Source: Variovorax sp. 770b2
GTDB taxonomy: Bacteria > Pseudomonadota > Gammaproteobacteria > Burkholderiales > Burkholderiaceae_C
DNA: 64,000 nucleotides
Assembly (NCBI RefSeq): GCF_900115685.1
Contig: NZ_FOXJ01000001.1
Coordinates: 3,133,796-3,197,795, forward strand
Direction of reading: 5' to 3'
Shown one piece after another: positions 1-64,000 of this stretch (position 1 is its first letter; each line of letters starts with the position of its first letter). A program made the translations under genes and the position numbers. The notes beneath the pieces were generated by a model. The model saw only the letters and a list, made by a program, of their open reading frames with translations. It did no database searches and had not been told where the DNA came from.

Positions 1-347
<347 letters not shown>

Positions 348-388
348 CAAGAACACCCCTCACTCCTACAACCACAGAGACCATCCCC

Positions 389-1840
389 ATGCGTGTCTTC
401 AGTGCCTCCCTCGCCACCGAAACCAACACCTTCGGCCCGATGCCCACCGGCCTGGCCTCCTTCAAGGACCGCGGCCACTTCCCCGCCGGCAAGCACCCCG
501 ATGCGATGACGCTGTTCTCGGGCCCGCTGTGGGCCGCACGCATGCGCGGCGCGGACAAGGGCTGGCAACTCTTCGAAGGCATGGTGGCCGGCGCGCAGCC
601 CAGCGGCACCACCACGCGCCACGCCTACGAGACGCTGCGCGACGAATTGCTCGACGACCTGCGCGCGGTGCTGCCGGTGGACATGGTGCTGCTCGGCCTG
701 CACGGCGCGATGGTGGCCGACGGCTATGACGACTGTGAAGGCGACCTGCTGGCGCGCGTGCGGCAGATCGTCGGGCCCAAGGTGGTGATCGGCGCAGAGC
801 TCGATCCGCACAACCACCTCACGCCCGAGATGGTCGCCAATTCGGACCTGATGATCTCCTTCAAGGAGTACCCGCACACCGACGTGCTCGAGCGCGGGCT
901 CGAACTGGTGGACATCTGCGCCGCGATGGTCGAGGGCAAGGTCAAGCCGGTGGCCGCGGTGGTGGACTGCGACATGATCGTCACGGTCCACACCTCGCGG
1001 GAACCTGCGCTTGGCTTCGTCAAGCGCATGCAGTCGCTCGAAGGCAAGGACGGCGTGCTGTCGGTCTCGCTCACGCACGGCTTCTCGTGGGGCGACGTGC
1101 CGGAGATGGGCACCAAGGTGCTGGTGTACACCGACGGCGACCAGGCCAAGGCCGATGCCCTGGCACGTCAGCTCGCCGACGAAGTGATCGCGATGCGCGA
1201 CGGCCTCACCGTGAACTACCCGAGCATCGACGCCTCGCTCGACGAGGCGCTGGCCTTCGACGGCGGCCCGGTGGTGCTGTCCGACGGTGCCGACAACCCC
1301 GGCGGCGGCGCGGCGAGCGACTCCACCTTCATCCTGCGCCGCATGGTCGAGCGCGGCATCGCCAACGCGGCGCTCGGTCCGCTGTGGGACCCGATCGCCG
1401 TGCGCATCGCCTTCGATGCGGGCGTGGGCGCCAAGCTGGCGATGCGCATCGGCGGCAAGATCAGCCCGCTCTCGGGCGATCCGCTCGATGCGGAATGCAC
1501 CGTGAAGGCGCTCAAGCACGACCTGGTGATGACGGGCCTCGCGGGTACGCCCACGCCGATGGGCGACTGCGCGCTCATCGAGACCAACGGCATCGAGATC
1601 GTGCTGATCACGCTGCGCAACCAGGCGATGGGCACCGACCTGTTCACGCAGCTTGGCTGCGACCTCGCGGCCAAGAAGATCATCGTCGTCAAGTCGTCGC
1701 AGCACTTCTATGCGTCGTACTCGAAGGTGGCCAGGCACGTGATCTACGCCGGCGCGCCGGGTGCCGTGACGCTCGACCTGAACACCCTGCCCTATAAAAA
1801 AGCGCGGCTGCCCAAGTGGCCCATCGGCGTCGCCGCGTGA
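389..1840 (+). CDS. M81 family (MlrC-like) metallopeptidase
   Basis: The 483-residue product matches the M81 family, whose founding member MlrC is a zinc peptidase that cleaves linearised microcystin fragments. Family hallmarks visible are ETNTFGP near residue 11, LHGAM at 104-108, DPHNH at 139-143, the histidine at 163 in EYPHTD, HGFSWGD mid-protein and a DNPGGG loop. The length is close to that of full family members. There is no signal peptide, so it is likely cytoplasmic. It is followed closely by a peptide ABC importer and a D-aminoacylase, which suggests it works on imported peptides containing unusual or D-residues. The true substrate is unknown; microcystin itself is only one possibility. 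Confidence 0.9.
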   Translation: MRVFSASLATETNTFGPMPTGLASFKDRGHFPAGKHPDAMTLFSGPLWAARMRGADKGWQLFEGMVAGAQPSGTTTRHAYETLRDELLDDLRAVLPVDMVLLGLHGAMVADGYDDCEGDLLARVRQIVGPKVVIGAELDPHNHLTPEMVANSDLMISFKEYPHTDVLERGLELVDICAAMVEGKVKPVAAVVDCDMIVTVHTSREPALGFVKRMQSLEGKDGVLSVSLTHGFSWGDVPEMGTKVLVYTDGDQAKADALARQLADEVIAMRDGLTVNYPSIDASLDEALAFDGGPVVLSDGADNPGGGAASDSTFILRRMVERGIANAALGPLWDPIAVRIAFDAGVGAKLAMRIGGKISPLSGDPLDAECTVKALKHDLVMTGLAGTPTPMGDCALIETNGIEIVLITLRNQAMGTDLFTQLGCDLAAKKIIVVKSSQHFYASYSKVARHVIYAGAPGAVTLDLNTLPYKKARLPKWPIGVAA

Positions 1841-1881
1841 TTCCCTTTCCTTTTTTCTTTTGCCCACCCGGAGTACCGACG

Positions 1882-3462
1882 ATGAAACGACGAACGCTTG
1901 CCGCATTTGCCGCCCTGGCGCTTTCCGCCGCGTGCCTCCCGGCGCTCGCCCAGACACCCGCGCCCAAGACGCTCAAGGTGGTGGCGCATGCGGACCTGAA
2001 GATCCTCGACCCGACCTTCACCACCGCCTACATCTCGCGCAACTTCGGCTACATGGTCTACGACACGCTGTTCGCGCAGGACTCGAGCGGCAAGCCGCAG
2101 CCGCAGATGGTCGAGAAGTACACCGCATCGAAAGACGGCAAGCAGTGGAGCTTCACGCTGCGCCCGGGACTGAAGTTCTCCGACGGCAGCGCCGTCACCT
2201 CGGCCGACGCGGTCGCCTCGCTGCAGCGCTGGGCCGCGCGCGACAGCCTGGGCCGCGCAATGACCGCGAGCGGCGCCGAGTGGAAGCAGGTCGATGCGCG
2301 CACCTTCACCCTCACGCTCACCGAGCCCTTCGGCATGGTGCTCGATGCGCTGGCCAAGCCCTCGGGCTTTCCGCCGGTGGTGCTGCCCGAGCGCATTGCC
2401 AAGCTGCCGGCCACCGCGCCGCTCACCGAGGTGCTGGGCTCGGGCCCCTTCATTTTCAAGCGCGACGAATGGGTGCCGGGCAACAAGGCGGTGTTCGTGC
2501 GCAACCCCAACTACGTGGCGCGCAGCGAACCGCCCAACGGCCTTGCGGGCAGCAAGAAGAGCAACTTCGATCGCGTCGAGTGGCTGTACCTGCCCGACTC
2601 GAACAGCGCCATCGCGGCCCTGAAGCGCGGCGAGGTCGACCTGGTCGAACAACTGCAGCCCGACTACATCGCGCCGCTGCGCGCCGACACGAGCGTGAAG
2701 ATCGGCTCGGGCGGCGCCTACCAGGGCTTCCTGGTGATGAACCAGCTGCACCCGCCCTTCAACAACCCGAAGGTGCGCCAGGCGCTCTTGCAGGCGGTGA
2801 ACCAGGAGCGCTTCGTCGCGGCCATGGGCTATCCGCTCGATATGCGCATGGCCTACTGCCCCACCTTCTTCATCTGCGGCAGCCCCAATGAAACGGCGGC
2901 CGGCGCCGAGCCCTACCGCAAGGCCGACGTGGCCAAGGCCAAGAAGATGCTGGCCGATGCGGGCTACAAGGGCGAGAAGGTGGTGCTGCTGGTTCCGAGC
3001 GACGTGCCCTACCTGAACGCCGAGGCACTGATGGCCGCGCAGACCATGAAGAGCATCGGCATCAACGTCGATGCGCAGAACCTGGACTGGGCCTCCATCG
3101 GCGCGCGCCGCGCCAAACGCGATGCGCCCGAGGCCGGCGGCTGGAACATGTACGTGACGGTGGCGGGCGAGTTCGATGCCAACTCGCCGATCAGCAACGC
3201 CTACCTGGGCGCGGCCTGCGGCAACACGCTGCCGGGCTGGCCCTGCGACAAGCAGCTGGACGACCTGCGCACCGCATGGCTGAAGGAGACCGTGCCCGCC
3301 AAGCGCAAGGAGCTGCTCGACGCCTTCCAGGCCCGCGCCTACGAGGCGGTGCCGTACATCAACGCGGGCCAGTACTCGGCCGCCTTCGCCGCGCGCGCCA
3401 ACCTGAAGGGGCTGGACAAGCTCTGGGCCGGCATGCCGATGTTCTGGGCGCTGGACCGCTGA
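1882..3462 (+). CDS. Peptide ABC transporter substrate-binding protein (SBP family 5)
   Basis: This 526-residue protein is a DppA/OppA-type periplasmic binding protein. It starts with a Sec signal peptide (MKRRTLAAF... ending ALAQ, about 23 residues), followed by the family 5 pattern of 'LKILDPTFTTAYISRNFGYMVYDTL' type near residue 40 and FSDGSAVTSADAVASL further on. The ATG at 1882 is chosen because it begins the signal peptide and follows a GGAG nine bases upstream; an earlier in-frame ATG adds 22 non-signal residues. It binds peptides or related solutes for the two permeases and two ATPases encoded immediately downstream. Four cysteines in the C-terminal half could form disulfides. Confidence 0.93.
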   Translation: MKRRTLAAFAALALSAACLPALAQTPAPKTLKVVAHADLKILDPTFTTAYISRNFGYMVYDTLFAQDSSGKPQPQMVEKYTASKDGKQWSFTLRPGLKFSDGSAVTSADAVASLQRWAARDSLGRAMTASGAEWKQVDARTFTLTLTEPFGMVLDALAKPSGFPPVVLPERIAKLPATAPLTEVLGSGPFIFKRDEWVPGNKAVFVRNPNYVARSEPPNGLAGSKKSNFDRVEWLYLPDSNSAIAALKRGEVDLVEQLQPDYIAPLRADTSVKIGSGGAYQGFLVMNQLHPPFNNPKVRQALLQAVNQERFVAAMGYPLDMRMAYCPTFFICGSPNETAAGAEPYRKADVAKAKKMLADAGYKGEKVVLLVPSDVPYLNAEALMAAQTMKSIGINVDAQNLDWASIGARRAKRDAPEAGGWNMYVTVAGEFDANSPISNAYLGAACGNTLPGWPCDKQLDDLRTAWLKETVPAKRKELLDAFQARAYEAVPYINAGQYSAAFAARANLKGLDKLWAGMPMFWALDR

Positions 3463-3486
3463 CGGCCACGCGACGCGCGCACTGCC

Positions 3487-4422
3487 ATGGGCTACATCGT
3501 TCGACGCTTTCTCTCGACGCTTCCCGTCATGGCGGTGGTGGCCGTGGTGGTCTTTCTGTTGATCCACCTGTCGCCGGGCGATCCGGCCGCGCTGATTGCG
3601 GGCGACCTCGCGAGCGTGGAAGACATCGAGAAGCTGCGCGCCGCGCTCGGGTTGAACCTGCCGCTGTGGCAGCAGTTCGCGCTGTGGCTGGGCAAGCTCT
3701 TCACCGGCGACCTGGGCACCTCGATCTTCACGCAGGTGCCGGTGTCGCAGCTGCTGGGCCAGCGGCTGGAGCCCACGGTGTCGATCGCCGCGCTCACCAT
3801 GCTCATCACGCTGGTGGTGGCGGTGCCGCTGGGCACGCTCGCGGCCTACCGCGCGGGCAGTTGGGTCGACCGGCTGGTGATGGTGTTCGCAGTGCTCGCG
3901 TTCTCGGTGCCGGTGTTTCTCGTGGGCTATCTGCTGATCTATGCGTTCGCGATCCAGCTGCCGTGGTTTCCGGTGCAGGGCTACGTTCGCTTTGCGGAGG
4001 GACCGGGCGAGTGGCTGCGCTCGCTGGTGCTGCCGTGCGTGAACCTGGCGCTGGTGTACATCGCGCTGGTGACGCGCATGACGCGCGCCACGGTGCTCGA
4101 AGTGCTGCACGAGGACTACATCCGCACCGCGCGCGCCAAGGGCCTGGGCGTGTTGCCGGTGCTGGGGCATGCGCTGCGCAATGCGGCGATCCCCATCGCG
4201 ACCACCATCGGCGTGGGCATTGCGCTGCTGATCGGCGGCGTGGTGGTCACCGAGACGGTGTTCGCCATTCCGGGCGTGGGGCGCTTGGTCATCGACTCGG
4301 TGCAGCGCCACGACTACCCGGTGATCCAGAGCGTGCTGCTGCTGTCGGCGGGCGTGTACGTGCTGATCAACCTGCTGATCGACCTGAGCTACAGGCTCTT
4401 CGATCCGCGCATCCAGTACTAG
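3487..4422 (+). CDS. Peptide ABC transporter permease, DppB-like
   Basis: This 311-residue inner-membrane permease has about six hydrophobic segments. It begins with the typical N-terminal helix of DppB/OppB proteins and carries the LSPGDPA motif in the first periplasmic loop. The cytoplasmic EAA-type loop (ARAKGLG...LRNAAIPI) that contacts the ATPases lies around residues 215-235, and the [13 protein letters not shown] segment follows. It starts 24 bp after the binding-protein gene and is followed eight bases later by the second permease, so all are in one operon. It should form a heterodimeric channel with the next product. Confidence 0.93.
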
Positions 4423-4430
4423 ATGAGCCC

Positions 4431-5339
4431 ATGTCCACCGTACTCCCGATGAGTGACCTCCCCCTTCCTGCCGCACACGCGGCCCCGGCCGACGAAGCGC
4501 CCTTCGTGCCGCCGCGCTGGCGCTGGGTGCGCAAGCACCCGACGCTGATCGTCGGCGCGCTGCTCCTGATCGCCGTGGCAGCGCTCTCCATCGCCGCGCC
4601 GTGGATCGCCACGCACGACCCGCAGGACATCGACCCGCTCGCGCGCATGCAGGTGCCATCGGTCGAGCACTGGTTCGGCACCGACGCGCTGGGCCGCGAC
4701 GTGTTCAGCCGCGCGGTGTGGGGCGGGCAGGTGTCGATGATCGTCGGCGCCTCGGTCGCGGTGCTGGCGACGGTGTTCGGCGTGCTGATCGGCCTGTTCG
4801 CGGGCTTCGTGCGCTGGGCCGACGGGCCGGTGATGCGGGTGATGGACGGGCTCATGGCCATTCCCGGCATCCTGCTGGCCATCGCGCTCATGGCGGTGAC
4901 GCGCGCCAGCCTCACGACGGTGATCGTCGCCATCACGGTGCCCGAGATTCCGCGCGTGGTGCGGCTGGTGCGCTCGCTGGCGCTCACGCTGCGGGAGCAA
5001 CTCTACGTGGAAGCCGCGCATGCGGTGGGCACGCGGCTGCCTGTCATCCTGTTTCGCCACGTGCTGCCCAACATGGTGGCACCGCTGATCGTGCAATCGA
5101 CCTTCGTCGCGGCCGCCGCGGTGCTGACCGAAGCGGCGCTCTCCTTCCTCGGCGTGGGCGTGCCCGCACAAACGCCCAGCTGGGGCAACATGATGGCCGA
5201 GGGCCGCAACTTCGTGGCGGTGGCGTTCCACATCATCCTGTACCCGGGGCTGCTGCTGGCGGCCACGGTGCTGGCGATCAACCTGCTGGGCGACGGCCTG
5301 CGCGATGCGCTCGATCCGCGTCTCGCTCGGCAACTGTGA
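4431..5339 (+). CDS. Peptide ABC transporter permease, DppC-like
   Basis: This 302-residue permease has the long cytoplasmic N-terminus ending in [13 protein letters not shown] that is typical of DppC/OppC. It carries the [19 protein letters not shown] signature and the EAA loop ([19 protein letters not shown]). The ATG at 4431 was chosen because it directly follows the stop of the first permease; the frame is open further upstream but overlaps two genes. A second in-frame ATG at 4449 is possible. It pairs with the DppB-like product to form the channel. Confidence 0.92.
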
Positions 5340-5346
5340 GCGCACC

Positions 5347-6368
<1,022 letters not shown>

Positions 6369-6372
<4 letters not shown>

Positions 6373-7364
6373 CGACGACCGCAGCCCCGCTGCTCCAGGT
6401 GCGCGACCTGCGCAAGCACTACATCTCGCCCAAGCGCTGGCTGCGGCCCGCGAAGCCGGCGATCCAAGCCGTCGATGGGGTGTCGTTTTCGGTCGCGCGT
6501 GGCGAAACGCTGTCGCTGGTCGGCGAGTCGGGCTGCGGCAAGACGACGACCGCGAAATCAGTGATGCGGCTGGTCGAGCCGACCTCGGGGTCGGTGGCGC
6601 TCGATGGCGAGGAACTGCTGACGCTCTCGGCCAACGAGATGCGGCTGCGCCGCCGCCAGCTGCAGATCATTTTCCAGGACCCGTATGCCTCGCTGAACCC
6701 GCGCCTCACGGCCGGCGACATCGTGGCCGAGCCGCTGCGCAACTTCGGCATGGGCGCTGCGGCTGAACGACGCGAGCGCGTGCAATGGCTGTTCTCGCGC
6801 GTGGGCCTCAGGCCTGAGGCGGCGAAGAAATTCCCGCATGAGTTCTCCGGCGGCCAGCGGCAGCGCCTGGGCATCGCGCGCGCACTGGCGCTGAACCCGA
6901 AGCTCATCGTCTGCGACGAGCCGGTGTCCGCGCTCGACGTGTCGGTGCAGGCGCAGGTGGTAAACCTGCTGATGGACCTGCAGGCGGAGTTCGGCATCGC
7001 GTACCTCTTCGTCGCGCACGACCTCGCGGTGGTGCGGCACATCAGCCACCGCGTGGCGGTGATGTACCTCGGGCACATCGTGGAGATCGCGGACCGGAAC
7101 ACGCTGTTCTCCGCGCCGCTGCATCCGTACACCGAGATCCTGCTGTCGGCCGTGCCCGTGCCCAACCCGCGCACGCCCGCGCGCCGCATGCTGCTGCAGG
7201 GCGATCCGCCGAGCCCCGCGAATCCGCCTTCGGGCTGCCGCTTCCACACGCGCTGCCCGATGGCGCAGGCTGTGTGCAAGGAGAAGACGCCCGAGCTGAG
7301 CGAACGCCCTTCGTCCTCGAACGGCGGCACCGGCACGCACCTGGTCGCCTGCCATTTCCGTTGA
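6369..7364 (+). CDS. Peptide ABC transporter ATP-binding protein, DppF-like
   Basis: This 331-residue ATPase carries Walker [10 protein letters not shown], signature [10 protein letters not shown], Walker [13 protein letters not shown] and the C-terminal [11 protein letters not shown] motif of DppF/OppF proteins. Its start overlaps the stop of the DppD-like gene (ATGA), which sets the start firmly. It completes a five-gene importer and is followed 16 bp later by the amidohydrolase gene. The two ATPases are expected to act as a heterodimer. Confidence 0.93.
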
Positions 7365-7380
7365 AGAAAGAACCCCACCG

Positions 7381-8838
7381 ATGACCGACAAGACACCCCA
7401 CTACGACCTGCTGATCCGCGGCGGCACCGTGATCGACGGCACCAAGGCACCGCGCTTCGATGCCGACGTCGGCATCATGGGCGGCCGCATCGCCGCCATC
7501 GGCCAGCTCGCCGGCCACACCGCCGACAAGACGCTGGACGCCACCGGCCGCATCGTCGCGCCGGGCTTCATCGATTCGCACACGCACGACGACCAGGCCG
7601 TGCTCTCGCAGGCGCAGATGCCGTTCAAGGTGTCGCAGGGCGTGACCACGGTGGTGGCCGGCAACTGCGGCATCAGTGCCGCGCCGCTGCGCGTGGACAT
7701 GGACCTGCCGATGCCGCTGAGCCTGCTGGACACGCCGGCCGAGGGCCGCTTCACCACGTTCGCTGCATACCTCGATGCGCTGCGCGCCACGCCGTCGTCG
7801 GTGAACGTGGCCGCGATGGTGGGGCATTCGACGCTGCGTGCGGTGGTGATGTCCGACCTCGATCGTCCTGCGAACGAAGCTGAAATCGCCGCGATGCAGG
7901 CCTTGGTCGAGGAAGCGATGCAGGCCGGCGCCATCGGTCTTTCCACCGGCACCTTCTACCCGCCCGCAGTGAAGGCGACGACCGAGGAGATCATCGAAGT
8001 CGGCCGTCCGCTCACAGCGCGCAAGGCGCTCTACGTGACCCACATGCGCGACGAGAGCGACCGCGTGATGGAGTCGCTCGAAGAAACCTTCCACATCGGC
8101 CGCGCACTCGACATTCCGGTAGTGGTATCGCACCACAAGGTGCAGAACGCACAGAACTTCGGCAAGACGAAGGTGACGCTGCCCTTCATCAAGGAAGCGA
8201 TGCAGCACCAGTGCATCGGCCTGGACTGCTATCCGTACACCGCAGGCTCCACCATGATCCGCACCGACCGCGGGATGATGGACGGCCGCGTGCTCATCGC
8301 ATCGAGCGTGCCGCACCCCGAATGCGCGGGCCGGGACCTGAAGGACATCGCGGCCGAATGGGGCGTGTCGGGCGAAGAGGCGGCCAAACGCCTGCAACCG
8401 GGCAGCGCGATCTATTTCATGATGGACGAGGACGACGTGCAACGCATCCTCGCGTTCGACGACACCATGATCGGCTCCGACGGCATCCCGCTCGGCGAGA
8501 AGCCGCATCCGCGCCTGTGGGGTACCTTCCCGCGCGTGCTCGGGCACTACAGCCGTGATGTGGGTCTGTTCCCGCTGGAGACTGCGGTGTGGAAGATGAC
8601 GGGTCTCACCGCGCGCAACTTCGGCCTGCACGAGCGCGGCACGCTGAAGCCGGGGCACCACGCCGACGTGGTGATCTTCAACGCGGCCACGGTGCGCGAC
8701 ACCGCGAACTACGAAACGCCGACGCAGCCGGCCGAAGGCATCGATGCGGTGATCGTGAACGGCGCCCTCACCTGGCAGCACGGCGTGCACAGCGGTGCGC
8801 GCAACGGGCAGGTGATCGTGCGGCGCGACGCGGCCTGA
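7381..8838 (+). CDS. N-acyl-D-amino-acid deacylase (D-aminoacylase family amidohydrolase)
   Basis: The 485-residue product is a metal-dependent amidohydrolase of the D-aminoacylase type, which hydrolyses N-acyl-D-amino acids to free D-amino acids. Visible landmarks are IVAPGFIDSHTHDD (first metal-binding strand, residues ~59-72), VVAGNCGIS, MRDES, VVSHHK and GSDGIPLGEKPHPR with C-terminal LKPGHHADVVIFN. The length matches the family. It is the last gene of the import operon and next to a D-amino-acid-oxidase-like gene upstream, so D-residue catabolism is a sensible role. A dihydropyrimidinase-like or D-glutamate-specific activity cannot be excluded. Confidence 0.88.
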   Translation: MTDKTPHYDLLIRGGTVIDGTKAPRFDADVGIMGGRIAAIGQLAGHTADKTLDATGRIVAPGFIDSHTHDDQAVLSQAQMPFKVSQGVTTVVAGNCGISAAPLRVDMDLPMPLSLLDTPAEGRFTTFAAYLDALRATPSSVNVAAMVGHSTLRAVVMSDLDRPANEAEIAAMQALVEEAMQAGAIGLSTGTFYPPAVKATTEEIIEVGRPLTARKALYVTHMRDESDRVMESLEETFHIGRALDIPVVVSHHKVQNAQNFGKTKVTLPFIKEAMQHQCIGLDCYPYTAGSTMIRTDRGMMDGRVLIASSVPHPECAGRDLKDIAAEWGVSGEEAAKRLQPGSAIYFMMDEDDVQRILAFDDTMIGSDGIPLGEKPHPRLWGTFPRVLGHYSRDVGLFPLETAVWKMTGLTARNFGLHERGTLKPGHHADVVIFNAATVRDTANYETPTQPAEGIDAVIVNGALTWQHGVHSGARNGQVIVRRDAA

Positions 8839-8844
8839 CGGGGG

Positions 8845-9057
8845 TCAGTCCGGGGCGTTCATCACGCGGTCGAACTCTTCGTCCGCGGGGACGTTGTCGG
8901 CATCGAGTTCGCTGGCATCGGTGAGATCGATGCCGGTTTCTTCCGAGAGGTCGTCGGTGATGTCGCTGTCGGTTTCCTCGAAATCGTCGGCTGGCCTGTT
9001 GTCGTCATCGTCTTCGGATGGCGAGGCGGAACGCGCGGTGGCGTCGACGTGATTCAT
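8845..9057 (-). CDS. Small acidic hypothetical protein
   Basis: This 70-residue protein is unusually acidic: 26 of 70 residues are Asp or Glu, with few hydrophobic residues and no cysteines. It should be soluble and largely disordered. The start has a clear GAGGAG-type Shine-Dalgarno ten bases upstream, which supports that it is real. It runs tail to tail with the deacylase gene (six bases apart). No function is recognised. Such acidic proteins can bind cations or basic proteins, but nothing here proves that. Confidence 0.6.
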   Translation of the reverse strand: MNHVDATARSASPSEDDDDNRPADDFEETDSDITDDLSEETGIDLTDASELDADNVPADEEFDRVMNAPD

Positions 9058-9193
9058 GATCGGCTCCTCGGCAGATGAATGCTGTACGGCCCCCTATGGT
9101 GCGCCTGTTTCGGCCGTTCCGGCTCATCCGATCGGCAGCGTCGGTGTCGGAAAGTTTCCCGCCCTGCGCGCGCCTTCCCTGCGAGCCCCGCCG

Positions 9194-10096
9194 TCAGTCC
9201 TTGTGGACGTGGCCGGTTTCGCCGTGTCCCGCGTCGTGGCCATGGTCATGTCCATGCTCGCCGTGCGCGAGCCGGCTCACCAGCGTGACCAGCACGATGC
9301 CCGCGACCAGCCACAGCACCTGCGCGGCGGTCTGGCGGGCGGGCAGGCGTTTTTGCAGTTGTGGAATCAGGTCGGCCAGTGCCACGTAGACAAAACTGCT
9401 GCCGGCCAGCACCAGGAAGTAGGGCAGCCAGCTGTGCAACTGGTCGACCAGCCACCAGCCGGCGATGCCGCCCAGCATGGTCATGGTGCCGGCGAGCGAC
9501 ACCTTGACGAGCGCCGCGCGCTGGTTGGCCGAGCTCTGGCGCAGCACCACGAGGTCGCCGATGTGGTGCGGCACCTCGTGCGCGAGCACGGCGATGGCGG
9601 CCACGAGGCCCAGGCGCATGTCGGCGATGAAGGCCGAGGCGATCAGGATGCCGTCGCCGAAGCAGTGCACGCTGTCGCCGGTGAGCACGGCCCAGCTACC
9701 GCCGCCCTTGGGCGCGTGGCCGTGTGCATGGCCGTGATGGTCGTGGTCGTGACCATGGTCATGGCCCTTGTGCGCATCCGGCCCTTCGTGGGTGTTGCCA
9801 TGGTGATGCTCGTGCCCGTGGTGCCAGAGCTCCGCCTTGTCGAGCAGGAAGAAGAACACGAGGCCGAACAGCAGCACCGCGAACAGCAGCGCCGGCTCGA
9901 TGCGGCTTTCGAAGGCCTCGGGCAAGAGGTGCATGAAGGCGGTGGCCAGCAGCGCGCCCGCCGCCAGGCTCAAGAGGTGCTGCGGGTTCACCCCGCCGGA
10001 GCCGCTGCGTACGCCCACGCGCAGCAGCAACGCTGCCAGCCAGACGCTTCCGATGCCGGCGACCAGGGTCGCCGCGATGATGACTATCAAATTCAT
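9194..10096 (-). CDS. ZIP family divalent metal transporter
   Basis: This 300-residue membrane protein has the ZIP pattern of eight helices with a long cytoplasmic His-rich loop (residues ~92-128, about twenty histidines) between helices III and IV. The metal-transport motifs are ALLATAFMHLLPEAFE (helix II), DSVHCFGDGI (helix IV) and HEVPHH (173-178, helix V). The C-terminus carries a second His-rich tail. ZIP proteins move zinc or related metals into the cytoplasm; the wide His loop suggests zinc sensing or binding. It stands alone, between two unrelated genes. Confidence 0.92.
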   Translation of the reverse strand: MNLIVIIAATLVAGIGSVWLAALLLRVGVRSGSGGVNPQHLLSLAAGALLATAFMHLLPEAFESRIEPALLFAVLLFGLVFFFLLDKAELWHHGHEHHHGNTHEGPDAHKGHDHGHDHDHHGHAHGHAPKGGGSWAVLTGDSVHCFGDGILIASAFIADMRLGLVAAIAVLAHEVPHHIGDLVVLRQSSANQRAALVKVSLAGTMTMLGGIAGWWLVDQLHSWLPYFLVLAGSSFVYVALADLIPQLQKRLPARQTAAQVLWLVAGIVLVTLVSRLAHGEHGHDHGHDAGHGETGHVHKD

Positions 10097-10145
10097 AGCT
10101 GCTTGCGCAAGAAGAGTGGTCGCGAGGACCGCATGCCGTTCATAA

Positions 10146-10182
10146 AAAGGAAAAGGCCGTCACACAGGACGGCCTTCGGCGG
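10146..10182 (-). terminator. Rho-independent terminator
   Basis: A nine-base-pair stem (AAGGCCGTC/GACGGCCTT) with a six-base loop is followed on the minus strand by a T-rich tract (TTTTCCTTTTT). It lies about 25 bp after the stop of the dienelactone-hydrolase-like gene and ends that transcript. Confidence 0.85.
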
Positions 10183-10205
10183 GGAGTGGCTACCAGGCGC
10201 CGTCG

Positions 10206-11105
10206 TCAGGCGACGCCATTGGCTTTGAACCAGGCGGTGGCGCGCTGCCATCCGTCGTCTGCTGCGCTCTTGACGTAGCTGGGGCGATAGTCGGCATGGA
10301 ACGCGTGGCCTGCTTCGGGATACACGACGAAGCTCGAAGCCTTGGCCGCTGCAGTTCCAGTGGCCAGAGCAGCTTTCATCTTATCAACCGTGTCAAGGGG
10401 GATGCCCTGGTCTTTTCCGCCGTAGAGGCCGAGCACCGGCGCCTGCAGGCTGGCGGCGATGTCGATGGGGTGTTTCGGCTGCAGTTCGCTCGCCTGCCCG
10501 ACCAGCCGGCCGTACCAGGCCACGCCGGCCTTGACCTTGCCGGTGGCGGCATAGAGCCAGACGATGCGCCCGCCCCAGCAGAAACCGGTGATGCCGGCCT
10601 TGCTGGTGTCGCCGCCGTTGGCCTTGGCATAGGCGAGCGCCCCGTCCAGGTCGGCGATGACCTGCGCATCGGGCACCTTGCCGACGATGTCGGCCTGCAG
10701 CTTCGGAATGTCGGTGTAGCCGCGCGGATCGCCCTGGCGCGCATAGAGCTCGGGCGCGATGGCCAGGTAGCCCAGCTTGGCGAAGCGGCGGCAGGTGTCG
10801 GCGATGTATTCGTGGACGCCGAAGATTTCCTGGATCACCAAAATCACCGGCAGGCCGGTCTTGCCGGCGGGCGCGGCGGCATAGGCGGGCACCTCGAAGC
10901 CGTTGACGGTGTACTTGATCGGGCCGGCCTTCAGGCCTTCGGCCGAGGTGCTGATGGCGGTCTGCGCCATCACCGGCATCACGGCGGCTGCGTAACCGAC
11001 GCCGATGGCCGCCTTCAGGGCGGTGCGGCGCGTGGCGCCCTGCTCGGTGCTGTCGCCGGGGCGAAGCGAATCGAAGTCGGAACGGCTGTCGTCGAGTTGG
11101 GACAT
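10206..11105 (-). CDS. Dienelactone hydrolase family protein, Tat-exported
   Basis: This 299-residue alpha/beta hydrolase has the DLH triad: Cys176 in GFCWGG, Asp232 in GKDQG and a histidine at 267 or 270 in GHAFH. The N-terminus carries twin arginines (R26-R27) before a hydrophobic stretch ending VMAQ, a Tat signal, so the enzyme is probably periplasmic. The ATG at 11105 follows a GGAG; a TTG start ten codons earlier is possible. DLH enzymes hydrolyse dienelactone in chlorocatechol breakdown, but exported paralogues usually have other ester substrates. It stands alone and ends in a clear terminator. Confidence 0.88.
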   Translation of the reverse strand: MSQLDDSRSDFDSLRPGDSTEQGATRRTALKAAIGVGYAAAVMPVMAQTAISTSAEGLKAGPIKYTVNGFEVPAYAAAPAGKTGLPVILVIQEIFGVHEYIADTCRRFAKLGYLAIAPELYARQGDPRGYTDIPKLQADIVGKVPDAQVIADLDGALAYAKANGGDTSKAGITGFCWGGRIVWLYAATGKVKAGVAWYGRLVGQASELQPKHPIDIAASLQAPVLGLYGGKDQGIPLDTVDKMKAALATGTAAAKASSFVVYPEAGHAFHADYRPSYVKSAADDGWQRATAWFKANGVA

Positions 11106-11244
11106 TGGAGGGGCTCCAGTTGAATCGTCGGACAAGGGGGCGCTGCGCGAAAAAACGCACGCCGCAATGTAGGCGAAATCCGCGTGCGCCTCTATGACCG
11201 GAAATTCAGTGGGGTTGCGCCTGCGCCTCTGCTCGCTACGCCCG

Positions 11245-11985
11245 CTACGCCCCGTATGCCCGGCGTGCCAACGCGGCCGCCAGTACCTGCGCCGGATCGA
11301 CCAGGCTCAGCCCGGCCACCGCGGCCGAACCCTGCAGCCCCAACGGCACCTCGGTGCAGCCCATGATGATGGCGACGGGCCCGTGCCGCTCGGCCAGCCG
11401 CAGCGCGACCTCCGAGAAGCACTGCTGCGCGAGCGGCATGTTGCCGGCCTTCACGCCGTCGAAGATGCCCCGCATGATGGTCTGGCGCTCATCGGCCAGC
11501 GGCACGTGGCAGCCGAGCCCGGCTTCGGCCAGCGCCTCCTCGTAGAGCCGTATGCGGTAGGTGCCCTCGGTGGCCATCAGCGCCACCTCGGTCGCGCCCT
11601 CTGCGGCCAGTTGCTGCGCGGTCTCGCGCGCCATGTGCAGCAGCTCGACCTGCGGAAAACGCGCCTGCAGGTTGCCGTGCCAGGCATGCGCGGTGTTGCA
11701 GGCGATGGCCACGGCGCGGCTCCCGAGCGCGGCCAGCCGGCCCAGCGCCTGCAGCATCGGTTCGAGCGGCTGGTGCGCGCCGCTCGCATCCGAGGCCAGC
11801 GCGCCGCTGCGGTCGGGCACCGGCACCTGCGCGAGCCAGTGTTCGGGAAAGGACTGGTCGCGCACCGGCTCGCCGCGTGCGCGCATCTGCTGCGCGCAGG
11901 CCTGCACGAAGAGCCGGACGAAGTCGGCCCCCGCCGCGGGGCCCATGCCCCCGAGGATGCCGACGACCTGCGTTGCTGCGACCAT
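11245..11985 (-). CDS. Aspartate/glutamate racemase family protein
   Basis: This 246-residue protein has the two catalytic cysteines of PLP-independent amino-acid racemases: Cys96 in IACNTAH and Cys210 in MGCTEVPL. It also has the N-terminal ILGGMGP strand motif. The family interconverts L- and D-aspartate or glutamate. It lies 24 bp downstream of an amino-acid ABC binding-protein gene on the same strand, so it may be co-transcribed and may act on the imported amino acid. A D-amino-acid dehydrogenase gene is divergent just beyond. Confidence 0.9.
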   Translation of the reverse strand: MVAATQVVGILGGMGPAAGADFVRLFVQACAQQMRARGEPVRDQSFPEHWLAQVPVPDRSGALASDASGAHQPLEPMLQALGRLAALGSRAVAIACNTAHAWHGNLQARFPQVELLHMARETAQQLAAEGATEVALMATEGTYRIRLYEEALAEAGLGCHVPLADERQTIMRGIFDGVKAGNMPLAQQCFSEVALRLAERHGPVAIIMGCTEVPLGLQGSAAVAGLSLVDPAQVLAAALARRAYGA

Positions 11986-12009
11986 GTCTTGTCTCTCTTT
12001 GCGATCCGG

Positions 12010-12900
12010 TCAGGTCGCTGGTTTATCGCTGAAGGCCTTGAGGTTTTCTTTCAGCTGATCGCTCATCGGCAGGTTCAGCGGCACGTTCTTCGGCGGGATC
12101 GGCTGCATGAACCACTTGGTGTAGAGCTTCTCGAACTCGCCGCTCTTCATCATGTTGGTGAAGGTGTCGTCCACCAGCTTCTTGAAGGCCGGGTCGTCCT
12201 TGGGCAGCATGCAGGCGTAGGGCTCGACCTGCAGCGACTCGCCCACCACTTCGTAGTCGGCGGGGTTCTTGGAGTTGGCGATCAGGCCGAACAGCAGGAT
12301 GTCGTCCATGGCGAAGGCCACGGCGCGGTCGCTTTCCACCAGCAGGAACGCATCGGCGTGGTCCTTGCCGAGCACGATGTCCATGCCGAGGTTCTTCTCG
12401 GCGTTGTACTTGCGCATGACCAGCGCGTTGGTGGTGCCGGTGGTGCTGGCCACGGTCTTCTTGGCGAGGTCGGCGTAGTCCTTGATCTTGGAGGACTTCT
12501 TCGCGAGGAGCCGCGTGCCCGTGTAGAAGTGATTGACCGCGAAGGCCACGTCCTTGCCGCGCGCGCTGTTGTTGGTGGTGGAGCCGCACTCCAGGTCGAC
12601 CGTGCCGTTAGTGATCAGCGGAATGCGGTTCTGCGAGGTGACCGCCATCAGCGAGACCTGCAGGTTGGGCTTGTTCAGCTTCTTCTTCACCGCTTCGACC
12701 ACGGCGTTGGAGAGTTCCACCGAGAACCCGATCGGCTTGTTGGGGCCGTCCAGGTAGCTGAAGGGCACCGACGACTCGCGGTAGGCGAGCGTGATCTTGC
12801 CGGACTCGGCGATCTTGGCGAGCGTGTCGGCGGCTTGCGCGCCGGTGGCGGTAAAGAGCACCGCGGCAGCCATGGATGCCATCAAAACGGAGAGTTTCAT
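12010..12900 (-). CDS. Amino-acid ABC transporter substrate-binding protein (GltI-like)
   Basis: This 296-residue family 3 solute-binding protein has a Sec signal peptide ending GAQA (about 22 residues) and the GltI-type features ITLAYRESSVPFSYLD, TNGTVDLECGSTTNN and a long conserved C-terminal domain. These are typical of glutamate/aspartate binding proteins. The ATG at 12900 is preferred since AAGG precedes it at the right distance; an ATG four codons upstream at 12912 is an alternative. No permease or ATPase genes adjoin, so it must work with a transporter encoded elsewhere. The racemase gene downstream fits an acidic amino acid as substrate. Confidence 0.9.
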   Translation of the reverse strand: MKLSVLMASMAAAVLFTATGAQAADTLAKIAESGKITLAYRESSVPFSYLDGPNKPIGFSVELSNAVVEAVKKKLNKPNLQVSLMAVTSQNRIPLITNGTVDLECGSTTNNSARGKDVAFAVNHFYTGTRLLAKKSSKIKDYADLAKKTVASTTGTTNALVMRKYNAEKNLGMDIVLGKDHADAFLLVESDRAVAFAMDDILLFGLIANSKNPADYEVVGESLQVEPYACMLPKDDPAFKKLVDDTFTNMMKSGEFEKLYTKWFMQPIPPKNVPLNLPMSDQLKENLKAFSDKPAT

Positions 12901-12973
12901 TCGAGCCTTCATTCGGTTGGATTGAACAGAGAAGCGCAGTGTAAGAAGGAGTGACACATCGCGACAATTCCAA

Positions 12974-13002
12974 ATAACCCCGGGGTCATGCCCAAAGGTT
13001 AT
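12974..13002. promoter_or_regulatory. Inverted repeat in divergent intergenic region
   Basis: The perfect arms ATAACC and GGTTAT are separated by 17 bases in the 198 bp between the divergent binding-protein and D-amino-acid dehydrogenase genes. The inner part (CCCGGGG, GGGTCATGCCC) is also partly symmetric. This could be a shared operator for the two genes. No regulator gene is adjacent. Confidence 0.35.
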
Positions 13003-13098
13003 GGGCGGGGGTTCTTTTGGCATTTCCGGGCGGCGCGGGGCACCCCTACAGTCGCAAGCAATCTCTTGTTTTATCTTCACTCCCGGAAAGTTGCCTTC

Positions 13099-14310
13099 AT
13101 GCATGTGTGTGTGCTCGGTGCCGGCATCGTGGGCCTGGCAACTGCCTGGCAACTCGAACGCCGGGGTCATCAGGTCACGGTGATAGATCGCGCGACGCCG
13201 GGCGCCGGCGCGAGCGGCGGCAATGGCGCCCAGCTCAGCTACTCGTACGTGCAGCCGCTGGCCGACGCGTCGATCTGGCGGCAACTGCCCAAGTTGCTGC
13301 TGTCGCCGAGTTCGCCGCTCAAGCTGCGGCCCCAGCTCGATCCGCTGCAGTGGCGCTGGGGGCTCGAATTTCTGGCCGCCTGCAATGCAGAGACCTCGCG
13401 CGACACCACCTCGCAACTGCTCGCGCTGGCCGCATCGAGCCGCGTGGAGTTCGAGGCCATGCGCGCGGAGCTCTCGCCCGACTGCGATTTCTCGGCCACC
13501 GGCAAGCTGGTGCTCTACGGCAATGCGTCGTCGCTCGAAGGCGCGCGCGCGCAGCTCGAACTGCAGCGCACCATGGGCAGCCAGCAGCGCATGGTCACGC
13601 CGCAGGAGTGCGTGGTCATCGAGCCCGCGCTCGCGAGCTACCGCGGCCAGATCGCGGGTGCCGTCTACACGCCCAGCGAATGCGCGGCCGATTGCCTCAA
13701 GGTGTGCGCCGAACTCATGGGCGCATTGCGCGCGCGCGGCGTGCGCTTTCTGCTCGGCACCGACGTGCACGGGTTTGCGCACAACGGCGCACGGGTGGCC
13801 GCGGTGAATTCGAGCGAAGGCGACATCGAGGCCGATGCCTTCGTGATGGCACTGGGCTCGGCCTCGCACAAGCTCGGCCGCGCGCTGGGCGCGTACCTGC
13901 CGGTGTATCCGCTCAAGGGCTACAGCATCACGGTGGAGGTCGATCCCTCGCCCGGCGCGGCGCCCAGCGTGAACGTGACCGACAGCGCCCGCAAGGTGGT
14001 GTTCGCGCGCATCGGCTCGCGCCTGCGCGTGGCGGGCATGGCAGAGCTGGTGGGACACGACGCGAGCATTCCGGCGACGCGCATCGAGACGCTGGCCGCC
14101 GCGACGCGCGCGGTGTTCCCGCATGCGAGCCGGCTGGAAGAACTGCACCCGTGGACCGGCATGCGGCCGGCCACGCCGAAGGGGTTGCCGATCATCGGCC
14201 GGCTGGACAGCGCGCCGTCGAACATGCTGTTCAACACCGGCCACGGCGCGCTGGGCTTCACGCTGGCCTTCGGCTCGGCGCTGAAGATCGGGCAGGCGCT
14301 GCCGGCCTGA
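13099..14310 (+). CDS. D-amino-acid dehydrogenase (DadA-like)
   Basis: This 403-residue flavoprotein begins with the FAD dinucleotide-binding motif VLGAGIVGLATAWQL and the acidic end of strand two (VIDR). It contains the DadA-type segment GASGGNGAQLSYSYVQPLAD and a C-terminal GMRPATPKGLPIIG...NTGHGALGFTLAFGS. It oxidises D-amino acids to 2-oxo acids and passes electrons to the respiratory chain, at the inner face of the membrane. The ATG at 13099 is chosen as it directly begins the Rossmann strand, as in family members. It is divergent from the amino-acid binding-protein/racemase pair, which would supply D-amino acids. Confidence 0.9.
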   Translation: MHVCVLGAGIVGLATAWQLERRGHQVTVIDRATPGAGASGGNGAQLSYSYVQPLADASIWRQLPKLLLSPSSPLKLRPQLDPLQWRWGLEFLAACNAETSRDTTSQLLALAASSRVEFEAMRAELSPDCDFSATGKLVLYGNASSLEGARAQLELQRTMGSQQRMVTPQECVVIEPALASYRGQIAGAVYTPSECAADCLKVCAELMGALRARGVRFLLGTDVHGFAHNGARVAAVNSSEGDIEADAFVMALGSASHKLGRALGAYLPVYPLKGYSITVEVDPSPGAAPSVNVTDSARKVVFARIGSRLRVAGMAELVGHDASIPATRIETLAAATRAVFPHASRLEELHPWTGMRPATPKGLPIIGRLDSAPSNMLFNTGHGALGFTLAFGSALKIGQALPA

Positions 14311-14320
14311 ACTCGCCTTC

Positions 14321-14641
14321 TCAGTTGCTGGAGACCAGCTTCAGCCCGATGACGCCCGCCAGGATGAGCGCGATGCACAAGAGCCGCATCGGCGCGGCCG
14401 AGTCGCCCATCACCAGCACGCCGACGATCGCCGTGCCCGCCGCGCCGATGCCGGTCCAGACCGCATAGCCCGTGCCCATCGGCAAGGTGCGCATCGAGAG
14501 CGACAGGAGCACCACGCTGGAGAGGCCCGCACCGACCGTGAACAGCGCGGGCACCAGCCGCGTGAAGCCTTCGGACGATTTCATGGCAAACGCGAAGACG
14601 ATTTCAAGAAGGCCTGCGACGCCGAGCAATGCCCAAGCCAT
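14321..14641 (-). CDS. gdx: SMR family exporter, Gdx/SugE type (guanidinium exporter-like)
   Basis: This 106-residue protein has four transmembrane helices and the conserved membrane glutamate (Glu13 in GLLEIVFAF). The LPMGTGYAVWTGIGAAGT segment is the Gdx/SugE subtype pattern, distinct from EmrE-type multidrug exporters. Gdx proteins exchange guanidinium for protons. The gene starts three bases after the AhpD-like gene, so both are likely on one transcript. No guanidine riboswitch is recognisable upstream. Confidence 0.85.
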   Translation of the reverse strand: MAWALLGVAGLLEIVFAFAMKSSEGFTRLVPALFTVGAGLSSVVLLSLSMRTLPMGTGYAVWTGIGAAGTAIVGVLVMGDSAAPMRLLCIALILAGVIGLKLVSSN

Positions 14642-14644
14642 GGC

Positions 14645-15112
14645 TCAGGCCTCGGCCGCAGCAGCAACCGTGGCCGCGGGCGTCGAGCGGAAGGTGACGC
14701 CGAAGCGGTTGAAGGCGTTCATCAGGCCGATCGCGTAGGTGAGGTCGGCCAGTTCCTTGTCGCCGAACTCGGCGGAGGCGGCTTCGTAGTCGGTGTCTGG
14801 CACGCCCGTTTCGGCGACCCGCGTCACGGTTTCCGCCCAGGCGAGCGCCGCGCGTTCGCGCGCACTGAACACCGCGCCCGCGTCGTGCCACACGGGCACC
14901 AGCACGAGCTTGTCGACCGCGAGGCCGGACTTGAGCAGGTCGCGCGAATGCATGTCGATGCAGTAGGCGCAGCCGTTGATCTGCGACACCCGCAGGTAGA
15001 CGAGATCGACCAGTTGCTTGGGCAGGCCGCTTTTCTGGACGGCGACGTATACCCCGCCGAAGGCTTTGTAGACGTCGGGCGAAATCTTGGCGTAGTCGAT
15101 GCGATTGCTCAT
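14645..15112 (-). CDS. Carboxymuconolactone decarboxylase/AhpD-like protein
   Basis: This 155-residue protein has the AhpD-fold active site CAYCIDMH (Cys48, Cys51, His55), the CxxC-x3-H signature of alkylhydroperoxidase-like carboxymuconolactone decarboxylase family members. These commonly reduce peroxides through the CxxC pair, often as oligomers. The ATG at 15112 follows AGGA at a good distance; a longer frame upstream lacks such a site. It lies downstream of the MocR gene on the same strand and just before the Gdx-like gene. Confidence 0.88.
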   Translation of the reverse strand: MSNRIDYAKISPDVYKAFGGVYVAVQKSGLPKQLVDLVYLRVSQINGCAYCIDMHSRDLLKSGLAVDKLVLVPVWHDAGAVFSARERAALAWAETVTRVAETGVPDTDYEAASAEFGDKELADLTYAIGLMNAFNRFGVTFRSTPAATVAAAAEA

Positions 15113-15219
15113 GGGGAGTCCTTGCGTGTGCTGGTTGAGAAGGACTCTATCGTCGGATATCTTGGTCCAGTCCAGAAGAGCCATGAACGGCATTCGGTTC
15201 TAGGCCATGATCTTGCGGA

Positions 15220-16641
15220 TCACATCAAGGCCAGGATGCGCTTGCCCAGCTTCTCGGCCGTGGCCCGGGAGTCGATGTTCGTGAAGTTGACGAGCAAGGC
15301 AGAGGGGCCTTTTCCGATCTGCTGCCATTCCGACAGCGCCTCGGCGAAGAGGCCGTCCTCCCGCATGCGCAGCATGAGCTTGCGGTCCGACTGGCGGCCT
15401 GTCAGCCGCAAGATGAGGTGCATGCCGCCGGGCAGTGCGTCGATGCGCACGCGTTGGCCCAGCACGCTTGCCAGGCCCGCGCTCGTCGCCTCGCGTCGCT
15501 CGGCGTAGAGCTTGCGCATCCGCTGGATGTGGCGCGCGAAGTGCCCCTCCTTGATGAAGGCCGTGACGATGGACTGCGTGAGCTCGGGGCTGCCGCCGGC
15601 AAAGGTCTGGACGATCTGCTCGAAGCGCTCGACCTGCGGCTGCGGCACCACGAGATAGGCCAGCCGGAGACTCGGAAAAAGCACCTTGCTGAAAGTGCCC
15701 GCATAGAGCACGCGCCCGTCGCGGTCCAGGCTCTTGAGCGCGGGCAGCGGGCGGCTCACGTAGCGGTACTCGCCATCGTAGTCGTCCTCCACGATCCACG
15801 CGTTGTTCCGCCCCGCCCAGTCCAGCAGCGCCAGGCGCCGCTGCAGCGACAGGGACACGCCCAGCGGGCTCTGGTGCGCCGGCGTGACCACGGCCATGCG
15901 CGCACGCGGCGCCGACCGGATGCCCTCGGCAATGACCATGCCGTCCGCGTCCACCGGCACCGGAACGGTCGCGATGTGCATCTGCGCGAGCAGCTCGCGC
16001 GTGGGCGGATAGCCCGGGTCTTCAAGCCACACCCGGTCTCCCGCCTTGAGCAGCGCAAGGGCGACGAGCTCGATGCTGTGACGGTATCCCGAGGTCACGA
16101 ACACCTGCGATGCCGTGCAGTGGATGCCACGCGACATCTGCAGGTACGCGGCGATTTCCGCGCGCAGCATCGGCTGCCCGAAGACGGAGGGGTGCGTCAT
16201 GTCGGACGGCTGCATGGCGCGCGCGCACCGCGCCCCGAGGCGGGCCCAGATCTTTCGGGGAAATTCGTCCAGCGCAGGCAAGCCCATCTGGAACGGAAGG
16301 ATCGAATACGGACGAAAGCCGATCGAGGAAGTCCCGGTGTCGATCACGGGCGGCGGGGTGGCCACGGGCGTGCGCGGCTTCAGGCCCGGCGTGACGATGG
16401 TGCCGGCCTGGCCGCGGGCCTGGATGTACCCCTCGGCCGCCAGCAGCGAATACGCGGTCTCGATGGTGCCTCGTGCCAGGCCCAGTTCTTTCGTCAGCGC
16501 ACGCGCCGAAGGAATCCGGTCGCCCGGCTTGAGCAGCCCGCTGGCGATGGCGCTGCGAAAGCGCTCGTAGATCTGGCGGTAGAAAGGCTCGGCCGCGCTG
16601 GGGTCCAGGGGCGGGATGTTGCTGGTCTTGCCGGCGGTCAT
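15220..16641 (-). CDS. MocR/PdxR-family transcriptional regulator
   Basis: This 473-residue protein joins an N-terminal GntR winged helix (residues ~15-83, with RIPSARALTKELGLARGTIE as recognition region) to a fold-type I aminotransferase domain. The predicted PLP lysine is Lys319 in GTFSKVLFPSLR, and the cofactor-binding aspartate is in VEDDYDGEYRY. MocR proteins use PLP-linked ligands to control adjacent genes. This gene is divergent from azoR, and two ATGGATC copies lie between them, so azoR is the likeliest target. The genes downstream on its own strand (AhpD-like, gdx) may also be affected. Confidence 0.93.
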   Translation of the reverse strand: MTAGKTSNIPPLDPSAAEPFYRQIYERFRSAIASGLLKPGDRIPSARALTKELGLARGTIETAYSLLAAEGYIQARGQAGTIVTPGLKPRTPVATPPPVIDTGTSSIGFRPYSILPFQMGLPALDEFPRKIWARLGARCARAMQPSDMTHPSVFGQPMLRAEIAAYLQMSRGIHCTASQVFVTSGYRHSIELVALALLKAGDRVWLEDPGYPPTRELLAQMHIATVPVPVDADGMVIAEGIRSAPRARMAVVTPAHQSPLGVSLSLQRRLALLDWAGRNNAWIVEDDYDGEYRYVSRPLPALKSLDRDGRVLYAGTFSKVLFPSLRLAYLVVPQPQVERFEQIVQTFAGGSPELTQSIVTAFIKEGHFARHIQRMRKLYAERREATSAGLASVLGQRVRIDALPGGMHLILRLTGRQSDRKLMLRMREDGLFAEALSEWQQIGKGPSALLVNFTNIDSRATAEKLGKRILALM

Positions 16642-16697
16642 GGCGGTGCCTTTTCGATCGGCCCGCCCGGGATGGGCGCGCCGCGGTGAGGCAAATT

Positions 16698-16728
16698 ATG
16701 GATCAGCCTCAATCTTCATTCATGGATC
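16698..16728. promoter_or_regulatory. Direct repeat ATGGATC, candidate MocR operator
   Basis: Two identical ATGGATC heptamers start 24 bp apart (16698 and 16722) in the 148-bp region between the MocR-type regulator and azoR. Known MocR-family regulators (GabR, PdxR) often bind direct repeats in the divergent promoter, so this is a reasonable operator. Binding is inferred. Confidence 0.45.
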
Positions 16729-16789
16729 TATGACATAGGCCATGCGCTTCCTAGACTGCCTCCTTTCACAAGAACCTGAAGTAGTCACC

Positions 16790-17401
16790 ATGAAGATCCT
16801 GCATGTCGTCTGCAGCCCCCGCGGGGAAGCCTCCGAGAGCTACAGGCTCTCCCGAAAAATCGTCGCGCGCCTGATGGGCCGCGAGCCGGCCGCAACGGTG
16901 ATGGACCGGGTGATCGGTGGCAATGCCCTCTCCCACATCGACGCGAACTATGCGCTCGGCCAGCATTCGGCCACGCCCGGGATCACGCAAGACGGGGCCG
17001 TGGCCCGGTCCGATGAACTGATCCGGGAGCTGGAAGATTCGGATGCCGTGGTCATCGGAACGCCGATGCACAACCTCGGCGTGCCCTCGGCGCTGAAGGC
17101 GTGGATCGATCATGTCGTCCGGGCGCGCCGCACGTTCGACACGGGCCCGGGCGGCAAGGTGGGCCTGCTGCGCGACCGGCCGGTGTTCATCGCCGTGGCG
17201 TCGGGTGGCAGTTTTTCCGGGGAGTACGCGCGGCAGCCGGATTTCCTCACGCCGTACCTGACCGTCATCCTGGCCCAGATCGGGTTGAAGGACCTGCATT
17301 TCTTCTCCGTCCAGGGAACGGGCCTGGGGCCGGAGATTCTCGAGAAGTCCAGGATGCACGCCGACGAGGCTCTCCAGGCGTATTTTTTGCCGCGCGGCTA
17401 A
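16790..17401 (+). CDS. azoR: FMN-dependent NADH-azoreductase
   Basis: This 203-residue flavodoxin-fold protein matches AzoR: an N-terminal VVCSPRGEASESYRLS phosphate-binding loop, a SDAVVIGTPMHNLGVPSALKAWIDHV FMN segment and a SGGSFSGE loop. AzoR reduces quinones and azo compounds with NADH and helps against thiol or quinone stress. The ATG at 16790 matches the family N-terminus; an upstream ATG would add 16 unrelated residues. It is divergent from a MocR regulator, and its TAA overlaps the end of lysR by three bases on the opposite strand. Confidence 0.9.
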   Translation: MKILHVVCSPRGEASESYRLSRKIVARLMGREPAATVMDRVIGGNALSHIDANYALGQHSATPGITQDGAVARSDELIRELEDSDAVVIGTPMHNLGVPSALKAWIDHVVRARRTFDTGPGGKVGLLRDRPVFIAVASGGSFSGEYARQPDFLTPYLTVILAQIGLKDLHFFSVQGTGLGPEILEKSRMHADEALQAYFLPRG

Positions 17402-18300
17402 AGCGTTTCCTGAATCGCCTGCTGCATGCAGCGCGTGATGCCGCGCACCGCCACCGAGTCCGGCCGGCCGGTGAAACGCAGCGCGCGCACCGGCACCGGG
17501 ATGTGCGGCTCGAGCGTGAGCACGTCGACCTTCTCGCGATCGGCCGAACGCGCCGTGCAGCCATCGACCAGCGCCACGCCCAGGCCGTGGTGCGCCATGG
17601 CGAGCGCCGCGTGGTAGGTCTGCACCGTCACCACCGCCTGCTGGAAACCCACGCCGGCCTGCCGGCAGGCTTGGCTCAGGCTCGTGCCGACGGGGTCGCG
17701 GCTGTCGAGGCCGATCACCGGACGGTCGACCAGGTCGTGCAGCGCCACCGAGCCGTTGCGCACCAGCGCGCGCGGCAGCATGCCCTTGGGCGCGATGCAC
17801 ACCATGCGGCTGTCGGCCAGCGTCTCCTGCGTGAGCGAGGGATGCACCGCGGGGCTGAAGACGAAGCCCACGTCGGCCTCCTGCAGCAGCAGCGCCGACA
17901 TGATCTGCGGCGAATGCAGCGACTCGACCGTGATCGCATAGCCCGGGTGCTTTTCGCGGAAGGCCTTGAGCGCGCGCGGCAAGATCTCGTAGCTCAGCGC
18001 GAGCACGCTCAGGATGCGCAGCTCGCCCGTGTCGCTGCCGGCCTTGAGGTTGGCCGCCAGCCGCTGCACTTCGTCCAGTTGCGCGAAGAGGCGCTCGATG
18101 TGCGGGTACAGCGTGAGCGCCTCGGTGGTCGGCGAGAGCCGGCCCTTGGCGCGCTGGAAGAGCGGAAAGCCCAGCTGCAGCTCGGCATGCTGCAAGGTGC
18201 GGCTCACCGCCGGCTGCGTGATGTTGATGAGCCGCGCCGCCGCGCTCACGCTGCCGGTCAGCATGATCGCGTTGAAGACCTCGATGTGGCGCAGCCGCAT
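17398..18300 (-). CDS. LysR family transcriptional regulator
   Basis: This 300-residue LysR regulator starts directly with the winged helix (MRLRHIEVFNAIMLTGSVSAAARLINITQPAVSRTLQ type, residues 1-58). The periplasmic-binding-like effector domain spans about 90-295. It begins 16 bp after the M20 peptidase gene on the same strand and so may be in the polA-peptidase transcript. It may regulate the peptidase gene, but no divergent target is present. The effector is unknown. Confidence 0.92.
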   Translation of the reverse strand: MRLRHIEVFNAIMLTGSVSAAARLINITQPAVSRTLQHAELQLGFPLFQRAKGRLSPTTEALTLYPHIERLFAQLDEVQRLAANLKAGSDTGELRILSVLALSYEILPRALKAFREKHPGYAITVESLHSPQIMSALLLQEADVGFVFSPAVHPSLTQETLADSRMVCIAPKGMLPRALVRNGSVALHDLVDRPVIGLDSRDPVGTSLSQACRQAGVGFQQAVVTVQTYHAALAMAHHGLGVALVDGCTARSADREKVDVLTLEPHIPVPVRALRFTGRPDSVAVRGITRCMQQAIQETL

Positions 18301-18316
18301 GAACGGGTGGTGGGGA

Positions 18317-19603
18317 TCAGTTGCCGCCGGTCTTGCCGCGCGAGATGTCCATCACCATGCGCGTGGCGAGATACAGGCGTGGCTCGATCGAATCGAGCAG
18401 CACGTATTCGGCATCGGCCGAGTGCGCACCGAAGCCCTGCAGGCCGAAGCGCTCGACCACGGGCGCCTTGGTCTTGAGCGAGGCGAAGGCGGCATCCGTG
18501 CCGCCGCCGGCGGCCTTGTCGTCGGCGCCCAGCGGGCGGCCGAGCTCGTCCTTGTAGATGGCCTGCGCATGCTTGGCGAACGCGACCGAGGCGGCGGTGG
18601 CTTCGAGCGGCGGACGGCGGCGCTCGAACTTCAGCTCGACCTTGGCCTCGGGAATCAGCTGCTTCTTCACGCGCTCGTTGACCTGCTGCTCGATGCGGTC
18701 GTAGTCGGCGACCCTGAGCACGCGCACGTCGGCGCTCGCGGTGGCCGACGCCGGGATCACGTTGCGGTTGGTGCCCGACTTCGAGATGGTCCAGTTCATC
18801 TTGAGGCCGGTGGCGGGGTCCGAGAGATCGCGCATCTGCAGGATCTGGTGCGAGAGTTCGTACAGCGCATTCACGCCCAACTCGGGCGCGGAGCCCGCAT
18901 GCGACGCCTTGCCCGCGACATGCAGGGTGACGGAAGCGATGCCCGCGGTCGCGAGCGAAAGCTTGTCGTCCTTGATGGAGGAGCCTTCGAACGACATGAC
19001 CGCGTCGTGCTCGCCGCCCAGCCGCGTGATGAGCGCGCGTGCGCCCGGCGAGCTGATTTCCTCGTCGCCGTTGATCAGCACGGTGAGCGTGCCGTACTCC
19101 TTGAACTTCAGCGCCTGCAGCATCGCCACCGTGTGGGTGATGACCGCCACGCCCTGCTTGTCGTCGGCGATGCCCAGGCCGTAGGCCTTGTCGCCCTCGA
19201 TGCGGAACTGCTGCCGGTTGAGCATGCCCACGGTGTAGACCGTGTCCATGTGCGCGATGAGCATGATCTTCTTCGTGCCCGTGCCCTTGAAGGTGGCGCG
19301 CACGACGCGGCCGATCTTCTCGGGCGTGTCGTCCATGCGGTACGCCTCGGCGCTCGGATCGATCAGCTCGACCTCGCCGCCCAGCGCCTTGAACTTCGCG
19401 GCGATGAGGTCGGAGATTTTCTCCAGGCCTTCCAGGTCGCGGCTGCCCGACTCGATGGAGACCAGCTCCTTGAGCGTGTCGAGCAGCGCGGGCTTTTCTT
19501 TCGCGGCGAGCGAGGCGATGCGGGCATCGGGCGCGGCGAAGGCGGTGCCCAGGAAGGCGGCGCAGACGGCGGCGAGCAGGAATTTGCGAGGCTGGATTTT
19601 CAT
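18317..19603 (-). CDS. M20 family peptidase, glutamate carboxypeptidase (CPG2)-like
   Basis: This 428-residue zinc peptidase resembles glutamate carboxypeptidase G2. It has a signal peptide ending AFA at residue 23, so it is likely periplasmic. Metal ligands and catalytic residues visible are His118 and Asp120 (AHMDTV), Asp147 (GIADDK), Glu181-Glu182 (GDEE) and a late histidine in GAHSADAEY. A dimerisation domain separates them. CPG2-type enzymes release C-terminal glutamate from folates and peptides. The ATG at 19603 starts the signal peptide; the frame upstream overlaps polA. Confidence 0.88.
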   Translation of the reverse strand: MKIQPRKFLLAAVCAAFLGTAFAAPDARIASLAAKEKPALLDTLKELVSIESGSRDLEGLEKISDLIAAKFKALGGEVELIDPSAEAYRMDDTPEKIGRVVRATFKGTGTKKIMLIAHMDTVYTVGMLNRQQFRIEGDKAYGLGIADDKQGVAVITHTVAMLQALKFKEYGTLTVLINGDEEISSPGARALITRLGGEHDAVMSFEGSSIKDDKLSLATAGIASVTLHVAGKASHAGSAPELGVNALYELSHQILQMRDLSDPATGLKMNWTISKSGTNRNVIPASATASADVRVLRVADYDRIEQQVNERVKKQLIPEAKVELKFERRRPPLEATAASVAFAKHAQAIYKDELGRPLGADDKAAGGGTDAAFASLKTKAPVVERFGLQGFGAHSADAEYVLLDSIEPRLYLATRMVMDISRGKTGGN

Positions 19604-19632
19604 GGATGCGGTTCTTCTTTCGTCTTGTCTCG

Positions 19633-22446
19633 TCAGTGGGCTTTGTCCCAGTTGGGACCGATGCCGATCTCGGCGAGCAGCGGCACCTTCAGCGCCGCCA
19701 CGCCGGCCATCAGGCGCGGGATTTCGGTGCGCACCCATTCGACCTCGGCCTCGGGCACTTCGAACACCAGTTCGTCGTGCACCTGCATGATCATCTTGGT
19801 GGCGCGCTTCTCTTCGTCAAGCACGTTCTGTACCTTCACCATGCTCAGCTTGATGAGGTCGGCCGCGGTGCCCTGCATCGGCGCGTTGATGGCCGCGCGC
19901 TCGGCGCCGCCGCGGCGCGGGCCGTTGGGCGAGTTGATCTCGGGCAGGTACAGGCGCCGGCCGAACACGGTCTCCACATAGCCCTGCTCCTTGGCAAGCG
20001 CCTTGGTCTCGTCCATGTACGCCTTCACGCCCGGGTAGCGCGCGAAATAGCGCTCGATGTACGACGCCGCGGCCTTGGTCTCGATGCCCAGGTTGCGCGC
20101 GAGGCCGAAGCTGCTCATGCCGTAGATGAGGCCGAAGTTGATGACCTTCGCATAGCGGCGCTGCTCGCTCGATACCTGGTCGGGCGTGGAGCCGAACACT
20201 TCGGCCGCCGTTGCGCGGTGCACGTCGATGCCTTCGGTGAAGGCGCGCAGGAGCGACTCGTCGCCGCTGATGTGGGCCATGATGCGCAGCTCGATCTGCG
20301 AGTAGTCGGCGCTGGCGATCACGCTGCCCGCCGGTGCCACGAAAGCCTCGCGCACGCGGCGCCCTTCGGGGGTGCGGATCGGGATGTTCTGCAGGTTCGG
20401 GTCGTTGCTGCTCAGGCGCCCCGTGACGGCCACGGCCTGCGCATAGTGCGTGTGGACGCGGCCGGTGCGCGGGTTGGCCAGCTGGCCGAGCTTGTCGGTG
20501 TAGGTGCCCTTGAGCTTGGAGAGGCCGCGGTGTTCGAGGATCTTGGCGGGGAGTGGATAGTCTTCCGCCAGTTTCTCCAGCACCTCTTCGTCGGTGCTGG
20601 GCGCGCCACTCGGCGTTTTCTTGACCACCGGCAGCCCCAGCTTGGTGAAGAAGATTTCGCCGATCTGCTTGGGCGAGCCGAGATTGAAGGGCTGGCCCGC
20701 GATCTCGTAGGCCTCCTGCTCCAGCGCCATGATGCGCGTGCCCAGTTCGTGGCTCTGCGCGGCGAGCGTGGGGCTGTCGATCAGCACGCCGTTGCGCTCC
20801 ACGCGGTACAGCGCCTCGCTCGAATCCATCTCGAGCTGGTAGACGTAGAGCAGCTTCTCGTTGGCCTCGAGCTGCGGCCACAGCGTGCGGTGCACGTCCA
20901 GGGTCTGGTCGCTGTCCTCGCACGAGTATTCGGCCGCCTTGGCGATGTCGACCTGGCTGAAGGAGATCTGGTGCGCGCCCTTGCCGCAGAGGTCTTCGTA
21001 GGAGATGCCGCTGCGCCCCAGGTGGCGCTCGGCCAGGCTCGCGAGGCCGTGCGGCTTGTGCACTTCGAGCACATAGCTCTGCAGCATGGTGTCGTGCGCG
21101 TAGCCCTCCACCTCGATGCCGTGGTTGGCGAACACGTGGCGGTCGTACTTGATGTGCTGGCCGAGCTTTTTCTTCTCGGCGTTCTCGAGCCAGGGCTTGA
21201 GCTTCGCGAGCACCTCGTCGATGGGCAGTTGCGCCGGTGCATCGGGGTAGTTGTGCGCGAGCGGAATGTAGGCCGCCTCGCCGGGCTCGACGCTGAAGCT
21301 CACGCCGACAATCTGCGCGACCATTTCATCGAGCGAGGTGGTCTCGGTGTCGACCGCCGCGAGCTCTGCGGCTTCGAGCCTGGCGAGCCAGGTGTCGAAC
21401 TGCTCCCAGGTGGTGATCGTGTCGTACTTGAGGTTGCTCGCGGGCGCGGCGGCATCGAGCGCGCTCAGGTCGGCGGGCTCATCGAACAGGCCGCCCTGGT
21501 CGGTGTCGGCCTTGGCGGCCTTCTTCTTGATGTTCTCTTCGATCAGCTCGGGCGGAACCGCCTGCGCTTCGAGCGACTTGACGAGGCTCTTGAAACCGAA
21601 CTTCTCGTAGAAGGGCTTGAGTTCCTCGGTCTGCGGCGCGCCGACCGGCAGGCCTTCGAGCGACGGCAGGCCGGTGACGTGGCCTTCGAGGTCGCAGTCG
21701 GTGCGGATGGTGACCAGGCGCCGGCTCAGCGGCAGCTTGTCGAGCGCCTTGCGCAGGTTCTCGCCGGCGGCGCCCTTCACTTCGGCGGCTCGTTCGACCA
21801 GCGCGTCGAGCGAGCCGTATTCGAGCAGCCATTTGGCGGCCGTCTTGGGGCCGACCTTCTCGACGCCGGGCACATTGTCGACCGTATCGCCCACCAGCGT
21901 CTGGTAGTCGACCATGAGGTTCGGCGGCACGCCGAACTCGGCCGTCACGCCGGCCACGTCGCGCTTCTTGCCGTTCATCGTGTCGATGATGGTGATGTGT
22001 TCGTCGACCAGCTGGCTCAGGTCCTTGTCGCCGCTGGAGACGATCACCTCGACGCCCTGCGCCGCCGCAATCTTGGCGAGCGTGCCGATCACGTCGTCGG
22101 CTTCCACGTCGGGCACGCTGAGCACCGGCCAGCCCAGGAGCTTCACCACTTCGTGGATGGGGTCGATCTGGCTGCGCAGGTCGTCGGGCATCGGCGAACG
22201 GTTGGCCTTGTATTCGGGGTACCAGTCGTCGCGAAAGGTCTTGCCGGGCGCATCGAAGATGCAGGCCGCGTAGTCGGCGCGCACCTCGCGGCGCAGCGCC
22301 GTCATCATGTTGATCATTCCCCGGATGGCGCCGGTGGCGGGGCTCTTCGAATCGCCGGGCACGGCGCGCAGGTCGGGCATGGCGTGGAAGGCCCGGTACA
22401 GGTAGCTCGAGCCATCGACGAGCAGCAGCGTTTTCTTGTCGGTCAT
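19633..22446 (-). CDS. polA: DNA polymerase I
   Basis: This 937-residue protein has all three Pol I domains. The N-terminal 5' nuclease begins TLLLVDGSSYLYRAF, and the 3'-5' exonuclease motif VDTETTSLDEM is intact, so proofreading is expected. The C-terminal polymerase carries motif A (SADYSQIELR), motif B (RRYAKVINFGLIYGMS) and motif C (QVHDELVFE). It fills gaps and removes Okazaki RNA primers. No Shine-Dalgarno is visible; a CAAAAT hexamer ends six bases before the ATG. The gene is divergent from a DUF2782 gene and followed 29 bp later by the M20 peptidase gene. Confidence 0.97.
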   Translation of the reverse strand: MTDKKTLLLVDGSSYLYRAFHAMPDLRAVPGDSKSPATGAIRGMINMMTALRREVRADYAACIFDAPGKTFRDDWYPEYKANRSPMPDDLRSQIDPIHEVVKLLGWPVLSVPDVEADDVIGTLAKIAAAQGVEVIVSSGDKDLSQLVDEHITIIDTMNGKKRDVAGVTAEFGVPPNLMVDYQTLVGDTVDNVPGVEKVGPKTAAKWLLEYGSLDALVERAAEVKGAAGENLRKALDKLPLSRRLVTIRTDCDLEGHVTGLPSLEGLPVGAPQTEELKPFYEKFGFKSLVKSLEAQAVPPELIEENIKKKAAKADTDQGGLFDEPADLSALDAAAPASNLKYDTITTWEQFDTWLARLEAAELAAVDTETTSLDEMVAQIVGVSFSVEPGEAAYIPLAHNYPDAPAQLPIDEVLAKLKPWLENAEKKKLGQHIKYDRHVFANHGIEVEGYAHDTMLQSYVLEVHKPHGLASLAERHLGRSGISYEDLCGKGAHQISFSQVDIAKAAEYSCEDSDQTLDVHRTLWPQLEANEKLLYVYQLEMDSSEALYRVERNGVLIDSPTLAAQSHELGTRIMALEQEAYEIAGQPFNLGSPKQIGEIFFTKLGLPVVKKTPSGAPSTDEEVLEKLAEDYPLPAKILEHRGLSKLKGTYTDKLGQLANPRTGRVHTHYAQAVAVTGRLSSNDPNLQNIPIRTPEGRRVREAFVAPAGSVIASADYSQIELRIMAHISGDESLLRAFTEGIDVHRATAAEVFGSTPDQVSSEQRRYAKVINFGLIYGMSSFGLARNLGIETKAAASYIERYFARYPGVKAYMDETKALAKEQGYVETVFGRRLYLPEINSPNGPRRGGAERAAINAPMQGTAADLIKLSMVKVQNVLDEEKRATKMIMQVHDELVFEVPEAEVEWVRTEIPRLMAGVAALKVPLLAEIGIGPNWDKAH

Positions 22447-22531
22447 CGGGCCATTTTGCCGTGCCCGGACCGGCGCCTGGAACCACGACGCCATGCGCTG
22501 CGCGCCGACACCCCTCGCGCGGGGGCGCGCC

Positions 22532-22537
22532 TACAAT
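22532..22537 (+). promoter_or_regulatory. -10 element TACAAT of the DUF2782 gene
   Basis: TACAAT (five of six to TATAAT) ends six bases before the ATG at 22544. The expected transcription start therefore coincides with the start codon, and the mRNA would be leaderless. No good -35 box is seen. Confidence 0.5.
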
Positions 22538-22543
22538 CAAGGC

Positions 22544-22906
22544 ATGCCTAGCTCCACACTCCTGATCGCCCGCCGCATCCTGCTGGCGCTGGCCTTTGCA
22601 GCCCCCTTCGCCGCCGTGCACGCGCAAACCGCGCCCGCTGCCACCCCGGCCCCGGCGGAGCCGCTACAAAATCAGGAGCAGGCCGACGGCCGGCGCAACC
22701 AGAAGGTCGAGCACATCCACACGGAAGACAGCGGCGCCTCGGTCGACGAAGTCCGCTACGGCGGCCGCACGCAGAGCATCAACGTCAAGCCCAAGTCGAA
22801 CATGCCGGGCTACGAAGTGCTGCCCAACGACGCCGGCACCGCCCGCGGGAACGAAACGAACTCCTCCGGCACCGGCGCCCGCGTCTGGAACGTGATGAAG
22901 TTCTGA
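22544..22906 (+). CDS. DUF2782 domain protein, exported
   Basis: This 120-residue protein has a signal peptide ending VHAQ (about 27 residues), an Ala/Pro-rich linker and a DUF2782-like core (VEHIHTEDSGASVDEVRYGGRTQSINV..., MPGYEVLP). In betaproteobacteria this small periplasmic protein is usually encoded between polA and thrB, as here. Its function is unknown. The start is six bases after a TACAAT box, without a Shine-Dalgarno. Confidence 0.85.
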   Translation: MPSSTLLIARRILLALAFAAPFAAVHAQTAPAATPAPAEPLQNQEQADGRRNQKVEHIHTEDSGASVDEVRYGGRTQSINVKPKSNMPGYEVLPNDAGTARGNETNSSGTGARVWNVMKF

Positions 22907-22962
22907 CCCGTGCCTTCGCCGCTCCTGTTCACCGCATTTCCGGCTCTTCGCTGAGCACCCCC

Positions 22963-24012
22963 ATGGCAGTTTTTACCGAAGTCGAATTCGGCGAGGCAGA
23001 CGCGCTCGTCCAGCGCCTGGGCATGGGCGCGCTGCGCGACCTGCGCGGCATCGAGGGCGGCATCGAGAACACCAACTACTTCGCGACCACCGAGTCCGGC
23101 GAGTTCGTGCTCACGCTGTTCGAGCGCCTGAGTGCCGAGCAACTGCCTTACTACCTTTGTCTCATGAAGCACCTGGCCGGCCGCGGCCTGCCGGTGCCGG
23201 AGCCCGTGGCCGACCCTGCGGTGCAGGCGCCCAAGGGCCACGCGCTGACGGTTCCCGCCAATGCGCCCTGCGAGCTGCTGCACATCGTGGCGGGCAAGCC
23301 GGCGGCGCTGGTGCAGCGCCTGTCGGGCCACAGCGAACTCGCCCCGACCCAGGCCCACTGCGCCGAACTGGGCGCGATGCTGGCGCGCATGCACATCGCC
23401 GCGCGCGACTTCCCGCGCATCCAGCCGAACCTGCGCGGCCTCCCATGGTGGAACGAGACCGTTCCGGTGGTGCTGCCCTACATCGACGAGCCGCAGGCCG
23501 CGCTCCTGCGCGCCGAGCTCGCCTACCAGAACCACATCGCCGAATCGTCGGCCTACGCGGCGCTGCCGCGCGGGCCGGTGCACGCCGACATGTTCCGCGA
23601 CAACGTGATGTTCGCGACCGGCGGCGAGCCCGGCTCGGCGCCGCTTCTCACTGGCGTGTTCGACTTCTACTTCGCCGGCACCGACACCTGGCTCTTCGAC
23701 CTCTCGGTGTGCCTGAACGACTGGGCGATCGACCTGGCCACCGGCGTACACGACGCCGGGCGCGCCGACGCCCTGCTCTCGGCCTACGAGACCGTGCGCC
23801 CGCTGAACGCCTCCGAGCGCGCCCTGCTGCCCGCGATGCTGCGCGCCGCGGCGCTGCGCTTCTGGATCTCGCGCCTGTGGGACTTCCACCTGCCGCGCGA
23901 GGCCAGCATGCTCAAGCCCCACGACCCCACGCACTTCGAGCGCGTGCTGCGCCAACGCGCCACCCACCCGCATGCCATGGCGCAGGCCCTCGAGCCGCTC
24001 ATGGCCGCATGA
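22963..24012 (+). CDS. thrB: Homoserine kinase (APH-fold type)
   Basis: This 349-residue protein belongs to the aminoglycoside-phosphotransferase-like homoserine kinases found in betaproteobacteria and pseudomonads. It begins AVFTEVEFGEADALVQRLGMG, has GIEGGIENTNYF for ATP-loop binding, the catalytic GPVHADMFRDNVMF loop and the Mg-binding GVFDFYFAG. It phosphorylates homoserine for threonine synthesis. It is 56 bp after the DUF2782 gene and 16 bp before the BPSS1780-family gene, in one plus-strand group. Confidence 0.93.
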   Translation: MAVFTEVEFGEADALVQRLGMGALRDLRGIEGGIENTNYFATTESGEFVLTLFERLSAEQLPYYLCLMKHLAGRGLPVPEPVADPAVQAPKGHALTVPANAPCELLHIVAGKPAALVQRLSGHSELAPTQAHCAELGAMLARMHIAARDFPRIQPNLRGLPWWNETVPVVLPYIDEPQAALLRAELAYQNHIAESSAYAALPRGPVHADMFRDNVMFATGGEPGSAPLLTGVFDFYFAGTDTWLFDLSVCLNDWAIDLATGVHDAGRADALLSAYETVRPLNASERALLPAMLRAAALRFWISRLWDFHLPREASMLKPHDPTHFERVLRQRATHPHAMAQALEPLMAA

Positions 24013-24028
24013 TCCCGATCCGGAACCC

Positions 24029-24859
24029 ATGAAACTCAACCTCGTGCCGGCGCGAACCGGCGCCGAATGGGTCCGCTCCGGGCTCAAGACCTTCTGGCGG
24101 CAGCCGCTCGCCTTCATCTCGCTGTTCTTCCTGCTGATGGCGGTGATCTCGACGGTGTCGGTGCTTCCGCTCATCGGCAGCATCGTCGCGCCGGTGTTCC
24201 TGCCCTTCATGACGCTGGGCCTGATGGTGGCGACCTCGGTGGCCTACGACGACAACGCCGACGGCCTCGGCCATGCTGGCGATGCGCAGCGGCCCACGGG
24301 CTCCGCGATGTTCGTGGCGGTGTTCGGCGCCATGCGCGCCGAGTGGCGCTCGCTGGTGGTGCTGGGCGTGATCTCGGCGATTTACTTCGTGTTCGCGGTG
24401 ATGGTCACCGCGCTGGTCGATGGCGGGCAGCTCATGCGTGCCTACCTGCTGGACGACGCGATCACACCCGAGGTGATGGCCAGCAGCGATTTCCAACTGG
24501 CTCGCGTGCTCCTGATGTGCCTGAACCTGCCGCTGTCGCTGGCCATGTGGCATGCGCCGGCGCTGGTGCACTGGCATCGCGTGGAGCCGGTCAAGAGCAT
24601 CTTCTTCAGCATCGTCGCGCTGTTCCGCAACTTCGGCGCCTATGCGCTGTTCGTGCTCGCGTGGTTCGGCGTGTTCCTGCTGGCCGGCATCGCCATGGGC
24701 CTGGTCGCGACCGTGCTGGTGGGCGTCGGCGCGCTGGGCGCGGGCGGCGCGGCCGTAGCGGTCGGCAACATCCTGATGATCGGCACGGCGCTGGTGCTCG
24801 CGGCCATGTCGCTGAGCTCGACCTGGTTCACCTTCCGCGACAGCTTCGATCCAAACTGA
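24029..24859 (+). CDS. BPSS1780 family membrane protein
   Basis: This 276-residue inner-membrane protein has about six hydrophobic helices and starts NLVPARTGAEWVRSGLKTFWRQP, the N-terminal signature of BPSS1780-like proteins. The function is unknown. It follows thrB by 16 bp, an arrangement seen often in related bacteria. It ends tail to tail with the DUF3999 gene (15 bp apart), with no clear terminator between. Confidence 0.83.
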   Translation: MKLNLVPARTGAEWVRSGLKTFWRQPLAFISLFFLLMAVISTVSVLPLIGSIVAPVFLPFMTLGLMVATSVAYDDNADGLGHAGDAQRPTGSAMFVAVFGAMRAEWRSLVVLGVISAIYFVFAVMVTALVDGGQLMRAYLLDDAITPEVMASSDFQLARVLLMCLNLPLSLAMWHAPALVHWHRVEPVKSIFFSIVALFRNFGAYALFVLAWFGVFLLAGIAMGLVATVLVGVGALGAGGAAVAVGNILMIGTALVLAAMSLSSTWFTFRDSFDPN

Positions 24860-24874
24860 CCGCGGTCGGTCCGC

Positions 24875-26386
24875 TCAGTCCGTTGCAGCCCTGTCTTTGC
24901 GCAGGCTCGCGAACAGCGACCACGCCATGCCTGCCAGCAACAGCAGGCCGACACCCAGGGCACCCCAGAGCCACCACTTGCGCGACGGATCGTGCGGCGC
25001 CGTCTCGGGAACGGGCGCAAGCGCCGCGGCTGCGACAGCGGCATCGACCGCAGCCACCGGCAGCGTGACCGAGGCGTCATCCGCCGCGACAGGTTTGTCC
25101 GCGGCGTAGCCCGGGATCAGCGTGGACAGCGCGAGCGGCGCACCCGGCACCGCACCTTGCACCGCACCCTTGCCGACTGCCGCGCTCCAGGCCAGCGAGA
25201 ACGGCGCGCCACCCTGGGCGAGAAACACCAGCGTGCGCGGCGTGGCTCCCACCGCAATCGTCGGAGGCGTTGCACCGAGCACGCTCACCGGGCCGGAAGT
25301 GCGCAGCCGCAGGCGCGAATACACGGCGCCATCGAGTGCCAGCACCGGCGATCGCGCCTCGCCGCCAGCTTGGGCAAGGCGGTACACCACCGTGTCGAGC
25401 AGCGGCGCTTCGCCCGGGCCGCTGGGCAGCGCGGTGGTTCGACGTTGCTGGTTCCGCAATGCGTAGAGCGGATTGCGCGGCACGAACTGCGGCGACGGAG
25501 CCGAAGCCGAAGCCGAAGCCGAAGCCGAAGCCGGCGCAGCATCGACCAGCCCCGACACGCCGACCTGCGCCAGCGTGTTGATGTCGGCCAGGTCGATGCG
25601 CAGGCTCTGCACCGGCAGGCCGCGCGGCAGCAGGTAGTCGCAGTGGTCCTCCGCGCAGCGCTCCGGCTTCAGCGCGCCGGACCATTCGATCGGCGCCACC
25701 GGTTCGACCTCCTGCACGCTGTCGATCTCCACCTTGGCGAGCGGCGCGCCGCGCTGCGGATCGCTCCAGCGCAGGCGCAGGAAGCGCGTGCGCAGGTTGC
25801 CCAGGTCGACCGCCAGCCGCTCGATGGTCTGGCCGCCATGGGCCAGGCGCACCAGTTGCTCCTCGTCGCCCACCGGGCGCCATTGCCGCAGGTCCTCGCT
25901 GGCCTCCAGCCGGAAGGCGAACAGGCCGCGCGCATCGGGCGCGATCTCCAGGCGCGCCTGCAGCAGGCTGCCCTTGACCTGGCTCACGTCGATGAGCCAC
26001 TGCGCCGCGTCGTTCGGCTTGGCAGCGGTCTTGCTGTCCAGCGCCAGAGAGCCATCGGGCCGCACGGTGAAAGCGAGCGCGGTGTCGCCCGATGCAGGGT
26101 TGCCGGGCAAGGCGAATATCGGCACCGCTTGCGAGGCCGTGCGTGGCGCGGCGGCTTCGTTGCGCAGCCAGGCGTAGGGCACCGCATGCCCGGCGGCGTT
26201 GCGCACCCGCAGGTCGCTCAGGTCGCCGTAGGCGGCGCGGCCGTAGATGGCGAGCGGCAGCGTGAGCCGGTGGTACGGCCCGGTGCCCTGCAGCGCGATG
26301 GGCACGGAGGTGGTTGGCTGCGCCTCTGCAGCGCCCACCGTTGCCATCAGTGCGGCCAAGACGACACGCATTGCGTGGGCGCTCAT
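24875..26386 (-). CDS. DUF3999 domain-containing membrane-anchored protein
   Basis: This 503-residue protein has a signal peptide (ending AEA, ~23 residues) and a long periplasmic region with beta-sandwich character, including a discoidin-like segment. A C-terminal helix (WWLWGALGVGLLLLAGMAW type) is followed by a short basic cytoplasmic tail. DUF3999 proteins accompany DUF2339 proteins; their role is unknown. Start and upstream stop overlap (ATGA), and GAAGGAGGTG precedes the ATG. An (Ala-Ser)5 linker near the middle is encoded by five CCGAAG units. Confidence 0.87.
   Translation of the reverse strand: MSAHAMRVVLAALMATVGAAEAQPTTSVPIALQGTGPYHRLTLPLAIYGRAAYGDLSDLRVRNAAGHAVPYAWLRNEAAAPRTASQAVPIFALPGNPASGDTALAFTVRPDGSLALDSKTAAKPNDAAQWLIDVSQVKGSLLQARLEIAPDARGLFAFRLEASEDLRQWRPVGDEEQLVRLAHGGQTIERLAVDLGNLRTRFLRLRWSDPQRGAPLAKVEIDSVQEVEPVAPIEWSGALKPERCAEDHCDYLLPRGLPVQSLRIDLADINTLAQVGVSGLVDAAPASASASASASAPSPQFVPRNPLYALRNQQRRTTALPSGPGEAPLLDTVVYRLAQAGGEARSPVLALDGAVYSRLRLRTSGPVSVLGATPPTIAVGATPRTLVFLAQGGAPFSLAWSAAVGKGAVQGAVPGAPLALSTLIPGYAADKPVAADDASVTLPVAAVDAAVAAAALAPVPETAPHDPSRKWWLWGALGVGLLLLAGMAWSLFASLRKDRAATD
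25501..25530 (+). repeat. Hexanucleotide tandem repeat (CCGAAG)x5
   Basis: Five exact CCGAAG units lie inside the DUF3999 gene, coding alternating Ser and Ala on the minus strand. Unit gain or loss would keep the frame and change only linker length. Confidence 0.9.
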
Positions 26387-29300
26387 GCTGCACCTCCTTC
26401 GGCCGGGGCCTGCTTCGGCGCCGCCTCTTCCTTCTTCGGCGGCACGGGCGCGAAGTACCCCACCAACAGCAGCAGCGCGCCGACCGCAATGAACGACACG
26501 ATGCGGAACAGCCCGCCGCGGTCCGCCAATTCGACGAAGAACAGCTTCAGCACCACCACGCCGAGCAGCGCAGCCCCCGCGATCCACAAGGTCCGCACCC
26601 GGCGCCCGTGGCCGAGCACCATCGCGACCACGCCGCAGATCGCCCAGGTGATCGACAGCGCCGCCTGCGTGAGCCACGAGGCATAGAGCGCGTCGAAGCG
26701 CCATTCCACGCCCGCGTAGTGATGGCAGGTGCGCAGCACCATGCCGGTCAGCAGCGCGAGGCCGGTGAAGCCGACCGCGCCCTTGGCGACCATCGGCTGC
26801 ACGCGCGCGAACGAGCCCTCGGGCAACGCGCGCCACCAGAGCACCAGCGCGAACAGCACGAGCCATTGCGCGAGTTCGAGCGGATTGAGCAGCGGCACAT
26901 AAGGCAGCGGCGCCGCATCGCCGGGGCTGACGGCGTTGGGGACCCACACCCATGCAAGCAGGTACACCGCCACCGGCGTCGCCGCGAACTCCAGGTAGGC
27001 GCTGCGGTACTCGCTGAGCGGCCAGCGCTGCAGCAGCACGCGCGAGCGCAGCGCCCACAGCACGAGCGCCGGCACGACGGCCCAGCCCAGCAGTTGCCAG
27101 CTCGACCATTCGGCGCCGATGCGGCCGAGCTGCCACTGGCATTCGCGCGCCGCGAGCAGCAGGAAGAGCCAGAAGCCCGCGACATGGAACGGCGTGAGCG
27201 CCGAGGCGCCGAACCAGCGCTTCTGCGCGCGCAGCAGGCGCAGGTGCCACGCGAGCGCCAGCGGCCAGGCGATCCAGCCGAGGGCGCTCGACGGCACGTA
27301 GAACGGCGTCGGCCCGCCCGCGATGCCGTAGGCGGCGATCAGGCCAAAGCCGGGCAGCGTGGCGATCGTCGCCTGGCCGAGTTGCGACCAGTCGCGCCGA
27401 TGCGCCACGAGCGCGGACAGCACCGACGTGACAAGCACCACCGCCATGACGGCCGCGGGCACGTGGCTCGCGAGCGCGTGAAGGTTCAGCGCGCGGACAC
27501 TTTCGTCCAGCATGCCGAAAAGCCACCAGCCCAGGCCCCAGACCACGGGCACCCACAGCACGACCGGATGGGCGCACCACGCGTTGACCCAGCGCTTGCG
27601 CGCCACGCCGGTGGGCTCGCCCGCGCGCGGCCGCGCCTCGTCGCGCAGCCAGTCGCCGGCCAGCAGCGCCGCAAGGCCCAGCACCACCGGCGTCCAGAAG
27701 CCCAGGTGCCCGAAGGCGGGGCGCAGCACGCGCATGTCGCCGCCCATCTCCGCCAGCACGATGAAGAAGATCGCCGAGACCGCATGCAGCACGCCGGCGA
27801 ACGCCGCGAGCGGCAGGTGCGCCATGCGCAGCGCGACCCACAGCACGACGGTGGCGGTCAGCGGCCACAGCAGCGCGGCTTGCGTGAGGCTGATCTGGAA
27901 CAGCATCGCCAGGTGCAGCAGGCCCACGCCCGCGATCACGCCCACCACATTGCCGACCGACCACACGGGTTGCACGCCGCGCGCGAGTGCCGCGCGGTGC
28001 GCCTGCAGCATCGACCAGGCGGCGTTGCCGAGCACGCTGAGCGCGATCAGGCACGCGGCCGCGGCGCCCTGCCAGCCGCTTTCGAGCGCCTGCCGGGCAT
28101 CGAGGCCATCGCCCGCGCGATGCAGCGTGGCGATGAAACCCGCCACCGCCAGCGCCTGCATGCCGAAGCTCACATAGGTGAGCGGCAGCAGCGCGAAACG
28201 CACCGCCACCGCGAAGGTGGCCGATGCGAGCACCGCCGTCGCGGCCGCGGCCCAGGGCGGCGTGAACCACTGCCACACGAGCAGCGTGAGCGCGGCCATG
28301 CCGAGCCATGGCAAGGCGCTGCCGACGATGGCTTCGAGGCTGTCGCCCACGTCGAGCTTCGCGCGGCGGTGCATGGCCCACATCGCGAAGGCGCTCGCCG
28401 CCACCAGCAGCGGGCCGATCACCGAACCCTGCAGCAGCGGGTGCCCGGCGGCCCCATCGACCTGCGTGGCTTCGAGCAGCTTCCACACTGCGCCGGCAAA
28501 CACGAGGAACGAGAAGGCGCGCGCATAGACGCGCCCTTGCCGCGCCCCCAGCCAGTACATGCCTGCGGCCTCGACCGCCCACGCCGCGCCGGTCCACTGC
28601 CCTTCGAGGCCGAGCGGAATGGCGAGCGTGCCGAAGATCACGCCGACGATGGCGTAGGCCTCCGCCAGCAGCGCCAGGCCCTTGGGCTGCGTGGCGAACA
28701 CCAGCCGGCCCATCACGAGATAGAACGCCGCGAGCGCCATCGCCGAGAACGCGGCGCCGTATTCCCACGGGTGCATCAGCAGGTACTGCATGCCGAAGGC
28801 GACCATCGGCGTGCCGAACACCAGCGAGCTGTCGACCCGGCCGGCGCGGCGCAGCGTGTCGAGCGCGCGCGTGGCCAGCGGCTGCGCGGGCTGCACCGGC
28901 GCATCGAACAGCGTGCGGCGCGCGAAGAACAGGCCGATCGCGGTGAACAGCAGGAAGAACACGACGAGGAACGGCTGCACGATGCCGTACTGGTCGTCGG
29001 TGTAGTACTTGTGCGCCCAGCCGGCCGCGAGGGTGAAGGTGCCCACGAAGCCGATCAGGTTGAGCACGCGCCAGGCCTTGAACCAGGCGATCAGCACGAT
29101 GCCCACGTCGAGCACCAGCAGGTAGGTGAAGAGGCCCACCGGCTGGTTCGAGCCGGTCGATGCCAGCACCGGCGCCGCGAAGCCTTCGAGCGCCGCGACG
29201 ATGGCGAGCAAGGGCGCGTTCTGCAGCACTGCCAGTGCAGCGCTGAGCACCGCCACGCCGAACAGGAACGCGAAGCCCACGCTGGCCGGCAGCAGGCCGC

Positions 29301-30240
29301 TGAGCTTCATGGCCGCAAGCGTCGTTAGATAGAAGACGCCGATGCCCGCGCCCTGCAGGATCAGCGCATAGCCCGCGCGCTTGTGGCGCAGCAGCCAGCC
29401 CAGCACCAGGAGAACCGCGCCCACCAGGGCGACTGCGGCGTAGCGCAGTTCGATCGGCACCGTCACGCGCTCGGCCGTGTAGCGCAGCAGGAAGGCCAGG
29501 CCGAGGAACAGGATCAGCACACCCAGCTTCACCAGCATGTTGCCGCCGAAGATCAGGTTGGCGATCGGTGCGGGCAGGCGGTCGCGCAGCGGGACCGGGG
29601 GTGGGGGCGGCGGCGGTGGCGGACGGCGCACCAGCGGCGGCACGGCGACTGGCGCGGGTGCGGCGACGGTTTCCGGCGGGCGCGGTGCGGCGGGCTTGTC
29701 GAGGGCGGGTGCGGCGGGTGCGGGTGCGGGTGTGGCCTGCGGCTCTGCGATGGGCGTCTTGGCGACGACGGCGGGCGGCGGAACCTGCATGGTCGCGATG
29801 CGCGGCCGCGTCATCTCGGCGGCGCGTGCGGTCGCCGGTTGGCCCAACGGCAGCGAAGGCGCCTGCGCGACGGGCTTGCCGCCCATGGATGTGGCGAGAT
29901 CTCCGGTCGGCGCGATGGCCGGTGCGGGTGCAGCGATCGCCTCGCCCGCGCCCTGCGCGAGCCGGCGTTCGAGCTGGCTCACGCGCTCTTCGAGCTCGGT
30001 CACCCGCTGCTGCAGCTTCAGCACGCCGCCTGCGGGCGCACCCGTTGCCGACGGTGCGCCGGCGGCTCGGCCGTCGGACAGCGCGCCTTCAGCCTCGGTG
30101 CGCTGCGGCGCGTCTTTTTTCTTCTTGCCGAACAGCTGCGAGAACGCGAACGCGCCGACGAGTGCGAGAACCAGCGCCACGGGCACCGATTCGAAGATCG
30201 CCCCGATGAACAGGCCGGCAATCATGCCTATGAACCACAT
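26383..30240 (-). CDS. DUF2339 domain-containing polytopic membrane protein
   Basis: This 1285-residue protein starts with a single helix, then a basic stretch, a coiled coil (LQQRVTELEERVSQLERRL, ~80-98) and a long Ala/Pro-rich linker with a run of nine prolines. About two dozen or more transmembrane segments follow to the C-terminus. This is the DUF2339 pattern; the function is unknown, though an envelope or surface-polymer role is sometimes suggested. A GGGGAGTCAGGG segment precedes the ATG. It is translationally coupled to DUF3999 by a four-base overlap. Confidence 0.9.
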   Translation of the reverse strand: MWFIGMIAGLFIGAIFESVPVALVLALVGAFAFSQLFGKKKKDAPQRTEAEGALSDGRAAGAPSATGAPAGGVLKLQQRVTELEERVSQLERRLAQGAGEAIAAPAPAIAPTGDLATSMGGKPVAQAPSLPLGQPATARAAEMTRPRIATMQVPPPAVVAKTPIAEPQATPAPAPAAPALDKPAAPRPPETVAAPAPVAVPPLVRRPPPPPPPPPVPLRDRLPAPIANLIFGGNMLVKLGVLILFLGLAFLLRYTAERVTVPIELRYAAVALVGAVLLVLGWLLRHKRAGYALILQGAGIGVFYLTTLAAMKLSGLLPASVGFAFLFGVAVLSAALAVLQNAPLLAIVAALEGFAAPVLASTGSNQPVGLFTYLLVLDVGIVLIAWFKAWRVLNLIGFVGTFTLAAGWAHKYYTDDQYGIVQPFLVVFFLLFTAIGLFFARRTLFDAPVQPAQPLATRALDTLRRAGRVDSSLVFGTPMVAFGMQYLLMHPWEYGAAFSAMALAAFYLVMGRLVFATQPKGLALLAEAYAIVGVIFGTLAIPLGLEGQWTGAAWAVEAAGMYWLGARQGRVYARAFSFLVFAGAVWKLLEATQVDGAAGHPLLQGSVIGPLLVAASAFAMWAMHRRAKLDVGDSLEAIVGSALPWLGMAALTLLVWQWFTPPWAAAATAVLASATFAVAVRFALLPLTYVSFGMQALAVAGFIATLHRAGDGLDARQALESGWQGAAAACLIALSVLGNAAWSMLQAHRAALARGVQPVWSVGNVVGVIAGVGLLHLAMLFQISLTQAALLWPLTATVVLWVALRMAHLPLAAFAGVLHAVSAIFFIVLAEMGGDMRVLRPAFGHLGFWTPVVLGLAALLAGDWLRDEARPRAGEPTGVARKRWVNAWCAHPVVLWVPVVWGLGWWLFGMLDESVRALNLHALASHVPAAVMAVVLVTSVLSALVAHRRDWSQLGQATIATLPGFGLIAAYGIAGGPTPFYVPSSALGWIAWPLALAWHLRLLRAQKRWFGASALTPFHVAGFWLFLLLAARECQWQLGRIGAEWSSWQLLGWAVVPALVLWALRSRVLLQRWPLSEYRSAYLEFAATPVAVYLLAWVWVPNAVSPGDAAPLPYVPLLNPLELAQWLVLFALVLWWRALPEGSFARVQPMVAKGAVGFTGLALLTGMVLRTCHHYAGVEWRFDALYASWLTQAALSITWAICGVVAMVLGHGRRVRTLWIAGAALLGVVVLKLFFVELADRGGLFRIVSFIAVGALLLLVGYFAPVPPKKEEAAPKQAPAEGGAA

Positions 30241-30348
30241 CCCTGACTCCCCATGTTTTGGCGAGTCCGGAGTGTACGGCTGATCCCGGCGAAAACCGCC
30301 GTGATGCCCGTCCTGCCTATGCCGTCAGCTATAGCTTTGGTAGCAACT

Positions 30349-32766
30349 TCAGACCGGCGTGAGCTTGGCCACCGACAGTGCCAGCCACTTCACGCCGTGG
30401 CGCGTGAACTTGACCTGCGCACGCGCGTCGTCGCCCGAGCCTTCGAGGGCCACCACCGTGCCCTCGCCGAACTTGTTGTGGAACACCTGCATGCCCGAGC
30501 GCAAGCCGTGCGAAGGCGCTGTCTTCTGCGGTGGCACCGGCGGGCTGGCGAAGGTGTCCTTGCTGCCGCCGTAGCTGCTGCCACCGCTGTAACCGCCACT
30601 GCCGCCGCGCGTGCTGGCGTAGCCGCCGCCGTAGCCGAAGGCCGATGGCGTGAAGCCCTGGTTCTTCGGCGTGAGCCACTTGAGCGCGCCTTCGGGCAGT
30701 TCGTCGAAGAAACGGCTCTTGACGTTGTAGCGGGTCTGCCCATGCAGCATCCGCGTCTGCGAATGGCTCAGGTACAGGCGCTTGCGGGCGCGGGTGATCG
30801 CCACGTACATCAGGCGGCGCTCTTCCTCCAGGCTCTCGAAGTCGCTCATCGAGTTCTCGTGCGGAAAGAGCCCCTCCTCCATGCCGGTGATGAACACGCA
30901 GTCGAACTCCAGGCCCTTGGCGGCGTGCACCGTCATGAGCTGCACCGCGTCCTGGCCGGCCTGCGCCTGGTTGTCGCCCGATTCGAGCGCGGCGTGCGTG
31001 AGGAACGCGGCCAGCGGGCTCAGCGTTTCGCCAGTCTCGGCATCGGGCGCGAGCGGCTCGTCGAGCACCGGGCGACTCGGATCGATGCCCTGGCTCGCGG
31101 GCGACTGGCGCAGCTCGTCGACAGGCAGCGCCACCGCGTCGCGGCCGAAGCCCTCCTGCGTGACGAAGCTCTCGGCCGCGTTCACGAGTTCTTCCAGATT
31201 CTCCAGCCGGTCGGCGCCTTCGCGGTCGGTCTTGTAGTGCTCGACAAGGCCGCTGTGGTCGAGCACCAGCTCGATGATCTCGCGCAGGCTCACGCCCTGG
31301 GTTTGCTCCCGCAGCACGTCGATCTTGGCGACGAAGCCGGTGAGGTTCGCGCCCGCCTTGCCGCCGACGACGCTGACCGCATCGTGCAGCGAGCGCCCGG
31401 CCGCGCGCGCCGCGTCCTGCAGGGTTTCGAGCGTGCGCGCGCCGATGCCGCGCGGCGGGAAGTTGACGACGCGCAGGAAGCTGGTGTCGTCGTCCTTGTT
31501 CTCCAGCAGGCGCAGGTAGGCCAGCGCCTGCTTGATTTCGGCGCGCTCGAAGAAGCGCAGGCCGCCGTACACACGGTACGGCACCGAGGCATTGAAGAGC
31601 GCGGTTTCGATCACCCGGCTCTGCGCATTGCTGCGGTAGAGCACGGCCATCTCCTTGCGGTCGAAGCCGTCGCGCACGAGCTGGCGCATTTCCTCGACCA
31701 TCCACTGCGCTTCGGCCAGATCGGTGGGCGACTCGTACACGCGCACCGGCTCGCCGGGGCCCTGGTCGGTGCGCAGGTTCTTGCCCAGGCGCTTCTTGTT
31801 GTGGCTGATGAGCTCGTTGGCCGAGTCGAGGATGTTGCTGTAGCTGCGGTAGTTCTGCTCCAGCTTGATCTGGTGCTGCACGTCAAACTCGCGCACGAAG
31901 TCGGCCATGTTGCCCACGCGCGCGCCGCGAAAGGCGTAGATGCTCTGGTCGTCGTCGCCCACGGCGATCACGCTGTTGTTCGGGTTCGGCGTGAACTGCC
32001 CGCCGACCGTGTGGCCCGAGAGCATTTTGATCCACGCGTATTGCAGGCGGTTGGTGTCCTGGAACTCGTCGATCAGGATGTGGCGAAAGCGCCGCTGGTA
32101 GTGCTCGCGCACCGGGTCGTTGTCGCGCAGCAGTTCGTAGCTGCGCAGCATGAGCTCGCCGAAGTCGACCACGCCCTCGCGCTGGCACTGCTCTTCGTAC
32201 AGCTGGTAGAGCTCGACCTTCTTCCTGTCGTCGTCGCTGCGGATCTCCACGTCCTTCGGGCGCAGGCCGTCTTCCTTGGCGCCGGCGATGAACCACTGGG
32301 TCTGCTTGGCGGGGAAGCGCTCGTCGTCCACGTTGAACTGCTTCATCAGGCGCTTGATGGCCGAGAGCTGGTCTTGCGTATCGAGGATCTGGAAGGTCGA
32401 AGGCAGGTTGGCCAGCTTCCAGTGCGCGCGCAAGAGGCGGTTGCACAGGCCGTGGAAGGGGCCGATCCACATGCCGCGCACGTTGACCGGCAGGATCGCC
32501 GTCAGCCGCGTCATCATTTCCTTGGCGGCCTTGTTGGTGAAGGTCACGGCCAGGATGCCGCCTGCGGAGACCTGGCCCGTCTGCAGCAGCCAGGCGATGC
32601 GGGTGGTGAGCACCCGCGTCTTGCCGGAGCCGGCGCCCGCCAGGATGAGCGCATTGCCCGCGGGCAGGGCGACCGCAGTGCGCTGCTCCGGGTTCAGGTT
32701 CTGCAGCAGGGGCATGTCCGAATGATTCGGGGGGTTGGCATCAGCCGCGGGATCGTTAAACAACAT
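30349..32766 (-). CDS. uvrD: ATP-dependent DNA helicase UvrD/PcrA type
   Basis: This 805-residue SF1A helicase has all motifs: Walker [10 protein letters not shown], motif [12 protein letters not shown], motif [16 protein letters not shown], motif [15 protein letters not shown] and motif [21 protein letters not shown]-terminal Tudor-like domain ([18 protein letters not shown]) follows a Gly/Ser-rich linker ([19 protein letters not shown]). It unwinds DNA in nucleotide-excision and mismatch repair. Two starts are possible: 32766, six bases after a TACAAT box, or 32715 ([11 protein letters not shown]), which lacks a Shine-Dalgarno. The first is preferred. Confidence 0.93.
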
Positions 32767-32772
32767 CCACCG

Positions 32773-32778
32773 ATTGTA
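32773..32778 (-). promoter_or_regulatory. -10 element TACAAT of uvrD
   Basis: On the minus strand TACAAT is followed by CGGTGG and then the ATG at 32766. This is the same six-base spacing as at the DUF2782 gene and predicts a leaderless transcript. Confidence 0.45.
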
Positions 32779-32838
32779 GAAACCACCGCGTATGCGGGTT
32801 ATACGAAGAACTGGAAGACCCGCCATCGGGACACCGCG

Positions 32839-32844
32839 TAAAAT
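32839..32844 (+). promoter_or_regulatory. -10 element TAAAAT of guaC
   Basis: TAAAAT matches five of six of the -10 consensus and points at guaC. It places the start of transcription at about 32851, at the base of a terminator-like hairpin. No strong -35 is visible. Confidence 0.4.
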
Positions 32845-32849
32845 CAATC

Positions 32850-32881
32850 ACCGGGCCCAAGATTCTTGCGCCCGGTTTTTT
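32850..32881 (+). terminator. Terminator-like hairpin in the guaC leader
   Basis: The stem ACCGGGC/GCCCGGT with a 13-base loop is followed by six T on the plus strand. It lies about 120 bp before the guaC start and after its probable -10 box. As no plus-strand gene ends here, it may be an attenuator, or it may simply insulate the divergent uvrD/guaC pair. Confidence 0.55.
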
Positions 32882-32972
32882 GTGCCCGTCTTTTCTTCAA
32901 AAGGCGCCGCAAAAGCCGGCCGGACCAAGCGCTCTTTCGTTCTTCTCAACGATTCCTTTCAGGAGCCTGGTC

Positions 32973-33950
32973 ATGCAAATTTTCGATTACGACAACATCC
33001 TTCTGCTCCCTCGCAAGTGCCGCGTGGAGAGCCGCTCGGAATGCGACGCCAGCGTCACGCTGGGCGAACGCACCTTCCGCCTGCCGGTGGTGCCTGCCAA
33101 CATGAAGACGGTGGTCGACGAGTCGATCTGCCTGTGGCTCGCGCAGAACGGCTACTTCTACGTGATGCACCGCTTCGACCTGGACAACGTGAAATTCGTC
33201 AAGGACATGCAGGGCAAGGGCGTGTTCGCCTCGATCTCGCTGGGCGTGAAGAAGCCCGACTACGAGACCGTCGACCTGCTGGTGGCCCAGGGCCTCGTGC
33301 CCGAATACATCACGATCGACATCGCGCACGGCCACGCCGACAGCGTGAAGAACATGATCGGCTACCTGAAGGAAAAGCTGCCCAAGGCCTTCGTGATCGC
33401 CGGCAACGTCGGCACGCCCGAGGCCGTGATCGACCTGGAGAACTGGGGCGCGGACGCGACCAAGGTCGGCATCGGCCCGGGCAAGGTCTGCATCACCAAG
33501 CTCAAGACCGGCTTCGGCACGGGTGGCTGGCAGCTGTCGGCGCTCAAGTGGTGCGCGCGCGTGGCGACCAAGCCGATCATTGCGGACGGCGGCATTCGCG
33601 ACCATGGCGACATCGCCAAGAGCGTGCGCTTCGGCGCATCGATGGTGATGATCGGCTCGCTGTTCGCGGGCCATGAGGAGTCGCCCGGCAAGACGGTCGA
33701 AGTCGACGGCACGCTCTTCAAGGAGTACTACGGCTCGGCCAGCGACTTCAACAAGGGCGAATACAAGCACGTCGAGGGCAAGCGCATCCTGGAGCCCATC
33801 AAGGGCAAGCTGGCCGACACGCTGATCGAGATGGAGCAGGACGTGCAGAGCTCGATCAGCTACGCGGGCGGCCGCACGCTGATGGACATCCGCAAGGTCA
33901 ACTACGTCACGCTGGGCGGCGACAACGCGGGTGAGCACCTGTTGATGTAA
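32973..33950 (+). CDS. guaC: GMP reductase
   Basis: This 325-residue TIM-barrel enzyme of the IMPDH/GMPR family lacks the CBS domains of IMP dehydrogenase, as GMP reductases do. It starts [22 protein letters not shown] and carries the catalytic cysteine loop [11 protein letters not shown], the [14 protein letters not shown] phosphate-binding segment and the C-terminal GGRTLMDIR. It converts GMP to IMP with NADPH in purine salvage. The ATG at 32973 has AGGAG upstream. The leader contains a hairpin that may regulate it. Confidence 0.95.
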
Positions 33951-33975
33951 GTGCCCTGCCCCAGGGCTGTGTCGG

Positions 33976-34842
33976 TCAGGCTTCGAGCAGTTGCACCGCA
34001 TGGCGGTGCAACGCGTGGGCCGGATCGGCGAATGCATCGACCACGCCGAAGTGGTCCAGGCCCGGGAGCACCTCGCACACCGGCACGGTGTTGTGGCCCC
34101 AGGCGTTGCGGATCATCGCGTTGTGGCGGATGAATTCGGGGCTCTCTTCGCCACCGGCGGCCGCGTAGAGCTGGCCGCGCGGTGGCGCGGGCCAGAGCGC
34201 CGGGCTCGCACGACGGGCGTCCGCATCGGTCAGCTTCAGCGTGTTCTCCAGGAACGGCGTGCGCTGCAGCGGCCGCAGGTCGTACAGGCCCGAGATCGAG
34301 AGCGCGTTGCGCACGAGCTGCGCGGGCAGATCGGGGGCAACGGCTTTCCAATCGCAGGACAACAAGGCCGCCGCCATGTGGCCGCCGGCCGAATGCCCCG
34401 CAACGGTGATGCGCGAAGGATCGCCGCCATAGGCCGCGACGTGGCGCCAGGTCCATTCGAGCGCATGCACCATCTGCAGCAGGATGCCCGGCACCGTGAC
34501 GGGCGCCTCGACCGGTCCGGGACACAACGCGTAGTTGGGCACGACGACGCAGATGCCGCGGTCGTTGAACGACGGCGCGATGAAGGAATGCTGGCTCTTG
34601 TCCATTGCGCGCCAGTAGCCGCCGTGGATGAAGACCAGCACCGGCGCGTCGGGGATCGGCGCGGGGAAGACGTCGAGCGTCTCGTTCGGGCCCTCGCCGT
34701 AGCGCAGGTCGATCCGGCCGGGCAAGGCATCGCGCACCGCTGCCGATTCGCGCGTCCACCGCTCGAAGTACGCCGGGTGGTCTTTCACCCGCGCGAGGTT
34801 GTTGTACATGCCTTCCAGCCAGGCGGGGTCGTACGAGGCCAT
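33976..34842 (-). CDS. Alpha/beta hydrolase, arylformamidase-like
   Basis: This 288-residue alpha/beta hydrolase has the HGGYW oxyanion motif, the nucleophile elbow GHSAGGHMA and a late histidine in LPGLDHFGVV, all as in kynurenine formamidase (arylformamidase) and the hormone-sensitive lipase group. It would hydrolyse N-formylkynurenine or small esters. No kynurenine pathway gene is near it, so the substrate stays open. The start at 34842 (MASYDPAW) matches the usual family N-terminus. Confidence 0.8.
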   Translation of the reverse strand: MASYDPAWLEGMYNNLARVKDHPAYFERWTRESAAVRDALPGRIDLRYGEGPNETLDVFPAPIPDAPVLVFIHGGYWRAMDKSQHSFIAPSFNDRGICVVVPNYALCPGPVEAPVTVPGILLQMVHALEWTWRHVAAYGGDPSRITVAGHSAGGHMAAALLSCDWKAVAPDLPAQLVRNALSISGLYDLRPLQRTPFLENTLKLTDADARRASPALWPAPPRGQLYAAAGGEESPEFIRHNAMIRNAWGHNTVPVCEVLPGLDHFGVVDAFADPAHALHRHAVQLLEA

Positions 34843-34913
34843 GCGATTGCTGCTCTTGGTTTTGCGAGGCGCGAATCTTGGCACGACAACGTGCGCGGGG
34901 GCGGGAGTCTGGT

Positions 34914-34919
34914 TAGAAT
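34914..34919 (+). promoter_or_regulatory. -10 element TAGAAT of tRNA-Ala
   Basis: TAGAAT ends 12 bases before the tRNA-Ala gene and fits a -10 box; no clear -35 is seen. Confidence 0.4.
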
Positions 34920-34931
34920 TTACGTCGTGTT

Positions 34932-35007
<76 letters not shown>

Positions 35008-35016
35008 ACCGATTTG

Positions 35017-35051
35017 AAAAGGCCTTGGCAACCGCCAAGGCCTTTTCTTTT
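35017..35051. terminator. Bidirectional terminator
   Basis: A 13-bp stem (AAAAGGCCTTGGC/GCCAAGGCCTTTT) with a four-base loop has T-rich sequence on both exits. It ends the tRNA-Ala transcript on the plus strand and the SDR transcript on the minus strand. Confidence 0.88.
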
Positions 35052-35058
35052 GGGTGAC

Positions 35059-35766
35059 TCAGGTATCGAGCGTCAGATGCTGGCCATGCAACGCCGCGGC
35101 TGCGGGCGATGCGAGAAAGCCGATGGTCTGCGCAGCGACCGACGTCGACACCCACTCGGCCGGATTCGCATCGGGCATCGCCTGCCGGTTTGCCGGCGTG
35201 TCCAGCACGCTGGGCGCCACGCTGTTCACGCTGACGCCGTGCGGCGCGGCTTCGGCCGCCATGGCTTCCACCAGGCGCTGCAATGCGCTCTTCGAGGCGA
35301 TGTAGGCAGCCATCGCCGGCACGCCACGTGCCGCGACCTTCGCTGTCACGGCGACGATGCGGCCCGCCTTGCGTTCGATCATCGAAGGCAGCACGGCCTG
35401 CGTCACGGCGACGAAGGACCACGCGTTGAGATTCATCATCCGGTCCCAGCTCGCGCGCGACAGCGCATGCGTTGCCTCGCCCATCTCGAAACCACCGGCG
35501 ATGTGCACGAGCGCATCGACACGGCCGAAGGCCTTGAGCACCTGGCCGGTCAGTTCGGCCATGTCGGGCGCCGAGGTCACATCGCCTGCGAGCAGCAGGT
35601 GCTGCGAGTTGTCCAGCCCCGGAAAGACTTCAGCCAAGCGGCCCGCATGATGGTCGACCAGGGCAAGACGCGCGCCTTGGTCGAGGAAGTGCTGCGCCAC
35701 CGCACGACCCAGCGCGCCCGCGGCACCGGTGATCACGACATGGGGCGTGGTGTTTGCATCGCTCAT
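35059..35766 (-). CDS. SDR family oxidoreductase
   Basis: This 235-residue short-chain dehydrogenase/reductase has the cofactor motif TGAAGALGRAV and a catalytic YIASK with an upstream TAKVAARG, where the usual active-site Ser is a Thr/Ala-rich stretch. The short length (classical SDRs have ~250) and the modified serine region are worth noting. It lies between two tRNA genes and shares a terminator with tRNA-Ala. The substrate is unknown. Confidence 0.85.
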   Translation of the reverse strand: MSDANTTPHVVITGAAGALGRAVAQHFLDQGARLALVDHHAGRLAEVFPGLDNSQHLLLAGDVTSAPDMAELTGQVLKAFGRVDALVHIAGGFEMGEATHALSRASWDRMMNLNAWSFVAVTQAVLPSMIERKAGRIVAVTAKVAARGVPAMAAYIASKSALQRLVEAMAAEAAPHGVSVNSVAPSVLDTPANRQAMPDANPAEWVSTSVAAQTIGFLASPAAAALHGQHLTLDT

Positions 35767-35840
35767 AAGAAAATGCTCCTGATTGAGGAGGGGCGTGGCC
35801 CCATCGGTGGCGCATCCTAACGCTGCGACTCACAAAATTT

Positions 35841-35869
35841 TTGGACGCCGGAAAATTCTGGGATATACT
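35841..35869 (+). promoter_or_regulatory. Sigma-70-type promoter of tRNA-Lys
   Basis: TTGGAC (35841-35846) and TATACT (35864-35869) are 17 bp apart, a near-consensus promoter about 39 bp before the tRNA gene. Confidence 0.75.
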
Positions 35870-35908
35870 CGTGGTCTTGCCTGAAAACGCTAGTCGTTTA
35901 CAGCGCTG

Positions 35909-35984
35909 GGGCTCTTAGCTCAGTTGGTAGAGCAGCGGACTCTTAATCCGTAGGTCGAGTGTTCGAGTCACTCAGGGCCCACCA
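35909..35984 (+). tRNA. tRNA-Lys(CTT)
   Basis: The 76-base cloverleaf has acceptor GGGCTCT/AGGGCCC, anticodon stem GCGGA/TCCGT with loop CTCTTAA (anticodon CTT) and T arm GAGTG-TTCGAGT-CACTC. CCA is encoded. A strong promoter precedes it and a terminator follows. Confidence 0.95.
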
Positions 35985-36004
35985 CCAACATGGCGGAAAC
36001 GCTG

Positions 36005-36043
36005 AAAAAGCCTGCTACCTCACCGGTAGCAGGCTTTTTTATT
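36005..36043. terminator. Bidirectional terminator
   Basis: The stem AAGCCTGCTACC/GGTAGCAGGCTT with a five-base loop has T tracts on both strands. It ends tRNA-Lys (plus) and the hypothetical gene at 36056-36478 (minus). Confidence 0.88.
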
Positions 36044-36055
36044 TGCCCGCTGGGA

Positions 36056-36478
36056 TCACGGCGAACCTGCCTCACCCTGCCGCATCATCCAGTCGTCGAC
36101 GAAACGCGCGAGCACATCCCGCTTCTCGCCGATCTCGGCCGCCAGATATTGGCGTGCATGTTCCTGGGCCAATTCGTTCGACAGGAACCACTGCTCCCGC
36201 ACGGGGCTGCCTTGCGGCGGCGGCGTGCCCCAGGTGGCAACACTCTTGCCCAGGAACGCTTCGGTGACCGGCAACCGCCCATCGGTCTTGCCGATGTCCG
36301 ACAGTGCATTGCGCGGGGCGCCGAGCGCGACACGCACCTGGACGACGTCGCTGTCCGAATGAATGGACGCGCCGAGCCCGCCCGCCTGATGCACCTGCCA
36401 GAGCTGTGCCGCGGACGCATTGCGAACCCAGCTTTCGAGCGCACGCGTCAAACTCTCGAGGATGATTTCTTTGTTCAT
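36056..36478 (-). CDS. Hypothetical protein, 140 residues
   Basis: No family was recognised. The protein is soluble, has no cysteines or transmembrane segment, and is predicted mostly helical at both ends (ILESLTRALESWVRN; LAQEHARQYLAAEIGEKRDVLARFVDDWMMR). The middle contains a beta-rich stretch (DVVQVRVALGAP). A terminator just after the stop supports a real transcript. The DNA just upstream is less GC-rich than the surroundings. There is no strong Shine-Dalgarno before the ATG. Confidence 0.6.
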   Translation of the reverse strand: MNKEIILESLTRALESWVRNASAAQLWQVHQAGGLGASIHSDSDVVQVRVALGAPRNALSDIGKTDGRLPVTEAFLGKSVATWGTPPPQGSPVREQWFLSNELAQEHARQYLAAEIGEKRDVLARFVDDWMMRQGEAGSP

Positions 36479-36634
36479 ACAAGCACTATTTCACATTTAA
36501 GACTGTCAGTTCTGGCCTTCGAAAACGCAGATCCACAAAGTCCAGTGCGCGACATGGCATCTTGTACCTGCTGTCACGCATCACAACAATCAGGATTCCA
36601 GGGACATCAACTTCGAAGCGAAAAGCTCGTTGGA
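36479..36634. other. Intergenic region of lower GC, possible small RNA upstream part
   Basis: This stretch has noticeably more A and T than its neighbours and no convincing gene. A plus-strand terminator hairpin lies at its right end although no plus-strand gene ends there. It may encode a small RNA, or it may be a spacer. Confidence 0.35.
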
Positions 36635-36658
36635 CCCGCTTCGGCGGGTTATTTTTTG
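36635..36658 (+). terminator. Rho-independent terminator without an upstream gene
   Basis: The stem ACCCGC/GCGGGT with a TTCG tetraloop is followed by TATTTTTT. It faces plus-strand transcription, yet the gene to its left is on the minus strand. This is the main argument for a non-coding RNA in 36479-36634. Confidence 0.7.
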
Positions 36659-36738
36659 CCCTCCCGCATCCAGGGCGAACAGCGACGTTCGGCGACAACA
36701 CAATCCACGGGCCCGGCGAAGTGGTTGCTGGCCTGCGC

Positions 36739-36744
36739 TATATT
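36739..36744 (+). promoter_or_regulatory. -10 element TATATT of the small membrane protein gene
   Basis: TATATT ends six bases before the ATG at 36751, the same spacing as for uvrD and the DUF2782 gene. It predicts a leaderless mRNA. Confidence 0.5.
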
Positions 36745-36750
36745 TCTGCC

Positions 36751-36927
36751 ATGGAAAAGGCTTCCGACATAGGCAAACCCACCGTCCCCATCGACCTGAT
36801 CGGGCCGGAACACTGGGGCCGCTCCAGGCGCGGCAATGGTCGGGTCACCAAAGTTCTCTGCATCATCATCGGCGGCCTCGCGGCTGCGGGGGTGATCGCC
36901 TACCGCGTGTTCGGCGTCGGGCGCTGA
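36751..36927 (+). CDS. Small single-pass membrane protein, 58 residues
   Basis: This protein has a polar, basic N-terminal half (MEKASDIGKPT..., GRSRRGNGRVTK) and one hydrophobic helix (VLCIIIGGLAAAGVIAYRVF) near the C-terminus, so it should sit in the inner membrane with its N-terminus in the cytoplasm. It has a -10 box immediately upstream and a strong terminator right after, which together support a one-gene unit. No family was recognised. Confidence 0.65.
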   Translation: MEKASDIGKPTVPIDLIGPEHWGRSRRGNGRVTKVLCIIIGGLAAAGVIAYRVFGVGR

Positions 36928-36941
36928 GCGTTCCGTCCACA

Positions 36942-36979
36942 CAACAAAAAGCCCGCTGTCCAATGACAGCGGGCTTTTT
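36942..36979 (+). terminator. Rho-independent terminator
   Basis: The stem AAAAAGCCCGCTGTC/GACAGCGGGCTTTTT with a CAAT loop ends the small membrane protein transcript. It is T-rich on both sides and may also serve the HNH gene on the minus strand. Confidence 0.9.
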
Positions 36980-37014
36980 GCATGAGGGCCGAGCCAATGC
37001 ACAGCAACGCCCTC

Positions 37015-37578
37015 TCACTGAAGCCGCGAGCCCTTGGGCAGCCGCTTGGCCAGCCACTCGTGCACGTCCGCGCGGATGTTGCGGCCCTCGAGCAGGAAGT
37101 TCTCGAAACGGCTCGGCACGTAGGGCAGATAGACCAGCGGCATGCCGGCTTCCTCGGGCGTGCGCGCGGCCTTCCTGTTGTTGCAGACGGCGCACGCGCT
37201 CACCAGGTTGGTCCAGGTCCAGGGACCGCCGCGCGATTCGGGCAGCACGTGCTCGCATTGCAGGTCGCGCTCGTGGAACACGCCCGCGCAGTACGCACAG
37301 GTGTGGCGATCGCGCCGCACCAGCTTGCCCTTGGTGACGCCGGGCACCACGTCGAACAGGTTGATCTTCGAGGCACCACGCAGCGCGATGATGGGCGCCA
37401 CGTCGATGCGCGACTGCACACCACGCGCGACGTTGAAACCGCCGCGCAGCGTGGCCAGCGGCAGGACGCCGTCTTCCCACGCGACCGATCCGGTGGCGTA
37501 GTGCAACACCGCCTGCTCCAGTGAAATCCAGGCCTGCGGCGTGCCCTGGATATCGAGTTGCAGGACGTGAGGGTGCAT
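37015..37578 (-). CDS. HNH endonuclease
   Basis: This 187-residue protein has a C-terminal HNH domain: a zinc-type CAYC pair, then the catalytic CEHVLPESRGG, a WTNLVSACAVCNNRK second zinc pair and the asparagine of the motif. The N-terminal ~90 residues are beta-rich and unfamiliar. The ATG at 37578 has AAAGGAGG at a good distance. It lies 53 bp downstream of tRNA-His on the same strand. It may nick or cut DNA; HNH proteins of this size occur free-standing in many genomes and in phages. Confidence 0.88.
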   Translation of the reverse strand: MHPHVLQLDIQGTPQAWISLEQAVLHYATGSVAWEDGVLPLATLRGGFNVARGVQSRIDVAPIIALRGASKINLFDVVPGVTKGKLVRRDRHTCAYCAGVFHERDLQCEHVLPESRGGPWTWTNLVSACAVCNNRKAARTPEEAGMPLVYLPYVPSRFENFLLEGRNIRADVHEWLAKRLPKGSRLQ

Positions 37579-37631
37579 GATGGCTCGCCTCCTTTGCGGC
37601 GATGGTCGAATGAGTTGAAGGAAAAAATAGA

Positions 37632-37706
37632 TGGGGTGCACGAACGGAATCGAACCGTCGTCAGCGGGATCACAGCCCGCGGCTCTGCCGTTGAGCTACG
37701 CGCACC
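37632..37706 (-). tRNA. tRNA-His(GTG)
   Basis: The cloverleaf includes the G-1 and C73 pair specific to tRNA-His, acceptor GTGCGCG/CGTGCAC and anticodon stem GCGGG/CCCGC with loop CTGTGAT (anticodon GTG). The T arm is GACGG-TTCGATT-CCGTT. CCA is encoded. G-1 is position 37706. Confidence 0.95.
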
Positions 37707-37730
37707 GTGAAGAGAAAGCCGGTCGGCCAG

Positions 37731-37937
37731 CTACCACTCGCCCACTTCGCGCACGCGCTGGTCGAGATCGAGGCACTCGCGCAGGCGCGAATGACCAAGC
37801 GAAGCGGACGAATTCGCCGCTGCACGCCGCGCATCGGCGCCGATACCGAAACGGCGAAGCCAGGCGAGCACCATGCGGCTGCGCGGCTGGGCCGGGCGCA
37901 CGGTGATCATCCGGATCGGGGTGTTGCGCTTGCGCAT
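37731..37937 (-). CDS. Small basic hypothetical protein, 68 residues
   Basis: This Arg-rich protein (MRKRNTPIRMITVRPAQPRSR...) has no recognised family. The ATG follows AAGGAGTCACC, a good Shine-Dalgarno, which is the main argument that it is real. It lies between tRNA-Arg (37 bp upstream) and tRNA-His (24 bp downstream) on the same strand, so the three could share one transcript with the HNH gene. It is short enough that chance cannot be ruled out. Confidence 0.5.
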   Translation of the reverse strand: MRKRNTPIRMITVRPAQPRSRMVLAWLRRFGIGADARRAAANSSASLGHSRLRECLDLDQRVREVGEW

Positions 37938-37973
37938 GGTGACTCCTTGGTTGTTGGTGACAGCAAAACAAAA

Positions 37974-38050
37974 TGGCCCCACGTGCACGACTCGAACGTG
38001 CAACCCCTTGCTTCGTAGGCAAGTGCTCTGATCCATTGAGCTAACGCGGG
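37974..38050 (-). tRNA. tRNA-Arg(ACG)
   Basis: The 77-base cloverleaf has acceptor CCCGCGT/ACGTGGG, anticodon stem CTTGC/GCAAG with loop CTACGAA (anticodon ACG, inosine-modified to read CGN codons) and T arm GCACG-TTCGAGT-CGTGC. CCA is encoded. Confidence 0.95.
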
Positions 38051-38356
38051 ATGAAAAGCAAAAAGTGTCCGGTTACGAGTTCCGGCGCCGCCCAATCTTT
38101 GCGGCCGGTTTCCGCGGAAGGACCATCTGCAATGGCCCGGTCCCGCTCGGGTTCGGTGCGAAAAAACGAATGACCGCTTTTCCATTTCGGTTGTGTCCTC
38201 ACGCGACGGACAGCGCGCTGGGCGCTGTCCCGTACGACGTCGCTGCACAGGAGGGATCAGTTCCTGCACATCCCGCCAGACCGTCTACGCGGTGGGTCCT
38301 GGCGGTGTGGTGAAGGCACACCCGAAATGGCAAAGCACGACAAGCAAAAGCAAAAA
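38051..38356. other. Intergenic region without a supported gene
   Basis: Short open frames occur on both strands but run into the tRNA-Arg gene or the terminator and lack convincing starts. The stretch should contain the promoter of the minus-strand tRNA-Arg transcript. Nothing else is supported. Confidence 0.5.
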
Positions 38357-38398
38357 ACAAAACAAAAAGGCCCGGAAACCTTTCGGTGTCCGGGCCTC
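38357..38398 (-). terminator. Rho-independent terminator
   Basis: The stem AGGCCCGG/CCGGGCCT with a 14-base inner part is followed on the minus strand by TTTTTGTTTTG. It ends the transcript of the small gene at 38427-38630. Confidence 0.8.
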
Positions 38399-38426
38399 TG
38401 CTGGAGAGAGCTTGGAAGGTATGCGC

Positions 38427-38630
38427 CTATGCGCAACCTCCACCCGGTAGCACCTGATCCTCGAACTTGCCAACGCGCAGGCGGGCTGCGGTTTGCGTGG
38501 CATGCACATGGCTCTGGCGCAGATTCGATTTCGACGACGGCATGCCGAACCCACCGCCACACGACCACACGCGCACGAACGCCCGGCCCGATGCGGGTCG
38601 AATGTTGGTGAGGGTCAATGCGGTGTTCAC
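38427..38630 (-). CDS. Small hypothetical protein, 67 residues (GTG start)
   Basis: No family was recognised. The GTG start at 38630 follows AGGAACCATC. A clear minus-strand promoter (TTGACG, 17 bp, TACAGT) lies 80-110 bp upstream and a terminator follows the stop, so a transcript is well supported. The protein has a Gly-rich middle (CGGGFG) and no membrane segment. The transcript might instead be a non-coding RNA. It is divergent from an HTH regulator gene that may control it. Confidence 0.5.
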   Translation of the reverse strand: MNTALTLTNIRPASGRAFVRVWSCGGGFGMPSSKSNLRQSHVHATQTAARLRVGKFEDQVLPGGGCA

Positions 38631-38710
38631 GATGGTTCCTGATCAAAAATTGCCGCTGTCGGCTGTTAAGGGTTGGAAAAAGGGGACGGCTTGAGCCGCG
38701 AGTGAGGTTG

Positions 38711-38763
38711 ACTGTAAATAGTGTTTACGGCGACGTCAACAACCGGGACAATCTTTTCTTGTC
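38711..38763. promoter_or_regulatory. Divergent promoter region with two inverted repeats
   Basis: On the minus strand TTGACG (38734-38739) and TACAGT (38711-38716) are 17 bp apart. The inverted repeat GTAAA-N5-TTTAC (38714-38728) overlaps that -10 and the spacer. A second, GACAA-N7-TTGTC (38747-38763), overlaps a possible plus-strand -10 (GACAAT) whose -35 would be TTTACG, again 17 bp away. Both repeats are well placed to be operators of the adjacent HTH regulator. Confidence 0.55.
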
Positions 38764-38785
38764 TCGTTGTTGTTGTTTTTGAACA

Positions 38786-39169
38786 GTGCCCAATATCACC
38801 GTCGCGCGTCGTCGCAATGTCCTTGCGCTGCATCGCCGCTTTCTCGAGGGCGCCGTTGCCGCGGGCCTGCCAGCCAAGGGGCTGGACCAGTCCTTTGCGA
38901 AGAAGATCGAAATCTCCCCCAGCATGTGGAGCCAGATCAAGAGTTCCCGGCCCATCGGCGACAACCTCGCGCGGCAAATCGAGCGGCATTGCGATGTGGA
39001 GGCCGGCTGGCTCGACAAGGAAGACCGGCCCTCCGAGGTGCCGGATGCTGCGGAAGATCGATTCATCGCGGCCGCAAGACAGGCATGGCGCACCGCCAAT
39101 GCCAAAGGGAAACGAGAACTCGGCGGCTGGCTGAAGAAACACGTCCAGGACGCCGACCCGCCGCCCTGA
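38786..39169 (+). CDS. Small HTH-type (Cro/C1-like) regulator
   Basis: This 127-residue protein has a compact helical region with ISPSMWSQIKSSRPIGDNLARQIERHCDVEAGWLDKE, which has the shape of a phage-repressor-type HTH. It resembles those regulators in which the recognition helix is followed by a conserved Arg-Gln-Ile-Glu helix. The start is a GTG with no Shine-Dalgarno. It lies divergent from a small hypothetical gene with two inverted repeats between. The role as a DNA-binding repressor is inferred from these features. Confidence 0.65.
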   Translation: MPNITVARRRNVLALHRRFLEGAVAAGLPAKGLDQSFAKKIEISPSMWSQIKSSRPIGDNLARQIERHCDVEAGWLDKEDRPSEVPDAAEDRFIAAARQAWRTANAKGKRELGGWLKKHVQDADPPP

Positions 39170-39172
39170 ATT

Positions 39173-39643
39173 TCAACCCGCCAATGCGGGCGCGTCGCGC
39201 AGGATCGCAGCGCGCATGTCATCGGGAATGGCGACGGCGCGATGCGTCTGGAGCGATGTCGTCACGATCACCTGCGTCATCTGCATGCGCACTTCGCCGG
39301 ACTCGGCACCGAAGCAGCGCACCGCCAGCGTCATCGAGCGCGAACCCAGCCGCTCCACCGCAAGGCCCAGCATCACCCGATCGCCCATCCGGCTCACGGC
39401 GCGGAAATCCACCTCGAGCTTCACGGTCGGCAGCCCGATGCGGCGCTCGGCCACGAGCCCGTGATAACTGAGCCCCAAGCCTTCGTTCACCCAGTCTTCG
39501 ATGAGCCCGTTGAGCATCACGAAGTACTGCGGATAGAACACGATGCCCGCCGGATCGCAGTCCGAAAACCGGATCAGCCGCGGCCGCCGGAACTCCGTGC
39601 TCGCCGCCGCGAGGTCGACATGCGTGGCGTCGCTCATGCTCAT
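39173..39643 (-). CDS. Acyl-CoA thioesterase, 4-hydroxybenzoyl-CoA type
   Basis: This 156-residue hot-dog-fold thioesterase has the catalytic-site segment RFSDCDPAGIVFYPQYF typical of the Pseudomonas-type 4-hydroxybenzoyl-CoA thioesterase. It would hydrolyse an aromatic acyl-CoA to the free acid. Two ATGs, at 39643 and 39637, lie after GAGGAGGG; the first is used. It is the last gene of the long aromatic catabolic cluster and starts two bases after the MarR gene. It may recover CoA from dead-end thioesters. Confidence 0.85.
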   Translation of the reverse strand: MSMSDATHVDLAAASTEFRRPRLIRFSDCDPAGIVFYPQYFVMLNGLIEDWVNEGLGLSYHGLVAERRIGLPTVKLEVDFRAVSRMGDRVMLGLAVERLGSRSMTLAVRCFGAESGEVRMQMTQVIVTTSLQTHRAVAIPDDMRAAILRDAPALAG

Positions 39644-39645
39644 GC

Positions 39646-40176
39646 TCAACCCTCCTCGACCCCGGCTTCGCCGCGCATCACATGCACGCGCAGCAGTCCG
39701 AGCTGGCTGTGCATCTGCTTGACCGTCTTCATGTCCAGGCCCGAGAACATCTCCAGGATCCACTGCTCGTGCTCGCTCGCCATGGTCTCGAAGGTGCGCC
39801 GCCCCGCGGGCGTGAGGCTCACGATCCATGCGCGGCGATCGTCGGGGCTCGGGGCACGCGCCACCATGCCTTCGCGCTCGAGCTCGTCGGTCAGGCCCGT
39901 CACGTTGCCGCCGGTCACCATCAGGTAGCGCGACAGCACGCGCATCTTGAGCCCGTCCTTGTACCGATGCAGCTGCGCCATGTAGTCGAAGCGCGCCAGC
40001 GAGATACCGAAGCGCTCGCGCAGACGGCGGCGAATCTCGGCCTCGATCTGCGTGGTGCTCGCGAGCATGCGCAGCCACAGCTTGAGCATCGCGTGGTCCT
40101 CGTGGCCGGCGCGCCCCTCGTGGCCGAGTTCCTCGGCATCGCTGAGCGCGGCGTGCGAGGCGTCGTTGCGTGTCAT
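39646..40176 (-). CDS. MarR family transcriptional regulator
   Basis: This 176-residue MarR protein has the winged helix around [45 protein letters not shown] (residues ~80-125), with helical dimerisation parts on both sides and a His-rich N-terminus. The start overlaps the SDR stop (ATGA) and has GGAGGAG upstream. MarR regulators of aromatic operons usually repress until a pathway acid or CoA ester binds. In the auxin loci known from Variovorax, MarR proteins sense indole-3-acetate; whether this one does is inference. Confidence 0.92.
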
Positions 40177-40949
40177 GTCACTTCTCCTCCCGAAACCGAG
40201 ATCGACTGGCCGGTGACCGACGCCGCGCCCTCCCCGCACAGCCAGCGCACGGTATCGGCCACTTCGGACGGCTGCACGATGCGCTTTTGCGGGTTGACGC
40301 TGGAGAATTCCGCCAGCGCATCGGCCTCGCTGCGCCCGGTCTTGCCGACCACGTTGGCGACGCTGTTGCGCAGGATGTCGGTGTCGGTATAGCCCGGGCA
40401 CACGGCATTCACCGTGATGCCCTTGCGCGCCACTTCGAGCGCGAGCGAGCGCGTGAGGCCGATCACGCCGTGCTTGGCCGCGGTGTAGGCCGAGACGTAG
40501 GCGTAGCCCTTCTGCCCCGCGGTGCTCGCGATGTTGACGATGCGGCCCCAGCCCGCCTCGAGCATGTCGGGCAATGCAGCCTGCGCGCACAAAAAACTGC
40601 CGGTGAGATTCACCGACAGCATCCGCTGCCACAGTTCGACCGAGGTCTTGAGGAACGGCGCGCTCTCTGCAGCGCCTGCGTTGTTGACCAGGAGGGCGAT
40701 CGGGCCTCGCGCCGCACGAGCCTGCGCGAAGGCCGCCTGAACGCCCTCCTGATCGGCCACGTCAGCTGCCGCCACGCCGTGACCGCTGCCGGCGAGCGTA
40801 TCGGCCACGCGCTGAAGTGCCTCGCGGTCGCGCCCCAGCAAGGTCAGCACAGCGCCTTCGGACGCCAGGGTGCGGGCGATCTCGGCGCCGATGCCGCGCG
40901 CCGCGCCGGTGACCAGGGCATGACGGCCAGTGAGTAAATTTGATTGCAT
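40173..40949 (-). CDS. SDR family oxidoreductase, 3-hydroxyacyl-CoA dehydrogenase-like
   Basis: This 258-residue classical SDR has TGAARGIG for cofactor binding, NNAG, a catalytic Ser and YTAAK, and ends with a conventional SGGEVT. The sequence is close to NAD-dependent 3-hydroxyacyl-CoA dehydrogenases and acetoacetyl-CoA reductases ([22 protein letters not shown]). It is coupled to the MarR gene by a four-base overlap and separated by 93 bp from the CoA ligase gene upstream, which may hold its own promoter. Confidence 0.9.
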
Positions 40950-41042
40950 ACCTGAATGGTTTAGTTCTGAATCATTTTAGCGATGTCCGATAGCCCGGAC
41001 TGTCACTGCATGAAACGATCCCTTCGAGATCCAGCGCCCCCG
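40950..41042. promoter_or_regulatory. Gap before the SDR-MarR-thioesterase genes, with repeated ATTCAG
   Basis: On the minus strand ATTCAG occurs twice, 15 bp apart, within 25 bp of the SDR start. As the largest gap inside this gene series, it may hold an internal promoter and a MarR-type binding site. The evidence is modest. Confidence 0.3.
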
Positions 41043-42629
41043 TCATGAAGCCCGCGGCCGGCCGTCCCAGGTCTGCGGCCCCACGCCGCGCTCGCGCAGC
41101 TTGAACTTCTGCACCTTGCCGTTCTCGGTGCGCGGCAGGTCGGGCAGCACGTCGATGTAGCGCGGCACCGCGAAGTAAGGCAGGCGCCCTTCGCAGAAGC
41201 GCGCGAGCTCGACCGGATCGATATGGGTACCTTCGCGGGCCACCAGCGCGGCCATCACTTCGTCCTCCGCGAGTTCGGAGCGCACCGGATACACGGCGCA
41301 CGAGGCCACGGCCGCATGGCTCAGCAGCACCTGTTCGACCTCGAACGAAGAGATGTTCTCCCCGCGCCGGCGGATCGCGTCCTTGATGCGGTCCACGAAC
41401 CGAAACGCGCCGTCCGCATCGCGCACCACCCGGTCGCCCGTGTGGAACCACAGGTTGCGCCAGGCCTCGACGGTCTTCTCCGGCATGTTGAAGTAGCCGC
41501 TCGCAAAGGCGTAGGGCTCGTCCGCGCGCAGCAGCAACTCGCCGGCCTCGCCGGAGGGCAGCGCGGCGTCGTCTTCATCGGCCACGCAGGCCTGGAAGCC
41601 GGGCCGCAACCAGCCCATGACACCGCCGCGCGGCGAATCCGGCGCAGTGGCGATCGCAAAATTGGTTTCCGTCGAACCATAGCCTTCGAGCAGCGACACG
41701 CCCGTGCGCGCCTTGAAAGCCTGCCCCGCGGCCGCAGGCACGCCCGGCCCGAGCCCGATGCGCACGCGGTGATCGCGCTCGCCTTCGCCCTCGGGCTGCG
41801 CGAGCAGGATCGGCACCATCGCCCCCAGCAGGTAGACCACGGTCGCGCCGCTCGCCCGCATCGACGGCCAGAAGCCCGATGCCGAGAAGCGCGATTCGAA
41901 GACGACCTCGGCCCCCGTCAGCGCGGCCTGCGCGAAAGTGTTGAGCGCATTGATGTGGAAGAGCGGCAGCGTGGTGCACAGCACGTCGTCGCGCCCGACA
42001 CCGAGCACCTCGGCGCTGTTCACGCCCCACCAGAAATACTGCGCATGCGGGCAGATCACGCCCTTGGCCGGCCCGGTGGTGCCCGAGGTGTAGAGGATGG
42101 CGAGCGGATCGCCCGGCTGCACCGCGGCAGGCGCAATGGCTTGCGAGCCTTCCGGGTAGTTCGAGACGCGCACATCGGCGGGCGGCTCCCAGGACGCATC
42201 GCCTTCGCCTACCACCCACACTTCGCGCAGCAACGTACGCCCGAGATCTGCCGTCTTCAACCGCTCGAGAAAACCCGCCTCGATCACCAGCAGCCTAGCC
42301 TGGCTGTTGGCCAGGAAGTATTCGATCTGCGGCCCCATCGACGCCGTGTTGACCGGCACGACCGACGCGCCCATCCATCCCGCGCCGAGAAAAGTTTCAA
42401 GAAACTCGATGCGGTTTCCGCACATCACCGCGATGCGGTCGCCGCGCGCCACGCCGGCCTGCGCAAGTGCCCCGGCACGTACCGCAGCGGCTTCCGCCGC
42501 GTCGCCGTGCGTCCATTGCCGCCCCGCCACCCGCAGCAGCGCACGCGCACCGAACAACGCCGACTGCCGTTGCAGCATCGCGGGCAGCGTGCGCTGCGCC
42601 GGCGGCAGTGCGCGCACCTCACTCGTCAT
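41043..42629 (-). CDS. AMP-dependent acyl-CoA synthetase (ligase 1)
   Basis: This 528-residue ANL-family ligase has the P-loop [14 protein letters not shown], the YGSTETN motif, the [12 protein letters not shown]...WFHTGDRV hinge region and C-terminal [14 protein letters not shown] with the catalytic lysine near [13 protein letters not shown]. It activates a carboxylic acid to its CoA ester using ATP. Its start overlaps livF by 11 bases. Similarity is closest to CaiC/crotonobetaine- or feruloyl-type ligases, but the actual acid is not known; an indolic or aromatic acid fits the cluster. Confidence 0.9.
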
Positions 42630-43350
42630 CGTGCGTGCCCCCTCCGAGATAGGTCGCCTGCACGCGCGGATCGCTCGCCAGTTCGGCCGAAGCGCCCGAG
42701 AGCGCGATCTCGCCCGTCTCCAGCACATACCCCTCGTCCGAGCTTTCGAGCGCCGCGCGGGCGTTCTGCTCGACCAGCAGGATGGAGACACCGTCTTCGC
42801 GCAGCTTGCGCACGATGGTGAGGATGTCCCGCACGATCAGCGGCGCGAGGCCGAGGCTGGGCTCGTCGAGCATCAGGAGGCGCGGCGCCGACATCAGCGC
42901 CCGCCCCACCGCCAGCATCTGCCGCTCGCCGCCCGAGAGCGTGTCGGCGCGCTGCGCACGGCGCTCGGCCAGCCGCGGAAAGCGGTCGTACACCGATTGC
43001 AGTCGCTTCTTCATTGCATCGCCGCGCAGCCGCTTGGCATACGCGCCCAGCTGCAGGTTGTCGAGCACGGTGAGCTCGCCGAACAGCTCGCGCTTCTCGG
43101 GCACGAGGCACAGGCCCCGCTCCACGCGCGCCTCCACATCGAGCCCTTGCAGGTCTTCACCCTCGAAGCGCAGCGTGCCCTTGCAAGGCAGCAAGCCCAT
43201 GGCGGCGGCCAGCAGCGTGGTCTTGCCCGCGCCGTTCGGCCCGATCACCGAGATGATCTGGCCGGGTTGCAAGTCGAGCGACACGCCACGCACCGCCTCG
43301 ACCTGTCCATAAGAGACATGCAGGTCACCAATCTCCAGCATCGCGCTCAT
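42619..43350 (-). CDS. livF: Branched-chain amino-acid-type ABC transporter ATPase, LivF
   Basis: This 243-residue ATPase has Walker [10 protein letters not shown], signature [15 protein letters not shown] and Walker [15 protein letters not shown], the exact LivF pattern. Its start overlaps the stop of the LivM-LivG fusion (ATGA) and its stop overlaps the ligase start. It works with that fusion and LivH. In this cluster the importer probably carries the aromatic substrate and not amino acids. Confidence 0.93.
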
Positions 43351-45134
43351 ACGACGCTCCCCAGGTAAGCCGCCTGCACACGCTCGTCAGCGCGCACCGC
43401 CGACGGCACGCCCTCCACGAGCTTGGAGCCGAAGTTCATCACCACCAGACGGTCCACCAGTTTCATCACGAAGTCCATGTCGTGTTCGACGATCAGGATG
43501 GTCACGCCCTCCTCGCGGAGTTTGCGCAACAGGTCGCCGAGCGCCATCTTTTCCTTGCGGCGCAGGCCCGCCGCGGGCTCGTCGAGCACCAGCAGCACCG
43601 GGTCGGCGGCCAGCGCGCGCGCGATCTCCAGGATGCGCTGCGTGCCCAGCGGCAGGCTGCCCGCGAGCTCGTGCGCGCGGTCGCCCAGGCCGATGCGGTC
43701 GAGCTGGCGCTGCGCCTCCTGCAGGATCTGGTTCTCTTCGGTGCGGTCCAGCCGCAGGCCCGCCTTCAGGATGCCCGAGCGCGTGCGCGAATGCGCACCC
43801 AGCGCCACGTTGTCCAAGAGGCTCATGCGCGGCCGCAGCTTCACATGCTGGAAGGTGCGCGCCAGGCCCAGCCGCGCCACCTGCCGCTGCGGCATGCCGG
43901 CGATGTCGTGGTCGAGAAAGCGCACCTGCCCCGAGGTCATCGGCAGCGTGCAGGTCAGCAGGTTGAACATGGTCGACTTGCCCGCGCCGTTCGGCCCGAT
44001 CAGCCCGACGATCTCGCCGGCCTTCACGTCGAAGCTCACGTCGTTCACCGCCACGAGGCCGCCAAAGCGCTTGACCGCGCCGTTCACCGACAGCACCTGC
44101 GTGCCACGCGCCGGCAATTGCCGATGCGGCAGCGGATCGACCCGTGGCGCCTCGTGGCGCGAGACGCCCTGCGTGCCGCCGCGCCGACGCGTCCAGCGCC
44201 GCAGCAACCCCATCAACCCGCCACGCGCAAAGTGCAGCAGCAGGATGAAGAGCGCGGCGAAGGCCACGGCCTCCAGCTGCCCGGCGCGCTGCGTGAGCAT
44301 CGGCAACACGTCCTGCAGCCCGTTCTTCAGCACCAGCACCAGCGCGGCACCCACCAGCGCGCCCGCCAGTTGCCCGAGCCCGCCGGCCACCGCCATCAAC
44401 AGGTACTCGATGCTCGCGCGCACATCGAAGGGCGACGGGCTCACGAAGCGGTTCATGTGCGCATAGAGCCAGCCCGCCAGCCCCGCGAACAACGCGGCCG
44501 TGACGAACAGCGAGAGCCGCACGCGGTACGCGTCCGCCCCCACGCTCGCCAGCAGCGTCGCGCCGCCGCGCAGCCCGCGAATCGCGCGCCCGGGCCGCGA
44601 CTGCAGCAGGTTGTGGCTGAACAGACAGGCGAGGCCGACCACCACCCAGATCAGGTAGTACATCGACCGTGGATCGGCCAGCGACCAGCCCGCGACCTGC
44701 AGCGCCGGAATGTTCGAAAGCCCCGTGTGCCGGCCGAGCGCATCGACGTTGCCGAACAGCATCGCGATCGACAGGCCCCACGCGATGGTGCTGAGCGGCA
44801 GGAAGTGACCGCCGAGCCGCAGCGTGAGCATGCCGATGGCCAGCGCCGAGAGGCCCGTGAGCAGCAGCGCGAACAGGAGGCCGATCCACGGCGACATGCC
44901 CTGCGCCGTCGTGAGCCACGCCGTCGCATAGGCCGCGATGCCCACGAAGGCCGCCTGCCCGAACGAGGTCGCGCCGCCCACGCCCGTGAGCAGCACCAGA
45001 CCGAGCGCCACCAGGGCGCCGATGCCGATGTCGTTGAGCAGCGAAACCGTGAAGCTGCCCGCCACCGCCGGCACGAGGGCCAGCACGACGACCACCGCGG
45101 CGATCCAGCCCATGCGTTTGCGGTTGCCGTTCAT
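43347..45134 (-). CDS. LivM-LivG fusion: ABC permease plus ATP-binding protein
   Basis: This single 595-residue product joins a LivM-type permease (residues ~1-310, about nine helices, with [25 protein letters not shown]) to a LivG-type ATPase (~345-595). The ATPase has Walker A GPNGAGKS at 380-387, signature [15 protein letters not shown] and Walker [12 protein letters not shown] basic linker ([11 protein letters not shown]...) joins the two. Such fusions are known in some betaproteobacteria. Start and stop overlap neighbours by four bases each. Confidence 0.92.
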
Positions 45135-46186
45135 TGGTCCACCTCGTCTTCTTCCTCTTCCGAATGGGTCACCATGAAGGAGCGCAGCATGAGCACCGGT
45201 ATGAGCAAGCTGAACACGATCACGTCTTTCAACGCACCGCTCCAGAACGAGGCGAAGCTCTCCACCACGCCGACCGCGAGCGCACCCACGGCCGTCATCG
45301 GATAGCTCACGAGCCCGCCGATGATCGCGGCCACGAAGGCCTTCAGGCCGATGATGAAACCCGAGTCGTAATACATGGTCGTCACCGGCGCGATCAGCAC
45401 GCCGATGAGCCCGGCCAGCAGCGACGCACAGCCATACGCCAGCAGCGCCGTGCGCACCGGCCGGATGCCGACCAGCCGCGCACCCACCCGATTGACCGCC
45501 GTGGCGCGCAGCGCCTTGCCGGCCACCGTGCGCTCGAACACCAGGAAGAACAGGCCGCTCAACACGATCGCCGCGCCCACCATCAGCACCACCTGGCCGC
45601 TGACCGTGAACCCGTCGCCCAGCGTGAACACCGCGCTCGTGAGCGGCGTGGTGCGCGAACCTTCAGGACCGAAGAACAGCAGGCCCAGGCCGGAGAGCAG
45701 GAAGTGCAGTGCGAGGGACACGATCAGCAGCACCAGCACCGATGCATCGGCGATCGGCTGGAACACCACCCGCGCGAGCAGCGGCGCGATGGGCACCACC
45801 AGCAATACGGCCACCGCGATATGCACCGCCACCGGCACGCCCGGCCGGGCCGCCAGCCATGCGAGCACGCACGGAATCGCGGGCAGCACGCCCCACATCA
45901 GCACCGCCTTGGGAATGCGCGAGGCCTCCCCGCGCCGCAGCAGGCTGCCGATTTCCGTCGCCAGCGCCAGCACCGCGAGCACCGCCACCATGCCGATGGT
46001 CGCCGGCACGCGGCCGGTTTCGAAGGCCGCGAGCGACAGGGCCGCGAAGGCCGCGATGTCGCCGAAGGGCACGAACACCACGCGCGTCACGGAAAAGATC
46101 AGCACCAGCCCGAGCCCGGCCAGCAGATAGACGGCACCGTTGGCCAGGCCGTCGGTGAGGAGGATCAGCGCGACGTCCCACGTCAT
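45131..46186 (-). CDS. livH: Branched-chain-type ABC transporter permease, LivH-like
   Basis: This 351-residue permease has about nine to ten transmembrane helices, an N-terminal DGLANGAVYLLAGLGLVLIF (LivH signature) and an EAA-type loop (TAVNRVGARLVGIRPV) near residue 240. It is a little longer than LivH from enteric bacteria because of an inserted helix pair around residues 65-135. It forms the channel with the LivM half of the fusion. Confidence 0.92.
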   Translation of the reverse strand: MTWDVALILLTDGLANGAVYLLAGLGLVLIFSVTRVVFVPFGDIAAFAALSLAAFETGRVPATIGMVAVLAVLALATEIGSLLRRGEASRIPKAVLMWGVLPAIPCVLAWLAARPGVPVAVHIAVAVLLVVPIAPLLARVVFQPIADASVLVLLIVSLALHFLLSGLGLLFFGPEGSRTTPLTSAVFTLGDGFTVSGQVVLMVGAAIVLSGLFFLVFERTVAGKALRATAVNRVGARLVGIRPVRTALLAYGCASLLAGLIGVLIAPVTTMYYDSGFIIGLKAFVAAIIGGLVSYPMTAVGALAVGVVESFASFWSGALKDVIVFSLLIPVLMLRSFMVTHSEEEEDEVDQ

Positions 46187-46257
46187 GGGAAAACCTCAGG
46201 CATTGCTTTCATCTTTCTTCATCTTTTTTCTTGTCTTCTTCGGGAACGGGGCATTGG

Positions 46258-47421
46258 TCAAGGTGCCAGCTTCCATTGGCCGTTGTCCAGCTTGACGATC
46301 ACGCGGGCGCGTTCATCCACGCCGTAGAGGCTGCCCGGCTTGAAGGTGTAGACACCGTGCGTGCCCACCACTTCCTTGGTGCTGAAGATGGCATCGCGCA
46401 ATGCGACGCGGAACTCGGCGGTTCCCGGCTCGGCCTTCTTCATCGCACGCGAAGCGGCATCGGCGAACACCAGCCAGCCATCGAACGAGTACGCCGAAAA
46501 GGCGTCGCTGGTCGGTGCGTTGTTGACCTTCTGGAACACGGCGCGGAACTCGGTCGCGATCTTCTTGGTCGGGTAGCTGTCCGGCAACTGCTCGGCGACG
46601 ATCACCGGACCGGTGGGCATCAGCGCGTTCTGGCCAGCTGCGCCGACCACGCGCACGAAATCGGGGTTGATCAGCCCGTGCTGGCCGTACACGCCGCCCT
46701 TGAAGCCGCGCTCCTGCAGCGCGAGGAACGGCAGCGCGCCCGGCGTGCCCGCACCGCCGGTCATCACCGCGTCCGGGCGCAGCGCCACGATCTTGAGCAC
46801 CTGTCCGGTCACCGAGGCATCGGCGCGCGCATAGCGCTCGTTGCTCACCACCTTGATGCCGGCGCCCGGTGCGGCCTTCATGAGCGCGTCGTACACCAGG
46901 TCGCCCCACGCGTCGGTGAAGCCGATGTAGCCCACGGTCTTCACGTTGTTGCGCTTCATGCGCTCGACCACGGCGTCGATCATCAGCTGCGTGGGCTGCG
47001 CAACGGTCATGACCCAGGGGTTCTCGTTCGGGTCGAGCAGGATGGGCGTGAGGCCGATCATCGGCGTCTTCGCCTCCTTGCCCACCTGCGCCATCGCGAT
47101 GGCGGCCGGCACGCCCGAGGTGCCCATGAGCACGTCGACCTTGTCCTCCTCGATCAGCTTGCGTGCATTGCGCCCGGCCGTGGTCGGGTCGGAGCCGTCG
47201 TCCAGCACGATGAGCTGCACCTTGCGGCCATTGATCTCGGGCTTGTAGGCGAGTGCAGCCTGCATGCCCTTCGCATAGGGCACGCCCAGCGAGGAATTGG
47301 GCCCCGACAGCGACACGCTCAGCCCGACCTTCAGGTCGGCCGCAAAAACGCTCGCAACGCCACAGGCGGCGAGCGCCGCGGCGAGGGCACCGCGCGTCAG
47401 GGTCAGCATCAGGCTCTTCAT
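46258..47421 (-). CDS. ABC transporter substrate-binding protein, LivK-type (SBP 1)
   Basis: This 387-residue periplasmic binding protein has a signal peptide ending VFAA and the family pattern DLKVGLSVSLSGPNSSLGVPYAKGM. It is clearly related to the two binding proteins encoded at 49259-50404 and 50455-51624 (shared VQLIVLDDGSDPTTAGRNARKL-like segments). It is separated from livH by 71 bp. Proteins of this kind often bind aromatic acids in Comamonadaceae. Confidence 0.92.
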   Translation of the reverse strand: MKSLMLTLTRGALAAALAACGVASVFAADLKVGLSVSLSGPNSSLGVPYAKGMQAALAYKPEINGRKVQLIVLDDGSDPTTAGRNARKLIEEDKVDVLMGTSGVPAAIAMAQVGKEAKTPMIGLTPILLDPNENPWVMTVAQPTQLMIDAVVERMKRNNVKTVGYIGFTDAWGDLVYDALMKAAPGAGIKVVSNERYARADASVTGQVLKIVALRPDAVMTGGAGTPGALPFLALQERGFKGGVYGQHGLINPDFVRVVGAAGQNALMPTGPVIVAEQLPDSYPTKKIATEFRAVFQKVNNAPTSDAFSAYSFDGWLVFADAASRAMKKAEPGTAEFRVALRDAIFSTKEVVGTHGVYTFKPGSLYGVDERARVIVKLDNGQWKLAP

Positions 47422-47461
47422 GTCGTAGCTCCAGTGAGGATGGATGGAATGAACGGGTAAC

Positions 47462-47926
47462 TCAGATGAACAACTGGATCGCCGGCAACGCGCGCGCGGC
47501 GTTGAGCAGGTCGATGCGCTTCTGGCGGATGGCCCAGCCCGAGACGGTGCGCACGAGGTGGTGGCGCGCGGTGCCGCTCAGCAGGATCTGGGATTCGCCG
47601 CGCGCCTCCACATAGAGGAACGGCGTGCGCAGGTGCACCTCGTCGCCCGTCTCGTTCTCGATGCGCGAGGGCTGCAGCACGTGCTGGCTGTGGCTGGCGG
47701 GATGCTGCGAATGCGCGCGCGGGTTCTTCAGGCGATCGACGCGCAGCTGCAGCAGCAGCCGGTCTTCGTAGGCCAGCGAGTTGTGCGAGAACGGATCGGC
47801 CTGCGCGGCGCCGAGCAGCGGCACCCAGTAGTGGCCGTCTTCGGAGAACAGCGCCAGCCAGTCGTCGAAGCGCCGCTCGTCGAGCAGGGCCGCCTCGTGG
47901 GCAATGAAGTCGCGCGGGTCGTTCAT
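47462..47926 (-). CDS. Rieske oxygenase small (beta) subunit, pair 1
   Basis: This 154-residue protein has the aromatic-ring-hydroxylating dioxygenase beta-subunit fold: FIAHEAALLDERRFDDWLALFSEDGHYWVPL near the N-terminus, SLAYEDRLLLQLRVDRL and an end in IQLFI. It has no metal centre itself and stabilises the alpha trimer. The ATGA overlap with the alpha gene shows coupling. It ends with nearly the same residues as the beta subunit of pair 2. Confidence 0.9.
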   Translation of the reverse strand: MNDPRDFIAHEAALLDERRFDDWLALFSEDGHYWVPLLGAAQADPFSHNSLAYEDRLLLQLRVDRLKNPRAHSQHPASHSQHVLQPSRIENETGDEVHLRTPFLYVEARGESQILLSGTARHHLVRTVSGWAIRQKRIDLLNAARALPAIQLFI

Positions 47927-49242
47927 GCCGCGACCTCCGAAGCCATCGCCTTCGCCCAGGCGCGGAACTGGTTGCGCATGAGCAACTCGTTCGTGCCGTT
48001 GGTGGTGATGGTCGATCGCGCGAGCTCGGCCGCGTCGAAGTCGCGGTGCAGGCTCACCCATTCGTTGCCGCCGGCGCGCAGGCCCTGCTGGATGCTCTCG
48101 AACAGGTGCACGTCGTCGTGCGCCACCACCGACATCGGCGAGAACACGAGCCGGTTGTAGCTCATCGCGCGCTCGAACAGCAGCGCGGGCGCGCCGGCTG
48201 CGCGGAAGCTCCAGGCCTCGATCAGCGTGCGGTCGGCCGCCAGCGGACGGATCACGCGGATGGCCTGCGGCGAGCCCTTCACCGACAGGCTCGGATAGAA
48301 GACCGAGTTCTGCGGCGAGCGCTGCAGGATGTCGGCCGCGCGCTCGGCCCCGTGCGCGGCCTGCATCGCGGCTTCGTATTCGGGCAGCTGCGCGTAGCTG
48401 GAATGGATGCTGAAGTTCACGCCCAGCACGCTGTGCCCGTTGGCGAACACCCGCCCACCCATCTTGTCGAAGAACTCGTAGCCCGAGCCGAAGGGCAGGA
48501 TCTGCTCCATCGCCATCGGCTTGGGATCGGTGGGCGCATGGCCTTCCCACAGCGCCTCGGCCGCCTTGGTGGCCGATTCGTGCGCCGACATCGGATGCAC
48601 CGTGTCGTTGATGTTCTCCAGGTACATCTTCCAGTTGCAATGGACGATGTTGCGCAGCACGCCGCCACCCACGGTGAGCTTGCCCTCGGGCGAACGGTCG
48701 ACCATGTTGTCGATGGCGCCGAGCACTTCGCCGAAATAGTCCTCGAACGCAGGGCCGGTGTCGGAGAGCCGCACGAAGACGAAGTCGCGGTAGACCTTCA
48801 CGTGTTTCACCACCGAGAGCCCCTGCCCCGATTCGCAGGCCTTGAGCTGCGTGCCCTCGTAGCCGTTCTTCAGCGGCACGCCGAGCGGCGCGCCGTCGAG
48901 CTTGTAGGTCCACGCGTGGTACGGGCAGCGAAAGAACCGGCCGGTGTTGCCGCTTTCGTCCGTCACCAGCTGCGTGCCCTTGTGGGCGCAGCGGTTGTAC
49001 ATCACGTGCACCGCGCCGTCGGGCTGCCGCACCATCAGGAGCGGTCGGCCCGCGACCTCCTGCGTCACGAAGTCGCCCGCTTCCGGTACCTGGCTCGCAT
49101 GGCCGAGGAAGACCCAGGTGTTCGCGAACAGGCGCTCCTGTTCGAGCGCGAAGATCTCCTCGCTCAGGTACAGGTCGCGGTGCACGCGATCGTCCTGCAC
49201 CAGGGCGGCGATGCGGTCGGGATGATGGCGGTAGCTGGTCAT
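47923..49242 (-). CDS. Rieske oxygenase large (alpha) subunit, pair 1
   Basis: This 439-residue protein has a Rieske [2Fe-2S] centre (RCAHKG...FRCPYHAW, C-x-H and C-x2-H) near residue 85-110 and a mononuclear iron site. The site is in NWKMYLENINDTVHPMSAHES, with the D-x2-H-x4-H arrangement of ring-hydroxylating oxygenases. It inserts oxygen into an aromatic ring with electrons from a reductase. It is paralogous to the alpha subunit at 57770-59083; both start MTSYR. Its substrate is unknown; an indolic acid is proposed from context. Confidence 0.93.
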   Translation of the reverse strand: MTSYRHHPDRIAALVQDDRVHRDLYLSEEIFALEQERLFANTWVFLGHASQVPEAGDFVTQEVAGRPLLMVRQPDGAVHVMYNRCAHKGTQLVTDESGNTGRFFRCPYHAWTYKLDGAPLGVPLKNGYEGTQLKACESGQGLSVVKHVKVYRDFVFVRLSDTGPAFEDYFGEVLGAIDNMVDRSPEGKLTVGGGVLRNIVHCNWKMYLENINDTVHPMSAHESATKAAEALWEGHAPTDPKPMAMEQILPFGSGYEFFDKMGGRVFANGHSVLGVNFSIHSSYAQLPEYEAAMQAAHGAERAADILQRSPQNSVFYPSLSVKGSPQAIRVIRPLAADRTLIEAWSFRAAGAPALLFERAMSYNRLVFSPMSVVAHDDVHLFESIQQGLRAGGNEWVSLHRDFDAAELARSTITTNGTNELLMRNQFRAWAKAMASEVAA

Positions 49243-49258
49243 CGGGGCACTCGGCTTC

Positions 49259-50404
49259 TCAAGGAACGAGCTTCCACTGGCCCTTGTTCATCTGCACGAT
49301 CACCACGCCGCGCTGGTCGGAGCCATAGCGGTCGTCGGGCTTGAAGGTGTAGATGCCGTGCGTGCCCACGAGCTCCTTCGTGCTCACGATGGCGTCGCGC
49401 AGCGCGGTGCGGTACTGCGGCGTGCCCGGCTCGCCTTTGGTGCGCGAGGCGGCGTCGGCCAGCAGCAGGTAGGCGTCGTAGGTGTACGAGGAGAAGGCAT
49501 CGGTGGGCACCGCGCCGTTCACCTTCTGGTAGGCGTTGCGAAAGCCCATCGACACCTTCTTGATGGGGTTGCTGTCGGGCAGCTGGTCGGCCACGAGCAC
49601 GGGGCCGCTGGGCACCTGCAGGCCTTCGATGGAAGCACCTCCTACGCGCACGAAGTCGGCGTTGATGAGCCCGTGCGTGCCATAGATCTTGCCCTTGTAG
49701 CCACGCTCGGCGAGCGCGATGTAGGGCAGCGCACCGGGCGTGCCGGAGTTGCCCGCGAACACGGCATCGGGCCGCGCCGCGACGATCTTCAGGATCTGCC
49801 CCGCCACCGACGAATCGCTGCGTGCATAGCGCTCGTTCGCCACCACCTTGATGCCGGCGGCGGCCGTGCTCTTCATCAGCGAGTCGTAGGCCAGGTCGCC
49901 CAGCGCATCGGAAAAGCCGATGAAGGCCACGGTCTTCACGCCCGACTTCTGCATGCGGTCCACCACGCCGGCGACCATGAGCGGGAACGGTTGCGACACC
50001 GTCACCGTCCACGCGCCTTCCGGGCCGGCGATGGTCACCGGCGTGGGCGAGATCAGCGGCGTATTGAGCTCGCGCGCCACCGAGGCGATGGCCATCGCGC
50101 CCGGCACACCCGAGGTGCCGATGAGCACATCGACCTTGTCTTCCGTCACCAGCTTGCGGGCGTTGCGGCCGGCGGTGGTCGGGTCGGAGGCGTCGTCGAG
50201 CACGATCAACTGGACCTTGCGGCCACCGATCTCGGGACGCTCGGCAATGGCTGCGCGAATGCCCTTTTCGTAGGGAACGCCCAGTGCGGCGACAGGGCCC
50301 GAAAGCGAGCTGATGAAGCCGATCTTCAGGTCGGCCGCCATGGCCTGTGCAGTTGCCAATGCGACGGCGGTGAGGCCGAGGAGGCGGGCCAGTTTCTTTT
50401 TCAT
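49259..50404 (-). CDS. ABC transporter substrate-binding protein, LivK-type (SBP 2)
   Basis: This 381-residue periplasmic binding protein has a signal peptide (MKKKLARLLGL... ending AMA) and the pattern DLKIGFISSLSGPVAALGVPYEKGI. It is most similar to SBP 3, encoded 50 bp upstream. Both seem to come from a tandem duplication. It lies between SBP 3 and the Rieske pair 1 genes and ends 16 bp before the alpha gene. It probably feeds the LivHMGF importer in the same operon. Confidence 0.92.
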   Translation of the reverse strand: MKKKLARLLGLTAVALATAQAMAADLKIGFISSLSGPVAALGVPYEKGIRAAIAERPEIGGRKVQLIVLDDASDPTTAGRNARKLVTEDKVDVLIGTSGVPGAMAIASVARELNTPLISPTPVTIAGPEGAWTVTVSQPFPLMVAGVVDRMQKSGVKTVAFIGFSDALGDLAYDSLMKSTAAAGIKVVANERYARSDSSVAGQILKIVAARPDAVFAGNSGTPGALPYIALAERGYKGKIYGTHGLINADFVRVGGASIEGLQVPSGPVLVADQLPDSNPIKKVSMGFRNAYQKVNGAVPTDAFSSYTYDAYLLLADAASRTKGEPGTPQYRTALRDAIVSTKELVGTHGIYTFKPDDRYGSDQRGVVIVQMNKGQWKLVP

Positions 50405-50454
50405 TGAGATTGCTCCAGCGTGTGGCGTATGTTGTGTGCGTTGCGTGCGTTGAA

Positions 50455-51624
50455 TCAGGGAACCAGCTTCCACTGACCCTTTTCGAGCTTCACGACCACA
50501 CGCGAGCGTTCGTCCGATCCATAGCGGTCGGTCGGCTTGAAGTTGTAGACGCTGTGGGTGCCCACCAGCTCCTTGGTGCTCACGATCGCGTCGCGCAGCG
50601 CGAGACGGAACTGCGGCGTGCCCGGCTCGGCCTTGGTGGCGAGCGCGCGTTGGGCGGCGTCCAAGTACAGCAGCCAGGCATCGAAGGTGTAGGCCGAGAA
50701 GGCATCGGTAGGCGCCGCGCCGTTGGCCTTCTGGTAGGCCGCGCGGAAGTCCATCGACACCTTGCGGATCGGGTTGTCGCCCGGCAACTGCTCGGCCACG
50801 ATCACCGGGCCGGTGGGTGCGAGCAGGCCTTCGACGGCCGCGCCGCCCACGCGCACGAAGTCGGGGTTGATGAGCGCATGCATGCCGTAGATCTGGCCCC
50901 TGTAGCCGCGCTCCGCGAGCGCCAGGTACGGCAGCGCGCCGGGCGTGCCCGAGGTGCCGGTGATCACCGCGTCGGGGCGCAGCGCCACGATCTTGAGCAC
51001 CTGGCCCGTCACCGACGAATCGGCGCGCGCATAGCGCTCGTTCGACACGATCTTGATGCCCGCCGGCTCCGCGCTCTTTTGCAGCGCGTCGTACACCAGG
51101 TCGCCCCAGGCGTCGGAGAAGCCGATGTAGCCGACCGTCTTCACGCCCGACTTCTTCATGCGCTCGACCACCGCGCTCACCATGAGCGGCGCGGGCTGCG
51201 GCAGCGTGACCATCCACGCGCCCTCTTCGCCCGGCAGGTTGGCGTTGGCGATGGAGATGAGCGGCGTCTTCGTCTCGCGCGCCACGCCCGCGATGGCCAG
51301 CGCGCCGGGCGATCCTGCCGTGCCGATGATGACGTCGACCTTGTCCTCGTCGATCATCTTGCGGGCGTTGCGCGCGGCCGTGGTCGGGTCCGAGGCATCG
51401 TCCAGCTGCACCAGCTGGATCTTGCGGCCACCCAGGTCCGCCTTGTAGGCGAGCGCGGCCTTCATGCCCTTCTCGTAGGGGATGCCCAGCGACGACACCG
51501 GCCCCGAGAGCGACGTGATGAAGCCGACCTTGAGGTCAGCAGCCCAGGCGCCAGCGACGGCGCTCAGGGCGCCCAGGCCCACGGCGATGCCCGCGAGGGC
51601 ACGGAATCGGTTCAGGACTTTCAT
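50455..51624 (-). CDS. ABC transporter substrate-binding protein, LivK-type (SBP 3)
   Basis: This 389-residue periplasmic binding protein has a signal peptide ending AWA and the pattern DLKVGFITSLSGPVSSLGIPYEKGM. It shares the VGTHxxYxFKPxDRYGSD C-terminal pattern with SBP 2 (GIYTFKPDDRYGSD). Three related binding proteins with one importer suggest that several related solutes are taken up. It follows the SDR gene by 48 bp. Confidence 0.92.
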   Translation of the reverse strand: MKVLNRFRALAGIAVGLGALSAVAGAWAADLKVGFITSLSGPVSSLGIPYEKGMKAALAYKADLGGRKIQLVQLDDASDPTTAARNARKMIDEDKVDVIIGTAGSPGALAIAGVARETKTPLISIANANLPGEEGAWMVTLPQPAPLMVSAVVERMKKSGVKTVGYIGFSDAWGDLVYDALQKSAEPAGIKIVSNERYARADSSVTGQVLKIVALRPDAVITGTSGTPGALPYLALAERGYRGQIYGMHALINPDFVRVGGAAVEGLLAPTGPVIVAEQLPGDNPIRKVSMDFRAAYQKANGAAPTDAFSAYTFDAWLLYLDAAQRALATKAEPGTPQFRLALRDAIVSTKELVGTHSVYNFKPTDRYGSDERSRVVVKLEKGQWKLVP

Positions 51625-51672
51625 GGCGATGCTCCAGAGGTGATGTTTTTTGAACGAAACGAACGCTGAGAA

Positions 51673-52404
51673 CTAGAGGACCAGGCTGCCGACGCTGGTG
51701 CCGCCGCACACGTAGAGCACCTGGCCGGTAACGAAGCTGTTGTCCGCATCGGCGAAGAAACGCACGGCGCGTGCCACGTCGGCCGATTCGCCCAGGCGCT
51801 TGACGGGCACGGAGGCCGCGAGCGCGCGCTCCTTCTCGCTGCCGGCTTCGACGACGTCGTAGAACATGTCGGTGCGGATCGGTCCCGGCGCCACCACGTT
51901 CACCGTGATGCCGTCGGCGGCCAGTTCCAGAGCCCAGGTGCGCGCCATGCCCAGCATGCCGGCCTTGGTCGCGGAATAGCTGGTGCGGGTCGCAAGACCC
52001 AGTGCGGCGCGCGACGACAGCAGCACCACGCGGCCGAAACGCTGCGCGCGCATGGCGGGCAATGCGCCCTGCACGAGCTGGATCGCGCAGCCCAGGTGCA
52101 AGTCGACCAGCGCATCGAGATCGTCCAGCTTCACCTCGGGCAACAAGGCTGCGCGGATCACGCCGGCGTTGTGCACGATGGTGGTCGGCGCAAAGCGCTC
52201 GACCAGTTCACGCACCGCTTCGCCCGTGGCGGCGCGGTCGCTCAGGTCGACCTCGAGGCTGTGCAGCTTCGGATGGTCGATCTCGGCCTTGCGGCGCGCG
52301 AGCGACACCACCTCGTAGCCTTGCGCGAGCAGGTCCTCGCAGATCGCCTTGCCGATGCCGGCGCTGCCGCCGGTGACGGCCGCGACCTTGGGCACCGTGT
52401 TCAT
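51673..52404 (-). CDS. SDR family oxidoreductase
   Basis: This 243-residue SDR has TGGSAGIG, HNAG and a catalytic SSRAALG...TSYSATKAG with Tyr and Lys present, so it should be active. The start overlaps the cyclase stop by four bases, so the two are coupled. In the proposed pathway it could oxidise or reduce an indolic intermediate (such as the oxidation of dioxindole to isatin); this is inference. Confidence 0.88.
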   Translation of the reverse strand: MNTVPKVAAVTGGSAGIGKAICEDLLAQGYEVVSLARRKAEIDHPKLHSLEVDLSDRAATGEAVRELVERFAPTTIVHNAGVIRAALLPEVKLDDLDALVDLHLGCAIQLVQGALPAMRAQRFGRVVLLSSRAALGLATRTSYSATKAGMLGMARTWALELAADGITVNVVAPGPIRTDMFYDVVEAGSEKERALAASVPVKRLGESADVARAVRFFADADNSFVTGQVLYVCGGTSVGSLVL

Positions 52405-53213
52405 GCCTGCGCTCCCACCAACGCCAGCACACGCAGCGGGCTGCCGCTGCCCTTCTCGATCTTGAGCGGCGGGCAGATCAGCACCGCGCCCGCGGGCGGC
52501 AGCAGGTCGAGATTGCTCAGGCACTGCAACCCGTAGCGCCCGGCGCCGTGCATGTAGTAGTGGCACGGATACGGTGGACGCAGGTGATAGCCCTGCCCCG
52601 CATCGGTGCCGATGGCCTCCGAGCCGAAGCCCAGCACGTCGCGCTGCTCCACCAGGAAGCGCACGGCCTCGGTGCTCGGGCCGGGCGTGTGCTGGCCGGT
52701 TTCGTCGAAGTTTTGATACGCCTCAGGGTCGCTGCGCTTGGACCAGTCGGTGCGCATCAGCACCCACGCGCCCTTCGGGATGCGGCCATGGGCGGCTTCG
52801 TAGCGCTCGATGTCGGCCACGCTCAACAGGTAGTCGTCGTTGCCCTGCACCTCGGCCGAGCAGTCGATCACGCAGGCCGGCGCCACGAAGTTCTGCACGG
52901 GGATGGTGTCCACCGAGTTGTTCGGCAGGTCGCGTCCGGAGATCCAGTGGATCGGTGCGTCGAAGTGCGTGCCCGTGTGCTCGCCGCAGGAGAAGTTGTT
53001 CCAGTACCAGCCCGGGCCACGCTCGTCGTACTTCGACACCTCCTCGATGCGGAAGGGCCAGCACTGGCCCATCTCGGGCGGTAGCGCGATCTGCGGGAAC
53101 TCGGGCGTGAGCGTCTGCGTGAGGTCGATCACGCGGATGCGGCCAGTGGCCATCGCGGTCACCAGGCCACCGAGGATTTCGGCGGCGGACATCGGTTCGG
53201 TGGTTGTCGTCAT
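52401..53213 (-). CDS. Cyclase family metal-dependent hydrolase, isatin-hydrolase-like
   Basis: This 270-residue protein is of the cyclase family, which contains kynurenine formamidase and isatin hydrolase. The metal motif HTGTHFDAPIH (His79, His83, Asp85, His89) is complete. The stretch just before it (GWYWNNFSCGE) is of the type I recall for isatin hydrolases, which open the isatin lactam to isatinate on the way to anthranilate. The start at 53213 has AGGAG upstream. Kynurenine formamidase is the main alternative. Its context among oxygenases and CoA-chemistry genes favours an indole-derived substrate. Confidence 0.82.
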   Translation of the reverse strand: MTTTTEPMSAAEILGGLVTAMATGRIRVIDLTQTLTPEFPQIALPPEMGQCWPFRIEEVSKYDERGPGWYWNNFSCGEHTGTHFDAPIHWISGRDLPNNSVDTIPVQNFVAPACVIDCSAEVQGNDDYLLSVADIERYEAAHGRIPKGAWVLMRTDWSKRSDPEAYQNFDETGQHTPGPSTEAVRFLVEQRDVLGFGSEAIGTDAGQGYHLRPPYPCHYYMHGAGRYGLQCLSNLDLLPPAGAVLICPPLKIEKGSGSPLRVLALVGAQA

Positions 53214-53229
53214 CGTGTGGCTCCTGTTC

Positions 53230-54483
53230 TCAGCCGCCTGCGGCCAGTTCGCGTTCGAGCACCTTGGGGTTGTCGCGCCAGCGCTCCAGCCACTCCTGCG
53301 CCACGTCGCCCGGATAGACGTCTTCGACGCCATCGCGCAGCGCCTTCACGATGGCGTTGGCCAACGCCGTGGGCGCCAGCTTGGGCGGCGGCGTGTGCTG
53401 GTTCCATTCGTCGTCGATGGGCCCCGGGAACACGTTGATCACGCGGATGCCGGCCGGCCGCATCTCGGCGCGCAGGCACTGCGCAAGCGAATGCGCCGCC
53501 GCCTTCGAGGCGCTGAAGGTGCCGTGCGGCGGGAAGTTGCTGAGCGCGTAGATCGACAGCAGGTTGACCCACGCCGTCGCGCCCGTCGCGCCATCGGCCG
53601 AGCGGCCCTTGAGCGCGGGGCCGAATTCTTGCGCGAGGCGCAGCAGGCCGAAGTAGTTGATGTCCATCTCGGCCTTGGCCACGTCGGTGCCGCGCCGCGC
53701 GCCGATGCCGAAGGTGCGGTGCACCTCGGCGTTGTTGATCACGATGTCGACCTTGCCGCCGATGGAGCCCGCAAGCTCGGTCACCTGCCGGCCGTTGGTG
53801 AGGTCCAGCGGCACGAGCGTGACCTGCGGCAACGCCGAGATGTCGTCCAGGCCGTCGCCCATCTTCTTCCAGGGCTCGGCGTGGCCGACCCAGACGATGT
53901 CGGCGCCGGCCTTCACCAGCGCACGCACGATGGCCTGGCCGGTCTCGGTCTTGCCGTCGGTCACCAGCGCCTTGCGGAACTTGGGGTCGCTGGTCATTTC
54001 TCGGAGCATCTTGTCGTCGGCCATGTGGGCACTCCCTTCATTCGGAAAACCAATGAGAACGGCCTGGCCCGCGCGGTCGAGCCGGGCGCCGACACGCACT
54101 CGCGTCGGCGCGTCGCCGACTTCACCGTGCAGGTGGACCATGAGCGTCGGGCCGACGTCCAGGTGCACCAGGCCCAGCCGCCAGGGCAGCCGCTCGCGGA
54201 AGAACAGGTCGTTGCTGTGATGCAGCGTGGTGCTGCCGAGCAGTTCGCCTTCGCCGCTCTGCTGGCGCCAGCGCAGCGCAGCAGAAAGGCACTTGTGGCA
54301 GACCTCGCGCGGCGGGTACTGCACGGTGCCGCAGTCCTCGCAGGTCTGCAGTTCGAAGCGGCCTTCTGCGGCGGCGGCCGTGAGGCCGAGCGCCACGCGG
54401 CCGCGCGCGCCGGGCGGCAGGTTCATCTGCCGGGTGCGCAGCACCGGGTTCTTGCGCGGGGGGCGCATCATCGGCATCGTCAT
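53230..54483 (-). CDS. DUF35 OB-fold/zinc-ribbon protein fused to an SDR domain
   Basis: This 417-residue product has an N-terminal DUF35 domain (residues ~15-150): a rubredoxin-like zinc ribbon (Cys48, Cys51, Cys62, Cys65) followed by an OB fold. From residue 154 an SDR domain follows without a stop. In the SDR half the catalytic Tyr of YxxxK is Phe323 (TFSASK; Ser310 and Lys327 remain) and NNAG reads NNAE. The cofactor loop is also unusual (TDGKTETGQ). An internal ATG at 54024, with AAGGGAG before it, could start the SDR alone. DUF35 proteins partner with thiolase-fold enzymes; the adjacent gene encodes one. Confidence 0.85.
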   Translation of the reverse strand: MTMPMMRPPRKNPVLRTRQMNLPPGARGRVALGLTAAAAEGRFELQTCEDCGTVQYPPREVCHKCLSAALRWRQQSGEGELLGSTTLHHSNDLFFRERLPWRLGLVHLDVGPTLMVHLHGEVGDAPTRVRVGARLDRAGQAVLIGFPNEGSAHMADDKMLREMTSDPKFRKALVTDGKTETGQAIVRALVKAGADIVWVGHAEPWKKMGDGLDDISALPQVTLVPLDLTNGRQVTELAGSIGGKVDIVINNAEVHRTFGIGARRGTDVAKAEMDINYFGLLRLAQEFGPALKGRSADGATGATAWVNLLSIYALSNFPPHGTFSASKAAAHSLAQCLRAEMRPAGIRVINVFPGPIDDEWNQHTPPPKLAPTALANAIVKALRDGVEDVYPGDVAQEWLERWRDNPKVLERELAAGG

Positions 54484-55652
54484 GCGGGTCTCCCGAGGAT
54501 GACTGCGCCTGTGCAGAGGCAGCGGTCGTAGGTCACCATGCCGAAGCCGGCGACGAGGCCCAGTTGCGCATCGGGCACCGTGCGCTTGTCGGCTTGATCC
54601 GTCAGTTGGCGGATCGCCTCGACCATGCCGAGGAAGCCGCCCGCCGCACCAGCCTGCCCGGCCGAAAGCTGCCCGCCACTCGTGTTGTTCGGAAAGCTGC
54701 CGTCGAAAGTCATGGTGTGCGATTGCACGAAGGCCGAGCCCTCGCCCTTCTCGCAAAAGCCCAGGTCTTCGAACTGCATCATCACGATGACGGGATAGTC
54801 GTCGTAGGTCTGCACGAAGTCGAGTGCGGTGGGCTGCACGCCGGCCTGCGCATAGAGGTCGTCGCGGTCCTTGCGCCAGCCGCCCTGCACCATCACCGGA
54901 TCGTCGGCATAGGCGTTGTGGCGCTCGATGGCGCCGCGGATCACCACGTGCGCCAGGCCCAGGTCGCGTGCGCGCTCCTCGCTCATCACCAGGAAGGCAT
55001 CGGCGCCGGCGCAGGGCATCACGCAGTCGAAGAGGTGGATCGGGTCCGAGATGGGGCGTGCGGCCATGTACTCGTCCAGCGTGAGCGCCTTCTTGAACAT
55101 CGCGTTCGGGTTGCCGAGCGCGTTGGTGCGCTGGTCCACGCAGATGCGGCCGAAATCTTCGCGCTTCGCGCCGTAGGTGCGCATGTAGTTGGCAGTGATG
55201 AACGCGAAGATCGAGTTCGGCCCGCCCGAGCCGTAGGGGTAGCTCGCATCGCGCGCGAAGTTGCTGAAGCTGCCGAGCGTCTGACGGAAGGAGTCGACAT
55301 GGTTGGTGTCGGCGCCCACGCAGGCCACGATGTCGGCATCGCCCGCCTGCACGGCGCGCGCGGCGCGGCGCAGGCACATCACGCCCGAGGCGCCGCCCGT
55401 GGGCACATGGTCGAGCCAGCGCGGCGAGAGGCCCAGGTGCTGGGTGACGCCCACGGCCGTGTCCGGCGCCAGCGAAAAGCTGCTGAGGCACAGGCCGTCG
55501 ATCTGCTCCTTGGCGACGCCGCTCGCCTGGACCAGCGCCTCGACGGCCTGGCCGATGAACCAGTGGGCGGTGCGCGTGGAGTAGCGCACATAGGGCACCG
55601 TGATGGGCACGGCCACCGCGACGCCTTCGTAGGAAAGTCGGTTGCGGCTCAT
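54480..55652 (-). CDS. Thiolase-fold protein lacking catalytic Cys and His (Ltp2/SCP2-like)
   Basis: This 390-residue protein is a thiolase of the lipid-transfer/SCP2 kind. The nucleophile position that is Cys in CASG reads Gly87 (TGGASG), and the GHP histidine is Gln333 (SAGQAG). The last Cys380 (CLCTG) is kept. This loss is what is seen in Ltp2-type retro-aldolases that cleave acyl-CoA side chains with a DUF35 partner. The neighbouring DUF35 fusion overlaps it by four bases. A retro-aldol role is inferred; ordinary thiolysis seems unlikely. Confidence 0.87.
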   Translation of the reverse strand: MSRNRLSYEGVAVAVPITVPYVRYSTRTAHWFIGQAVEALVQASGVAKEQIDGLCLSSFSLAPDTAVGVTQHLGLSPRWLDHVPTGGASGVMCLRRAARAVQAGDADIVACVGADTNHVDSFRQTLGSFSNFARDASYPYGSGGPNSIFAFITANYMRTYGAKREDFGRICVDQRTNALGNPNAMFKKALTLDEYMAARPISDPIHLFDCVMPCAGADAFLVMSEERARDLGLAHVVIRGAIERHNAYADDPVMVQGGWRKDRDDLYAQAGVQPTALDFVQTYDDYPVIVMMQFEDLGFCEKGEGSAFVQSHTMTFDGSFPNNTSGGQLSAGQAGAAGGFLGMVEAIRQLTDQADKRTVPDAQLGLVAGFGMVTYDRCLCTGAVILGRPA

Positions 55653-57274
55653 GGCTGCCTCTTTTTCATCGCGCGGGTGTCGATGCAATGGCCCTGCCCG
55701 GGCAATGCATGCGCCATCTCGCGGAGTTGCCCGCGCTGGATCTTCTGCGAAGGCGTGAGAGGCAGCGCGTCGACGAAAGCGACGTAGCCGGGCGCCTTGT
55801 AATAAGCGAGTTGGGCCAGCGCATGCTCGACGATGCTCGCGGCGATCTGCGCGCGTTGCGATGCATCGGTGCCTTCTCGCACCACGATGCAAGCGAGCAC
55901 TTCGTCGCCGCGCACTTCGTCGGGCGTGGCGGCCACAGCCGATGTCTTCACGGCCGGGTGCTGGTTGAGCACGCTCTCTACCTCGACGGCCGAGATGTTC
56001 TCGCCGCTGCGGCGGATCACGTTCTTCTTGCGGTCGACAAAAAAGAAGTTGCCCTCGGGGTCGCGCCGCACGAGATCGCCGGTGTGGAACCAGCCGCCGG
56101 ACCAGGCTTCGCGCGTGGCTTCCTCGTCTTTCAGGTAGCCGGAGAAGAAGTAGCGTTCTGGGTCGCCGCCGGTTGACCGAACGAGCAGTTCACCCGTCAA
56201 GTCGACGCCGACGTCGTTGCCGTCCTCGCCCACGAGCCGGAGCTCGACGAACTCTTCCTGCCGCCCGAAGCAGCTCGTGCCCACGAGGCGCGGCTCGCGG
56301 TTGGCCATGATGCAGGCGGCCGCGCCGGTCTCGGTCATGGCCCAGGCCTCCACCAGCGGGAAGCCGAAGCGCTCTTCGAAAGGGGCGTGGTTCTTGCGGT
56401 CCACGCCGGCGCCGAAACCCCAGCGGATCGCATGGTCCTTGTCGGCCGCGGACGCATTGGCCGACAAGAGCATCGCCGGCATCACGCCCAGGTAATGCAC
56501 GATGGTCGCGCCGCTTTCGCGGGCGCTGGCAAGCCAGGTCTTCGGATGAAAGCGGTCCAGCTGCACCAGGCACCCACCCGCCACCAGCACCACCATGGTG
56601 GAGAACGCCATGGCGTTCATGTGGTTCAGGGGCAGCGGCGTGATGACGCGCTCGGTATCGGGGCGGATGCCGCACACGCCGTCGAGCGCTGCGTACCACT
56701 CGCCTGCACGCAGGAAGTAGGCGTTGCTCAGGATGCAGCCCTTGGGGCGCCCGGTGGTGCCCGAGGTGTAGAGGAGGCCGCATTCCGTATCGGCGCCGAT
56801 CGCGTCCCCGGCGCGCGGTGCGGTCGTCTTCGCGCTCGGCACCGCATCGTCGGGCCCCATCGTCTCGAAGGCCACGCCGGCTTGCGCCGCAGCCGCGCGC
56901 AAGTCGGCAGCGCGTTCGGGCAGGGTCACCGCGAGACCGATTTCACTGTGCCCGATGAGGTAGATGAGTTCGGCCGAGCGCATCTCGGCGTTGATCGGTA
57001 CCACGCTCGCGCCCAGGGCGTTGAGTGCGAACCAGTGAAAGAGGAACGCGGGCCGGTTCTCCAGCAGCAGGCCGACGCGATGGCCATGCCCGTAGCCGGC
57101 CTTTGCATAGGCCGCGCGCAGGCGCTCGACCTCGGCTGCAGCCTCGCCCCAGCGAATGGCGCCGGCCGCGATGCCGTAGGCGGCTGCGGTCACCGATTCG
57201 GTGAACAGGAACTCGGCCTGCGGCGTGCGCGCGGCGGTCGCCGCGAAGACTTGATGGACGGTGGAGTCTTGCAT
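55649..57274 (-). CDS. AMP-dependent acyl-CoA synthetase (ligase 2)
   Basis: This 541-residue ANL-family ligase has the P-loop [14 protein letters not shown], an AMTETGA motif and WFHTGDLVRRDPEGNFFFVDRKKNVIRRSGENIS. The expected catalytic lysine is in LTPSQKIQRGQLR near the C-terminus. It forms a CoA thioester from a carboxylic acid and ATP. Its stop overlaps the start of the thiolase-like gene, so its product may be the acyl-CoA that the degenerate thiolase/DUF35 pair cleaves. The gene lies seven bases after the beta gene of oxygenase pair 2. Confidence 0.9.
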   Translation of the reverse strand: MQDSTVHQVFAATAARTPQAEFLFTESVTAAAYGIAAGAIRWGEAAAEVERLRAAYAKAGYGHGHRVGLLLENRPAFLFHWFALNALGASVVPINAEMRSAELIYLIGHSEIGLAVTLPERAADLRAAAAQAGVAFETMGPDDAVPSAKTTAPRAGDAIGADTECGLLYTSGTTGRPKGCILSNAYFLRAGEWYAALDGVCGIRPDTERVITPLPLNHMNAMAFSTMVVLVAGGCLVQLDRFHPKTWLASARESGATIVHYLGVMPAMLLSANASAADKDHAIRWGFGAGVDRKNHAPFEERFGFPLVEAWAMTETGAAACIMANREPRLVGTSCFGRQEEFVELRLVGEDGNDVGVDLTGELLVRSTGGDPERYFFSGYLKDEEATREAWSGGWFHTGDLVRRDPEGNFFFVDRKKNVIRRSGENISAVEVESVLNQHPAVKTSAVAATPDEVRGDEVLACIVVREGTDASQRAQIAASIVEHALAQLAYYKAPGYVAFVDALPLTPSQKIQRGQLREMAHALPGQGHCIDTRAMKKRQP

Positions 57275-57281
57275 CGCGTCC

Positions 57282-57770
57282 TTAGATGAAAAGCTGCACG
57301 GCCGGAAGCGCCGCGTCGCAGTTGAGCAGGTTCACGCGCTTGAGCGTCATGCGCAATGCGCCGCCGTGCACCGTGAGGTGATGAAAGAAGGTGCCGACGT
57401 AGAACTGCAGTTCGTCGCCCTGCGACTCGGTGTAGTGGAAGCCGGTTCGCACCACGAAGCGATTGCCCTCGGCATCGAAGGTCTCGACCACCGGCACCTG
57501 CAGCAGGTGGTGGCAGCGGCTCGGCGGCTGCTGCGAAAACGCGCGCGGGCTCTTCAGGCGCTCGATGCGCAGCTCGCGCAGCAGCTTGTCTTCGTAGAGG
57601 TGCGAGGTGTGGTTCAGGCCGTCTTCCTGGTCGGGCACGAGCGGCACCCAGTAGAAGGCGTCGTCGGTGAAAAGCGCGTTCCATTCTTCGTAGCGGCGCG
57701 TGTCGAGCAGGTGCGCTTCGTTCACCACGAAGTCGATCAGGTCCTGGCGCGTGACTTCGGTGCCGGCCAT
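57282..57770 (-). CDS. Rieske oxygenase small (beta) subunit, pair 2
   Basis: This 162-residue protein has the beta-subunit fold with LIDFVVNEAHLLDTRRYEEWNALFTDDAFYWVPLVP and ends in VQLFI, almost as in pair 1. The start overlaps the last base of the alpha stop (TGATG). It supports the alpha oligomer and contains no metal ligands. Confidence 0.9.
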   Translation of the reverse strand: MAGTEVTRQDLIDFVVNEAHLLDTRRYEEWNALFTDDAFYWVPLVPDQEDGLNHTSHLYEDKLLRELRIERLKSPRAFSQQPPSRCHHLLQVPVVETFDAEGNRFVVRTGFHYTESQGDELQFYVGTFFHHLTVHGGALRMTLKRVNLLNCDAALPAVQLFI

Positions 57771-59083
57771 CACATCGTCTCCGTCATGCGCTCGACCCAG
57801 CTTCGATACTGGTTGCGCATCGGCAACTCGTTGGTGCCGCCGGTGGTGATTTCGCCGCCCTTCAGCTCCGACGGGTCGTAGTCGCGGTGCAGGCTCACCC
57901 ACTCGTTGCCGCTCGCGTGCAGCCCGGCCTGCATGCCGCGATAGGCCTGCAGGTCGTCGTGTCCCACCACCGAGAACGGCGAATTGATGAGCCGGTTGTA
58001 CATGGTCGTGCGCTGCAGCAGCTCGGGCGGGGCGCCCTTCAGGCGAAAGGTCCAGCTCTCGATCAGCGTCTTGTCGGCCGAGATGGGCTTGACCACGCGA
58101 ATCGCCTGGATCGCGCCCTTGATCGTGAGGTTCGGGTAGTACACCGTGTTGTGCCGCGCCATGCCCAGGATCTGCGCGGTCTTCTCTTCGCCGTAGCGCG
58201 CCTTCATCGCGTCGTCGTACTCGGGGATCGCCTTGTACTTGCTGTGGATGCTGAAGTGCACGCCCGTGAAGCTGTGGCCGTGGTCGTAGGTTCGGATGCC
58301 CATGTCCTCGAAGAACTTGTAGTCGGACATGAAAGGCACGAACTGCTCGACCGCCATGGGCTTGGGTTCATCGGCGGGTTTGTCGGCCCACATGCGCTTG
58401 GCGGTGCCGGCGGAGGACTCGTGCGCCACCATCGGGTGCATGGTGTCGTTGAGGTTCTCCACGAACATCTTCCAGTTGCACTGGTGGATGAAGCGCAGGC
58501 ACCCGCCGGCGATTTCCAGTTCGCCCTCGGGCGAGCGGTCGGCCATGTTGTCGATGGAGCTCAGCGAGTCGCCGAAGTACGCCTCGAAGTCGGGGCCCGC
58601 GTCGTTGATCTTCACGAAGATGAAGCCACGGTGGCTGCGCACGTGCTTCAGCGTGGTGAGCCCCTTGGCGGATTCGCATTCGTGCAGCGCGGTGTTCTCG
58701 TAGCCGGTCTTCAGCGGAATCGCCAGCAGCGAGCCGTCTGTCTTGAAAGTCCACGCGTGGTACGGGCAGCGAAAGAACTTGCCGGTGTTGCCGCAGGGCG
58801 CACTCACCAGGCGCGAGCCCTTGTGCGCGCAGCGATTCATCATCGCGCGCACGCTGCCGTCGGTGTGGCGCACGACGATCAGCGGGCGGCCGGCGATCTC
58901 GTTGCTGATCCAGTCGCCGGATTTCGGCAACTGGCTCTCGTGGCCGACGTAATTCCAGGTGTTGGCAAAGAAGTGTTCCTGCTCCAGCTCGAACAGTTCC
59001 TGGCTGGTGTACAGGTCGCGGTGCACGCGGTCGTTCCGCACGAGTGCGCGCACGGCGCCGGGGTTGTCTCGGTACGAGGTCAT
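57770..59083 (-). CDS. Rieske oxygenase large (alpha) subunit, pair 2
   Basis: This 437-residue oxygenase has the Rieske ligands RCAHKG...FRCPYHAW and the mononuclear iron motif in NWKMFVENLNDTMHPMVAHES. It is a paralogue of the alpha subunit at 47923-49242. The start at 59083 was chosen because it begins the conserved MTSYR and follows GAAGGAG; the frame goes 14 codons further. It sits next to the reductase gene, so it is the better candidate for the reductase's direct partner. Confidence 0.93.
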   Translation of the reverse strand: MTSYRDNPGAVRALVRNDRVHRDLYTSQELFELEQEHFFANTWNYVGHESQLPKSGDWISNEIAGRPLIVVRHTDGSVRAMMNRCAHKGSRLVSAPCGNTGKFFRCPYHAWTFKTDGSLLAIPLKTGYENTALHECESAKGLTTLKHVRSHRGFIFVKINDAGPDFEAYFGDSLSSIDNMADRSPEGELEIAGGCLRFIHQCNWKMFVENLNDTMHPMVAHESSAGTAKRMWADKPADEPKPMAVEQFVPFMSDYKFFEDMGIRTYDHGHSFTGVHFSIHSKYKAIPEYDDAMKARYGEEKTAQILGMARHNTVYYPNLTIKGAIQAIRVVKPISADKTLIESWTFRLKGAPPELLQRTTMYNRLINSPFSVVGHDDLQAYRGMQAGLHASGNEWVSLHRDYDPSELKGGEITTGGTNELPMRNQYRSWVERMTETM

Positions 59084-59099
59084 GGGTCTCACGGCTCCT

Positions 59100-60092
59100 T
59101 CAGAGGTCGAGCACCAGGCGCGCACCCTTGGCGCGCGAGATGCAGATCTGCATGACGTTGCCCTCCGCCTTCTCGCGGGCGGTGAGCACGTAGTCGCGGT
59201 GTTCGATCTCGCCTTCGATCACCGGCACGGCGCACACGCCGCATTCGCCGCGCTTGCAGTCGAACATCGGGTCGCAGCCGTTGTCGATGAGGCAGTCCAG
59301 GATGCTCTGGTCGGCCGCGACGGTGAAGCGTTGGCCGGACTGGGCGAGTTCGACCTCGAAGGGCTGGTCGCCCGCTTCGGCGACCGATTCGGTGAAGAGC
59401 TCGAAGTGCACGCGATCGTGCTCCCAACCGCGAGCCTGGGTGCGCGCGAGCACGGCGTCGAGCATGACCTTGGGGCCGCAGACGTAGAGGCGGTCGCCGG
59501 CAGGCACGTCGTCCAGCAGCGCGTCGATGTCGAGCGGCGCGCCGGCCTCTGCGTCGGTGTGCACGCGAAGGTCGTCGCCCAGCAGCGCCTGCAGTTCGGA
59601 CAGGAAAGCCATCAGCTCGCGGCTGCGGCCGGCGTAGTGCATCCGCACCGGTGCCTCTTCGGCGCGACGACGAGCGGCCATGGTGGCGAGCGGCGTGACG
59701 CCGATGCCACCGGCGACCAGCACCGAGCCGCCGGGGCCGGTGTGCAGCGGAAAGTCGTTCTTCGGCGCCTCGATGGCGAGCGTGTCGCCTTCGTTCAGCT
59801 TCTCGTGCATGAAGAGCGAGCCGCCCCGGCCTTCGGCCTCCTTGCGCACGGCGATCACGTATTCCGTGGGCGCGTTGGTGGCGTTGCGTGCCGTGCCGAA
59901 GTTGATCAGCGAGTAGTGGCGCCAATCAGTCTTGCCATCGGGCAGCGTCACCTGAACGCGGATGTGCGCGCCGGCTGCAAAGCCCGGCAGTGGGCGACCG
60001 TCTTCCGCGCGCAGGCGCAGCATGCGGATCAGCGGGTTGAGTTCGCGCGCTTCGGCGACGCGAAGCTGGAGCGTGGCGGTGGGAGCGGTCAT
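59100..60092 (-). CDS. Phthalate-dioxygenase-reductase-type oxidoreductase with C-terminal [2Fe-2S]
   Basis: This 330-residue electron-transfer protein has an N-terminal flavin-binding barrel (RHYSL motif), a middle NAD(P)-binding domain (GGIGVTPLATMA; YVCGPKVMLDAV) and a C-terminal plant-type ferredoxin (CKRGECGVC...). That domain order is that of phthalate dioxygenase reductase. It passes electrons from NADH to the Rieske oxygenases. It is the only reductase in the window and may serve both oxygenase pairs. Confidence 0.92.
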   Translation of the reverse strand: MTAPTATLQLRVAEARELNPLIRMLRLRAEDGRPLPGFAAGAHIRVQVTLPDGKTDWRHYSLINFGTARNATNAPTEYVIAVRKEAEGRGGSLFMHEKLNEGDTLAIEAPKNDFPLHTGPGGSVLVAGGIGVTPLATMAARRRAEEAPVRMHYAGRSRELMAFLSELQALLGDDLRVHTDAEAGAPLDIDALLDDVPAGDRLYVCGPKVMLDAVLARTQARGWEHDRVHFELFTESVAEAGDQPFEVELAQSGQRFTVAADQSILDCLIDNGCDPMFDCKRGECGVCAVPVIEGEIEHRDYVLTAREKAEGNVMQICISRAKGARLVLDL

Positions 60093-60106
60093 CGTGCGTT
60101 GTCTCT

Positions 60107-61612
60107 TCAGGCCAGTGCGTGCTGCACCAGCGCGGCTTGCAGCTTGTGGCCGTGTTCGTCGGCGAGCGCCGCGTCGCGCAGCTCGCGCAACGTGGCGGGT
60201 GCGAGCTGCGCGCCGGCGCGCTCGACCGCGCGCATCACGGTGTCGTAGTTGCGGATGCCGCGCTCGTGCGTGTCGCTGTAGCCTTTGACCAGGCGCTGGC
60301 ACTGCGCCAGCTCGACGGCCAGTTCGGGGTTGCGCTGCGCGGTGGCGGCGATGCGCTGCAGCCATTCCTCGATGCGACGGTTTTCTTCGGCGTAGCGCAT
60401 CGTCGAGCGACGCCAGCGCTTCATGGCGGCGACGGTGCGCAGCATCAGGTAGCCGCGCAGCGAACTGGTCTGGATCACGCGGCCGTGCTGGGTGAAGCGC
60501 TCGACGATCTTCTTCGGCAGCCTGGAGCCCATGAGCCAGCGGCCGATGCCGCCCGGCAGCGTCTCGCAGATTTCCTGCAGGCGCGGGTGCATGTATTCGT
60601 TGATGGCGAGCACCTGGCCCGGCTGCACGCGGGCCTCGCCACGCACGCGCTCGAAGCGGGTGGCGCGGGTCTTGAGGGCCGCGACGCGCGCGGTGTCTTC
60701 GTAGGACATCCAGAGCGCGAGGTGGCGGGCTGTTTCGCGCAGCAGGCGGTGGTCTTCGTCGCCCGGCAGCGCGGCGGCGGCGACGCGATCGATGTACAGG
60801 CCGGCGTAGGCAATGTCCTGGTAGTCGATGAGGCGACGCACGCCCTCGAGCAGGAAGTCTTGCGCGGCGAGGGGAAAGTCGTGCTGCACGCGCTCGACAA
60901 GCGCACGCACGGCCGGATGACGCGGCTGCGGGGCCGCTGTGGCGGCCACCGTTTCCGGCGGGGTCTCGCCGTCGTCGCCGCCCAGGGCGCGCGCGAATGC
61001 CGCGCCGAAAGCCTTGAGGCTCGGCTTCACGCCGACGCCGCCGCGTTCGATGGTCGCTTCGAACTGCGCGCGGCTGAACGGCAGCACGCCCGAGCCCGCC
61101 AGCGCACCGAACAAGACTGCGCTGATCACGCTGCCCGAAGCTTCGGCCGCCTTCTCCATGTCGAAACGGATGAAACGCTTGGCCGCCTTGGCCGTGTGCG
61201 CGAGCAACTGGGCGCTGTCGACGCGGCCGTCACCGAGCGCGCTCTTTTCCGCAATGGAGAACACGCGGTGCGTGGAGGCGATGAGCGTGGTTCGATCGTT
61301 CGTGACGAGCCCACGCTGTACGGCGCGGCCAGCTTCCATGAGTTCCGATGCGAGCACCACGTCGACGTCGCCGGGCAACGGCATCAGCGCCAGCACCGGC
61401 CGCCCGCCGTCCGCATCGGCTTGCGCGATCGGGTACAGCTCGACGTAGTAGATGGTCGCGCCGGTGCGCTGCGCCACGCCCGGCACCGAGGTGGTCTGGG
61501 CGACGTAGCCGTTGGCTTCGCCCATGTCGACGATCCAGTCGGCCAGCACGCCGCCGCCCTCACCACCCATGGCGAGGATCGCGATCTTGATGGGTTGCGC
61601 CTTGTTCGTCAT
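60107..61612 (-). CDS. iorB: Indolepyruvate ferredoxin oxidoreductase beta subunit with DUF6537-like extension
   Basis: This 501-residue protein has an N-terminal pyruvate:ferredoxin oxidoreductase gamma-type domain (ILAMGGEGGGVLADWI, residues ~10-190) followed by a helix-rich ~300-residue extension as in the long IorB forms of betaproteobacteria. With IorA it oxidatively decarboxylates aryl-pyruvates to aryl-acetyl-CoA, reducing ferredoxin. The start at 61612 lies four bases after the iorA stop. The substrate in this cluster could be indolepyruvate or another aromatic 2-oxo acid. Confidence 0.88.
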   Translation of the reverse strand: MTNKAQPIKIAILAMGGEGGGVLADWIVDMGEANGYVAQTTSVPGVAQRTGATIYYVELYPIAQADADGGRPVLALMPLPGDVDVVLASELMEAGRAVQRGLVTNDRTTLIASTHRVFSIAEKSALGDGRVDSAQLLAHTAKAAKRFIRFDMEKAAEASGSVISAVLFGALAGSGVLPFSRAQFEATIERGGVGVKPSLKAFGAAFARALGGDDGETPPETVAATAAPQPRHPAVRALVERVQHDFPLAAQDFLLEGVRRLIDYQDIAYAGLYIDRVAAAALPGDEDHRLLRETARHLALWMSYEDTARVAALKTRATRFERVRGEARVQPGQVLAINEYMHPRLQEICETLPGGIGRWLMGSRLPKKIVERFTQHGRVIQTSSLRGYLMLRTVAAMKRWRRSTMRYAEENRRIEEWLQRIAATAQRNPELAVELAQCQRLVKGYSDTHERGIRNYDTVMRAVERAGAQLAPATLRELRDAALADEHGHKLQAALVQHALA

Positions 61613-61616
61613 CGCT

Positions 61617-63809
61617 TCAGAACGCATAGGTTTCGCGGCGGCGCGCTTCGCCACGTTGCAGCCAGCCGATGACGGCGCTGCGCACGCGCTCGCGCAGCAC
61701 ATCCCAGCGACTCGGGTTGCTCACGATCTGCGCCTTGTAGAACGAGGGGCACAGCACCGCGGCGTGCGAGACCTCGCCGCACACGCCGCAGCCCACGCAG
61801 CTGTCGAGCACGGTCGCGACCGGGTCGGTGCGCAGCGGATCGGGGTTGGGCTTGATCGACAGCGACGGGCAGCCCGACAAGCGGATGCACGAGTGATCGC
61901 CGGTGCAGGTGTCGGAATCGACGCCGAATTTTTCGCGCACCATGCGCTTGCCATCGGCGATGGCCTTGCGCACCAGCGGCTTCTCGCGGCGCTGCTTGTT
62001 GAGCATGCACTCCGACTGCGCGATCAGGACCTTGGGCCCCTTCTTCGTCGTGGTGAGCGCTTCTTTCAGCGCATCGCGCATGCCAGCCACGTCGTAGGTG
62101 CGGCGCAGCGTCTTCACCCACTCGACGCCCACGCCGCGCACGGCGCGCTCGATTTCGTGGCCGGTGCTGCGCGTCTTGTTGACGGCGTTCGACGAGAGGA
62201 TGTCCTGCCCGCCCGTGGCCGAGGTGTAGTTGTTGTCGACGACGATGGTGAGGTTGTCGCTCTTGTTGAAGACCGAATTCGCCACGCCGCTGGTGAGGCC
62301 GTTGTGCCAGAAACCGCCGTCGCCCATCATCGAGATCGCACGCTTGCCGGCCGGTGCATTGAGTGCCGAGGCCCCCGCCCCGCCGAGGCCGTAGCCCATG
62401 GTGGTGTTGCCGATGTTGAAGGGCGGCAGGATCGAGAACAGGTGGCAGCCGATGTCGGCGCTCACGTGGTGCGCGCCGAGTTCGCGCTCGACCAGTTTCA
62501 TGGCGCTGAAGATCGGGCGCTCGGGGCAGCCGGTGCAAAAGCCCGGCGGACGGGCATGCACCACGTCGCCGAGCGCGGAAGACGGCACGACCGGCTCGGG
62601 CGCGGCGTCCACGCCGATGGCGGCCACTTCCCTGAGCGGGATCACCTTGCGCACCGGCACAGGTACGGGCAGCGGTGCGAGGCGCTCGTAGCGCTCGCAG
62701 AAGGTGCGTGCGCCCTTGAGCAATTCGGACGATGTGTATTCGCCGGCGACGGGCAGCATGTCCTTGCCGTGCAGCGCGGTCGTCGAGCCGGCCTGGCGCA
62801 GGATGGTCGCCAGGTTCTGCTCGACGAAGTTGGGCTGGCCTTCTTCCACGATCATCACCGCGCGCTTGCCTTCGCAAAAGCGGATGACTTCGCTCTCGAT
62901 GACGGGATAGGCCACGTTCATCACGTAGAGCGGGACCTTGGTGTTGCCGTACACGTCGGCCAGGTCGAGCCGCTCCAGCGCGCGCAGCAGCGTGTTGTAG
63001 CTGCTGCCCTGCACGATGATGCCGATGTCGTCGGCGTCTTCGGAGAAGAACTCGTTGAGCTGGCGCTCCTCGATGAAGCGCACCGCGGCGGGCCAGCGGT
63101 CCTTCACCTTCTCCTGTTCGTGCACGAAGCTCGCGGGCGGCAGCACGATGCGGCTGACGTCGCGCTGCGGGTTCTCCAGCGCTTCCTGCAGCGTGAACTT
63201 CGCGCGCTTGTTGTCGCCGGCGATGAAGTGGCCGTGCACGTGGCAGGCGCGGATGCGCAGCTGCAGCATCACGGGCGTGTTGCTGGCCTCGGAGAGATCG
63301 AAGCCCGTCTTCACCGCATCGACGATGCTGGGCAGGTTGGGCCGCGGATCGAGCAGCCAGATCTGCGACTTCATCGCGAACGCATGGCTGCGCTCCTGCA
63401 TGATCGACGAGCCTTCGCCGTAGTCCTCGCCCACGATGATGAGCGCGCCGCCGGTCACGCCGCCCGAGGCGAGGTTGGCCAGTGCGTCCGACGCGACGTT
63501 GGTCCCCACGGTCGCCTTGAAGGTGACGGCGCCGCGCAGCGGGTAGTTGACCGAGGCCGCGAGCGTGGCGGCGGCGGTGGCTTCGCTCGCGCTGTTCTCG
63601 AAGCGGATGCCCTGCTCGGCAAGGATGTCCTGCGCATCGGCCAGCACGTCCATCAGGTGCGAGATGGGTGCGCCCTGGTACCCAGCCACATAGGAAACTC
63701 CCGATTCGAGCAAGGCCTTGGTGACCGCCAGAATGCCTTCACCGCGAAATACCTCGCCATCCGAAAGCCGCAGCTTCTTGACTTCTTCGACGAACGAACG
63801 CTCAGCCAT
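61617..63809 (-). CDS. iorA: Indolepyruvate ferredoxin oxidoreductase alpha subunit
   Basis: This 730-residue thiamine-diphosphate enzyme has an N-terminal pyrimidine-binding part (VSYVAGYQGAPISHLMD), a central TPP/Mg region (MMGDGGFWHNGLTSGVANS) and C-terminal ferredoxin-type cysteines (CTGDHSC..., SCVGCGVCGE) for [4Fe-4S] clusters. It converts aryl-pyruvate plus CoA to aryl-acetyl-CoA with IorB. It is the first gene of the operon in the direction of transcription. The ATG at 63809 has AAGGA upstream; the frame runs on 29 codons but lacks similar support. Confidence 0.9.
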   Translation of the reverse strand: MAERSFVEEVKKLRLSDGEVFRGEGILAVTKALLESGVSYVAGYQGAPISHLMDVLADAQDILAEQGIRFENSASEATAAATLAASVNYPLRGAVTFKATVGTNVASDALANLASGGVTGGALIIVGEDYGEGSSIMQERSHAFAMKSQIWLLDPRPNLPSIVDAVKTGFDLSEASNTPVMLQLRIRACHVHGHFIAGDNKRAKFTLQEALENPQRDVSRIVLPPASFVHEQEKVKDRWPAAVRFIEERQLNEFFSEDADDIGIIVQGSSYNTLLRALERLDLADVYGNTKVPLYVMNVAYPVIESEVIRFCEGKRAVMIVEEGQPNFVEQNLATILRQAGSTTALHGKDMLPVAGEYTSSELLKGARTFCERYERLAPLPVPVPVRKVIPLREVAAIGVDAAPEPVVPSSALGDVVHARPPGFCTGCPERPIFSAMKLVERELGAHHVSADIGCHLFSILPPFNIGNTTMGYGLGGAGASALNAPAGKRAISMMGDGGFWHNGLTSGVANSVFNKSDNLTIVVDNNYTSATGGQDILSSNAVNKTRSTGHEIERAVRGVGVEWVKTLRRTYDVAGMRDALKEALTTTKKGPKVLIAQSECMLNKQRREKPLVRKAIADGKRMVREKFGVDSDTCTGDHSCIRLSGCPSLSIKPNPDPLRTDPVATVLDSCVGCGVCGEVSHAAVLCPSFYKAQIVSNPSRWDVLRERVRSAVIGWLQRGEARRRETYAF

Positions 63810-63953
63810 GTGGGTCCTTCTTCTTTCTCGTGGGAGGATGCGCTTCAGGTGCCACATCACGCTTTCTATAATGTTGACAAATGAATGTATCCACAATCAT
63901 GAATTACCCTAGACATGCAAGCAGTGTGCCCGCAGCAACCGTGAGGCACCTTC
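63810..63953. promoter_or_regulatory. Divergent promoter region between iorA and the right-edge gene
   Basis: A perfect TATAAT at 63867-63872 and a perfect TTGACA at 63874-63879 on the plus strand point away from the operon. On the minus strand a TATAGA-type -10 lies in the same spot. The AT-rich core (63860-63905) stands out from the GC-rich surroundings and is the likely control region of the large catabolic operon and of the plus-strand gene that follows. Confidence 0.55.
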
Positions 63954-64000
63954 ATGGCTGATGAATCCGTCGAGTCGCATCGTTTCGTCGACGACTACTT
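63954..64000 (+). CDS. N-terminal start of a gene cut by the window edge
   Basis: Only about 15 codons are visible (MADESVESHRFVDDY...). It is divergent from iorA. The position, opposite a catabolic operon, and the short polar N-terminus with a following helix fit a MarR-type regulator, but there is too little sequence to decide. Confidence 0.5.
   Translation, partial: MADESVESHRFVDDY

Follow-up and report, generated by a model that had tools for sequence, protein, structure and literature searches.

The gene at 54480..55652 on the minus strand of the window, the 64,000-nucleotide stretch of Variovorax sp. 770b2 DNA analysed here, is iadG of the Variovorax iad auxin-degradation operon. From its residues, their conservation, the predicted fold, phylogeny and gene context we infer that IadG is very probably a thiolase-fold CoA-ester retro-aldolase which, in complex with IadH, cleaves dioxindole-3-acetyl-CoA to isatin and acetyl-CoA. 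An earlier note on this DNA had raised retro-aldol cleavage of this ester (3-hydroxy-oxindole-3-acetyl-CoA) as a possibility, and the idea gains support from kinship with the steroid aldolase CtSal, the signature of IadI, the formula balance, and the C10H9NO4 that accumulates in an iadG knockout. On balance, we also favor a wider reading in which IadG–IadH is a non-steroid thiolase-fold aldolase with a catalytic pair of its own, Tyr283/Asp285 in a YDDY motif, and a DUF35 partner on a dead-dehydrogenase scaffold, serves as the C–C cleaver of the iad pathway, and has YDDF-bearing sisters that are further undescribed CoA-ester aldolases.

Through the iad locus Variovorax clears auxin and restores root growth, as do certain other bacteria living with plants, judging by homology; the locus is now being transferred into further root bacteria to aid plant growth (PMC12633357). 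Side-chain removal is explained in PMC12633357 only by a ketothiolase annotation, which is at odds with the residues of IadG. An aldolase reaction at this point would need no reductant to balance and would yield isatin and acetyl-CoA, and any engineered cassette would be expected to require iadH alongside iadG as its partner. Sal/Ltp2 chemistry would then reach beyond steroids to act on a heteroaromatic hormone, through a different catalytic residue, and this would be useful for biocatalysis on tertiary alcohols.

Organization of the iad operon

The iadG frame had been placed exactly; it is open for 390 aa and lies on the minus strand, as do all genes described here. It overlaps both neighbors by 4 nt: iadF (55649..57274), an AMP-forming CoA ligase that would supply dioxindole-3-acetyl-CoA and was knocked out in PMC12633357, and iadH (53230..54483), in which DUF35 (zinc ribbon and OB fold, residues ~36–136) is fused to an SDR fold (~165–417) with degenerate motifs. 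The coupling of a thiolase-fold gene to a DUF35 fusion and a CoA ligase, noticed previously, is thus borne out. Beyond iadH lie iadI (52401..53213), of the isatin hydrolase family, and iadJ (51673..52404), an SDR whose TGGSAGIG and YSATK motifs are intact and which is the C10H9NO4-yielding dehydrogenase in PMC12633357. On the other side are iadE (57282..57839) and iadD (57770..59083), the beta and alpha subunits of a Rieske oxygenase, and iadC (59100..60128, start approximate), the oxygenase reductase. One plus-strand frame is also open across the G+C-rich iadG stretch; the homology evidence for IadG is all drawn from the minus-strand protein.

This arrangement was followed through a sample of 80 loci, counting for each neighbor the loci of sufficient length. 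Directly after iadG stood iadH in 79/79 loci, and iadI followed in 73 of 76, the exceptions being two loci where none was found (L062 and L067) and one where it was non-adjacent (L063). A CoA ligase homologue was present in all 77 testable loci, and an automatic test found iadF of at least 40% identity adjoining iadG in 48 of these. Among the 29 remaining loci, iadF abuts the iadG match in 15, where the start of the predicted iadG frame was set too far upstream; two (L046 and L064) have iadF some hundreds of bases from iadG, 11 have a 33–37% identical ligase upstream, sometimes non-adjacent, and one (L079) has a 32% identical ligase at greater distance. Six distant orthologs keep G, the fused H, and I adjacent (6/6).

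Active-site residues of IadG

Alignment with four canonical thiolases of the same genome (L145–L148, 4 of the 8 found with TIGR01930), the structure 7YVY of a Pyrococcus thiolase and BbsB (7PXP) places Gly87 (55392..55394) at the position of the nucleophilic Cys and Gln333 at that of the catalytic His of GHPxG. Both replacements had been read correctly from the sequence, and both are invariant among the orthologs (87 rows, 85 distinct sequences). A third was overlooked by the earlier note: Tyr283 stands where thiolases have HDxF or NEAF. Gly87, Tyr283, Asp284, Asp285, Tyr286, Gln328 and Gln333 occur in 87/87 orthologs and in all four plasmid-borne ones fetched. Gly at position 87 is also found in 28/28 distinct, more distant relatives, making this feature unspecific to aldolases of known function, and Gln333 recurs in eight of them, which make up the YDCY and YDDF groups.

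Cys380 (54513..54515) had been taken for part of the conserved thiolase fold, a claim that fails. It sits in a short family-specific insertion confined, among 18 alignment rows, to IadG and its YDDF relatives, and it is Ala in 4/87 orthologs and Ser in 2/4 plasmid-borne homologues; we therefore reject it as a leftover thiolase Cys. In the same 18 rows, the CxG motif with the second thiolase Cys falls near Val367, and IadG has no Cys there.

Relative to CtSal (numbering and roles from PMC12329534), Gly87 corresponds to Gly89, and Gln328 and Gln333 (54654..54671) to Gln347 and Gln352. In the YDDY motif (residues 283–286; 54795..54806), Tyr283 aligns with the base Tyr302 and Asp285 with the acid Cys304, while the CtSal oxyanion residue Gln161 is Pro145 in IadG (Pro in 83/87 orthologs, Ala in 4). 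The CtSal variants C304A, C304S and C304H had no measurable activity, and the variant table holds no Asp (PMC12329534). IadG is without the known acid partners, Cys304 in Sal or Tyr344 with His296 in Ltp2, and has Asp285 and Gln333 instead, which makes it neither Sal nor Ltp2 proper and suggests a third variant of the branch.

Family placement of IadG

By sequence score, model and tree, the nearest characterised relative of IadG is the DUF35-partnered steroid aldolase CtSal. The best PDB match by sequence score is CtSal 9MYR (E 5.6e-52), followed by 4U4E, a putative thiolase of no known function, and then TcLtp2 6OK1 (4.5e-40). An AlphaFold model of IadG (pLDDT 81.6, pTM 0.88) lies nearest to 9MYR (Z 45.5, rmsd 2.7, 372 aligned) and next to 6OK1 (Z 43.0, rmsd 2.8, 365 aligned), an order repeated by Foldseek. 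All three rankings (sequence score, Foldseek and Z) are headed by 9MYR; 6OK1 is level with 4U4E and TbSLP in closeness. Thiolases of the DUF35/SCP2 type almost match Ltp2 in fold (7YVY, Z 42.0; 6ET9, 41.9; BbsB, 41.3), and identity to CtSal is 30.8% over 373 aligned residues versus 30.6% for 7YVY, so that fold and identity alone are insufficient to decide the class of IadG.

In a midpoint-rooted tree with only five reference rows of solved structure, one clade (99/98) unites IadG with Sal and a YDDF sister group, and within it IadG joins YDDF (98/96). TcLtp2 falls outside this clade on a long branch of unsure placement. The previous description of an Ltp2-like protein with a DUF35 partner therefore stands as to the aldolase branch but needs amending, because IadG has Sal, not Ltp2, as its nearer relative.

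The two halves of IadH

The DUF35 half of IadH is assigned because of its Pfam domains (PF12172 and PF01796) and its sequence matches to chain B of 6OK1 and of 9MYR. A fold comparison with the whole IadH model gave SDR structures in its best 50 rows; one domain can fill such a list, and the DUF35 half was barely probed by it. The four zinc Cys are kept in 87/87 orthologs.

Judging from its motifs, the SDR half is probably a catalytically dead scaffold. IadH of the window has TDGKTETG and FSASK versus the classical TGxxxGxG and YxxxK; across the orthologs the catalytic Tyr is Phe in 71/87 rows and Tyr in 13/87, with Lys in 80/87. Four plasmid-borne homologues have lost the Tyr in 3/4 and the Lys in 4/4, and their glycine motif is eroded. 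With motifs degenerate in both sets, we regard an active dehydrogenase as doubtful. The closest solved SDR, 5U4S, was solved with NADP despite Leu at the Tyr position, and by this analogy the SDR half may bind a nucleotide.

IadI and published pathway data

Isatin hydrolases carry the signatures HxG[T/A]HxDxPxH, GLQC or GLAS, and an aromatic WxW/F (PMC6117287). IadI has them as HTGTHFDAPIH, GLQC and WYW at positions 79, 228 and 69, matches isatin hydrolase 5NMP with E 8.5e-111 (373 bits), and is 61.7% and 63.9% identical to LaIHA and RsIHA, both assayed enzymes (PMC6117287). These features place it in the isatin hydrolase family with a predicted isatin-opening activity. We rejected its annotation as a kynurenine formamidase, given in PMC12633357, since the arylformamidase model reaches 25.6 bits (cut-off 223), versus the 373 bits with 5NMP. 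The Roseibium aggregatum operon has the gene order C-D-E-F-G-H-I-J, and the IadI encoded there shares 96% identity with LaIHA 5NNA, a crystallised and assayed isatin hydrolase. Because this gene shares the operon with iadG, two genes upstream, the product of IadG should be isatin.

According to a 2025 preprint on Variovorax paradoxus CL14 (PMC12633357), iadF to iadJ are all required, and knockout of iadG, which has the same operon position there, ties the gene to side-chain removal and leads to accumulation of C10H9NO4, the formula of dioxindole-3-acetate. Labelling with [2H7]IAA showed one deuterium lost at C10H9NO4 (PMC12633357), which would fit departure of the C2 deuterium in dioxindole-3-acetate. 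C10H9NO4 minus C2H4O2 gives isatin, that is, dioxindole-3-acetate less acetate. By hand count, C10H9NO4 is also the formula of the isomeric 2-formamidobenzoylacetate, so the formula alone is no proof of the substrate. The iadI knockout and a strain expressing iadCDEFGH_JK2 accumulate C8H7NO2, the formula of dioxindole, versus C8H5NO2 for isatin, and no report of isatin detection was found in the accessible text (PMC12633357). Elsewhere, isatin and isatinic acid were found in cultures (PMC9613470).

In the preprint IadG is annotated as a ketothiolase; "aldol" does not turn up in a word search of the main text, and its accessible text mentions no DUF35 partner. Among the literature matches listed, which mostly lie outside subscription journals, no paper describes IadG as an aldolase. 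The former statement that no enzyme had been described for this step thus holds for an aldolase in the literature found, but not for the step itself, already assigned to IadG.

Proposed reaction and alternatives

In the pathway we propose, IadCDE and IadJ would convert indole-3-acetate to dioxindole-3-acetate, and IadF would form its CoA ester. As a tertiary beta-hydroxyacyl-CoA, dioxindole-3-acetyl-CoA allows no oxidation to a beta-keto ester, and hence no thiolysis. IadG, docked on the DUF35 half of IadH, would cut the C3–CH2 bond to yield isatin and acetyl-CoA: Tyr283 as base would deprotonate the C3 hydroxyl, the backbone amide of Gly87 would hold the C3 oxygen, and Asp285 (Cys304 in Sal) as acid would protonate the acetyl-CoA enolate. 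IadI would then open isatin to isatinate, toward anthranilate.

The annotation in PMC12633357 implies that IadG is a normal 3-ketoacyl-CoA thiolase, with thiolysis detaching the acetyl unit. Some thiolases are indeed near IadG in fold, the Pfam domain Thiolase_C_1 exceeds its cut-off (118.8 bits vs 28; Thiolase_N stays below, 20.8 vs 26.4), and "thiolase family protein" is the annotation in 14 of 15 plasmid homologue rows among the matches listed (312 records matched). However, none of the 22 NCBIfam families among the matches listed passes its cut-off (TIGR01930 reaches 29 bits vs 240.55), and IadG has no nucleophilic Cys, GHPxG His or CxG Cys, the first two being replaced in 87/87 orthologs. 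The substrate, moreover, would be a tertiary alcohol without a beta-keto group. We therefore reject this reading as highly unlikely on the residues and the quaternary carbon of the substrate. We give even less credence to a ring-first route, of a kind formerly proposed for B. japonicum (as quoted in PMC8383072), in which C10H9NO4 is 2-formamidobenzoylacetate and IadG cleaves 2-aminobenzoylacetyl-CoA, a beta-keto CoA ester, to anthraniloyl-CoA. Its formula is identical, but it requires a thiolase, whose residues are missing from IadG. The single deuterium loss would fit dioxindole-3-acetate, and cultures contained isatin and isatinic acid while the operon holds an isatin hydrolase gene.

A reductive route shares its first half, retro-aldol cleavage by IadG, with our preferred reading. 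IadG and IadH would release dioxindole, the SDR half being an active isatin reductase, and IadI would act on dioxindole. This agrees with the C8H7NO2 accumulation described above (PMC12633357) and with an older B. japonicum scheme through dioxindole and then isatin (quoted in PMC8383072). We consider it improbable given the replacement of the catalytic Tyr by Phe in most orthologs, the still more eroded motifs of the plasmid-borne homologues, and the signature of IadI as an isatin hydrolase, nearly identical in Roseibium to an assayed one. The dioxindole may come from other reductases acting on backed-up isatin.

Relation to known systems

CtSal with CtShy(DUF35) is the bile-acid side-chain aldolase of Comamonas testosteroni, PDB 9MYR (PMC12329534). 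IadG has in common with CtSal the thiolase fold, a Gly where the nucleophilic Cys would be, the YDxY catalytic Tyr, the two Gln of the active site, and a neighboring gene for a DUF35 zinc-ribbon/OB partner. CtSal releases acetyl-CoA from a beta-hydroxyacyl-CoA, as proposed for IadG. The two differ at Cys304 (Asp285) and Gln161 (Pro145), and in their substrates, a steroid for CtSal and presumably an oxindole for IadG. In CtShy, DUF35 is fused to a MaoC hydratase and has a Cys3His zinc finger, whereas in IadH it is fused to an SDR fold and has C-x2-C-x10-C-x2-C.

TcLtp2 with ChsH2(DUF35), PDB 6OK1, is a C3 steroid side-chain aldolase that shares the fold, DUF35 partner and Tyr base with IadG but uses YDHF and Tyr344 where IadG has YDDY and Gln333. 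It converts a tertiary alcohol to a ketone and an acyl-CoA (see PMC12329534) and is the closest chemical parallel to the reaction proposed for IadG. Benzoylsuccinyl-CoA thiolase BbsAB (7PXP) acts in aromatic catabolism and, like IadG with IadH, combines a thiolase fold and a DUF35 protein. Unlike IadG, it retains the thiolase Cys and His, and it performs thiolysis, as its entry titles indicate. Around a YDDF relative, one locus encodes an enoyl-CoA hydratase, two acyl-CoA dehydrogenases, a CoA ligase and a DUF35 protein.

Operon context and identity of IadG

The reading frame of the thiolase-fold protein IadG (window positions 54480–55652, minus strand) encodes 390 residues and overlaps its neighbors by 4 nt at both ends, the CoA ligase stop with its start and its own stop with the start of the DUF35 fusion, which bears out the coupling to these two genes described in the earlier note. 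On this strand, genes for IorA-like and IorB-like subunits are followed by a reductase, Rieske alpha and beta subunits (IadCDE), an AMP-forming CoA ligase (IadF), IadG, a DUF35–SDR fusion (IadH), a cyclase-family hydrolase (IadI), and a terminal SDR (IadJ), after which come genes that read like solute-binding proteins by the look of their translations only. This arrangement fits the iadC-D-E-F-G-H-I-J order of V. paradoxus CL14, as derived from gene numbers (PMC10374108), and the published roles of the iad genes (PMC12633357), and the protein is therefore named IadG. The locus is the iad auxin-degradation operon. All 19 rows with at least 92% identity to IadG among the best 80 of 585 relatives were named Variovorax.

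Gene-level work exists in a preprint of October 2025 (PMC12633357) that reports deletions of iad genes, with iadCDE removed as one unit. C10H9NO4 rose and anthranilate fell when iadF, iadG, iadH, or iadI was deleted. A word search of its main text found no instance of “aldol”, and our literature search returned no paper naming IadG an aldolase among the matches listed.

The IorA/IorB-like thiamine-diphosphate oxidoreductase genes adjoining the iad genes (60107–63896) also occur beside iadG-H-I in Castellaniella (L079:3972–7924), where iadCDE was not found within the fetched stretch; the enzyme is a candidate for turning the aryl glyoxylate isatinate into anthranilate or its CoA ester. A second Rieske pair at 47462–49242, flanked by genes resembling solute-binding proteins, has an alpha subunit 57% identical to IadD and a beta subunit 46% identical to IadE.

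Fold, descent, and active site

An AlphaFold model of IadG built on a 31-sequence alignment (pLDDT 81.6, pTM 0.88; pLDDT <50 at residues 1–3, 118–120, 123–143, and 202–209) was structurally nearest to CtSal, the DUF35-partnered steroid aldolase of Comamonas testosteroni (9MYR; Z 45.5, rmsd 2.7 over 372). The aldolase TcLtp2 (6OK1; Z 43.0, rmsd 2.8 over 365) was tied for second with 4U4E (42.9) and TbSLP (42.7), closely followed by thiolases of the DUF35 and SCP2 types (Pyrococcus thiolase 7YVY 42.0, 6ET9 41.9, BbsB 41.3), with classical biosynthetic thiolases at Z ~32 to 33. Foldseek likewise ranked 9MYR first and 6OK1 second, and phmmer ordered them 9MYR, 4U4E, 6OK1. Because only 9MYR stands apart in Z, the fold by itself cannot tell an aldolase from a thiolase; the residues can. 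Percent identity does not discriminate between these relatives either (CtSal 30.8%, TcLtp2 30.9%, 4U4E 31.8%, 7YVY 30.6%, BbsB 25.9%). In a 52-row tree, IadG formed one group (100/100) whose sister was a group named for its YDDF motif (98/96), and both joined with Sal (99/98), leaving Ltp2 outside on a long branch; the two thiolase rows were also long, four rows had unusual composition, and the root was a midpoint root only.

YDDF-group genes were seen at L124:7872–14097 (genome G193), L125, L126, and L135. At L124 the gene has an enoyl-CoA hydratase on one side and a DUF35 OB-fold protein on the other; a CoA ligase and two acyl-CoA dehydrogenases come next, and the whole resembles a beta-oxidation module with an aldolase as its last step. 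The L135 copy (L135:13095–14279) is a paralog in the window’s own genome, within ~50 kb (G000:C4:800000–853000; L135, L136) that holds four more thiolase-like genes, some adjoined by DUF35 matches, a possible further CoA-ester degradation cluster.

An ordinary thiolase would share this fold, and the active site argues against that reading. An 18-row alignment of IadG, four canonical thiolases from the same genome, BbsB, the Pyrococcus thiolase, CtSal, TcLtp2, and relatives placed Gly87 at the nucleophilic Cys, Tyr283 at the His/Asn of HDxF/NEAF, and Gln333 at the His of GHPxG, with no Cys at the CxG position. The replacements of Cys and His proposed earlier were thus both seen, and both are invariant in 87/87 orthologs, as are Tyr283, Asp284, Asp285, Tyr286, and Gln328. 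Cys380, previously read as a conserved thiolase residue, sits in a short insertion present only in IadG and the YDDF group in this alignment, and that claim is dropped. The orthologs (85 distinct sequences) comprised the best 80 of 585 relatives in named genomes, one from the window’s genus, and six others from other classes at 60–65% identity; as 111 of the 390 columns never vary, full conservation carries little weight by itself. Matches at 1e-20 or better occurred in 70/398 genomes, and at least 60% identity in 8/398, made up of the last seven named and the window’s own.

Positions counted by hand in the printed alignment with 9MYR (numbering of PMC12329534) equate Gly87 with CtSal Gly89, Tyr283 with Tyr302, Asp285 with Cys304, Tyr286 with Tyr305, Gln328 with Gln347, and Gln333 with Gln352. 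Tyr302 and Cys304 of CtSal, proposed as base and acid, respectively, are both required for activity, and the replacement of the thiolase Cys by Gly is taken there to exclude thiolysis (PMC12329534). IadG shares the base Tyr, the Gly, and two Gln, but carries Asp for the acid Cys304 and Pro145 for the oxyanion residue Gln161 (Pro in 83/87 orthologs, Ala in 4/87). In 28 distinct relatives at greater distance, taken from the fetched loci, the motif aligned to IadG 283–286 and residues 87 and 333 read YDAF/G/H (11), YDSF/G/H (5), YDDF/G/Q (4), YDCY/G/Q (4), YDCF/G/H (3), and YAPC/G/H (1). Because it lacks the acid residue of either known type, we class IadG as a third variant within the thiolase-fold aldolases, by its residues neither a Sal nor an Ltp2. 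The retro-aldolase proposal is supported; the nearest relative is Sal, not Ltp2, and gene-level work preceded it. We consider it very probable that IadG performs the proposed retro-aldol cleavage, with isatin and acetyl-CoA as products, and lean towards the proposed catalytic roles of Tyr283 and Asp285.

The probable DUF35 partner IadH

The N-terminal part of IadH is a zinc ribbon plus OB fold of the ChsH2 type (PF12172, PF01796), and the C-terminal part an SDR fold. Co-purification of Shy and Sal shows that the aldolase of steroid systems is bound by the DUF35 domain (PMC11321319). In the steroid systems DUF35 is fused to a MaoC domain, which in Shy is the hydratase producing the beta-hydroxyl, whereas in IadH it is fused to an SDR; the beta-hydroxyl of the IadG substrate would instead be supplied by the oxygenase steps. 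Zinc cysteines 48, 51, 62, and 65 were kept in 87/87 rows. At the SDR catalytic Tyr position, however, 71 rows have Phe, 13 Tyr, 2 His, and 1 Ala; the catalytic Lys is retained in 80/87. Four plasmid-borne homologues, picked among 15 records listed of 312, kept all zinc cysteines, with Tyr lost in 3/4, Lys lost in 4/4, and the glycine motif eroded. Retention of the cysteines while SDR motifs decay indicates that the DUF35 half is what selection maintains, and the dehydrogenase half is probably dead. This decay of Tyr, Lys, and glycine motif speaks against the reading as an “alcohol dehydrogenase”. Among solved structures, the nearest relative of the SDR half is 5U4S, which was determined with NADP despite having Leu for the catalytic Tyr (LSASK), hinting at a broader family of SDRs without Tyr.

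Isatin as the probable product

IadI matches isatin hydrolase 5NMP at E 8.5e-111. On a plasmid of Roseibium aggregatum, formerly Labrenzia aggregata, a divergent MarR gene precedes a reductase, Rieske alpha, beta, an AMP-binding protein, a thiolase family protein, an SDR, a cyclase, and an SDR. This cyclase shares 96% identity with LaIHA (5NNA) over 254 residues, and LaIHA has been crystallized and assayed with isatin (PMC6117287); Sulfitobacter indolifex has the same order, with a cyclase 79% identical to LaIHA. A motif search found in IadI all three signature motifs of isatin hydrolases defined in PMC6117287. With a downstream enzyme of this family, the upstream C–C cleaving enzyme should hand over isatin.

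The formulas balance: dioxindole-3-acetate (C10H9NO4) minus acetic acid gives isatin (C8H5NO2) with no redox step, and isatin plus water gives C8H7NO3, which minus CO2 gives C7H7NO; the last two were both detected in PMC12633357. The loss of one deuterium reported there at C10H9NO4 fits dioxindole-3-acetate better than a ring-opened isomer of the same formula. C8H7NO2 exceeds isatin by two hydrogens, so dioxindole detected without IadI may be reduced overflow of isatin.

Gene context across genomes

In 80 loci (the best 80 of 585 relatives), fused iadH followed iadG in 79/79 of sufficient length and iadI followed in 73/76; the six distant orthologs had G, fused H, and I contiguous in 6/6. A CoA ligase homologue was present in all 77 testable loci, 12 of them with a distant type (32–37% identity); retention of the ligase though its type is swapped is consistent with a CoA-ester requirement.

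Two alphaproteobacteria-like genomes, of another class of the phylum (G392, G265), carry F-G-H-I adjoining peptide-type transporters, with no close IadD genome-wide (best 32–34% identity), which would fit a module from dioxindole-3-acetate to anthranilate. One of them also has a second ligase and a flavin enzyme with the aminobenzoyl-CoA monooxygenase/reductase architecture. Within the fetched stretches, iadCDE was not beside iadG-H-I in these genomes (L118 and L121, respectively), Shinella (L151), or Agrobacterium pusense (L152). Opp-type transporters occur in L118 and L121 and an aspartate/glutamate racemase family gene in L118 and L152; these four loci may serve the use of pre-oxidized auxin or its conjugates.
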